Below, one piece after another: positions 1 through 33,847 of a stretch of DNA of 33,847 nucleotides. A program made the translations under genes and the position numbers. Within the stretch, counting starts at the first letter, position 1, and the number at the start of each line of letters is the position of its first letter. Below the pieces are notes generated by a model. That model made no database searches and had not been told where the DNA came from. It saw only the letters and a program-made list of their open reading frames with translations. Source of the stretch: Clostridia bacterium (GTDB lineage: Bacteria > Bacillota > Clostridia > Christensenellales > Aristaeellaceae); NCBI GenBank assembly GCA_030530315.1, contig JAUMVG010000038.1, positions 1 through 33,847 on the forward strand. Reading direction: 5' to 3'.

Positions 1-494
1 CTTGCTCTACCTGTTCCTTGGCTACAATCCCACAACTTTCCGTGAAGAACCATATCCAGGATCACATCCATGTGGGTGGTCGGGCGGCAGTCGATCACCG
101 TCGCGTGGCGCAGGTTGATCAGGAAATCGTCCGCCTTCTCCGGGTCGGCAAGTTGAGCTGCTTTATATGCCAGGTTCAGCGGCTTTGAAGTCCTGTGCTC
201 CACGTCGAACAGACAGAAGCCCTCCATGTGGATGGGTAAACTGCCGATGGCTTCCTCTCTCTTGTAGATCTGCGCGAGACGGGCGTTGTAGGCGCGGATG
301 CCCGCCTCCGGCACCATGGCCCGCTCCCGGGGCGTCATGAAGTCGCTCACGTCCTTGACCAGCAGACTCATCACCCAGCGGAATTCGATCCGATCCCCGT
401 ATTCCCGTTTCAGGCGGTCGTATATCGGCTCCATCTCATAGGTCAGTCCCATCATGGGATCGGTAAAGGTGGTGAAGATGATCTTCTCGCTCAT
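1..494 (-). CDS. DsbA-fold (thioredoxin-like) protein lacking the CxxC, 3' end cut off
   Basis: The frame is open from ATG 494 to the window edge, about 164 codons, so the C-terminus is missing. The N-terminus has the DsbA/FrnE-family pattern: a first beta strand (KIIFTTFTDPM), then MGLTYEMEPIYDRL, then a strand with FRWVM. In redox-active relatives the segment after TDP carries a CxxC or CPWC; here it reads MMGL, with no cysteine. The protein is therefore probably not a thiol oxidoreductase, and may act as a binding or isomerase-like scaffold (inference). It is the last visible gene of the oxidoreductase operon. Its ATG overlaps the stop of the upstream tautomerase gene (ATGA), implying translational coupling. 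Family assignment rests on fold-pattern recognition only. Confidence 0.6.
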   Translation of the reverse strand, partial: MSEKIIFTTFTDPMMGLTYEMEPIYDRLKREYGDRIEFRWVMSLLVKDVSDFMTPRERAMVPEAGIRAYNARLAQIYKREEAIGSLPIHMEGFCLFDVEHRTSKPLNLAYKAAQLADPEKADDFLINLRHATVIDCRPTTHMDVILDMVLHGKLWDCSQGTGRA

Positions 495-853
495 CGGAAA
501 TACCCTCTGTCGATGTATTGCCCGCTGACGCCCCAGGCGGTGATGTCCTCGTACTTGATGTAGACGTTCCCGGCGGGAATCCCCAGCACGTCCCCAAAGG
601 CGCGGGTAACCTCGGCGGTGAACTCGGGATAGCCACAGTGCCCCTCGTTGCCGAAGATGGCGGCGTCGATATAGGCCATGGGCTGGGTATCGTCGCCCCG
701 CAGCCAGAGATGGCCTTCGGGTTCAAAGGCCAGCAGCAGATACTCCTCGCTCTTGCCGGGCACAAGTTCAATGGCTTTCCCCATGCGGGCCTTGAGCTCT
801 GCCTCCTGTTCCCGGCTGACGGGCCGGTTCACCTTGCAGGTGATGAAAGGCAT
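491..853 (-). CDS. MIF/phenylpyruvate tautomerase family protein
   Basis: A 120-residue protein, close to the roughly 115 of the macrophage-migration-inhibitory-factor family. Mature MIF-type tautomerases use the N-terminal proline after Met removal as catalytic base; here the protein starts MPFITCKVN, giving Pro2. The family's internal pattern is visible: a basic residue before SEEYLLLAF, and a C-terminal VYIKYEDITAWGV resembling VYINYYDMNAANVG of MIF. The start at 853 is chosen over an in-frame start at 871 because GGAGGAG lies 6-7 bases before it and it gives Pro2. The gene overlaps the end of the alpha/beta hydrolase gene by about 25 bp and the next gene by 4 bp. Natural substrate unknown; keto-enol tautomerisation is the family activity. 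Confidence 0.85.
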   Translation of the reverse strand: MPFITCKVNRPVSREQEAELKARMGKAIELVPGKSEEYLLLAFEPEGHLWLRGDDTQPMAYIDAAIFGNEGHCGYPEFTAEVTRAFGDVLGIPAGNVYIKYEDITAWGVSGQYIDRGYFR

Positions 854-1800
854 ACGCGCTCCTCCTCCCATTCCTTTACCAACGCCAGCAGCTTGTCCGC
901 AACCTCCTGCTCCTTTTGCTGGTAGGTGTGGCCGGTCTTTTCGATGAAGATCAGCTTGTTCCGCTTCGCCGTGGGCATGTGGTCGTTGATGTTTTTCAGG
1001 AACCCCGCCGGATCGCCGTAGGTGAAGCGGTCGTAGGCGCCGATCAGCAGCGCGCCGGTGTGGGTGATCTGCGAGACCTGGGTGAAGTCGGCGTCCTTCT
1101 CCACGTGGACGTTGTTCAGCATGTCCGTGAAAGCCCAGTCATAAGCGGTGTTGGCGATGCACCGCACCCAGCCCATGAAGTAGAAGGGCAGCAGCTTGTT
1201 CCCGTCGCCGCGCTCCACCTGCTGGCGGATCAGTTCACGCTCATAATCGGTGACACCGGACATCATGTGGGTCAGGTTGGCGGGGCTGAACAGGATGAAG
1301 TGTTCTACTCTCGGGTCGTGGTGCCGCGACAGGTACCAGATGACCTTGTTCGCACCGAGGGAGTGCCCGCCCAGGATGATGTGCTTATAGCCCGCCTGCT
1401 CCGCGTAGTCCAGATAGGCCTCGATGTCCTCGTCGGTATACGCGAAGCGCTCGTTGCAGGAGCCGACGATCTCTTCTTTACCTGTCACGACGTTACGGGA
1501 ACGCACCGCGTCCATGGCGTCGTTGGTCTGGGCATAGATGAAGTCGATGCCGCCCGCGTTCAGGGTGCCTCCAAAGTTGTAGTAAAACGGATTGGAGTAG
1601 AAATTGCCGTGGATGCCCGTGATGGCGATGACCACGGTGTCGGCCTTTTGAGGTTGGAAACCCGCAGGGTTTTCAAGTTTTTCTCCGTGAGAAAAACCGC
1701 GAGCGGGCGAATCGGAGATTCGGTCCTCGCGCCTCGGCGCGTCGAATAATACGCCGTATAATACAGAGCCACGCCTGGTGGCGATATGCAGTTCCTTCAT
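829..1800 (-). CDS. Alpha/beta hydrolase with an in-frame palindromic insert
   Basis: A 323-residue alpha/beta hydrolase. The nucleophile elbow GGHSLGA puts the catalytic serine near residue 147, and the C-terminal EKTGHTYQQKE supplies the likely catalytic histidine. The opening strand motif VVIAITGIHGNFYSN forms the oxyanion region. Between the first strand (GVLFDAP) and KADTVVIAI sits a stretch of about 30 residues (roughly 20-50) rich in R, D, S, G and P. Its DNA (1656-1741) is a series of short hairpins; this looks like an insertion that kept the frame. The start ATG overlaps the DUF1934 stop (ATGA) and is preceded by AGAGGAAG. Probably an esterase or small-molecule hydrolase; substrate unknown. 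Confidence 0.8.
   Translation of the reverse strand: MKELHIATRRGSVLYGVLFDAPRREDRISDSPARGFSHGEKLENPAGFQPQKADTVVIAITGIHGNFYSNPFYYNFGGTLNAGGIDFIYAQTNDAMDAVRSRNVVTGKEEIVGSCNERFAYTDEDIEAYLDYAEQAGYKHIILGGHSLGANKVIWYLSRHHDPRVEHFILFSPANLTHMMSGVTDYERELIRQQVERGDGNKLLPFYFMGWVRCIANTAYDWAFTDMLNNVHVEKDADFTQVSQITHTGALLIGAYDRFTYGDPAGFLKNINDHMPTAKRNKLIFIEKTGHTYQQKEQEVADKLLALVKEWEEERVCLSSPAR
1656..1741. repeat. Array of short hairpins inside a coding sequence
   Basis: Consecutive inverted repeats: GGAAACCC/GGGTTTTC (1656-1663 with 1667-1674, one G-T pair), GTTTTTCTC/GAGAAAAAC (1677-1685 with 1689-1697, perfect), CGAATC/GATTCG (1708-1713 with 1717-1722, perfect) and CGCGCC/GGCGCG (1728-1733 with 1736-1741). 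The first three have 3-base loops. The block lies wholly inside the alpha/beta hydrolase gene without breaking its frame. Such density of perfect stems is not expected from coding sequence and suggests a palindromic element. Confidence 0.7.
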
Positions 1801-2222
1801 GCTTCCTCTTTCTCCCGGTTGACTTTGATTTGCTGTTCTCCGCGAATGGCATCCTCCCCGGAGCCGTCGAACAGCACATACCGAATATGGATCTCCACTT
1901 GGTTTTCATCGAGCGCAATTTCATATTCTTCGGTATGCAGTATAAACCCCGTCTGCACCGGCCCGCCCACCGTGTATTTCACCACCGTGTCCATCTTTGG
2001 GTCAAAGAGCATATCGCCCTCGAATTCCCCCACGCGATGCAGCAGCATGGCGGAATCGTTCGCCTGGATCCCGTTCCGGGTGATGCCGTTGCCCGTGTAA
2101 TCGGTGTAGGTGATCAGGTGCGTATCATCCCGGAACGCATACTCGCCGGGATAGGTGTTGGCGTTCTCGTCCCCGTCGACGCGGCTGGTCAGCGTGACGG
2201 TCACTCTTTTACTATCAATCAT
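1797..2222 (-). CDS. DUF1934 family protein (YwiB-like)
   Basis: A 141-residue protein matching the DUF1934/YwiB family of Bacillota, small beta-barrel (calycin-like) proteins of unknown role. Visible family features are the N-terminal strand RVTVTLTSRVDGD, a central YTDYTGNGI, a METGI-like segment (GDMLFDPKMDTVVKYT) and a strand-rich end with EIHIRYVL. The start at 2222 overlaps the upstream oxidoreductase stop (ATGA). The in-frame upstream start at 2246 would extend the protein into the previous gene and is less likely. No convincing Shine-Dalgarno precedes it, so translation is probably coupled. A soluble cytoplasmic protein, without signal peptide or membrane segment. Confidence 0.8.
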   Translation of the reverse strand: MIDSKRVTVTLTSRVDGDENANTYPGEYAFRDDTHLITYTDYTGNGITRNGIQANDSAMLLHRVGEFEGDMLFDPKMDTVVKYTVGGPVQTGFILHTEEYEIALDENQVEIHIRYVLFDGSGEDAIRGEQQIKVNREKEEA

Positions 2223-3247
2223 TTCAGATGTCTGCGGATCACGCATTTATGCGCGTCCGAGGAATAACAGCGGTTGCAGGAGACGCAGCGGGAGACGGCC
2301 TTCGGGTCGGCCTGCATCCTCTTCGGCAGGTCCGGCTCGCACAGCAGCGGGCGGGAGATGGAGATCAGCTCGATCTTCGTCTGGTTCAGCACGGCCTCCA
2401 TGGTGTCCAGTGCCCTGAAGCCTCCCACCACGATTACCGGAACATCCACCGCCTCTGCCAGCCGCGCCGCGAAGGGCAGGAAATAGCCCTCGTTCACATG
2501 CGCCCGGATGCCGGAGACGGAGGTGCCGTTGCCGCTGACCTCGATGGAATCAATGCCGCCCAACGTAAGCAGTTTGCACAGTTCCAGGCTCTCGTCGTTG
2601 TCCAGGCCTCCGTAGGTGAAGTCGCTGGAATTGACCTTCGCCGTGATGTGCACCTCAGGCGCGATGGCCCGTATGCCCGCCAGGATCTCCAGCACGATGC
2701 GGGTGCGATTGGCTGTGGAACCGCCGTATTCGTCCTCCCTGTGGTTCACCGCGGGGCTGACGAAGCGGCTCAGGAAGAAGAAGTGGGCGATGTGCAGCTG
2801 TACGCCGTCGAAGCCGGCCGCCTGTGCCCGCCGAGCCGCGTCGATAAACTGCGATTCCACGCGGCGAATCTCCTCGACGGTCATGTCGTCGGGCTCCACC
2901 TGCATGAACCTGTCCCCCACAGGACGATAATACGCCCCCAGCGCCAGCTGCGCGATGGTGGGACAGCCCTCTTTGTGGATGATATCCACCAGCCGCCGGT
3001 ATTGCGGGATCAGCGCGTCGTCACACAGACGCATCATGCCGCCGAAGTAGAAGTCGTTCAGCGCCACGCTGGTGAAGCCGGTAATGATGCCGCCCACGCC
3101 GCCCTTCGCAAGCTCCTCGTAGATGGCATAGGTCTCCTCCGGCAGGCCGCCGTCCGGGTTGGCCAGCCCTTCCCAGGTCGCCGAGCGCACCAGACGGTTC
3201 TTCAATTTCAGATTCTTCAGTTCAGCGGGCTCGAATATCTTTTTCAT
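2219..3247 (-). CDS. Old-yellow-enzyme family NADH:flavin oxidoreductase
   Basis: A 342-residue single-domain TIM-barrel flavoprotein of the OYE family (YqjM-like branch), expected to bind FMN and reduce activated alkenes, quinones or other electrophiles with NAD(P)H. The N-terminus KIFEPAELKNLKLKNRLVRSA is typical. The ligand-binding histidine pair is HIAH (residues 152 and 155, usually HGAH), followed by the FMN-barrel motif SRFVSPAVNHREDEYGGS and a late VVGGF phosphate-binding loop. The C-terminus has CVSCNRC but no attached second domain as in 2,4-dienoyl-CoA reductase. The start at 3247 has GAGGTGA upstream. First gene of a five-gene operon, divergent from an HxlR regulator, an arrangement usual for electrophile-responsive OYE genes. 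Confidence 0.88.
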   Translation of the reverse strand: MKKIFEPAELKNLKLKNRLVRSATWEGLANPDGGLPEETYAIYEELAKGGVGGIITGFTSVALNDFYFGGMMRLCDDALIPQYRRLVDIIHKEGCPTIAQLALGAYYRPVGDRFMQVEPDDMTVEEIRRVESQFIDAARRAQAAGFDGVQLHIAHFFFLSRFVSPAVNHREDEYGGSTANRTRIVLEILAGIRAIAPEVHITAKVNSSDFTYGGLDNDESLELCKLLTLGGIDSIEVSGNGTSVSGIRAHVNEGYFLPFAARLAEAVDVPVIVVGGFRALDTMEAVLNQTKIELISISRPLLCEPDLPKRMQADPKAVSRCVSCNRCYSSDAHKCVIRRHLK

Positions 3248-3266
3248 AAAAATCACCTCTTACGCA

Positions 3267-3369
3267 CCGCCGCCCACGCAATGCTTTGCGGGTCGGCGGC
3301 AGCGCCGCGCTGGCATCCGTAGGATGCGCGCGGGCTGGTCGCGCCTGCGCGTAGGCGCATTGGCGCGAC
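3267..3369. other. Hairpin-rich leader between promoter and oxidoreductase gene
   Basis: The roughly 140-base leader of the oxidoreductase operon is crowded with inverted repeats: CCGCCG/CGGCGG (3267-3272 with 3294-3299, enclosing CGCAA/TTGCG), GCATCC/GGATGC with a GTA loop (3313-3327), and two mutually exclusive stems, GTCGCGCC/GGCGCGAC (3338-3345 with 3362-3369) or GCGCCT/AGGCGC (3341-3346 with 3353-3358). It may be an RNA control region or an inserted palindromic element similar in style to the one at 1656-1741. Confidence 0.5.
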
Positions 3370-3374
3370 TGCTA

Positions 3375-3403
3375 TTTACATCTCGGATGATGTATATTAT
3401 AAT
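3375..3403 (+). promoter_or_regulatory. Promoter of the HxlR-type regulator gene
   Basis: TTTACA (3375-3380), 17 bases, then a perfect TATAAT (3398-3403). Start of transcription would fall near 3410, leaving a leader of roughly 65 bases before the ATG at 3478. Confidence 0.75.
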
Positions 3404-3423
3404 GAGTCAGAAGAGAAATTCAA
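3396..3423 (-). promoter_or_regulatory. Divergent promoter of the oxidoreductase operon
   Basis: On the minus strand TTGAAT (3423-3418), 16 bases, TATAAT (3401-3396). This -10 overlaps the -10 of the opposite promoter by four bases, because ATTATAAT contains TATAAT on both strands. The two polymerases cannot bind at once. Confidence 0.65.
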
Positions 3424-3433
3424 GTAGTGAATT
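3417..3433. promoter_or_regulatory. Candidate operator for the HxlR-type regulator
   Basis: A perfect inverted repeat, AATTCA-AGTAG-TGAATT. It covers the -35 box of the oxidoreductase promoter and lies just downstream of the expected start of the regulator's own transcript. Bound protein could block both directions. HxlR dimers bind short palindromes of this size; the link to this protein is inferred from position. Confidence 0.55.
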
Positions 3434-3477
3434 ATTTCTGCGCCGCTACATAAAATATAGTAATGGAGATGAATGAT

Positions 3478-3834
3478 ATGAGCAAGAAGCCGCTGCCCGC
3501 CAAGGAAAACATTTACGACACCCAATGTCCCATACTCTACGCCATGGAGATCATCGGCCAGAAGTGGAAGCTGCCCATCCTGTGGTACATCGCCGACGCC
3601 GAGAACCAGACGCTGCGCTACAAGGAGCTGGAGCGCAAGGTGGTGGGTATCACGCCCACCATGCTGACCAAGTGCCTGCGGGAGCTGGAAAAAGACCAGC
3701 TCATCCACCGGGAGCAGTACCCGACCATCCCCCCGACGGTGGAATACTCCCTCACAGAGCGCGGCAGGACGCTGATTCCCGCATTGGAAACGGTCTATCA
3801 GTGGGGAGAGAAGCAGATGCAATCGCAGAATTGA
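3478..3834 (+). CDS. HxlR-family winged-helix transcriptional regulator
   Basis: A 118-residue winged-helix protein of the HxlR/MarR-like family. The diagnostic N-terminal segment is QCPILYAMEIIGQKWKLPILWYI, matching the family pattern C-P-x-x-x-x-x-x-x-I-G-x-K-W. It is followed by RYKELERKVVGITPTMLTKCLRELEKDQLI (recognition helix) and the wing VEYSLTERG. The N-terminal cysteine (residue 17) corresponds to the redox-sensing Cys of YodB-type members that respond to quinones, diamide or aldehydes; a second Cys lies in the recognition helix region. ATG 3478 has GGAG nine bases upstream; ATG 3463 in frame is an alternative. Divergent from the oxidoreductase operon and likely its repressor and its own (inference). 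Confidence 0.88.
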   Translation: MSKKPLPAKENIYDTQCPILYAMEIIGQKWKLPILWYIADAENQTLRYKELERKVVGITPTMLTKCLRELEKDQLIHREQYPTIPPTVEYSLTERGRTLIPALETVYQWGEKQMQSQN

Positions 3835-3837
3835 CAT

Positions 3838-3873
3838 AAAGGGCGGACACCCGGTTTATGGGGTTCCGCCCTT
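3838..3873 (+). terminator. Terminator-like hairpin after the HxlR gene
   Basis: AAAGGGCGGA (3838-3847) pairs with TCCGCCCTT (3865-3873) with a 17-base loop, a few bases past the TGA. The following CATCTTTG is a weak T-tract. It may also stop minus-strand transcription from the deoC side. Confidence 0.6.
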
Positions 3874-3898
3874 CATCTTTGACTGTAGTATTTGTCTG

Positions 3899-4024
3899 TC
3901 AGGCGATGGCGTTTCTCGTCAGCCCATCGATGACGGCCTTTGGGGGCATGTTCTCATGGATGTGGCTGATGCCGTTGCTCACGGAGACGTAGCCTCTCTC
4001 TGTGTCGCCCTCCGGCATATCCAT
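3899..4024 (-). pseudogene. Short ORF, possibly the C-terminal remnant of a lost gene
   Basis: After the aldolase stop at 4090, a second frame reads without interruption from inside the aldolase gene to a TGA at 3899. The only ATG in it is at 4024 and has no ribosome binding site. The last 41 codons (starting MDMPEGDTERGYV, ending AVIDGLTRNAIA) look protein-like: balanced composition and G/C-ending codons like the neighbours. I do not recognise the family. The missing start and short length suggest the tail of a gene whose 5' part was deleted next to the aldolase gene; chance coding cannot be excluded. Confidence 0.3.
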
Positions 4025-4089
4025 GCGGCGGTTGGCAAAGCCGCCCGTCTTTCGGCCCGGTTCCCCGTCGATCGCGCCGGCACGCGTAG

Positions 4090-4773
4090 TTACTTCAAAC
4101 CCTCGGCCTTCATCTCCTCGATGATCCTGATGCCGCTGGAGGTGCCCAGCCGCGTGGCTCCCGCGTCGATCATGGCCTTCGCCGCGGCCCAGCTGCGGAT
4201 GCCCCCGGCGGCCTTGACCTGCACGTCCGGGCCGGCGTGGCGCTTCATCAGCGCCACGTGCTCGGCAGTGGCCCCGGCGGTGCCGAAGCCTGTGCTGGTC
4301 TTGACGAAATCCGGCTTGACGCGGCTGGCGACCTGCGCCAGAGACACAATCTCCTCCTCCGTGAGATAGCAGGTCTCGAAGATCACCTTGCAGCAGATGC
4401 CAGACCTGCGGGCCACAGCCACCAGCGCGGCCATCTCCCGCTCCAGATAGTCAAAGTCGTGCTCCTTGACCTTGCCCACATTGCACACGTAGTCGAACTC
4501 CTGACAGCCGTTTTTGACGGCATCCTCCGCCTCGGCCACCTTGGCCTCGATGGTCATCTGGCCCAGGGGGAAACCCACCGCCGCGCCGGTGAGCACGCCG
4601 GAGCCTTCAAGCATCTCCCGGCACATCCCGACGGGATAGGTGTTGATGGCCACGGACTTAAAGCCGTAGGCCCGCGCCTCGTCGCAGAGCTTCTGAAAGT
4701 CCTCCCTGGTCGCGTAGGCCTTGAGGTTGGTGTGGTCCACCATCGCCGCGACGTCCTTCACGGTGTATTCCAT
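4090..4773 (-). CDS. deoC: Deoxyribose-phosphate aldolase (DeoC family)
   Basis: A 227-residue class I aldolase of the DeoC family, which cleaves 2-deoxyribose 5-phosphate to glyceraldehyde 3-phosphate and acetaldehyde. The Schiff-base lysine is in FVKTSTGF (Lys158), the second active-site lysine in VQVKAAGGI (Lys187) and the acidic partner in EFDYVCNVG (Asp94). Full length for the family. The start at 4773 has GAGGAGG seven bases upstream; the longer in-frame extension to 4842 lies inside the kinase gene. It follows the FGGY kinase by 13 bases. Because the operon has no deoxynucleoside genes (deoA, deoB, deoD), the true substrate may be another phosphorylated deoxy sugar or sugar-acid derivative, as with the DeoC-related LsrF (inference). 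Confidence 0.85.
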   Translation of the reverse strand: MEYTVKDVAAMVDHTNLKAYATREDFQKLCDEARAYGFKSVAINTYPVGMCREMLEGSGVLTGAAVGFPLGQMTIEAKVAEAEDAVKNGCQEFDYVCNVGKVKEHDFDYLEREMAALVAVARRSGICCKVIFETCYLTEEEIVSLAQVASRVKPDFVKTSTGFGTAGATAEHVALMKRHAGPDVQVKAAGGIRSWAAAKAMIDAGATRLGTSSGIRIIEEMKAEGLK

Positions 4774-4786
4774 AGTATCCTCCTCG

Positions 4787-6307
4787 TCATCGTCCGGCCA
4801 TCCGCCGATAGACCGGCAGCATCGATTGATAGCACAGTTCAAACAATTCCTTCACCGGGCGATAGGCCGCCACCGCCGCCGGATCGGGCTCGTGGACGGC
4901 GTCCACGGAGATGAACCGCCCGATGGCGTCGAAATCGCTGAACAGCCCCACGCCCACGCCGCCGGTCACCGCCGCGCCCATGGAGGTGGCTTCCTCCAGA
5001 AGTCTCGGCACGCGGATGCGGGCGTTGTAGATATCCGCCATCATCTGACGCCAGACCGCGCCCTTCACGCCGCCGCCGATGACCAGCAGCTCGTCGATGT
5101 CCATGTGCTGCCGCAGGATGTCCAGGATGATGCCCAGGTTCATGGTCACGCCCTCCAGCACGCTGCGCAGCACGTCCCGGCGCTCGTTTTCCATCTTCAG
5201 GCCGATGAACGCGCCCCGGGCGTCCGGGTTCCAGCGCGGCGCGCGCTCGCCCAACAGATAGGGCAGGAAGATCACGCCGTTGGCGCCGATGGGGCTCTGT
5301 TCGATCTGGCGGTTGATGAGCTCATAGGCGCTGACGCCCTTCCCCTCCGCCTCGGCCGCCTCCTGGCGGCATATCTGGTTCTTCAGCCAGGCATAGCTGC
5401 CGCCGGCGGACTGCATGGTGCCGTTGGGCGCGTACAGGCCCGGCACGATGTGGGCCCAGGTGACGGTGCGCATCTGTGGATCAAACACGGGCCGGTCGCT
5501 GGTGGAGGCGATCCACGCGGAGGAGCCCACATAGCTGAAGGTCTGGCCGGGCCGCACCGAGCCCGCGCCCACGTTGGCGCACACGCCGTCGCCGCCGCCC
5601 ATGACCACCGGGGTGCCCTCCATGAGTCCGGTCGCCTCGGCGGCCTCCCGGGTCACGCCGCCCGCCACATGGGTGGAGGGCACGATCTCCGGCAGCTTGT
5701 CCCCGTCGATCCCGGCGATCTCCACGATCCGCTCTGACCAGGCCAGCGTGGCCAGGTCCACACAGGCGTTGGAGGAGGCATCCGAGGGCTCGGTCAGGAA
5801 CCGTCCCGTCAGCTTGTATACGATGTAATCCTTGGCGTTCAGAGTCTTGTAGGTCTGCCGGTAGATCTCCGGCTCGTTGTCCCGCACCCACATCAGCTTT
5901 TGCAGGCCGTAGCTGGCGGCGTTGCGATGGCCGACGATGCGGTAGTAGTCCGGCAGGTCGATCTTCTCGCCGATGGCGTTCTGCTGGGCCTGGGCGCGCT
6001 GGTCCGCCCAGATGATGGAGGGGCGCAGCGGGCGGCCCTGCCTGTCCACGCACAGGCAGCCCATCATCTGGCCGGAGAAGGACACCGCGGCGATGTCGCG
6101 CCGGTCGACCTTCGTCTCGTGCAGGAGGCCCCGGGTCGTCTCGCAGATGGATTTCCACCAGTCCGCCGGGTCCTGCTCGGCCCAGTTGTCATTGAAATAG
6201 TGGCAGCCATAGGCGTATACCGTGGAGCCGATCAAACGGCCTTCCTCGCTGAACAGCGTAGCCTTGTTGCCGGAGGTGCCCAGATCGTGGGCAATGATGT
6301 ATTTCAC
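4787..6307 (-). CDS. FGGY-family carbohydrate kinase (xylulokinase-like)
   Basis: A 506-residue kinase with the two actin-like domains of the FGGY family. The N-terminal phosphate-1 motif is AHDLGTSGNKATLF and the domain-2 motif is VMGGGDGVCANVGAG, whose Asp is the catalytic base in xylulokinase. The FGGY signature region appears as VLEGVTMNLG, followed by IGGGVKGAVWRQMMADI (adenosine binding). It phosphorylates a sugar or polyol, but specificity within FGGY (xylulose, rhamnulose, erythritol, gluconate, autoinducer-2) cannot be read from sequence. The GTG at 6307 is preferred: AGGGGG lies nine bases upstream, and it is 4 bases after the ThuA-like stop. It is followed directly by the DeoC-type aldolase, a kinase-aldolase pairing that suggests consecutive steps. 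Confidence 0.85.
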   Translation of the reverse strand: MKYIIAHDLGTSGNKATLFSEEGRLIGSTVYAYGCHYFNDNWAEQDPADWWKSICETTRGLLHETKVDRRDIAAVSFSGQMMGCLCVDRQGRPLRPSIIWADQRAQAQQNAIGEKIDLPDYYRIVGHRNAASYGLQKLMWVRDNEPEIYRQTYKTLNAKDYIVYKLTGRFLTEPSDASSNACVDLATLAWSERIVEIAGIDGDKLPEIVPSTHVAGGVTREAAEATGLMEGTPVVMGGGDGVCANVGAGSVRPGQTFSYVGSSAWIASTSDRPVFDPQMRTVTWAHIVPGLYAPNGTMQSAGGSYAWLKNQICRQEAAEAEGKGVSAYELINRQIEQSPIGANGVIFLPYLLGERAPRWNPDARGAFIGLKMENERRDVLRSVLEGVTMNLGIILDILRQHMDIDELLVIGGGVKGAVWRQMMADIYNARIRVPRLLEEATSMGAAVTGGVGVGLFSDFDAIGRFISVDAVHEPDPAAVAAYRPVKELFELCYQSMLPVYRRMAGR

Positions 6308-6311
6308 GGCC

Positions 6312-7070
6312 TCATTCCCCCTCAAGTATGGCTTCGGTCCCCGCGGGCGCCTCTTCGCCCAATGCCCACAGGAGTCCCCGCCGCGTCAGCTCCCACGCCG
6401 CCGGGAAGCGGTCGAACTCCGCGTCGCAGTGCCCCAGGGAGCAGTAGAACACCCTTCCCCTCCCCCAATGCCGGGTATAGGCGATGGGCATGGTCACCGG
6501 CCCGTCCACGAGGTGCGGCGCAAAGGCGCCGTCGCCGGTCACGACGGTCTCCGCCAGCACGTGTACCGCGGGATCCAGGTGCAGATAGTAGAGCTCCGCG
6601 AACATGTCGAAGTCGGAAAGCCCCCGGGTGATCGGGGATTCCGCGTCCGCGATGCGCACCCGGTATTCCCGGAAGAAGTCCTCCGCCCGGGAAGGCACCG
6701 CGGGCGTACAGTGGATAAACGGCAGGCTGGGATGGGCTACCCACTGGCTGCCGGTCATGAACTGCCACAGCACGCTCTCCCGAAAGGCGTCGCACATGCC
6801 GCCGTGGCATCCCGCCACGCCCATGCCGTCCGCCACGGCGTCCACGACGTTCACCGCCCATTCGTCGGGCAGCACGTTTTCGCCGGTATAGCTCCACACC
6901 GGCACCAGCAAATTGAAGCGCCGGAGAAACGCCCGGTCGGCAAAGGGCTCGGTCGAACGGATCGTTTCGACCTCACAGCCCGCTTCCTTCAGAGCTCCGG
7001 CAAACCGCGCGGCGACGGCTTCCGGGTCGTGACCCGGCCAGCCGCCGCAGAGTATCAGCGCGCGCTTCAC
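6312..7070 (-). CDS. ThuA-like (trehalose-utilisation) domain protein
   Basis: A 252-residue protein of the ThuA family, with a class I glutamine-amidotransferase-like flavodoxin fold. The first strand is KRALILCGGWPGHDP, then LVPVWSYTGENV, then the elbow GMGVAGCHGGMCDAF, and near the end the family's MPIAYTRHWGRGRVFYCSLGH and LTRRGLLWALG. ThuA-like proteins accompany sugar-oxidising dehydrogenases in many bacteria; their exact reaction is poorly defined. The start is GTG 7070, which overlaps the lactonase stop (GTGA). A longer reading through the lactonase gene is out of the family and rejected. Cytoplasmic, no signal peptide. Confidence 0.8.
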   Translation of the reverse strand: MKRALILCGGWPGHDPEAVAARFAGALKEAGCEVETIRSTEPFADRAFLRRFNLLVPVWSYTGENVLPDEWAVNVVDAVADGMGVAGCHGGMCDAFRESVLWQFMTGSQWVAHPSLPFIHCTPAVPSRAEDFFREYRVRIADAESPITRGLSDFDMFAELYYLHLDPAVHVLAETVVTGDGAFAPHLVDGPVTMPIAYTRHWGRGRVFYCSLGHCDAEFDRFPAAWELTRRGLLWALGEEAPAGTEAILEGE

Positions 7071-8065
7071 GGCTCGATGTCCAGCATGGCCATCGTGGCG
7101 GGGATCTCGTGGGCGGTGTTGACCTTCTGGTCGTCCACCACGCAGTCGAAGCAGGACACGATCAGCTTGCCGTTCCAATAGCAGGGCTCGCCGGGCTCGT
7201 CCAGGCCGCCCTCCCAGCCGGTGCAGTCCGGGGACTGGGCAATGCGGGTGATCTTCCCGTCCGGGGCAACCTTTCCGATGGCGTTGGCAGAGAAATCGGC
7301 CACGTAGATGTTGCCGTATTCGTCCATGGTCATGCCGTCGGTGGTCTTGAGGTTCTCCGGATCCACGCACCAGAGTTCCTTGTCGATCATCTTGTCGCCC
7401 TTCGCGCTCAGGGTCAGCCGCCACATGGCGCCGTCGCCGAAGTTGCCGATGACCAGCCGGCCCTCCCGGTCGAAGATGATGCCGTCCACGCCGTACTGGC
7501 ACAGCGGGTTCTCGGTGATGAAGGTGCAGAGGATGTTCTCGTCCGCGAGGGTGTTGGTGCAGTGGATGTCATGATCGTCCAGCTTGAAGCAGTACACGCA
7601 GCTCATCAGCTTGCCGGACTCGGTCTTGACCAGCTCCAGCGTGGACTGGGTGACGTAGATGTGGCCGTTGCGGATGCGCAGGCCGTTGGGATGCTCCATG
7701 TGGTCCGCCACCACGGTGAAGGATTCGTACTCCCCCGCTTCGTTGAAGTGGATGCGCAGGATGCGGCCCGTGCGGATCAGGTCCTCGCGGCCGGTCCAGC
7801 CGGGGTTGTCCACCATGTACAGGTCGCCGTCCGGGCCGAATTCGATACCCATGGAGCGCGCCTCGCCGGTCTCAGGATTGACCGGTACGTCGAACCACTT
7901 GCGGATGTTGCGATCCTTGTCGATCTTCAGCACGCAGCTGGGCAGGTCCATATTGGCAAAGTTGGGGCAGGACAGGATCAGGTTGCCGTCCCGGTCGATG
8001 GACATGCCATCCGGCGTGGCGACGTATTCCTCGGGCAGCAGGGTGAACAGTTCAGGGGTTTGCAT
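7067..8065 (-). CDS. SMP-30/gluconolactonase-family lactonase
   Basis: A 332-residue six-bladed beta-propeller of the SMP-30/Gnl/LRE family, metal-dependent hydrolases that open sugar lactones. Repeated blade motifs are visible: DGMSIDRDGNLILS, GIEFGPDGDLYMVDN, DGIIFDREGRLVIGN and DGMTMDEYGNIYVAD, together with HPNGLRI, which supplies a family metal-binding Asn. The start at 8065 has GGGAGGT upstream. No signal peptide, so cytosolic. It heads the operon lactonase, ThuA-like, FGGY kinase, DeoC aldolase and is divergent from a zinc dehydrogenase. That dehydrogenase could make the lactone that this enzyme opens (inference). Likely repressed by the LacI-type regulator through the palindrome at 8083-8096 in its leader. 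Confidence 0.85.
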   Translation of the reverse strand: MQTPELFTLLPEEYVATPDGMSIDRDGNLILSCPNFANMDLPSCVLKIDKDRNIRKWFDVPVNPETGEARSMGIEFGPDGDLYMVDNPGWTGREDLIRTGRILRIHFNEAGEYESFTVVADHMEHPNGLRIRNGHIYVTQSTLELVKTESGKLMSCVYCFKLDDHDIHCTNTLADENILCTFITENPLCQYGVDGIIFDREGRLVIGNFGDGAMWRLTLSAKGDKMIDKELWCVDPENLKTTDGMTMDEYGNIYVADFSANAIGKVAPDGKITRIAQSPDCTGWEGGLDEPGEPCYWNGKLIVSCFDCVVDDQKVNTAHEIPATMAMLDIEP

Positions 8066-8082
8066 GCGACGACCTCCCATCA

Positions 8083-8096
8083 TTCAATCGATTAAA
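8083..8096. promoter_or_regulatory. LacI-type operator, lactonase side
   Basis: TTCAATCGATTAAA, centred on the self-complementary AATCGATT. It lies in the leader of the lactonase operon, just upstream of its ribosome binding site. It matches the sites at 8273, 23332 and 23409. Confidence 0.7.
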
Positions 8097-8144
8097 CTAT
8101 CATATACAAAACACCTGTATTCCCAAAACGGGATCATCATCTGT

Positions 8145-8172
8145 ATTATAACACATACAGCGGATTTTTCAA
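8145..8172 (-). promoter_or_regulatory. Promoter of the lactonase operon
   Basis: On the minus strand TTGAAA (8172-8167), 16 bases, TATAAT (8150-8145). The transcript would start near 8138, placing the operator at about +43 to +56. Confidence 0.6.
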
Positions 8173-8228
8173 TAGAATTATTCAAATATAAAGCGAATTG
8201 ACATTTTAAATTTTCCCATTCGCAACAG

Positions 8229-8257
8229 TTGACATTCCATCTGTGGCAGTTTATAAT
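8229..8257 (+). promoter_or_regulatory. Consensus promoter of the dehydrogenase operon
   Basis: A perfect TTGACA (8229-8234), exactly 17 bases, a perfect TATAAT (8252-8257). Such a strong promoter must be tightly repressed, which fits the operator immediately downstream. Confidence 0.85.
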
Positions 8258-8272
8258 GAAACCAACCGTTAA

Positions 8273-8286
8273 TTTAATCGATTATA
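8273..8286. promoter_or_regulatory. LacI-type operator, dehydrogenase side
   Basis: TTTAATCGATTATA, the same AATCGATT core. It begins about 9 bases after the expected transcription start and ends just before the AGGAGG ribosome binding site. It is 190 bp centre to centre from the lactonase operator, compatible with looping. Confidence 0.7.
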
Positions 8287-8303
8287 TTAGGAGGTTCGCA
8301 TCC

Positions 8304-9329
8304 ATGAGAACACTGGTCGTTGCCCGCGACGGCAGCCTTTCCCTCAGGGAAGTCAACAAGCCCCGATACGGCGAATACCAGGCCCTGGTCAGGACCATCG
8401 CCTGCGGCATGTGCGGCACGGACGTCAAGCTGTGCCACCGCACGTTCAAGGGCTTTCCGGAGTCCGTCTACCCCATCATACTGGGCCACGAGGGCGTGGG
8501 CGAGGTCGTGGAGGTGGGCTCGAAGGTCACCAGCTTCAGGGTCGGCGACCGGGTGCTGCTCCCCTTCGTGGATCCCGACCCGGAAAACCTCCCCGGCCTG
8601 GGCTCCGGCTGGGGCGCCATGAGCGAATACGCCGTGGTGTGCGACCCCGCCGACCCCAACGCCCCGGACTGCGCCTTCGCCCAAACGGTGCTGGACGACG
8701 ACATCGACCCGGTGGACGCCGCCATGATCGTCACCTTCCGCGAGGTGCTCTCCTGCATCCGCTACTTCGGCATCCGCCCCGAGGACAGCGTGGTGGTCAT
8801 CGGCTGCGGGCCTGTGGGCCAGACCTACATCAAGTTCCTCAGCCTGCTCGGCGTGAAGAACCTGGTGGCCTGCGATATCATCCCCGAGAAGCTGGAGGCG
8901 GCGCGTCAGCACGGCGCGGCCTACGTCGTCAACAGCCGCGAGACGGACCCCACCGCTGAGGTGAAGAAGCTGTTCCCGGAGGGCGTGGACTTCGTGCTGG
9001 ACGCGGCGGGCTTCCCGGCCATCGTCAACCAGGGCATGACCATGATCAAGGACCGCGGCACGGTGCTGTGCTACGGCGTGCCGGAGAAGGAGGAAATCAC
9101 CCTGGACTTCTCCAGGTGCGACTACAACTGGCGGGTGATCTACCAGCAGATGCCCCGCAAGCGGGAGGAGGGCGCGGCCCACGAGCAGGTCATGCAGTGG
9201 ATCCGCTCCGGCCAGCTGGTGCTGAAGGATTTCATCTCCGACTACTTCGATTTCGATGACGCCGTCGATGCCTATCAGAAGCTCCTGGATCGGAAGATCC
9301 TCAAGAAGGGCATCGTACGGTTCCAGTGA
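8304..9329 (+). CDS. Zinc-dependent alcohol dehydrogenase (MDR family)
   Basis: A 341-residue medium-chain dehydrogenase. Catalytic zinc ligands are expected at Cys37 (CGMCGTD) and His62/Glu63 (GHEG). The Rossmann fold has VVIGCGPVGQTYIKFLSLLG followed by an acidic residue (ACDI) favouring NAD. The loop that normally holds the four structural-zinc cysteines has none here (LPFVDPDPENLPGLGSGWG), unlike the second dehydrogenase in the window. The start at 8304 has AGGAGG eight bases upstream. Likely oxidises a sugar or polyol; together with the divergent lactonase, aldose to aldonolactone oxidation is a reasonable guess (inference). Expressed from a consensus promoter with a LacI-type operator. 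Confidence 0.85.
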   Translation: MRTLVVARDGSLSLREVNKPRYGEYQALVRTIACGMCGTDVKLCHRTFKGFPESVYPIILGHEGVGEVVEVGSKVTSFRVGDRVLLPFVDPDPENLPGLGSGWGAMSEYAVVCDPADPNAPDCAFAQTVLDDDIDPVDAAMIVTFREVLSCIRYFGIRPEDSVVVIGCGPVGQTYIKFLSLLGVKNLVACDIIPEKLEAARQHGAAYVVNSRETDPTAEVKKLFPEGVDFVLDAAGFPAIVNQGMTMIKDRGTVLCYGVPEKEEITLDFSRCDYNWRVIYQQMPRKREEGAAHEQVMQWIRSGQLVLKDFISDYFDFDDAVDAYQKLLDRKILKKGIVRFQ

Positions 9330-9338
9330 GGTGGCATT

Positions 9339-10130
9339 ATGCGCGTATCCATTGAATTGAAAAGCCGCCTGAGCGACACGCTGGCTTCCGCCGCGGGCGA
9401 GGACGCCGCCCAGCTGGTGTTTGACCGCGAATACGACGAGGGCGACTGCCTTGTCGTCACGGCGGACCCGGGCGCGACGCTGCGGGTCCAGCTGGACCCC
9501 GCCGTGCCCGAGGCGCTGCTCTTCCTCCCCGAGGGGCGCATGACCTATGCCATTCCCCGGGGCGAAGCCCTGACCGCCTACGCGCCCTTTGCCTTCCGTG
9601 GGACGCGGCACATGGCCTATGCCTGCGCCGCCCTGCCCTTTGAAGAGACGCAGCGGCGCGATCTCGCCCGCAACGCCCTGGACCTGCCCGGCGGCACCGG
9701 CGCCTTCCCCCACGTTCACGCCAACGCCGAGACCCGGGGCGAGTCGGTGTTCGCCGCGCGCAACGTCATCGACGGCTGTCGCGCCAACCACGGCCACGGG
9801 GAATGGCCCTGGCTGTCCTGGGGCGTGGACATCGCCGTGGACGCGAAGATCACCCTGGAGTTCGGCAGGCCCGTGACGGTGGACGGCATGGGCATCGTGA
9901 TCCGCGCGGACTTCCCCCACGATTCCTGGTGGCCCGAGGCCACGCTGGTGCTGTCCGATGGCACGCGCCAGGTGTTTTCGATGGAGAAGACCGACGCCCT
10001 GCAGCGCATCTACATCGGCAAGCACACCATCACCTGGGCCCGCATCGAAAACTGGGTGAAGTACGACGAGCCGGCCCAGTTCCCCGCCCTGATCGCCTGG
10101 GAGATGTACGGCCAGCCCACCGACAAATGA
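9339..10130 (+). CDS. Uncharacterised protein with a C-terminal discoidin-like domain
   Basis: A 263-residue protein I cannot assign to a named family. The N-terminal half looks like a beta-sandwich (RVSIELKS, QLVFDREYDEGDCLVVTA). The C-terminal half, from about residue 135, has the pattern of F5/8-type-C or galactose-binding domains: ARNVIDG, WGVDIAVDAKITLEFGRPVTVDGMGIVI, WWPEATLVLSDG, and ARIENWVK. There is no signal peptide or anchor, so unlike most such modules it should be cytosolic. GAGGTGG precedes the ATG, 9 bases after the dehydrogenase stop; the two genes are co-transcribed and end at a clear terminator. It may bind a carbohydrate intermediate or modulate the pathway enzymes (inference). 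Confidence 0.6.
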   Translation: MRVSIELKSRLSDTLASAAGEDAAQLVFDREYDEGDCLVVTADPGATLRVQLDPAVPEALLFLPEGRMTYAIPRGEALTAYAPFAFRGTRHMAYACAALPFEETQRRDLARNALDLPGGTGAFPHVHANAETRGESVFAARNVIDGCRANHGHGEWPWLSWGVDIAVDAKITLEFGRPVTVDGMGIVIRADFPHDSWWPEATLVLSDGTRQVFSMEKTDALQRIYIGKHTITWARIENWVKYDEPAQFPALIAWEMYGQPTDK

Positions 10131-10138
10131 CGACTATA

Positions 10139-10185
10139 AACGCCCTACCGCGCCTTTGTTTTGCGCGGCAAGGCGTTTTCTTTTG
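10139..10185 (+). terminator. Rho-independent terminator after the dehydrogenase operon
   Basis: AACGCC and CCGCGC pair with GCGCGG and GGCGTT (10139-10177), followed by a T-rich run with one C. It sits between convergent genes and may also serve the minus-strand cupin operon. Confidence 0.85.
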
Positions 10186-10251
10186 GGATCGCAGACGCTT
10201 CAGAAAGCGGAGCGTCTCCCGGGGACGGTTGCGGCCGGAACCCGCCGACGA

Positions 10252-10632
10252 TCACCCGGGGATCTCCCCGTCGGTCAGGTAGCGGATGTCAAAGGGCGCG
10301 TTGGTGATGAAGAGCACCGTGCAGTCCTCCTCGGCGGTGGCGCCGTGCTCCATCTTCGTGCCCTCGGGGAACCACACGAAATCGCCCTTCTCCACGATGC
10401 CCAGGTGGGTTCGCAGCCTGCCCTCCAGCACCAGCATGCCGTGGGAGCAGGTATGCGTGTGCCAGGCGGTGTTGTACCCCTTGGGGTATTTGGAGACATT
10501 GATGATCATGCCCGTGCGGTCGTCCTCCACCAGCTTTTTATCGTACAGCGGGATCGGACAATGGTCTGCATGCAGCTCCACCCAGTTCAGATCCGGAATG
10601 TGAAAAACCCTCGCTTCCTTCGTACGAATCAC
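10252..10632 (-). CDS. Small cupin-domain protein
   Basis: A 126-residue single-domain cupin. Motif 1 is visible as GYNTAWHTHTCSHGMLVLEGRL, with His, His and a downstream His as likely metal ligands, and motif 2 as KGDFVWFPEGTKMEHGA. Such proteins bind a metal and may act as small isomerases, dioxygenases or sensors. The only usable start in frame is GTG 10632, which directly touches AAGGAG, an awkward spacing, so the N-terminus is uncertain. It lies 68 bases after the glycyl-radical activase gene and is probably the last gene of that operon; a role in handling the glycyl radical enzyme's substrate or product is possible (inference). Confidence 0.75.
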   Translation of the reverse strand: MIRTKEARVFHIPDLNWVELHADHCPIPLYDKKLVEDDRTGMIINVSKYPKGYNTAWHTHTCSHGMLVLEGRLRTHLGIVEKGDFVWFPEGTKMEHGATAEEDCTVLFITNAPFDIRYLTDGEIPG

Positions 10633-10700
10633 TCCTTCCCCCTGCGCGTGTTTTCAGGATGAAAAGCGAATAGTCTTCTGCCACTGGTTTGAAAACAGGG

Positions 10701-11624
10701 TCATTTGAATATCTGGTATTGAATGCCCAGATCGTCGAAGATCTCCGTGTAATAGGTCAGCGCCGCGGCCTCGTCGAACTCCGGCGCGTAGGTCTTCCCG
10801 ACCATCTCGTACTTCGCGCCCGCGGCCCGCTGGTAGGGCAGTATGTCCACGCGCACCAGCGCCCTGGCGTCCTTCACCAGGTTTGCCACGGTCTCAAAGT
10901 GCGCCCGCTCGTCGTTCACGCCGGGGATGATGGGCATGCGGAGTATGAAGGGCGTCTCCCCCGCCGCCAGCATTTCGGCGTGCCTGCGGATGGGCGCCTG
11001 GTCCACGCCGGTGAAGTGTTTATGACGAACCGGATCGGAGACCTTCCAGTCCATCATCACCAGGTCCAGCTTCGCCATGACCTGCTCAAACACGGCGTCT
11101 GACGTGAAGCCGCTGGTCTCTATGGCGGTGTGGATGCCCTCCAGCCGGTCGATGACCGCCGACACGAACCCCCATTGCAGCAGCGGATCGCCGCCGGAGA
11201 AGGTCACGCCGCCGCCGGTGGCCGCGAACACGTCCGCGTCCTTGTTCAGCCGTGCCGCCAGGGCCTCCGCCGTCCATGCCGTGCCGGCGACCTTCCGGAA
11301 GCCGCCCTTGCACACGGGGACGCACGCCCCGCAGACGGCACAGTCCTCCGGCAGCCAGCATCTGTCTCCCGGGGCCGCGGGCCCGGCATGCAGCGGGCAC
11401 GCCCTTTCGCAGGCCCCGCAGTGCACGCACGCCGCGGCGGAGACCATCAGCTGGGGCTTCGGCGACAGCCCCTCGGGGTTGTGGCACCACTGGCAGCGCA
11501 GCGGACAGCCCTTCATGAACACCGTCGTTCGGATGCCCGGGCCGTCGAACACGGCGAACTCCTTGATGTCAAACACCACGCCCACGGGATTTGCGCCCTC
11601 GCGGGTCGGCGCGTCCGCGCTCAC
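10701..11624 (-). CDS. Glycyl radical enzyme activase (radical SAM)
   Basis: A 307-residue radical SAM protein of the PFL-activating-enzyme family. The SAM cluster motif is GCPLRCQWCHNP (Cys40, Cys44, Cys47; CxxxCxxC with the typical aromatic). It has the extra ferredoxin-like insert found in activases of dehydratase- and lyase-type glycyl radical enzymes, with two four-cysteine clusters (Cys66/69/72/76 and Cys95/98/101/105). The SAM-binding GGE motif is altered to GGD (TFSGGDPLLQ). The start is GTG 11624, overlapping the partner enzyme's stop (GTGA). It should abstract hydrogen from the glycine of the enzyme encoded just upstream, under strictly anaerobic conditions. Confidence 0.9.
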   Translation of the reverse strand: MSADAPTREGANPVGVVFDIKEFAVFDGPGIRTTVFMKGCPLRCQWCHNPEGLSPKPQLMVSAAACVHCGACERACPLHAGPAAPGDRCWLPEDCAVCGACVPVCKGGFRKVAGTAWTAEALAARLNKDADVFAATGGGVTFSGGDPLLQWGFVSAVIDRLEGIHTAIETSGFTSDAVFEQVMAKLDLVMMDWKVSDPVRHKHFTGVDQAPIRRHAEMLAAGETPFILRMPIIPGVNDERAHFETVANLVKDARALVRVDILPYQRAAGAKYEMVGKTYAPEFDEAAALTYYTEIFDDLGIQYQIFK

Positions 11625-13645
11625 AGCAGCAGCTCCGCGCGGCGGATGATGTGGTCCTGGTAGCACTTGTCCAGCTCCACAAAGTAGCCGGACCAGCCCC
11701 ACACGCGCACGATCAGGTTGCGGTAGTTCTCCGGGTGCTTCTGGGCGTCCAGCATGCGGTCGCGGTTGACGGTGTTCAGCTGGAGCTGGTGCCCGCCCCG
11801 TAGCACGAAGAGCCGCACCAGCTGGGCCACCTTGGTGATGGACTCCTCCTGGGTGAACACGCTCTCCGAGAACTCGATGGTCAGCGGGCCTCCGTTGATG
11901 GTGCGCTTCAAATCCGGCTTGGAGAAGCTCTTGATCAGCGACACCGGCCCGTTCAGCCTAATGTTCAGCGACGGCGCGTAGTTCGCCGGAAGCGGCACCC
12001 CGGCCTCGCGGCCGTCGGCGGTGGCGCCCAGCTCGTTGGCGTGGAAGATGTAGAACATGGCCGAGCCCGTGCCCGCGCGGATGATGCCGCCGCGCTCGTT
12101 CTTCAGGCCCTGGACGGCGTCCGCGAAGGTGTTCAGCAGCCAGGCCACGTGGTCGTCCGCCCGATCGTCGTCGTTGCCCGCCTTGGGGCAGTGGTACTTC
12201 AGCTGGTCCCGCAGCGCATCGTGTCCTTCGAAGTTATCCGCCATGGCGGAAAGCAGCTCGTCTGCCGTGGTATTGCCCCGGAAGACCTCCTGCTCCACCG
12301 CCGCCAGCATGTCCGCTGCCGGAGCGACGCCGGTGCCGTGCAGGCCCCAGTTGTTGTACTTGCAGCCCTGTGCGATGTCCCTGCCGTTCTCCAGGCAGCC
12401 GTCGAAGAACAGCGACAGGTAGGGCGACGGGATGACGTAGAGGTTCTGCCGCTCATCCAGCGTCTTCCGCACGTCGGCGAAGATCTCATCGCGGACGATG
12501 GCCTTGAGTTCTTCGACGGAACGGACGTCCTTCAGGTGTTCCCGGATGACCCTGTCCACGATGTTGGCGAAGGGCAGCGCGCCGATGTTCACGATGTCCA
12601 TGCCTCGGCCGGGGATGATGAACTCCCAGCAGGCGGCCATCACATAGTTGCGGGCATCCTCGGTGTCGTAGCCCAGCGCCTCCAGGCCCGGGATGGCCAC
12701 GTCGTCGTTTTCATACTGCGGGAAGCCCAGTCCCAGCTTGGTCAGCTGCGTGCCCATCTCGTAGATTTCAAGAGGGGTGTTCTTATTCACCCGCAGGTTG
12801 ATCTTCGGATCGATCAGGCGCAGTTCCGCGGAGGCCTTCAGGCACCACTTGGAAAGCAGGTTGAAGCCCTCGGTGCCGTCGGGCAGCATGCCGCCCAGCA
12901 CCATGCTCTGGCCGTTGTCGCCCTGCTGCATGCCGGGATACATGTCGCTGTCCCGGTTGCAGGCGAGGAAGAAGGCCTCCAGCAGCTCAAAGGCGCTGTC
13001 CTCGGTCTCGCGGCCCGCGTCGAGGTCGGCCTTCAGGTACGGGAACATGTACTGGTCGAAGCGGCCCAGCGTGTTGTGGTAGTCCCCCTCGCACCACATG
13101 GCGTAGTGCAGGACGCGCAGCGATTGCAGCGCCTCCCGGAAGGTGCGCGGCGGCAAGGCCGGCACGCGGGCGAGGATGTCGGCCAGGTCGCCATAGCCCT
13201 TCTCACGGGCGGCGGCCTCATAGCGCTTCGTCAAATCCAGCACCGCGTCGATGGACAGGCGCATGGCGACGTGCTCCTCGCCGTCCCCCAGCTTTTCGCG
13301 GATCGCCAGCAGGCCGGCGCCCACCACCTTGCCGTAATCCGGCGAGAGGTTCGACACGTTGCCCAGCTCGTGGATAAAGTGGGTCTCGGTGATGGCCGCC
13401 CACTCCCCGTCGTCGTAGATGCGGGGCAGGTTCGGCACCGTGCGGGTGAAGGCGATCAGCTCGTCTTCAAAGATGTAGGGCGTCTCCATCTCCAGCGCCT
13501 GCTTGAGACGCAGCGACGTGCGCGCCACATCGGACAGCGCCTTGTCCCGATAGGTCAGCTTCAAATCCTCCGGCAGCGCGATCCGCGCCGCGTGATGCAT
13601 GCGCTCCCACTGAAAGTGCTTCAGCGCCTGAATGCGTCCGGTCAT
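11621..13645 (-). CDS. Short, uncharacterised glycyl radical enzyme (PFL-like)
   Basis: A 674-residue glycyl radical enzyme. The C-terminal radical loop is LIVRVWGWSGYFVEL (Gly650), against the usual RVSGYSAYF. The active-site loop is DARNYVMAACWEFIIPG: thiyl Cys339 and Glu341 keep the C-x-E pattern of dehydratase/lyase members (usually GCVEP), but Gly, Val and Pro are replaced by Ala, Trp and Phe. LFVLRGGHQLQLNTVN is the conserved segment before the loop. It lacks the C-C pair of pyruvate formate-lyase, so is not PFL. It is shorter than the 750-850 residues of known members. ATG 13645 has GGAAG upstream; a longer upstream reading lies in the reductase gene and is rejected. It probably eliminates water or another group from a sugar-derived substrate (inference). 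Confidence 0.88.
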   Translation of the reverse strand: MTGRIQALKHFQWERMHHAARIALPEDLKLTYRDKALSDVARTSLRLKQALEMETPYIFEDELIAFTRTVPNLPRIYDDGEWAAITETHFIHELGNVSNLSPDYGKVVGAGLLAIREKLGDGEEHVAMRLSIDAVLDLTKRYEAAAREKGYGDLADILARVPALPPRTFREALQSLRVLHYAMWCEGDYHNTLGRFDQYMFPYLKADLDAGRETEDSAFELLEAFFLACNRDSDMYPGMQQGDNGQSMVLGGMLPDGTEGFNLLSKWCLKASAELRLIDPKINLRVNKNTPLEIYEMGTQLTKLGLGFPQYENDDVAIPGLEALGYDTEDARNYVMAACWEFIIPGRGMDIVNIGALPFANIVDRVIREHLKDVRSVEELKAIVRDEIFADVRKTLDERQNLYVIPSPYLSLFFDGCLENGRDIAQGCKYNNWGLHGTGVAPAADMLAAVEQEVFRGNTTADELLSAMADNFEGHDALRDQLKYHCPKAGNDDDRADDHVAWLLNTFADAVQGLKNERGGIIRAGTGSAMFYIFHANELGATADGREAGVPLPANYAPSLNIRLNGPVSLIKSFSKPDLKRTINGGPLTIEFSESVFTQEESITKVAQLVRLFVLRGGHQLQLNTVNRDRMLDAQKHPENYRNLIVRVWGWSGYFVELDKCYQDHIIRRAELLL

Positions 13646-13671
13646 AGACGATCTTCCTTTCCTGAGTCGAA

Positions 13672-14655
13672 TTACGCCCGGTCGAGGGCGATATCTATCT
13701 GTCGCATCTGCTCTTCGGTCAGCGGCCCCAGCGCCAGCGCGGCGGCATTGTCCCGGGCCTGCTTTTCGGTGCGGAAGCCGGGCACCGGCACGGTGTTTTC
13801 CCCCCGGGCCCACAGCCAGGCCAGGCAGCCCTGGGCCAGGGTCCTGCCGCCCTGGGTCAGGATCTCCCGAATGGCGTCCAGCCGCCGGATGAACTCGGGG
13901 TTGGGCCGCCCGTCGATGAAGTAGTTCATCCACTGGGGCGCGTTCAGGCCCCGAAGATCGTTGGCGGCAAAGCGGGTGTCCGGGCCGTACTTGCCCGTGA
14001 GCAGCCCCATGCAAAGCGGGGAGCGGCACAGGCTCGCCATGCCCGTCCGGCGGCTGAGGGCGAGCATGTCGGGATAGTCCTCGAAGATGTTTTCGATGTG
14101 CATGAACGCCCCGCAGTGTTCGCCCTCCGCGAAGATGGCCGCCAGCTCGGGCCGCTCGGTGGACCAGCCGTAGGCGCGGATCTTTCCTTCCGCAACCAGG
14201 GTCTCCAGCGCGTCCCGCACGCCGCAGGCCAGCGCCTCGTCACAGCTGCCCAGGTGAAACAAAAAGAGGTCGATGTAGTCCGTGCCCAGCCTTTCAAGGG
14301 AGGCCTCGCAGGATGAGGCGACCTCGTCCGCGCCATGTATGATGCCCGTGGTGCGCTTCGCCGCAGGGTCGCACAGTATGCCGAACTTGGTGGAGACGAC
14401 CACCTTGTCCCGCAGGCCCCGGATGGCGCGCCCCACCACTTCCTCGCTGTGGCCCGCGCCGTAGATGTTCGCCGTGTCGATGTAGTTGACGCCCATGTCC
14501 AGCGCCGCCCGGATGGCACGCACGGACTGCTCGTCGTCCACGTCCCCCCAGCCCATCTGGGAATCCCCGTCCATGCAGGGTCCGCCGATGGCCCAGCTGC
14601 CCAGGCCCAGTCGGTTGATGGTGATGTTTGTCTTTCCCAATCGAATCGGCTTCAT
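13672..14655 (-). CDS. Aldo/keto reductase, paralogue 1
   Basis: A 327-residue TIM-barrel aldo/keto reductase. The catalytic tetrad is Asp60, Tyr65 (DTANIYG), Lys90 (STKFG) and His134 (FHLGS). A late VPGFRTEKQARDNAAAL segment matches the NADP-binding end of the family. The start at 14655 has GGGAGG upstream. It is 26 bases ahead of the glycyl radical enzyme gene and shares its operon, so it probably reduces the aldehyde or ketone the radical enzyme releases, or prepares its substrate (inference). It resembles the reductase at 29786-30763 along its whole length, including the distinctive GWGDVDD and CMGLLTGKY segments. Confidence 0.88.
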   Translation of the reverse strand: MKPIRLGKTNITINRLGLGSWAIGGPCMDGDSQMGWGDVDDEQSVRAIRAALDMGVNYIDTANIYGAGHSEEVVGRAIRGLRDKVVVSTKFGILCDPAAKRTTGIIHGADEVASSCEASLERLGTDYIDLFLFHLGSCDEALACGVRDALETLVAEGKIRAYGWSTERPELAAIFAEGEHCGAFMHIENIFEDYPDMLALSRRTGMASLCRSPLCMGLLTGKYGPDTRFAANDLRGLNAPQWMNYFIDGRPNPEFIRRLDAIREILTQGGRTLAQGCLAWLWARGENTVPVPGFRTEKQARDNAAALALGPLTEEQMRQIDIALDRA

Positions 14656-14670
14656 ATACGCCGCCTCCCT

Positions 14671-14684
14671 GAATTCATGAATTC
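14671..14684. promoter_or_regulatory. Perfect palindrome in the reductase/radical-enzyme leader
   Basis: GAATTCATGAATTC, a 14-base perfect palindrome just upstream of the ribosome binding site of the aldo/keto reductase gene. It differs from the AATCGATT operators. It may be a binding site of another regulator or part of the RNA leader. Confidence 0.35.
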
Positions 14685-14699
14685 GTGGCCGCGCACGCA

Positions 14700-14724
14700 A
14701 AAGGGCGGCCTTGCGCCGCCCTTT
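14700..14724 (-). terminator. Strong hairpin with T-tract in the leader of the radical-enzyme operon
   Basis: AAAGGGCGGC and GCCGCCCTTT pair perfectly with a 5-base loop. Read on the minus strand it ends in four T. It lies only 45 bases before the reductase ATG, leaving no room for a promoter between them. It is either a terminator that isolates the operon from lacI read-through or a leader attenuator. Confidence 0.6.
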
Positions 14725-14924
14725 CAGGATGTTGACAAAGTCAACAGACTGTCAGTCCGCTGAAAAGCCTGCAAGGCAAGGCGGCAAGCCTGCAAATAAG
14801 GGAGCTTACCCGGTCGTAAGTGACCGCCATTTGCAGGCGCTGCCAACACAGCAAGCAAAAAACTCTTCCGGCTGTATTTCGTCTGCGGAGATTTTTGCGT
14901 TTGCGGTCTTTGTCAGCGGTCTGG
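14725..14924. repeat. Probable repeat element between two matching hairpins
   Basis: About 200 bases without a credible gene. It holds the perfect palindrome TGTTGAC-AAA-GTCAACA (14730-14746), several copies of GCCTGCAA or its complement, and runs such as GCAAGCAAAAAACT. Composition differs from the flanking genes. It is bracketed by two nearly identical GGGCGGC/GCCGCCC hairpins. It has the look of a dispersed noncoding repeat; no second full copy is in this window. Confidence 0.45.
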
Positions 14925-14946
14925 GAGGGCGGCCTTCGCCGCCCTC
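14925..14946 (-). terminator. Hairpin downstream of the LacI-family gene
   Basis: GAGGGCGGC (14925-14933), CTTC loop, GCCGCCCTC (14938-14946), nine bases beyond the lacI-type stop on the minus strand. No T-run follows. The stem is nearly identical to the one at 14700-14724. Confidence 0.5.
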
Positions 14947-14954
14947 TTGCGCCA

Positions 14955-16070
14955 CTACGATTCCTTCAGCGACAGGCCCTCCGCCACGGCGTTGTCCCTG
15001 TCCAGCTTCACGGATTCGCGCAGCACGATCTTCTGCTCCAGCATCAGGTTTTCGATGTGCTCCCTGGGATTGCGCATGCGCTGCATCAGCATATCGAAAC
15101 ACCTGTCGCCCAGCAGATACGGATCCTGCATCACCGTGGAGATGGACGGCGTGGAATACGCGGCGATGCTGATGTCGTCAAACCCAAACACGGCCACGTC
15201 CTCGGGCACCCGCAGGCCGGATCGCAGCGAGGCCGATATGACGCCCTGGGCGATCATGTCGTTGGAGGTCAGGATCACCCGCGCGTTGGGACGTTCCGAT
15301 ACGTTCCGGAACCACTGGTGGAAGTAGTCGAAGGCCTTCTTCATCTTGCTGCTGTCCAGGTCGCTCTGAAGGATCACTTCGCACTTCTCCCTGGGGATGT
15401 CCAGGGCGCGCACCGCGTCCCGGAAGCCGCCGAAGCGCTCCTCCAGGTTCTGCTGGCTGGAAAGCGCCTCGCCGTAATAGCAGAATTCACGATAGCCCTG
15501 CCGGTACAGCGCATGCACCAGCCGGTTCACGGTTTCATAGTTGTTGAACTGAACGCAGGGATAGTCCGGCACATAGCGGTCGCCGAACACGATGGGCACG
15601 CCCGCCGCGTTGGCCATCTCATAGCTGTCCCGGTCGCGGGAGCCGCCGATGAAGATCAGCCCGTTCACGCGGCGGTTCACCAGCGCGGACACGCCGGTGC
15701 GCAGCACGTCCGACGAGAAGTGGGCGTCCAGCGTCAGCACCGCATAGCCCTCCTCCTGGGCGCGCTGCAATATGCCCGCCGTGCACTGGGCGTAGTATTC
15801 GGAGGCAATGTCCTGCAGCACGATGCCGATGATCTTGGAGTTGGAGGTGCGCAGCGCGCGGGCGTTCTCGTTGCGGGTATAGCCCAGCTCGCGTATGGCT
15901 TCCCACACCTTCGCCTGGGTCTCCTGCGAAATCGGCGCCGTGCCGTTGAGCACGTGGGAGACCGTTCCGGCGGAGACGCCCACGCGCTTCGCCACGTCGT
16001 AGATTGTACTCCTGCGCGCCTTCTTTTCCTTCGCGGGCCTTCCCTGATCGGCCGAATCTGTCCGGGCCAT
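14955..16070 (-). CDS. LacI-family transcriptional regulator
   Basis: A 371-residue regulator. The N-terminal LacI helix-turn-helix covers residues 22-44 (TIYDVAKRVGVSAGTVSHVLNG) and the hinge helix residues 63-77. The periplasmic-binding-protein-like effector domain begins at IIGIVLQDIASEYY and contains the family motifs VNGLIFIGGSRD, ERFGGFRDAV, ILTSNDMIAQGV and VFGFDDISIAAYSTPSISTV. The start at 16070 has AGGTGG upstream. It is the last gene of the GH78/ABC/GH105 operon. The AATCGATT-centred palindromes before GH78 and in the dehydrogenase/lactonase divergent region have the length and central CG typical of LacI-family operators, so it is the best candidate to bind them, with a rhamnose-derived sugar as possible inducer (inference). 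Confidence 0.88.
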   Translation of the reverse strand: MARTDSADQGRPAKEKKARRSTIYDVAKRVGVSAGTVSHVLNGTAPISQETQAKVWEAIRELGYTRNENARALRTSNSKIIGIVLQDIASEYYAQCTAGILQRAQEEGYAVLTLDAHFSSDVLRTGVSALVNRRVNGLIFIGGSRDRDSYEMANAAGVPIVFGDRYVPDYPCVQFNNYETVNRLVHALYRQGYREFCYYGEALSSQQNLEERFGGFRDAVRALDIPREKCEVILQSDLDSSKMKKAFDYFHQWFRNVSERPNARVILTSNDMIAQGVISASLRSGLRVPEDVAVFGFDDISIAAYSTPSISTVMQDPYLLGDRCFDMLMQRMRNPREHIENLMLEQKIVLRESVKLDRDNAVAEGLSLKES

Positions 16071-16142
16071 GATACCACCTGCCTTCTCATCCTGCCCTGG
16101 CCGGGCAAAATGACGCATTCAGGCAGACCAGCATCTCATATC

Positions 16143-17087
16143 TCATCGCTTCAGCTTCCGCGCGGCGACCTCCATCATGATGTAATGCGCCTGGGCCTCC
16201 ACCGAAGTGCCTTCCTGTTCAAAGGTCGGCGAGCCGGAGCTGCCCTGAATGATGCCGTTCGCGTCCACCCTGGCCGCGACGGCCCGCCTCGCCAGGTCCG
16301 CGCGTTCGAGATACCGATCTTCCATTTTCTTCCATGATACCATGTTGTATATGGAATATGCAAACATTTCCGAGACTTCGCTTTCGTAAAATGTTTCACC
16401 ATCGTCCAGCACGTCGTGAAACAGCCCGTTTTCCGCCTGCCAGGGGATCATGGCATCCACCAGCGTGGCGAAATCCGCCGCAAGCTCGTCCGCGCGGGGA
16501 TCACCCGCGTCCAGCATCGCCCGGGTCATGCGCATGAGCCCCACCAGCGCCCAGCCGTTGCCGACACCCCAGTAGAGGCCCCGGGTAAAGGTCTGCCTGC
16601 CCTCGTGCCACTTGTGGTGATACAGCCCTGTCTCGGGATCCTTGAGCCTCCGCTCGATGGCGCGGTAGTGCGCCATGCCCTCGTCCCGATAGCCGGCCGA
16701 CATCAGCACATGGGGGCCCATGGCCATGCTGTCGGCCCAGACCTCCTCGTCCCCGAGGATGTGATAGCGCGCGCCGTCCGGCGTGGCCGGGGCATCGTGG
16801 AGCAGGTAGGCCACGTTGCGCATGGCGGCGTCGATCATGCGGGTATCGTTCATCATGCGCCCCGCCGCCAGCACCGACTCCACGCACACCGTCGGGTCCA
16901 CGATGGCCGGGGTGTTCTCCACGTCGCACAGCCGCCCGTCGGCGTTCTGGCGCACGACGCAGTCCAGCGCCATCAGGCACATCGTCTCCATTTCGCCGCA
17001 CTCCAGCATGGCCTGGGCCGCAATGCCCTGCTCCCAGCACTGGCGGGTCATGGCCAGCATGGCCCGCTTCACCTTATCGATGCTCAT
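16143..17087 (-). CDS. GH88/GH105 family unsaturated glycosyl hydrolase (YteR-like)
   Basis: A 314-residue (alpha/alpha)6-barrel protein of the GH88/GH105 group. GH105 enzymes remove the 4,5-unsaturated galacturonyl residue from oligosaccharides made by pectate or rhamnogalacturonan lyases, by hydrating the double bond. Family motifs are DEEVWADSMAMGP (the Asp near residue 119 matches the catalytic Asp), RGLYWGVGNGWALVGL (residues 169-184) and a C-terminal GSSGSPTFEQEGTSVEAQAH. No signal peptide, so it works in the cytoplasm on imported oligomers. The ATG lies 4 bases after the permease stop, in the importer operon. Pairing with GH78 and a sugar importer points to rhamnogalacturonan-I fragments. 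Confidence 0.87.
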   Translation of the reverse strand: MSIDKVKRAMLAMTRQCWEQGIAAQAMLECGEMETMCLMALDCVVRQNADGRLCDVENTPAIVDPTVCVESVLAAGRMMNDTRMIDAAMRNVAYLLHDAPATPDGARYHILGDEEVWADSMAMGPHVLMSAGYRDEGMAHYRAIERRLKDPETGLYHHKWHEGRQTFTRGLYWGVGNGWALVGLMRMTRAMLDAGDPRADELAADFATLVDAMIPWQAENGLFHDVLDDGETFYESEVSEMFAYSIYNMVSWKKMEDRYLERADLARRAVAARVDANGIIQGSSGSPTFEQEGTSVEAQAHYIMMEVAARKLKR

Positions 17088-17091
17088 GGCT

Positions 17092-18066
17092 TTACGCCTT
17101 CAGGCCGTTGCCGCGCAGGGAATCCACGAATATGGCGAAGATCAGCACCATGCCCTTGATGACCTGCTGCCAGTAGGCCTGCACGTTCAGAAGCGTCATG
17201 CCGTTGACCAGCACGGACAGCAGCAGTATGCCGAACAGCGTGCCCGTGACCTGTCCCTTGCCGCCCACGCCGGAGCCGCCCAGTATGACCGCCGCGATGC
17301 CGTCCATGTCGTTGCCGGCGCCGTGCTTGGCCATGGCCGCCGCCGTCTGGGAGACGGTGATGATGCCTCCCAGCGCCGCGGTGACCGCCGCCAGGATGTG
17401 GGAGATGAAGCGGATCTTGGCGGTATCGATGCCCGCCAGCTGCGCCACCTTGGGGTTGCCGCCCACGGCAAACACCTGCCGGCCGTAGGTGGTGTACTTC
17501 AGCACATACCAGATCACCACGTAGATGATCGCCATCACGATCAGGCAGAAGGGGATGCCCGCGATCTTGCCCGAACCGATGAAGCTGTACACGGGCTCGC
17601 CGGTAATGCGGATGTAGCGCCCGTCGGTGAGCAGGTACGCGCCGCCGCGGAAGATGAACTGGGTGCCCATGGTGCAGATGATGGGATTGACGTGCATCTT
17701 GGTGATGATGAAGGCGTTCAGGCAGCCGCCCAGCGCGCCCACCAGGATCACCAGCAGCATGGTCAGGTAAGGGTTCACGCCCTTCTCATACAGCATGCCC
17801 ATGATCATGCCGCAGAACGCCGACAGCGCGTACTGGGACACGTCCAGGCCGCCCAGCAGCATGGCCACCGTCAGGCCGGAAGCCATGGTGCCCATGATGG
17901 AGGCATAGGAACCGATGTTCATCACGTTGGTAAAGGTGAAAAAATAGGGCGACGCGACGCCGAAGATCAGGCACAGCACAATCAGCGCGATGACCGTCGA
18001 AATATTGCCCTTCATCAGCTTGCGAAGCGTCTTCTGCAAGCCGGTCTGCTCTTTCCCGCCTGCCAT
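17092..18066 (-). CDS. Sugar ABC transporter permease (RbsC-like)
   Basis: A 324-residue membrane protein of the CUT2/BPD_transp_2 family. Hydrophobic segments begin at STVIALIVLCLIFGVASPY and continue through the protein, eight to ten in all. Family signatures are the segment around GLTVAMLLGGLDVS and the cytoplasmic ILGGSGVGGKGQVTGTLFG coupling region. The ATG is 5 bases after the ATPase stop with GGAGG immediately upstream. It should form a homodimeric channel with the RbsA-like ATPase and the binding protein encoded upstream, importing a monosaccharide or small glycoside. Confidence 0.9.
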   Translation of the reverse strand: MAGGKEQTGLQKTLRKLMKGNISTVIALIVLCLIFGVASPYFFTFTNVMNIGSYASIMGTMASGLTVAMLLGGLDVSQYALSAFCGMIMGMLYEKGVNPYLTMLLVILVGALGGCLNAFIITKMHVNPIICTMGTQFIFRGGAYLLTDGRYIRITGEPVYSFIGSGKIAGIPFCLIVMAIIYVVIWYVLKYTTYGRQVFAVGGNPKVAQLAGIDTAKIRFISHILAAVTAALGGIITVSQTAAAMAKHGAGNDMDGIAAVILGGSGVGGKGQVTGTLFGILLLSVLVNGMTLLNVQAYWQQVIKGMVLIFAIFVDSLRGNGLKA

Positions 18067-18071
18067 GTTCC

Positions 18072-19559
18072 TCAGCCTCCTATCGCGTACTTCAGCAGGG
18101 TTTCCTGCGAAAATTCAGATTTGGGTACCTCGGCGGTGATCGCGCCCTCGTGGATCACGAAGATGCGGTCGGCCATGGCCATGATCTCCGGCAGTTCCGA
18201 GGAGATCATCAGCACCGCCTTGCGGCTTTCGCACAGGTCGTTGATCAGGTTGTAGATTTCCACCTTCGCGCCGACGTCCACGCCGCGGGTGGGTTCGTTC
18301 AGGATCATCAGCTTCGGTTCGGTGTTCAGGCCCTTGGCCACGACCACCTTCTGCTGGTTGCCGCCGGACAGCGTCTCCACCGGGGCCAGGATCTGCGGCA
18401 CCTTGATGCTCAGCTTGTCCACCCAGCCCAGGGCGATCTCCATCTCCTGCTTGAGATTCATGATGCCCTTCGGCGCGAACTTCCTCAGGTTCGCCACGGT
18501 GATGTTGTCCTTGACGGAGGCGATGGCGTTGATGCCCTCGCTCTTGCGCTCGGCGGGCACGTAGGCCACGCCGTTCTGGAGCGCGTCGCTGGGCTTGGCC
18601 GGCGCGTAGGGCCTGCCGTCCACGGTCATCTCCGCCGAAGTATACTTGCGCACCGCCATGATGCAGTCGCAGATCTCCGTGCGGCCCGCGCCCATCAGTC
18701 CGAAGAGGCCCACCACCTCGCCCTCGCGGACGTCGAAGCAGACATCCTTGAGGAAGTCGGTGCGCAGGTTCCTGACGCGGAAGACCTCCTTGCCCACATT
18801 CGGGTTGGGGCGCTTGGGATACATGTCCGTGATCTCGCGGCCCACCATGTCCCGCACGAGCTCGTCGGTGGTGGTCTCGACGATGCGCCGCCGGGCCACG
18901 TTTTTGCCGTCGCGCATGATCATCACGGAATCGGCCACTTCAAAGATCTCGTTCAGGCGGTGGGAGATGTAGATGATCGAAACGCCTTTCGCCTTGAACC
19001 GCCGGATCAGCTGGAACAGCTCCTCGGTCTCGGAGTCGCTCAGCGCGCTGGTGGGCTCGTCCAGCACCAGGATCTTGACCTCCCGGGTGAAGGCCCGGGC
19101 GATCTCCACCAGCTGCTTTTCGGCCACCGAAAGCTCTCCCACCGGCGTGCGCGGATCCAGGTGGCCCAGGCCAAGCTGCTCCATGATCGCCTTGGCCTTT
19201 TCAAACAGGGTGGGATAGTCGATCTTCTTCATCCGGCCCTTGGTGGGGATCCGGCCGATGTACAGGTTCTCGGCGATGCTCAAAAAGCCCAGATAGTTGA
19301 GCTCCTGGTAGACGATGCCGATGCCCAGGTCGATCGCCTCCCGGGTGTTGTAGCCCGTGAGCGTCTGCCCATCGATGGTGATCGTGCCGCTGTCCGCGCG
19401 CTGCGCGCCGGACAGGATCTTCATCAATGTGGACTTGCCCGCTCCGTTCTCACCGATCAGCGCCAGCACCTCGCCCTTCTCCAGGGTCAGGTTGACGTGG
19501 TCGTTGGCGACGATGCCCGGAAAGGCCTTGGTGATGTCCTTCATCTCAAGAATACTCAT
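18072..19559 (-). CDS. Sugar ABC transporter ATP-binding protein (RbsA/MglA-like)
   Basis: A 495-residue protein with two fused nucleotide-binding domains, as in RbsA and MglA. Domain 1 has Walker A GENGAGKST, signature LSVAEKQLVEIAR and Walker B ILVLDEPTSAL. Domain 2 has the degenerate Walker A GLMGAGRTE, signature LSGGNQQKVVVAK and Walker B LMILNEPTRGVD, where Asn replaces the usual Asp before the catalytic Glu. The start at 19559 is preferred over 19571 because the ribosome binding site (AGGTGGTGAGG) overlaps the longer start. It lies between the binding-protein and permease genes of a complete CUT2 importer. Confidence 0.9.
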   Translation of the reverse strand: MSILEMKDITKAFPGIVANDHVNLTLEKGEVLALIGENGAGKSTLMKILSGAQRADSGTITIDGQTLTGYNTREAIDLGIGIVYQELNYLGFLSIAENLYIGRIPTKGRMKKIDYPTLFEKAKAIMEQLGLGHLDPRTPVGELSVAEKQLVEIARAFTREVKILVLDEPTSALSDSETEELFQLIRRFKAKGVSIIYISHRLNEIFEVADSVMIMRDGKNVARRRIVETTTDELVRDMVGREITDMYPKRPNPNVGKEVFRVRNLRTDFLKDVCFDVREGEVVGLFGLMGAGRTEICDCIMAVRKYTSAEMTVDGRPYAPAKPSDALQNGVAYVPAERKSEGINAIASVKDNITVANLRKFAPKGIMNLKQEMEIALGWVDKLSIKVPQILAPVETLSGGNQQKVVVAKGLNTEPKLMILNEPTRGVDVGAKVEIYNLINDLCESRKAVLMISSELPEIMAMADRIFVIHEGAITAEVPKSEFSQETLLKYAIGG

Positions 19560-19599
19560 GTGCCTCACCACCTGTTGAATCGGTTATATTGCCGGGAAA

Positions 19600-19626
19600 C
19601 CGGAAGCGGGCAGCGCCCGCCTCCGG
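19600..19626 (-). other. Stable hairpin between binding-protein and ATPase genes
   Basis: CCGGA plus GCGGGC pair with GCCCGC plus TCCGG around an AGC loop, with one A-C mismatch. There is no T-run. Located 16 bases after the binding-protein stop, it probably protects the 3' end of the binding-protein message or thins out downstream transcription. Confidence 0.55.
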
Positions 19627-19641
19627 TCATAGGGGTTCACA

Positions 19642-20604
19642 TCAGCCCAGGGAAGCCACGTACTCCTCGACGTTCTTGTAAGAGACCACGGAAACCTTGG
19701 TGTATTCGGACTGGGCCACTTCCTCACCCTTCAGGATGCGCAGGGCCATGTCCATGACCTGCTCGCCGTACAGGTGAGAGTTGTAGGAAGCGGTGCAGAC
19801 CCAAGCGGTGGAGCCGTCCAGGTGCGCCAGCAGGTTCTCAACGGAAGCCGGGTCGGCGTTGTGGGAGCAGATGATGCTGTCGTCCACGCGGCCGGCGTTC
19901 TCCACGGCCTGGTTGATGGCGTAGCCGCGGTCGTCATTCTGGCCGACGAACACGATCTTGTGGGCGTCCGGATGGCTGTTCAGCCAGTCGCGGGTCATGC
20001 TGTTGGTCTTGACGTCATCCTGGAAGGAATCGATCCAAACCTGGTGCTCGGCGTCCACGCCGTACTTCTCAGCCAGCACGTCCACGACGCCGTCGCAGCG
20101 GGACTTGATGACGTCGCCGCTCTGGGAATCCCACAGGCAGACGATGTACTCGATCTCGCCGCCGAACTTCTCGTCAACGAACTCGCAGACGCCTTCGCCC
20201 AGCGCCGTGCCCGCGCCGTAGTTGTCCACGCCGAAGAAGTAAGCGCCGTCATACAGGCAGTCAATGGAGATCATCGGAACGCCCTTCTCCGCGCAGCGGG
20301 CGGCCATCTCGGAGCCGGTCTCGGCCAGCACGTTGAAATCGATGACCATGTCCACATCCTTCATCAGGAAGGCCTCGATGTTCTGGGTCATCAGCACGGC
20401 GTCGCGGTTGGCGATGGTCTCCTCCAGCTTCACGCCGTTCGCCTCAGCCGCCTTGGCCAGGCCGTCGGCAACGGTGATGAAGAAGTCCTCGGCGCGCTGC
20501 ATGTTGGAGTAGCCGATGTAGTACTGCGTCTCTTCCGCCATCGCGAAGGTCAGGCCAACGGTGGCGAGCATCAGGGTCAGGACCAGAGCAAGGATCTTTT
20601 TCAT
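19642..20604 (-). CDS. Sugar-binding protein of the CUT2 ABC importer
   Basis: A 320-residue periplasmic-binding-protein type I protein (Peripla_BP_4, RbsB-like). It starts with a signal peptide (MKKILALVLTLMLATVGLTFA) without a lipobox cysteine at the cleavage site, so it may be released or held by other contacts. Ligand-domain motifs include YIGYSNMQRAEDFF, DVDMVIDFN, GVPMISIDC, GVDNYGAG and FVGQNDDRGYAI. The ATG overlaps the rhamnosidase stop (ATGA) and follows GAGGAGG. Its coupling to GH78 suggests the ligand is a rhamnose-containing sugar or its product (inference). Confidence 0.9.
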   Translation of the reverse strand: MKKILALVLTLMLATVGLTFAMAEETQYYIGYSNMQRAEDFFITVADGLAKAAEANGVKLEETIANRDAVLMTQNIEAFLMKDVDMVIDFNVLAETGSEMAARCAEKGVPMISIDCLYDGAYFFGVDNYGAGTALGEGVCEFVDEKFGGEIEYIVCLWDSQSGDVIKSRCDGVVDVLAEKYGVDAEHQVWIDSFQDDVKTNSMTRDWLNSHPDAHKIVFVGQNDDRGYAINQAVENAGRVDDSIICSHNADPASVENLLAHLDGSTAWVCTASYNSHLYGEQVMDMALRILKGEEVAQSEYTKVSVVSYKNVEEYVASLG

Positions 20605-23309
20605 GTTACTGCCTCCTCATTCTTGATTGCTATTATGAATTCGTATTGGCCGGATCGGAGGTCCATCGCCAGCCTGCCATCGGCACTGTGGCAGCCCGCG
20701 ATGCCCTCCTCCCCACGCACAACACGAATTTCATTCCTCTTGCAGGGCAGGATCAGCGTACCCTCCGCGCCGGCCGGCAGCGACACGCGATAGCGCACGC
20801 CCTCCGGCCCAAAGTGCCACTCGGCCCCGATCGGGCCCGCGGCGCTGCGGTAAACCGCCCGCATGCCGCCGACGCCGGCGTCCAGCACCGGAGCGAGCCG
20901 CACCCGGCTGTAGCCGTCCGCCTCCGGCGCGATGCCCGCCAGCCGCTCCAACAGCCACGCGCCCGCCGCGCCCAGGCCGATGTGGTCGAAGGCGTTCATC
21001 TGATGGGGATGGAACCGGCCCTCGTAGATGCTGTCCCAGCGCTCCCACACCGCCGTGGCGCCCTGGCTGTGCATGTAGCCGAAGGAGGGATAGGCCGTGC
21101 TGCGCATGAACGCCGCCGCCCTGTCCTCCAGGCCCAGAACGCACAGTCCCTGCAGCGCCGCGGCCGCCGCCGAGGTGCCCCAGCTGATGCCGCCGCGCCG
21201 GTCCATGTCCTTGGCGACCCATTCCCGGGCGGCGTCCAGCTCCTCGCCCTCGATCAGCCCGAAGGCCGCCGCCAGCAGGTAGCCTGCCTGGGTCGCGCCG
21301 CGCAGCAGCTTGTTTCTTCCCAGGAAGAAGGTACGGAAGGCCGCCCGGATCTTCCCGTACATCTCGCGGTAATACCCGGCGCGTTCGGTCCTTCCCAGCG
21401 CACCGGCGATCTCCGAAAGCATCTGCGCCTGCCGCGCGAACCAGGCCGTGCCCAGCAGCGTCGGGTCGCAGATGCCGTAGCCGTGATCGTAGTCCGTGTG
21501 CCCGCCGTGGCCGAGATCCAGCCAGTCGTGGCCCGTGGCGAACCGCAGGAGGCGGTCGGAGCCGTTCACCATGAATTCGAAGTAGCGCTCCAGCGCCGGG
21601 AACGCCTCCGCCACCGGCCGCAGGTCCCCGTAGAGTCGAACCAGCATCCAGGCGCAGTGCACGGCGATGTTGGATTGCAGATCTCCCACGAACGGCGCGA
21701 TGTCCTTCATCATCACCGCCGGGGCGATGGCCCAGAAGCCGCCGTCCTCCGTCTGGCCGTCCAGGGCGTCCTGGAGCCACTTGCGCAGGAACAGCCCGCT
21801 GTGGTTCAGCGACGCCGCGGTGTGCATGAAGAAGTGGCCGTCGGCGCCCCAGCCCAGGCGCTCGTCCCGGGCGCACACGTCGGTGGGCATGTCGTACAGG
21901 TTGGACTGCTCCGTGTTGCGCAGCATCCGGACCACGTCGTTGATCACCGGGTTGTCGGAAATCAGCTCCGTGGGATCGGGAAGCGCGCTGGAGATGGCCA
22001 CGCCCTCGATCTCGATCAGCTCGACCTTCGCCAGCCCGTAGACGTGGGCATAGCGGAAGCCGTGGTAGGTGAACTCCGGCTGGAAGGTCTCCTCCCCCGC
22101 GCCCGAAAGGATGTAGCAGTCATAGGCCTCGGCGGAGCGGTTGCCGAAGTAGTGCAGCTCGCCGCCGTCCCGCTCCAGCTCTTCCGCGTGATACAGGTCG
22201 ATCCGCGCGCCTCGCGCGCCCTTCACCCGCACGCTGACCACGCCGGAGAAGCACTTGCCGAAGTCCACGAGGATCTCATCATCATTGATATGTCGGATGG
22301 ACTTCGGCGCCAGGCGCTCGTGCTCCACGATGGGCACGCCGGGGTGCATCTGCGGCACGTGGTCGTACTCCGCGCCGGTCTCGACGGCATGCCACTCCGC
22401 GTCGTCGTAGCCGGGCAGCCGCCAGCCGACGGGCTCCAGCGTGGCGTCGTAGCCCGCGCCGTGCATGATGTCCGCGTACAGCCAGGGCCCGACGCAGCCG
22501 CGCCAGGCATCGTTCGTAATGACGACCTGCCTGCGGCCGTCTTCATATTCGATGTGCAGCTCCGCGCTCAGCCGGGGCTTCGCGCCCCACCACTGGCGTG
22601 GATTGAGCCCAATATAGCCCGCGTACCAGCCGTCCGCCAGCACCGCCGAGATCGCGTTGCTCCCGCTGTGGAGGAAGGAGGTCACCTCGTAGCCGAAGCC
22701 GTACACGCGCTTCCGGTAGTCGCAGTTGCCGGGGATCATGTGACCGGTCGTCGCCTTCTCGCCGTTGATCCAGATATCCGTCAAGCCAAAGGCGCTGACA
22801 TAAAGCACAGCCGACGCCAGGTCCGAATCCACCCGGAATTCGTCCCTGAGCAACGCGGGCTTGGGCAAAAACGGGTGGTTCTCACCCTTCTCAAAGTCGT
22901 CGGCACAGTAATAGGGAACACTGGGGTCGTAGGCATCGCGGCCCTCGTCATAGCCGATCCAGTCGGCCCGCCAGTCGGATTGGGCGATGCCCTGCCGCCA
23001 GCTGGCGGTCTCGCTCCATTCGCCGCAGGCTCCGGAGGCGTCCCACACCCGGACGCGCCAATGGACCAGGGCGTTGGAGGGGATCGCCGGGCCATCATAT
23101 ACGATGCGGCTGAACTGCGTATTTACCTTGCCGCTGTCCCAGAGCAGGCCTTCCGCCCAGTCCATCAAAGAGGATGAGACCTGGATCTGCGCCGCGCTCT
23201 GTGCCGCGCCGTAGCCCTCAGAGGAATCAAGCCAACTCAGCAGGGGATTCGCGCCGCCGATCCCGACGGGATCGCGCTTGTAGTCGCATCTCAGTTCCGT
23301 CGCCTTCAT
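20601..23309 (-). CDS. GH78 alpha-L-rhamnosidase
   Basis: A 902-residue glycoside hydrolase family 78 enzyme, which releases terminal alpha-L-rhamnose. The N-terminal beta domains carry NPLLSW, ALVHWRVRVWD and SDWRADWIGY. The Bac_rhamnosid_N domain has SAVLYVSAFGLTDIWING and GHMIPGNCDYRKRV. The catalytic (alpha/alpha)6 barrel contains PTDVCARDERLGWGADG (acidic residues near 482-483, matching the family's DERLGWTGD) and a late MNAFDHIGLGAAGAWLLERL. No signal peptide, so it is cytosolic. ATG 23309 is preferred over a longer start at 23429: it fits homologue N-termini (KATELRCDYKRDP) and has AGAGGGTG upstream. It heads the importer operon, behind two LacI-type operators. Confidence 0.9.
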   Translation of the reverse strand: MKATELRCDYKRDPVGIGGANPLLSWLDSSEGYGAAQSAAQIQVSSSLMDWAEGLLWDSGKVNTQFSRIVYDGPAIPSNALVHWRVRVWDASGACGEWSETASWRQGIAQSDWRADWIGYDEGRDAYDPSVPYYCADDFEKGENHPFLPKPALLRDEFRVDSDLASAVLYVSAFGLTDIWINGEKATTGHMIPGNCDYRKRVYGFGYEVTSFLHSGSNAISAVLADGWYAGYIGLNPRQWWGAKPRLSAELHIEYEDGRRQVVITNDAWRGCVGPWLYADIMHGAGYDATLEPVGWRLPGYDDAEWHAVETGAEYDHVPQMHPGVPIVEHERLAPKSIRHINDDEILVDFGKCFSGVVSVRVKGARGARIDLYHAEELERDGGELHYFGNRSAEAYDCYILSGAGEETFQPEFTYHGFRYAHVYGLAKVELIEIEGVAISSALPDPTELISDNPVINDVVRMLRNTEQSNLYDMPTDVCARDERLGWGADGHFFMHTAASLNHSGLFLRKWLQDALDGQTEDGGFWAIAPAVMMKDIAPFVGDLQSNIAVHCAWMLVRLYGDLRPVAEAFPALERYFEFMVNGSDRLLRFATGHDWLDLGHGGHTDYDHGYGICDPTLLGTAWFARQAQMLSEIAGALGRTERAGYYREMYGKIRAAFRTFFLGRNKLLRGATQAGYLLAAAFGLIEGEELDAAREWVAKDMDRRGGISWGTSAAAAALQGLCVLGLEDRAAAFMRSTAYPSFGYMHSQGATAVWERWDSIYEGRFHPHQMNAFDHIGLGAAGAWLLERLAGIAPEADGYSRVRLAPVLDAGVGGMRAVYRSAAGPIGAEWHFGPEGVRYRVSLPAGAEGTLILPCKRNEIRVVRGEEGIAGCHSADGRLAMDLRSGQYEFIIAIKNEEAVT

Positions 23310-23331
23310 TCCTCTCACCCTCTGCTCGTGA

Positions 23332-23345
23332 TTTAATCGATTGAA
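23332..23345. promoter_or_regulatory. LacI-type operator proximal to GH78
   Basis: TTTAATCGATTGAA, with the AATCGATT core, 22 bases before the GH78 ATG. Same family as the sites at 8083, 8273 and 23409. Confidence 0.7.
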
Positions 23346-23408
23346 CGATCGTCCTAAAAAAATCGGCTCGTTCACATTGTCCAGCCAGGTTTGGGCAATT
23401 GCGGGCAA

Positions 23409-23422
23409 TTCAATCGATTGAA
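23409..23422. promoter_or_regulatory. LacI-type operator distal to GH78
   Basis: TTCAATCGATTGAA, a perfect palindrome that extends one base each side (ATTC...GAAT). It is the best version of the motif in the window, about 30 bases after the predicted transcription start. Confidence 0.75.
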
Positions 23423-23458
23423 TATTCAACTATACGCGCAATTCCTTTTCGTATTATT

Positions 23459-23487
23459 AATTTACACCAAGAATCCTTAAATGTCAA
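23459..23487 (-). promoter_or_regulatory. Probable promoter of the GH78/ABC importer operon
   Basis: On the minus strand a perfect TTGACA (23487-23482), 17 bases, then TAAATT (23464-23459), a moderate -10. The surrounding AT-rich DNA (23430-23520) contrasts with the GC-rich genes. Both clean operators lie downstream. Confidence 0.55.
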
Positions 23488-23584
23488 TAGCTATTTTAAT
23501 ATTTTTTAATCACAGTTCATTCGTTGCTTAACGGACCCCTCAGCCGTTCGTTACGGCATGGTTAAATGGTTTACCTCCAATTAA

Positions 23585-23598
23585 TTTAATCGTTTTAA
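23585..23598. promoter_or_regulatory. Degenerate LacI-type motif
   Basis: TTTAATCGTTTTAA, one mismatch from the AATCGATT core, inside a wider CAATTAA...TTTAATTG partial palindrome. It lies upstream of the GH78 promoter, where a distant auxiliary operator could sit. Weak evidence. Confidence 0.3.
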
Positions 23599-23616
23599 TT
23601 GCCGATGCGAAAGAAA

Positions 23617-23684
23617 GGACTGTCTCAAACCACATGGCGCCGCGATTGTGTATTCCTCGCCTGCACATGCATTTGAGGCAGTCC
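23617..23684 (-). terminator. Inverted repeat beyond the LytTR gene
   Basis: GGACTGTCTCAAA (23617-23629) pairs with TTTGAGGCAGTCC (23672-23684), 13 bases with one G-T pair, enclosing 42 bases. It is 28 bases past the stop of the response-regulator gene on the minus strand. It may be a terminator without T-run or a small palindromic element; the gene-free stretch 23310-23712 otherwise holds only the operators and promoter listed. Confidence 0.45.
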
Positions 23685-23712
23685 CCTCTGGCGTTGGTCG
23701 CCAATCGTTGGC

Positions 23713-24441
23713 CTACATTCCCAGCAGCTGCCTGAACTCCGCGAAGAAGGACCGGCTGACGGGAATCTCCTCCGTGCCGCCCTTCATGCGGATGTAATAC
23801 ACGGAATTGGACATCTTTGAGATGGATTCGATCTTCTTCAGGTTGATCAGGTAGGCCCTGTGGCTGCGGAACCAGCCCTTCGGCGCAAGGGTGTTCTCCC
23901 AATAGGATATGTTGTTGTTGCGCAGGCGGAAGCGGCCCTTGGGCGTGACGACGAACACGCTGCGCTGCTCCATCACGAGGTACAGCGCCTTGGTGAAGTC
24001 GATCACATAGTGCTTGCCGTCCATCGTGCCCAGCACCATTTCGGAGTCCTCCACCGGCAGCCTCGGCCCGCGGCCCAGCAGCCCGCAGTATTCCCGCAGG
24101 CGGTCGATCGTCCGGCGCAGGGCCGCGCGCGTCACCGGCTTGAGCAGGTAATCCAGCGCCCCCAGTTCAAACGCACGGACGGCATAGTGCTCGTAGGCGG
24201 TCGTGAACACGATGGCGATCTCCGGCCGCGTCTCCTTCACCCGCTCGCAGAAGTCCACGCCGCTGACGACCGGCATCTCAATATCCAGGAACAGCGCATC
24301 GATGGCCGTTCGCCCCAGCGCCTCGAGCGCGGCGACAGGGTCGGTGGACATGAAGGCGATTTCGACGTCTGGGTAGTCCTTCAGCAAAAACGCGAGTGTC
24401 TCCAGTCCGCTCTGTTCATCGTCCACCAGCATTACACGCAC
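23713..24441 (-). CDS. LytTR-type response regulator, no partner kinase in the window
   Basis: A 242-residue two-domain response regulator. The receiver domain has the acidic pair Asp7/Asp8 (LVDDEQ), phospho-acceptor Asp53 (LFLDIEMP), Thr80/81 (FTTAYEH) and Lys101 (LLKPV). From about residue 140 comes a LytTR DNA-binding domain (YLVMEQRSVFVVTPKGRFRLRNN, WFRSHRAYLINLKKIESI, IPVSRSFFAEFRQLL). The start is GTG 24441 with GGGGGA eight bases upstream. LytTR regulators usually pair with a membrane histidine kinase encoded next door; none is seen. It is 76 bases after the UPF0597 gene and may be co-transcribed with it. Target genes cannot be inferred. Confidence 0.88.
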   Translation of the reverse strand: MRVMLVDDEQSGLETLAFLLKDYPDVEIAFMSTDPVAALEALGRTAIDALFLDIEMPVVSGVDFCERVKETRPEIAIVFTTAYEHYAVRAFELGALDYLLKPVTRAALRRTIDRLREYCGLLGRGPRLPVEDSEMVLGTMDGKHYVIDFTKALYLVMEQRSVFVVTPKGRFRLRNNNISYWENTLAPKGWFRSHRAYLINLKKIESISKMSNSVYYIRMKGGTEEIPVSRSFFAEFRQLLGM

Positions 24442-24517
24442 GCGCCATATCCCCCTTCACATTGGAATGATCTTCCATACCCGCGCCGCAAAACGCATTA
24501 CGCCAGCTCACCAGATT

Positions 24518-25795
24518 TCATTCTTTCCCCAGCATGATTCCCAGGATGACGTCATTGGTGTGCGCCATGCCGTCCCGCCCCAGTCGACCCACCTCGGTGA
24601 TGGTGTTCTCGATGCCCTTCTTGATGATGCCGTCTCCGCCGACGAACTCCCGTCCCGCGGCGGCCATGCGGAAGCCGAGTACCCCGGCCTCGACGCTCAT
24701 GGCAATCTTCGCGGCGCAGGAGGGCTTGGCGCCGTCGCACACCGTGCCGGAGAGTATGGCCAGGCCGTTGACGATGGTGTGGTCGATCAGGCTCCTGTCG
24801 CGGGCGTGGAGGAAGGCGATCCCGGCCCCCGCAGCGCAGCCCGCGCAGATCGCGCCGCAGTAGGCGCTCAGGCAGCCGATGGCCTTCTTGATGCGTATGG
24901 CGCAGAGGTTGGCCAGCACCAGCGCCCGGATCAGGTCCTCGCGGGAGGCGTTCAGCGCCTCCGCGTAGGTGACGATGGGCAGGGTGATGGTGATGCCCTG
25001 GTTCCCGCTGCCCGAATTGATGACCGCCGGGAGCTCGCAGCCGCTCATGCGCGCGTCGGAGCCGGCGGCGGCCCGGGCCTTCGCCAGCAGCAGCGTGTCC
25101 GGGTGTTCGTCCGTCGCAAGCAGCGTCCTGCCGATGCAGGCGCCCCAGGAATTGCGCAGGCCCTCGTCCGACAGCGCCGTGTTGACGCTGATCTGCCGCT
25201 CGATGATCGGCGTGACGTCGTTCATGTCGCACTCGCAGGCGAAGCTGAATATCTCCCCGATGTTCAGCCGCTCGGCGTCCAGGCTGCCCGGCTCCTCGCC
25301 GTCCATCGCCTCGCGGAGCAGGACCTCCTGGTTTTTGCGGACCAGCACCACGTTGGTGTGGTGACCGGCGATGCGCACCTCGGCCTCGTCCCCCGCGAGC
25401 GCGCAGAGCAGATCAATGTCGAACAAATAGCCGCTCTGGGAGAGCGCCACGTCGATCCTGACGCGCCGCCTATACGCGTCGATCCGTTCCCCGGTGTCCT
25501 CCGGCGCGTCGTGGAGCACCTCCAGGGCGGCGCTTTCGTCGCCCACCAGCAGGCCCGCCGCGACGGCGGTCTCTATGCCCTTCCTGCCTCCGGTGCCGGG
25601 GACCACCACGCTCTTCACGTTTTTCACGATGCTCCCGCTGACCAGCACCTCGACGCGATCCGGGATCCCGCCGAGGGCCTTGCGGCAGAGGGCCGCGGCG
25701 TAGGCGAGGGCGATCGGTTCCGTGCAGCCCGTCGCGGGTACCAGTTCCTCACGAAGCGTGTTCAGATACTTGTCGTAGCTCTCACGATCCATCAT
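24518..25795 (-). CDS. UPF0597 family protein (CyuA/YhaM-like, serine-dehydratase alpha fold)
   Basis: A 425-residue protein of the UPF0597 (YhaM/CyuA) family, related to the alpha chain of iron-sulfur L-serine dehydratase. The E. coli homologue CyuA degrades L-cysteine to pyruvate, ammonia and sulfide. The signature LVPATGCTEPIALAYAAAL is at the N-terminus. Cysteines likely to hold a [4Fe-4S] cluster are in GCLSAYCGAICAGC and SGTVCDGAKPSC, with INSGSGNQGITITLP between. Starts ATG 25795 and 25792 are adjacent; GAGG lies about 11 bases upstream. Substrate may be cysteine, serine or another beta-substituted amino acid. Its place between sugar modules is unexplained. Confidence 0.82.
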   Translation of the reverse strand: MMDRESYDKYLNTLREELVPATGCTEPIALAYAAALCRKALGGIPDRVEVLVSGSIVKNVKSVVVPGTGGRKGIETAVAAGLLVGDESAALEVLHDAPEDTGERIDAYRRRVRIDVALSQSGYLFDIDLLCALAGDEAEVRIAGHHTNVVLVRKNQEVLLREAMDGEEPGSLDAERLNIGEIFSFACECDMNDVTPIIERQISVNTALSDEGLRNSWGACIGRTLLATDEHPDTLLLAKARAAAGSDARMSGCELPAVINSGSGNQGITITLPIVTYAEALNASREDLIRALVLANLCAIRIKKAIGCLSAYCGAICAGCAAGAGIAFLHARDRSLIDHTIVNGLAILSGTVCDGAKPSCAAKIAMSVEAGVLGFRMAAAGREFVGGDGIIKKGIENTITEVGRLGRDGMAHTNDVILGIMLGKE

Positions 25796-25871
25796 CTGTT
25801 CCACATCCTCATTTGTTCTTCGCCCGTGCTTGCAGAAGCGAGGGGGCGGGTTGCCAGCGCTAATTTGGGAT

Positions 25872-26062
25872 TTGTCGGGCTGGCGCCCAATTGAGAATTG
25901 AGAATGGAGAATTGGGAATGGTGGTGCAAATCCCTTCGGGATTTGTTTTGATTACGCCCCACAATTTGTGATTCTACGATGATTTGCCACCATTTAATCA
26001 GAGAAATCCGTAAGGATTTCAACATAAATTCTCAATTCCCAATTCTCAATTAATTAAATTCC
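25872..26062 (-). repeat. 191-bp palindromic repeat, copy 1
   Basis: An AT-rich intergenic unit. It carries nested hairpins CAAATCCC/GGGATTTG and GAAATCC/GGATTTC, and imperfect terminal inverted repeats built from AATTGAGAATTG-type words. It matches the unit at 28245-28435 in opposite orientation with only about five substitutions by eye. It lies between the UPF0597 and GH112 genes. Its ends coincide with loss of similarity, giving sharp borders. Confidence 0.85.
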
Positions 26063-26065
26063 AAG

Positions 26066-28183
26066 TTATCTCCCCACCACAAACCTCATCTCAAACGGTG
26101 CCAGGGTCAGTTCTCCGCAATCCAATCCCGTAATCGAGACGGTGATCTCTTCTTCGGCATTGTTCAGGACCGCCAGCGTCTTCGACGCCGGGAACCAGGC
26201 GGTCTCCACGTAGGGATGATCGCAGGCGGGGATCTGCGCCGTGTCCGCGCCCGTCAGGTCCATCAGAAGCCGCAGCAGCGCCTTTGCCGCCTCCGGGCTG
26301 TAGGCAAAGCCGCCCATGTACACGCCCGTTCCCTTGCCGAAGGCATGCCTCGTCAGCTTCAGGGGCTCGATGTCCACCACGCGGGTATCCGGGTCGATCA
26401 GGCGCAGGCAGGGATTCAAACCCTCGAGGCTCTCCCCCGTCTCCCACTTCGCGTGGCAGGCATAGCGCCCGTCGTCCTCGTCCGCGCCCAGCACATGGGC
26501 CATGCGGAAGAAGGTGTCCCCGCCCGGGCAGGCGGAGGGCTCGCCCACGCCGATGAACGCGCCACCCCGGTAGACAAAGCGGGTCAGCGCCGCTACCAGT
26601 TCGGGATCGCTCCACGCCGCGCCGCCGCTCCAGGCGTCCCCCGCGCGGCCCGCGTTGATGACAACGTCCACGCCCTCAAGGCCGCCCTTCAGGACGTCCT
26701 CAAAGCTGATGAACCTGACGTTCACCGGCAGGCCGGACAGCGCCTCATTGATGTGGATCAGCGCGTTCCAGTCCGTCTCGTGGAAGTGGCCGGACAGCGT
26801 CCAGGGTCTGAGGCTCCCCCAGGTGTGCAGCACCGCCACGGTGATGGGCAGCGTCGCGGGCGCCCCTTCGGCGTGCAGCGCTTTGATCCTGTGGAATTCA
26901 TGGGTCATGTTCTCGATGGCGTCCACGAACGCCGGATAGCCCTCCGTCAGGTGCAGGTAGCCGCCCAGGCCGATGCGGTCCACCGGTTCCCGCAGCAGCG
27001 CCCTGCGCACATGCAGCCAGTAGTCCATGGCGTCCCGCTCGGGATGGCCGCCCTCGGAGAAGGTCGGCAGCCCGCCCAGCCCCACCGGGAACAGGTAGGG
27101 ATGGAAGCGAAGCTCGTGCACCGGCACCTTCGCATCGGCGCACAGGCGGCACTCAAAGCCGCTGAACACGCACTTGATCAGGCCGTCGAAGCCCACGGAG
27201 GCGAAATATTTGCCCGAAGGCTCCATGCCCACCCAGCTGTCGTCGTAGAACACATAGGCCTGCTTGCCGTGGCGGTGGATGATGTCCACCAACGCCTTGG
27301 CCTTTTCCGCCACGAAGCGCTGGATGAAGTCCATGTAGTCCCGCTTATGGGCGGTGGGCGGACGGTGGGTGGCTTGCAGGAAGCCCTTGTTGATGAAGTC
27401 CTCCGCCGTCAGCGCGTAGCCGTATTCCTCTTCAAAAGCCCGCAGTGCCGCGGGGCTGACGGTAAAGTCATAGCTGGCCCAGTCCACGAACCGGCTCCTG
27501 CGCCGCATGTCGTCGCCGAAGATCCACACGAAGTTGTAGAACAGCGACGTCAGTCGCACCACGTTGGTTTGGGGATTGGTCACGCACCAGTCGTCCATGA
27601 ACTTTTGCAGATACTCCCAGGCCAGCGGGTGGCGGGGGTCCAGCTGCCGCAGGTGCTCGCTGGTCCAGTGGTTGGTGGTGTGGTTGTACATATTGATCTC
27701 CTCCCAGATGCGCCAGCACAGGAAGGAGGCGGTGTAGCGGTGCCAGGGTTCGGCGCCGCAGACCGTGATTTTTCCGTCTTTGTATTGCCACTGCTCCGCG
27801 GGCACCAGACGGTCCGCGGTCCTGTCCCACACCTGCCAGAAAGGCATGGCTTCGGGGGTGTCGTTCAGCTGGAACTGCTCCTCAAAATAGCCCCGCAGCG
27901 GCACGATGACCACCGTATCCCCCTCGGCCAGCACGGGATCCGAGGACAGGAACGCCTGCTGCTGGGTCTCCGGATGCGCCTCGGCGAAGGCGTTGTGCTC
28001 CCGGATGACGCAAACCGTGGAGTAGATGCGATAGCCCGCCTCCACGATTTCCGGCGACAGTTTCGTGCCGTCGCTGTCGCGGATCACATCCGCGCCCCAG
28101 CGCTTCGCCAGCTCCAGCGTCAGCTGCTCGTAGCCCGATTCCCCGGGCAGCGTGAACCCGCCGCGCTCAATACTCGTGTTCAA
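26066..28183 (-). CDS. GH112 galactosyl-HexNAc / galactosyl-rhamnose phosphorylase
   Basis: A 705-residue protein of glycoside hydrolase family 112: phosphorylases that split beta-galactosyl disaccharides with phosphate to galactose 1-phosphate and GlcNAc, GalNAc or L-rhamnose. The N-terminus has GGFTLPGESGYE and KRWGADVIRDSDGTKLSPEI, a family hallmark. The catalytic region is VFYDDSWVGMEPSGKYF (Asp314 or Asp315 as general acid). VRLTSLFYNFVWIFGD lies on the substrate face and the C-terminal third forms the GATase-like and beta domains. The start is TTG 28183, with GGAGG seven bases upstream. Beside rhamnosidase-type genes, the beta-1,4-galactosyl-L-rhamnose activity described in Clostridium phytofermentans is the likeliest (inference). 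It is bracketed by two inverted 191-bp repeats. Confidence 0.85.
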   Translation of the reverse strand: MNTSIERGGFTLPGESGYEQLTLELAKRWGADVIRDSDGTKLSPEIVEAGYRIYSTVCVIREHNAFAEAHPETQQQAFLSSDPVLAEGDTVVIVPLRGYFEEQFQLNDTPEAMPFWQVWDRTADRLVPAEQWQYKDGKITVCGAEPWHRYTASFLCWRIWEEINMYNHTTNHWTSEHLRQLDPRHPLAWEYLQKFMDDWCVTNPQTNVVRLTSLFYNFVWIFGDDMRRRSRFVDWASYDFTVSPAALRAFEEEYGYALTAEDFINKGFLQATHRPPTAHKRDYMDFIQRFVAEKAKALVDIIHRHGKQAYVFYDDSWVGMEPSGKYFASVGFDGLIKCVFSGFECRLCADAKVPVHELRFHPYLFPVGLGGLPTFSEGGHPERDAMDYWLHVRRALLREPVDRIGLGGYLHLTEGYPAFVDAIENMTHEFHRIKALHAEGAPATLPITVAVLHTWGSLRPWTLSGHFHETDWNALIHINEALSGLPVNVRFISFEDVLKGGLEGVDVVINAGRAGDAWSGGAAWSDPELVAALTRFVYRGGAFIGVGEPSACPGGDTFFRMAHVLGADEDDGRYACHAKWETGESLEGLNPCLRLIDPDTRVVDIEPLKLTRHAFGKGTGVYMGGFAYSPEAAKALLRLLMDLTGADTAQIPACDHPYVETAWFPASKTLAVLNNAEEEITVSITGLDCGELTLAPFEMRFVVGR

Positions 28184-28244
28184 TCCTTATCCTCCGTCCT
28201 TTTGTTGTCGGCGTTGGATACTGAGATTCAACCACAGGACAATT

Positions 28245-28435
28245 GGAATTTAATGAATTGAGAATTGGGAATTGAGATTTTATGTTGAAATCCTTACGGA
28301 TTTCTCTGATTAAATGGTGGCAAATCATCGAAGAATCACAAATTATGGGGCGTAATCAAAACAAATCCCGAAGGGATTTGCACCACCATTCCCAATTCTC
28401 CATTCTCAATTCTCAATTGGGCGTCAGCCCGACAA
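28245..28435 (+). repeat. 191-bp palindromic repeat, copy 2 (inverted)
   Basis: The same unit as 25872-26062 on the opposite strand, ending in the same bases on both sides. Differences are single bases only, scattered over the length. It lies between the zinc dehydrogenase and GH112 genes. Together the copies enclose a 2,564-bp segment containing only the GH112 gene. Confidence 0.85.
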
Positions 28436-28451
28436 CTTCCAAGTTGTCCCA

Positions 28452-29519
28452 TCACGGCTTCAGTATCACCTTGATCCCCTTCCCCGCGTCAGCCACGGCA
28501 AAGGCCTCGGCCCAATCCTCCAGCGGGAACACGTGGGAGACCACGCCCTCGGTGGGTAGCCTGCCGCTGACGATACCGTCGATGGTGCGTTCGTAGCAGT
28601 ACGGGCTGAGCTGGGAGCCGTAGATGGTGATCTCCTTGGCGTCGCCGATGATGGACCAGTCCACGGTGGAGGTGCCGCTCATCACGGAGAACTCCACGAA
28701 CCGCCCGCCCTTGCAGATCATCTCCAGGCCCTGCCCGACGGAGGAGGGATGCCCGGTGACTTCGAGATACACGTCGCAGCCATAGCCGTCCGTCTCGTCC
28801 AGCACGCGCTGTATGGCGTTTTCCCTGCCGGGATTCAGCACCAGGTCCGCACCGAAGCGGCTGGCCATCTCCAGCCGATGATCGTTCATATCCAGCACAA
28901 TGAGCTTCCTGGGATTGCGCTGCTTGATCGCGCCGATCATGCCCAGCCCCAGGGTGCCCGCGCCGGCCAGCACCACCACGTCGTCCACCTGGATGCGCCC
29001 CTGCTCCACGCCGTGCAGCGAACAGGCAAAGGGCTCAATGAGCACAGCCCGCTCGATGGGCAGCTCCTTGGGGATCACGTAGTTGATGGACCGCCGGGGC
29101 AGTATGGCGTATTCGGCCATGCCGCCGGGCAGGTAGTTCTTGAAGCCGTACACGTCGTGGGGATCGCACAGCCAGTATTGCCCGCGCTTGCAAAAGCGGC
29201 AGGTCCCGCAGGGCACGATCTGCTCGCTGACCACCCGGTCGCCGAGCTTGAAGTCCCCCTCGACGCCGTCCCCCATGGCGACGACCTCGCCCACGAACTC
29301 ATGTCCGGGAATAAACGGCGGCTTGCAGAAGCCCGGCATGCCGTCGCCGCCCCAGAAGCGGGCGGACTTGTGGCTGGCCTTGACGTCGCCCGCGCAGATG
29401 CCGCAGGCCTCAATCTTGATCAGCATCTCCCCGTAGCCCGGCTCAGGCACGGGCACCGTCTCCAGGACGTACTCCCCCGGCCCGTGGGCCACCAGTGCTC
29501 TCATCTTTTCCGGCAGCAT
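28452..29519 (-). CDS. Zinc-dependent polyol-type dehydrogenase (erythritol/threitol DH-like)
   Basis: A 355-residue medium-chain dehydrogenase with both zinc sites. Catalytic ligands are at Cys39/Cys42 region (ACGICAGD) and His73/Glu74 (PGHEF). Structural ligands are Cys104, Cys107, Cys110 and Cys118 (CGTCRFCKRGQYWLC). The Rossmann motif is VVLAGAGTLGLGMIGAI with an acidic residue after the next strand (VLDM), favouring NAD. The insert RFWGGDGMPGFCKPPFIPGHEF resembles erythritol/L-threitol dehydrogenases. The start at 29519 has AGGTGG upstream. It is flanked by a repeat on each side within the CUT1/reductase/GH112 cluster. Polyol or sugar oxidation is likely; exact substrate unknown. Confidence 0.85.
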   Translation of the reverse strand: MLPEKMRALVAHGPGEYVLETVPVPEPGYGEMLIKIEACGICAGDVKASHKSARFWGGDGMPGFCKPPFIPGHEFVGEVVAMGDGVEGDFKLGDRVVSEQIVPCGTCRFCKRGQYWLCDPHDVYGFKNYLPGGMAEYAILPRRSINYVIPKELPIERAVLIEPFACSLHGVEQGRIQVDDVVVLAGAGTLGLGMIGAIKQRNPRKLIVLDMNDHRLEMASRFGADLVLNPGRENAIQRVLDETDGYGCDVYLEVTGHPSSVGQGLEMICKGGRFVEFSVMSGTSTVDWSIIGDAKEITIYGSQLSPYCYERTIDGIVSGRLPTEGVVSHVFPLEDWAEAFAVADAGKGIKVILKP

Positions 29520-29549
29520 TCGTCTCTACCACCTTTCTGTCTGAGACGA
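29520..29549 (-). promoter_or_regulatory. Hairpin presenting the dehydrogenase ribosome binding site
   Basis: TCGTCTC (29520-29526) pairs with GAGACGA (29543-29549). The 16-base loop contains the AGGTGG ribosome binding site and the stem ends right beside the ATG. It could modulate translation; it may also be chance. Confidence 0.35.
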
Positions 29550-29579
29550 TTCATTCTGGTTCTTTCATGACTGTTCGAC

Positions 29580-29750
29580 AGAGAGTTAAGAGTGCAGAGT
29601 TAAGAGTTAAGATAAAGAATGCCGAAGAACGAAGCAATGTTGCTTGTTAGGCAAATCAGGCATCTTCGCGGGAACAATTGCATTGTTTCACACTTGATTC
29701 GTGTTCGGCTCACTCTATCTCAACTCTAAACCCTTAACTCTAAACTCTCG
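29580..29750. repeat. MITE-like long imperfect palindrome
   Basis: About 171 bases with terminal inverted repeats of some 50 bases. The left arm (AGAGTTAAGAGT..., then GATAAAGAATGCCGAA) mirrors the right arm (...TTCGGCTCACTCTATC, then AACTCTAAACTCT). Further inside, GAAGCAATG mirrors CATTGTTTC. The whole unit could fold into one long hairpin. There is no coding potential, and it is AT-rich against GC-rich neighbours. Confidence 0.7.
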
Positions 29751-29787
29751 GACGACTTGGAATTCGCGGAGCAAATTCCAGGTCGTC
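29751..29787 (-). terminator. Hairpin at the 3' end of aldo/keto reductase 2
   Basis: GACGACTTGGAATT (29751-29764) pairs with AATTCCAGGTCGTC (29774-29787), one mismatch, 9-base loop. The stem begins inside the reductase stop codon. There is no T-run, but the fold is strong; it abuts the MITE-like element. Confidence 0.55.
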
Positions 29788-30763
29788 AATCCCTTCCCAG
29801 CAGCGCCTCGATCTCCTCCATCTGCGCCGGGGTCAGGGGGCCGAATTCACGGGCCGCGGCGTTTTCCCGGACCTGCTTTTCGGTGCGGAAGCCAGCCACC
29901 GGGATGCAGCGCCCAGATCGGGCCCAGATCCACGCCAGGCAGCCCTGGGCGAGGGTCCTGCCCCCGGAGGTCAGGATCTCACGGACGGCCGCCAGCTTGT
30001 CCAGCAGCGCCTGGTTGGGCTTGCCGTCGACGAAGTAGGTCATCCACGGCGGCGCGTCCTCCTTGCCCCGCAGGTCGCCCTTGCCGAATACGGTGTCCTT
30101 GTTGTACTTGCCCGTCAAAAGCCCCATGCAGAAGGGCGTGCGGGCGATGCTGGTCATGCCCAGCACATCGCAGATCTCCAGCATGGCGGCATCGTCCTCC
30201 ATGACGTTCTCCACGTGCATGAAGCCGCCGCAATGCGGTCCCTGGGCGAGGGCGCAGGCCCGTCCGACGTCCGAGGTGGACCAGCCGTAGGCGCGGATCT
30301 TGCCTTCGTCCACCAGCTTCTCGAGGGTGTCGATCAGAATGTCCGCGCGCTCCGTGGGGTAGTCGCCCAGGTGGAACAGCAGGATGTCGATGGTATCGAT
30401 GTCCAGCCGCCGCAGGGAATCCTCGCAGGACCTGATGATGTCCGCCGGGGTCTGGATGAGTCCGGTGGTCTCCTTCCTGTCCTCGTCGCAGAGGATGCCG
30501 AACTTGGTGGAGATCACCACCCTGTCGCGCATGCCCTTCACGGCCTGGCCCACGATGCGCTCGCTGTGGCCGCAGCCATAGATGTTCGCGGTGTCCAGAT
30601 AGCGCACGCCCATCTCGATGCCAGCGCTCAGGGCGCGGAGGGATTCATCGTCGTCCACGTCTCCCCAGCCGGCATTGGCGTTCAGGTCCCGCCACGGGCC
30701 GCCGATGGCCCAACAGCCCAGGCCCAGGCTGCCCAGTTCAATGTCGTTCTTTCCGAATTTCAT
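29786..30763 (-). CDS. Aldo/keto reductase, paralogue 2
   Basis: A 325-residue aldo/keto reductase with tetrad Asp57, Tyr62 (DTANIYG), Lys87 (STKFG) and His131 (FHLGD). The late VAGFRTEKQVRENAAA segment marks the cofactor-binding end. It is a clear paralogue of the protein at 13672-14655: GWGDVDDDES, STKFGILCDE, KIRAYGWST and CMGLLTGKY are shared. The start at 30763 has GAGGAG upstream; the in-frame start at 30781 is less likely. It follows the CUT1 permease genes and precedes the polyol-type dehydrogenase, so it likely interconverts an imported sugar or polyol (inference). Confidence 0.87.
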   Translation of the reverse strand: MKFGKNDIELGSLGLGCWAIGGPWRDLNANAGWGDVDDDESLRALSAGIEMGVRYLDTANIYGCGHSERIVGQAVKGMRDRVVISTKFGILCDEDRKETTGLIQTPADIIRSCEDSLRRLDIDTIDILLFHLGDYPTERADILIDTLEKLVDEGKIRAYGWSTSDVGRACALAQGPHCGGFMHVENVMEDDAAMLEICDVLGMTSIARTPFCMGLLTGKYNKDTVFGKGDLRGKEDAPPWMTYFVDGKPNQALLDKLAAVREILTSGGRTLAQGCLAWIWARSGRCIPVAGFRTEKQVRENAAAREFGPLTPAQMEEIEALLGRD

Positions 30764-30844
30764 AAATCTCTCCTCTGTCAACAGCGGTTCAATCCTTCCG
30801 GAAGTCCGGAAGCCGCGGCGATTACCTGCCCCGCAGCACCGATT

Positions 30845-30896
30845 TGTCCCTCGGCACTCTTTATCTCAACTCTAAACTCTTAACTCTAAACTCTTG
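30845..30896. repeat. Solo arm of the MITE-like element
   Basis: CGGCACTCTTTATCTCAACT and the following AACTCTAAACTCT tandem words match the right arm of the unit at 29580-29750. No left arm is present. This looks like a truncated copy between the permease and reductase genes. Confidence 0.65.
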
Positions 30897-30908
30897 TGCG
30901 CAGGCGCA

Positions 30909-31769
30909 TCAGCCCTTCATACCCGTCATGGTGATGCCCTGGATCAGGTACTTCTGGGTGAACATGAACAGCACGACCACCGGGATCAGCGTGATCACCG
31001 AGCCCGCCATGATGAGTGTGTACAGCGTGATGTTCTCCATCTTGAATTGCGCCAGCGCGATGGTCAGCGTAAACTTGGGCTTGTCGTTCAGGTAGATCAG
31101 CGGCGCCAGGTAGTCGTTCCACTGCCAGCGGAAGGTGAAGATGGCCAGCGAGGACAGGGCCGCCTTGGACAGCGGCAGCACGATCCGCATCAGGATGCCG
31201 AATTCCGTGCAGCCGTCCAGCCGGGCCGCCTCGATCATTTCATCCGGGATGCCCTGGAAGAACTGCCGCAGCATGAACACGCCGAACACGGTGAACATGC
31301 CCGGAAGGATCAGCGCCCAGTGGGTGTTGGTCAGTCCCAGCTTCCGGAACAGTATGAACTGTGGGATCATGACCACCTGGAAGGGCACCATCATGGTGGC
31401 CAGATAGCCCAGGAACACCTTGTCCCGGCCCCTGAAGTCGATCTTGGCGAAGGCATAGCCCGCCGTGGCGCTGGTGAGCACCTGGCCGACGGTGATCGTG
31501 CCCGCCACGAACAGCGAGTTGAGCATCGCGCCAGGGAAGTCCACCATCGTCCAGGCATTGTAGTAGTTTTCCCAGTGGAATACCTTGGGGATCCACTGGA
31601 TGGGGAAGATGAACATCTCCGTCTCCAGCTTCAGCGAGCTTGAGATCATCCAGACGAAGGGAAACAGCGCCGCCACCGCGCAGAGGATCATGAAGGCCAG
31701 CAGCGCAATCCATCCGACGGTCGACTTCGTCGAACGGTTCCGAACGGGGCTTGCAGTAAACTGTGTCAT
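30909..31769 (-). CDS. Carbohydrate ABC transporter permease (MalG/CUT1 type)
   Basis: A 286-residue permease of the MalG/UgpE kind. Six hydrophobic segments are visible, beginning IALLAFMILCAVAALFPFVWMI. The cytoplasmic EAA loop is EAARLDGCTEFGILMRIVLPLSKAAL, which docks on an ATPase. The start at 31769 has GGAGGAAGG upstream. It follows the MalF-type permease gene by 16 bases. No cognate ATPase is encoded in the visible part; CUT1 systems often share a common MsmK-like ATPase encoded elsewhere. Likely imports an oligosaccharide for the phosphorylase and reductases downstream (inference). Confidence 0.9.
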   Translation of the reverse strand: MTQFTASPVRNRSTKSTVGWIALLAFMILCAVAALFPFVWMISSSLKLETEMFIFPIQWIPKVFHWENYYNAWTMVDFPGAMLNSLFVAGTITVGQVLTSATAGYAFAKIDFRGRDKVFLGYLATMMVPFQVVMIPQFILFRKLGLTNTHWALILPGMFTVFGVFMLRQFFQGIPDEMIEAARLDGCTEFGILMRIVLPLSKAALSSLAIFTFRWQWNDYLAPLIYLNDKPKFTLTIALAQFKMENITLYTLIMAGSVITLIPVVVLFMFTQKYLIQGITMTGMKG

Positions 31770-31785
31770 GCGTCCTTCCTCCTCC

Positions 31786-32682
31786 CTACGCGCTGGCCCA
31801 TTTGTTCTGGCCGCGATACTGTATGACGGTCACCACCAGGATCAGGGCGAACAGTATGTAGGCCGCCGCGGAAGCCGAGCCGAAGCGGTAATAGGTGAAG
31901 CCCTGCTGGTAGATGTAGTAGACGAGCACATTGGTGGCACGTCCCGGCCCGCCCTGGGTCAGCAGCGAGACCTGGTCGAACACCTTGAAGGAGTTGATCA
32001 CGGCGATGATCGTCGCGAAGAAGATCGTGGGCGAAAGCTCCGGCAGGGTGATGCTCCAGAACTTCTGCCAGGCGTTCGCGCCGTCCACGCTGGCCGCCTC
32101 ATACAGGCTCACGGGGATGTTGTTCAGCGCCGCCAGGTAGATGACCATGTAGTAACCGGCGTTGATCCATGTGCTCATGATGATGATGCAGGGCATGGCC
32201 CAGCGGACGTCGGAGACCCACTTGGGGGGATTGGACACGCCGAAGGCCCTCAGCATCATGCTGAAGGGACTGTAGGTCGGATGATACAGCGCCTGCCACA
32301 CGATGGCGATGGACACGACGGTGACCAGGTTCGGCAGGAAGTAAACCGTACGGAACAGGCTCTTGCCCCTGGGCAGCTTGTGGACGCACAGGGCCAGGAT
32401 CATGCCGCAGACCATGACCATGGGCACGTTGACAAGCGTGTAGTACAGCGTATTTTTGAGCGAGATCAGAAAGCCGCTGTCCGTGAACAGCTTGGTGTAG
32501 TTGTTCAGGCCCACGAACTTCATCTCGGTGATCGCGTCCCACTTAAAGAAGCTGATGTAGAACGAATAGACAAAGGGAACCAGCGTGAACATCAGAAAGC
32601 CGATCAGGTTGGGCGCCAGAAAGGCATAGCCTGTGATATCCTTCTGCAACTGGTTCCCGCCGGCGCCGGAACTCCTCTTCAT
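31786..32682 (-). CDS. Carbohydrate ABC transporter permease (MalF/CUT1 type)
   Basis: A 298-residue permease of the MalF/UgpA kind with six membrane segments, the first being YAFLAPNLIGFLMFTLVPFVYSF. The EAA loop is EAASVDGANAWQKFWSITLPELSPTI. The C-terminal SLLTQGGPGRATNVLVYYIYQQGF is typical. ATG 32682 is chosen because AAAGG lies nine bases upstream; ATG 32688, two codons earlier, is an alternative, while the start at 32754 runs through a hairpin and is unlikely. It forms the heterodimeric channel with the MalG-type protein. Confidence 0.9.
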   Translation of the reverse strand: MKRSSGAGGNQLQKDITGYAFLAPNLIGFLMFTLVPFVYSFYISFFKWDAITEMKFVGLNNYTKLFTDSGFLISLKNTLYYTLVNVPMVMVCGMILALCVHKLPRGKSLFRTVYFLPNLVTVVSIAIVWQALYHPTYSPFSMMLRAFGVSNPPKWVSDVRWAMPCIIIMSTWINAGYYMVIYLAALNNIPVSLYEAASVDGANAWQKFWSITLPELSPTIFFATIIAVINSFKVFDQVSLLTQGGPGRATNVLVYYIYQQGFTYYRFGSASAAAYILFALILVVTVIQYRGQNKWASA

Positions 32683-32734
32683 AAGCATCAACCTTTCCAC
32701 GCAGCGCAATGCACATTGCGGCACTTGCAATATC

Positions 32735-32766
32735 GGCGAATGTGGAATTTGCATTCCACATTCGCC
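32735..32766 (-). other. Perfect 14-bp hairpin between binding-protein and permease genes
   Basis: GGCGAATGTGGAAT and ATTCCACATTCGCC pair perfectly around TTGC. No T-run follows on the minus strand. It sits 42 bases after the binding-protein stop, the same layout as the hairpin at 19600-19626, and probably stabilises the binding-protein message. GCAAT/ATTGC at 32706-32719 forms a second small stem. Confidence 0.6.
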
Positions 32767-32807
32767 TGTCGTTATTCTATGGGATTACAGCTTTACCGCG
32801 CCTGCGG

Positions 32808-33847
32808 TCAGCCGAGGTTGGCAATCTCATCCTCGATGCGGGCAACGGAGTTGGCAATGGTTGTGTCCAGATCCTGGCCGCCCTCGGTCATGTACAGGCT
32901 GAGCTCCTCGGTCAGGATGGTGGAGGCGAAGGGGCCCGCCTCGTTCAGAGGATCGCTGAACACCTTCACGGGCTCGAAGTACAGGTCCACCATCTCGGGA
33001 GTGTAGACCTCGATGTTGTCGGCCCAGACCTGCTTAACCTCGTCGTTGGCCATGGCGGGCTTGCTGCCGGCCGCGGCGATGATCTTCTGGCCCTCCGTGC
33101 TGGAGAGGAAGCTGATGAAGTCAAAGGCCAGCTCGGGGTTCTTGGCCTTGCTGTTGATGCAGGCGCAGGTGGCGATGGAGTGGGTGGAATACTCCACGTC
33201 CTCATCGCAGGGAACACGGGCCATGCCCCACTCGAAGTTGATGGCGCCGGACTGGGTGTTGTTCTTCAGGTTGCCGCCCATGTAGTCGCCGCCCAGGATC
33301 ATGGCCGTCTGGCCGGACACGAACAGCGGGGTGATGGAGGCGTTGATGGCGGTGGCTTCCGCGGGGGTCAGCTGGCTGCCGTCCACCACGCAGGTGTTGT
33401 AGTACCACTGGAGGGCGTCGCGCACTTCCTGGCAATCCAGGTCGACGGTCAGGTCGTCCTTGACGATCTTCACATCGCGCTGCATGGCGCCGAACATCTG
33501 CATCCAGGGCCAGCCCATCATGTACACGCCGTATACTTTGTCCGCGCCCTCGCCCTTGGTGAGCTGCTTGGCGACCTCGGCAAACTCCGCCCAGGTGTAG
33601 CTCTTGTACATATCCGGATAGGGAATGCCCGCTTCGTCGAACAGGGTCTTGTTGTAGTAGAGGTGATATCCGCCGCCACGGTAGGGCATCTGGTAGATGC
33701 CTTCATCCACGGAGATCTGCGGCAGGTAGTTCTCATAGGGCGTCATATCGAAGCCCGTGGACGCGATCAGGTCCGTCATGTCCATGCACAGGCCCTTGGC
33801 CACGTAGGTCTGGAACACCTGCTCTTCACGCATGAAGAACACGTCCA
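32808..33847 (-). CDS. Carbohydrate-binding protein of the CUT1 importer, 5' end cut off
   Basis: The frame is open to the window edge (346 codons), so the signal peptide and N-terminal lobe start are missing. It matches extracellular sugar-binding proteins of CUT1 importers (SBP_bac_1/SBP_bac_8): YQMPYRGGGYHLYYNKTLFDEAGI is the hallmark segment, followed by YTWAEFAEVAKQLT, FVSGQTAMILGGDY and NPELAFDFISFLSS. It is the upstream partner of the two permeases. The expected lipoprotein signal cannot be checked here. Specificity is unknown; the downstream phosphorylase suggests galactose-containing disaccharides (inference). Confidence 0.88.
   Translation of the reverse strand, partial: DVFFMREEQVFQTYVAKGLCMDMTDLIASTGFDMTPYENYLPQISVDEGIYQMPYRGGGYHLYYNKTLFDEAGIPYPDMYKSYTWAEFAEVAKQLTKGEGADKVYGVYMMGWPWMQMFGAMQRDVKIVKDDLTVDLDCQEVRDALQWYYNTCVVDGSQLTPAEATAINASITPLFVSGQTAMILGGDYMGGNLKNNTQSGAINFEWGMARVPCDEDVEYSTHSIATCACINSKAKNPELAFDFISFLSSTEGQKIIAAAGSKPAMANDEVKQVWADNIEVYTPEMVDLYFEPVKVFSDPLNEAGPFASTILTEELSLYMTEGGQDLDTTIANSVARIEDEIANLG

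Follow-up and report, generated by a model that had tools for sequence, protein, structure and literature searches.

An 84-bp palindromic segment in the reading frame of a clostridial hydrolase-like gene is very probably a copy of a dispersed, lineage-restricted mobile family

Results

The hydrolase locus

The window, which is the whole stretch of 33,847 nucleotides of clostridial DNA analysed here, carries a gene for an alpha/beta-hydrolase-like protein with five matches in Pfam, every one under the curated cut-offs. Near the start of this gene, at nucleotides 66-149 of the coding sequence (codons 22-50) and between ...GVLFDA and QKADTVVIAITG, lies a palindromic element built of three abutting arms (Table 1). 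The host assembly is fragmented, with an estimated contamination of 6.11%, and the gene order common to the contig and the sister genome G021 argues that the contig is part of the host genome. A 149-aa frame was also noted at 1797-2246 of the window; the corresponding place in G021 is too short for such a frame.

Table 1. Positions of the element, its parts and related features (window coordinates unless a contig is named).
Feature	Position	Strand	Description
Alpha/beta-hydrolase-like protein gene	829..1800	-	323 aa, open frame
Left flank of the element	1650..1651	+	GA, the usual family flank
Three-armed palindromic element	1652..1735	+	84 bp; GG, arm 1, arm 2, arm 3, CCTC
Arm 1	1654..1676	+	TTGGAAACCC-GCA-GGGTTTTCAA; 10 positions with one G.T
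Arm 2	1677..1697	+	GTTTTTCTC-CGT-GAGAAAAAC; perfect 9-bp stem
Arm 3	1698..1731	+	outer 6-bp stem CGCGAG/CTCGCG; nested inner 6-bp hairpin CGAATC-GGA-GATTCG
Family 1 repeat	3267..3369	-	separate three-hairpin repeat, about 112 bp, intergenic
RAYT-like Y1 transposase	G000:C90:16128-16457 (L106)		flanked by GGAATAGGGGACGGTTCC-type repeats

The ends of the element rest on the match to covariance model R2 (see below), on a search for chains of three arms, and on the same length and ends in insertions in pheS and in an aldo/keto reductase (AKR) gene. A sequence-only reading had placed palindromic DNA in an open frame at 1656..1741. The palindrome and the frame stand, and the extent has been redrawn; of the four hairpins then described only three arms were found, the supposed fourth mixing the end of the element with its flank. 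A length of 87 bp, drawn from the sister comparison, was considered and replaced by 84 bp on the basis of the filled and empty sites in pheS and AKR.

When bases 1640-1760 were folded as DNA, none of 200 dinucleotide shuffles was equally stable on either strand (z of -4.8 and -3.7); folded as RNA, 2 of 200 shuffles reached that stability on the plus strand and none of 200 on the minus strand. Abutting three-arm chains numbered five in 584,811 bp of host genome (the window and 37 stretches, one all-N stretch having been dropped), against 2, 0, 0, 0 and 0 in five Markov shuffles. All five are bounded, within a base, by GG on the left and CCTC on the right, and a further 20 host stretches (two dropped for N) yielded one clear chain and a doubtful one. 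No Rfam family was matched at the element at gathering in the window, L010, L021, L089 or L103, nor at E<=1 in L234, L247 or L291.

The hydrolase gene was matched in 4 of the 60 genomes searched (its own included), with a full gene in only one of the 27 congeners, G021. The sister protein has 294 aa, shares 92-93% identity, keeps the same neighbours and is without the segment. At the DNA level the two loci are 88% identical over their left part, with a net 87 bp fewer at the segment in G021, the only close relative. This leaves a difference of one further codon, and the precise site before insertion is one that we infer. The roughly 30 extra residues suggested earlier thus become 28 codons by the family ends, or 29 net against the sister.

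Alignment with homologues, proposed as a check on the first reading, agreed with it. Among 63 subjects, two of them weak relatives and 61 of them loci of named genomes, 54 could be aligned across the insertion site and none has the segment: of the 33 residues at 21-53, at least 26 are missing in 49 subjects and 19-25 in the remaining five. The homologues differ by a few residues in length at this point, and the segment, judging from the alignment, appears to lie in a linker that is short and length-variable among them, on which account the hydrolase probably still works.

The frame, read earlier as intact, is open through the segment along all 323 residues. This openness argues against a dying gene in which an in-frame insertion was mere luck, as do a dN of 0.039 and a dS of 0.40 against G021 (dN/dS about 0.1) and a window branch without a marked excess of amino-acid changes (7, against 5 on the sister branch and 9 unresolved). 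Such a reading is unlikely, even though any stop-free 84-bp insert keeps the frame and another copy in the host genome sits in a broken AKR gene. The low dN/dS says little on selection after the insertion, because the sister (88% DNA identity) is too distant to date that event. No sign of decay is seen in the gene, which might also be the case if the insertion is still too recent.

The element family

A search of the host genome with the block itself, as first suggested, would have failed as a test. A 201-bp BLAST query with the window block and a 22-nt pattern allowing up to three mismatches matched only the window copy, because the arm sequences change while their pairing stays. Families of this kind can escape BLAST, and a structure-aware search is needed for them.

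MAFFT alignments of divergent copies were poor, and an alignment of three alike copies (A5) was used for a first covariance model, R1. The second model, R2, was built from 25 copies, 24 taken from congeners plus L105, which lies in another part of the host genome; the window and AKR copies were excluded. In the R2 alignment (A9), changes on both sides were seen in at least one copy for 25 of the 33 proposed pairs, a count that leans towards the structure because A9 was fitted to the model. The covariation score of 0.371 compares with 0.149 (sd 0.012) in shuffled alignments, was reached by none of 500 shuffles and gave way to values of at most 0.109 when the partners were slid. The structure is in agreement with this slide control and with the arms found by the model-free chain scan; arm 2 is poorly aligned in A9, with 58% of its cells paired. 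An AAACCC-N3-GGGTTT core recurs in arm 1 of many copies.

R2 matched the window, which lay outside its training set, at 1652-1736 with 56.2 bits (E 7.2e-9), while the R1 match was weak (17.1 bits, E 0.21). A match of E 7e-9 at the predicted ends to a model trained on other copies, together with the lack of any equally folding shuffle among 200 of DNA, makes it scarcely conceivable that the segment is ordinary variation in the length of a protein loop with hairpins due to chance or codon bias, notwithstanding the few residues by which homologues vary at the site.

At E<0.01, R2 recognized nine distinct places in 890,855 bp of host genome, the window and L105 among them, and four of the nine gave an additional weaker match on the opposite strand. 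In a whole-genome scan of 28 genomes of the genus, with up to 150 candidates scored per genome and overlapping matches counted, R2 matched 26, as did R1 at E 0.1. The matches were most numerous in G007 (69), G009 (50), G008 (43), G014 (27), G024 (25) and the host (23), and zero in G022 and G025. A training copy had come from 22 of the 28 genomes; among the other six, G004, G005, G021 and G027 match R2. Stricter filters were applied to the order and class samples, with 15 and 11 candidates, respectively, scored per genome among the matches listed; R2 was found in 3 of 296 genomes of the order (its own, the congener G019, and G305, which belongs to a different genus within the family) and in 1 of 391 of the class (its own). 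One strong copy (L234) matched nothing when searched against plasmids and phages. The element is a new family, nearly confined to one genus of Clostridia and one genome of another genus. Other copies in genes or gaps had been named as support for an inserted palindromic element, and it was a model built without the window copy that found them in 26 of 28 genomes; with the segment also missing from the homologues, that reading is supported.

Copies were sought in 94 of 99 loci (L234-L331 and L198), L235, L260 and L329 being duplicate places and L258 and L279 left out. Model matches were about 77-90 bp long, with 82-85 bp in 77 of 100 distinct copies. Divided by three, the lengths leave 0 in 42 copies, 1 in 38 and 2 in 20, that is, no frame skew, in classes affected by an uncertainty of 2-3 bases at the right end. 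The printed copies start with GG (or AG), GG starts being favoured among the matches because R2 aligns to GG, and end with CC plus 2-3 varied bases. The general plan is therefore GG, three contiguous arms with compensatory changes, and a CC-containing right end.

Two other repeats of the window had been likened to the element. The family 1 repeat resembles it in general style only and is a different repeat family; a single family for both was considered and rejected, R2 having no match at the family 1 block. Family 1 was matched in 22 of the 28 genus genomes, and in the sister G021 the corresponding flanks are separated by only a few bases. A family 1 copy that breaks the frame of an AKR gene is common to G000, G021 and G023 and absent from G025 and G010. 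As for the 191-bp repeat, it is larger, and at other places in the host genome the element has inserted into it. A number of copies of both the element and family 1 were observed at the ends of congener contigs, as if breaking the assemblies.

Insertion sites and copies within genes

Filled and empty sites were compared in two genes. For pheS, filled in G001 and empty in G021, the difference is exactly 84 bp, and the AKR gene of the host genome has an 84-bp copy at a site where four congeners have no insert; no target duplication was found at either. The AKR copy contains a stop in the reading frame; a different repeat had already disrupted that gene. At the ten empty pheS sites read, the insertion point is GA in seven (codon GAG or GAA) and GC in three (codon GCG). 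In the left flank of the family, the base at -1 is A in 90, and the base at -2 a purine (A or G) likewise in 90, of the 97 distinct copies (of 100) with a flank, one N having been met at each position.

The element was also found within other repeats, namely the 191-bp repeat in L091, L103 and L152 and, accompanied by family 1, a further hairpin repeat in L089, L101 and L105, these host repeats being recognised by eye from unfilled copies. A copy of the 191-bp repeat at about 14690-14900 of the window resembles an empty site.

Long ORFs are spanned by the element less often than by random positions from the same loci, as judged from 89 of 117 matches. With the flanks joined, 44 of the 89 elements span one compared with 64-76 random positions, and in the original sequence 20 compared with 53-58, so many elements are intergenic.

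In-frame, stop-free copies were nevertheless observed in PheS of G001, G005 and G008, where the insert splits ...TCANC[KR]G and GCRMCKGTGW. The pheS gene was matched in 27 of the 28 genomes, in three with the insert and in 24 as two abutting pieces without it. The remaining matches in the three carriers are all short and come from the leading repeat or the element, so that no second pheS was seen in them. As pheS is an essential gene, loss of function is hard to reconcile with an insert in the sole pheS observed in each of three genomes. Immediately upstream of pheS in G001 is a T-box-like leader that scores 86.9 bits, below the Rfam cut-off of 93. The first 70 or so residues of the G001 pheS frame (about 466-675 of L247) match dozens of places in that genome (58 matches for the whole query) and represent a further repeat family, highly copied there.

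A GltD-like protein carries the element in frame in G001, G007 and G008, as does GltB in G001; GltB of G019 has one too, at a different position in the protein. The length of 84 for the GltD-like element was taken from one element end to the other, on copies other than the third, rather than against an empty site. In L270 of G001 the gltB and gltD-like genes are adjacent, with an in-frame element in each. Nine ORFs with an in-frame element were compared with Pfam, and in four of them (one PheS, one GltD-like and two GltB) strong domain matches, read in the frame of the element, surround it or adjoin it directly. The other five were not counted: L284, L268 and L302 are without a Pfam match, L249 has one only before the element, and the sole Pfam stretch of L259 starts inside its second element.

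Across the 100 distinct copies the mean number of stop-free frames is 3.43 of 6, compared with 2.39 (sd 0.14) when base pairs were permuted within each copy (the highest of 60 rounds being 2.75). The copies are related by descent, so this excess suggests rather than proves selection for readable inserts. The same excess tells against the notion that ribosomes bypass the segment and leave it untranslated, as happens to palindromic elements in the mitochondria of Magnusiomyces. Conserved genes with stable hairpins inside them, pheS among them, would suit a bypass, but the gene insertions that could be resolved have a length divisible by three (84 bp), and the PheS, GltD-like, GltB and hydrolase copies, though not the AKR copy, are open in the frame of the gene; bypass would require neither. 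Taken together, bypass is very unlikely.

Discussion

The whole of these observations is very probably best explained if the segment is a copy of a dispersed, non-autonomous, mobile palindromic family whose in-frame survivors are translated. As an insertion it probably adds about 28 residues without breaking the proteins, translation being deduced from the open frames. In such a scheme the folded strand, or its RNA, would be recognised and inserted in trans by an enzyme, and most insertions into genes would be lost by selection. Inserts that keep the frame (84 bp being 28 codons) and fall in tolerant loops would survive and, on translation, give the protein about 28 additional residues. A cloverleaf kept by compensatory change, the absence of target duplication, the two-base preference on the left and the restriction to one lineage point to recognition of a folded strand in trans.

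A more specific proposal is that the three-arm cloverleaf, and not the sequence, is recognised, that the small size (28 codons at the resolved sites) and the excess of stop-free frames are adaptations to entering protein-coding genes of the host, pheS among them, and that the mover is a non-Y1 enzyme that makes no duplication. Recognition of structure would let the arms diverge while pairing stays. The proposal is tentative and on balance doubtful, the more so because only 42 of 100 lengths are multiples of three, which lowered our confidence slightly.

Movement of a REP-like element by a Y1 transposase (IS200/IS605 or RAYT), as is thought for GTAG REPs, is rather improbable. The host genome does encode one Y1 protein, RAYT-like from its sequence, and the hairpins, the absence of target duplication and the fixed dinucleotide on the left would all fit. 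In the one Y1 locus read, however, that gene is flanked by an unrelated repeat of the GGAATAGGGGACGGTTCC type, and the copies are without a terminal GTAG. Matches to the Y1 family PF01797 occur in 16 of the 28 genomes, with none in the richest, G007 and G009 (69 and 50 R2 matches), whereas the element-free G022 and G025 have 7 and 2; over all 28 genomes, copy number does not follow PF01797 matches (Spearman -0.26, p 0.18).

The best-known palindromes to have spread through protein genes as coding sequence are those of Rickettsia, and a reduced intracellular life is one explanation that has been offered for them. The genus studied here has genomes of 2.4-3.9 Mb and probably comes from the rumen, judging by its RUG names. 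An unrelated family with the same habit in such a genus would show that no reduced intracellular lifestyle is needed.

The likeness to Rickettsia palindromic elements (RPEs) drawn in the sequence-only reading holds for the way in which they work, with copies both in frame and intergenic, but does not extend to membership, the architecture and the host being different. RPEs are small dispersed palindromic repeats that occur in gaps and in frame inside conserved genes, where they are read as peptide (PMC10969869; PMC2229807), and they are the closest functional match to the element. In one case, a Rickettsia guanylate kinase, the protein is reported to be translated and active with its insert (PMC2229807). 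The length stated for RPEs is 105-146 bp (PMC2229807) or about 150 bp (PMC10969869), with long stem-loops and terminal inverted repeats, whereas the present element is mostly 82-85 bp, with three short abutting arms and GG/CC ends, and belongs to Clostridia, not Rickettsiales. The distinction was drawn from these descriptions.

According to PMC3733652, GTAG/CGTC REPs and REP dimers are structured repeats that sometimes lie inside ORFs, in which case 20-30 residues are encoded by dimers or groups; REPs are palindromes of 20-40 bp with a terminal GTAG or CGTC tag, in contrast to three arms and a GG start. The words Firmicutes and Clostridi are absent from the main text of that paper. MITEs such as RUP, Correia/NEMIS and ERIC are likewise non-autonomous, small and dispersed, but are described in PMC2229807 as having terminal inverted repeats and usually target duplications; the element has no duplication at its two resolved sites and only GG/CC at its ends. 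The Magnusiomyces bypass elements are also palindromic inserts inside protein genes, in this case mitochondrial, and stay untranslated (PMC6649704), whereas the element keeps the reading frame. Among the papers listed by full-text searches, no title was on coding palindromes in Clostridia, which is weak evidence of absence, as subscription journals are mostly outside the literature searched.

PheS occurs with and without the insert in close relatives, which makes the tolerance of the protein directly testable. Elsewhere in the window, an inverted repeat pair was noted at 25862-26064 and 28243-28445, with arms of 203 nt that are 96% complementary and lie 2178 nt apart.
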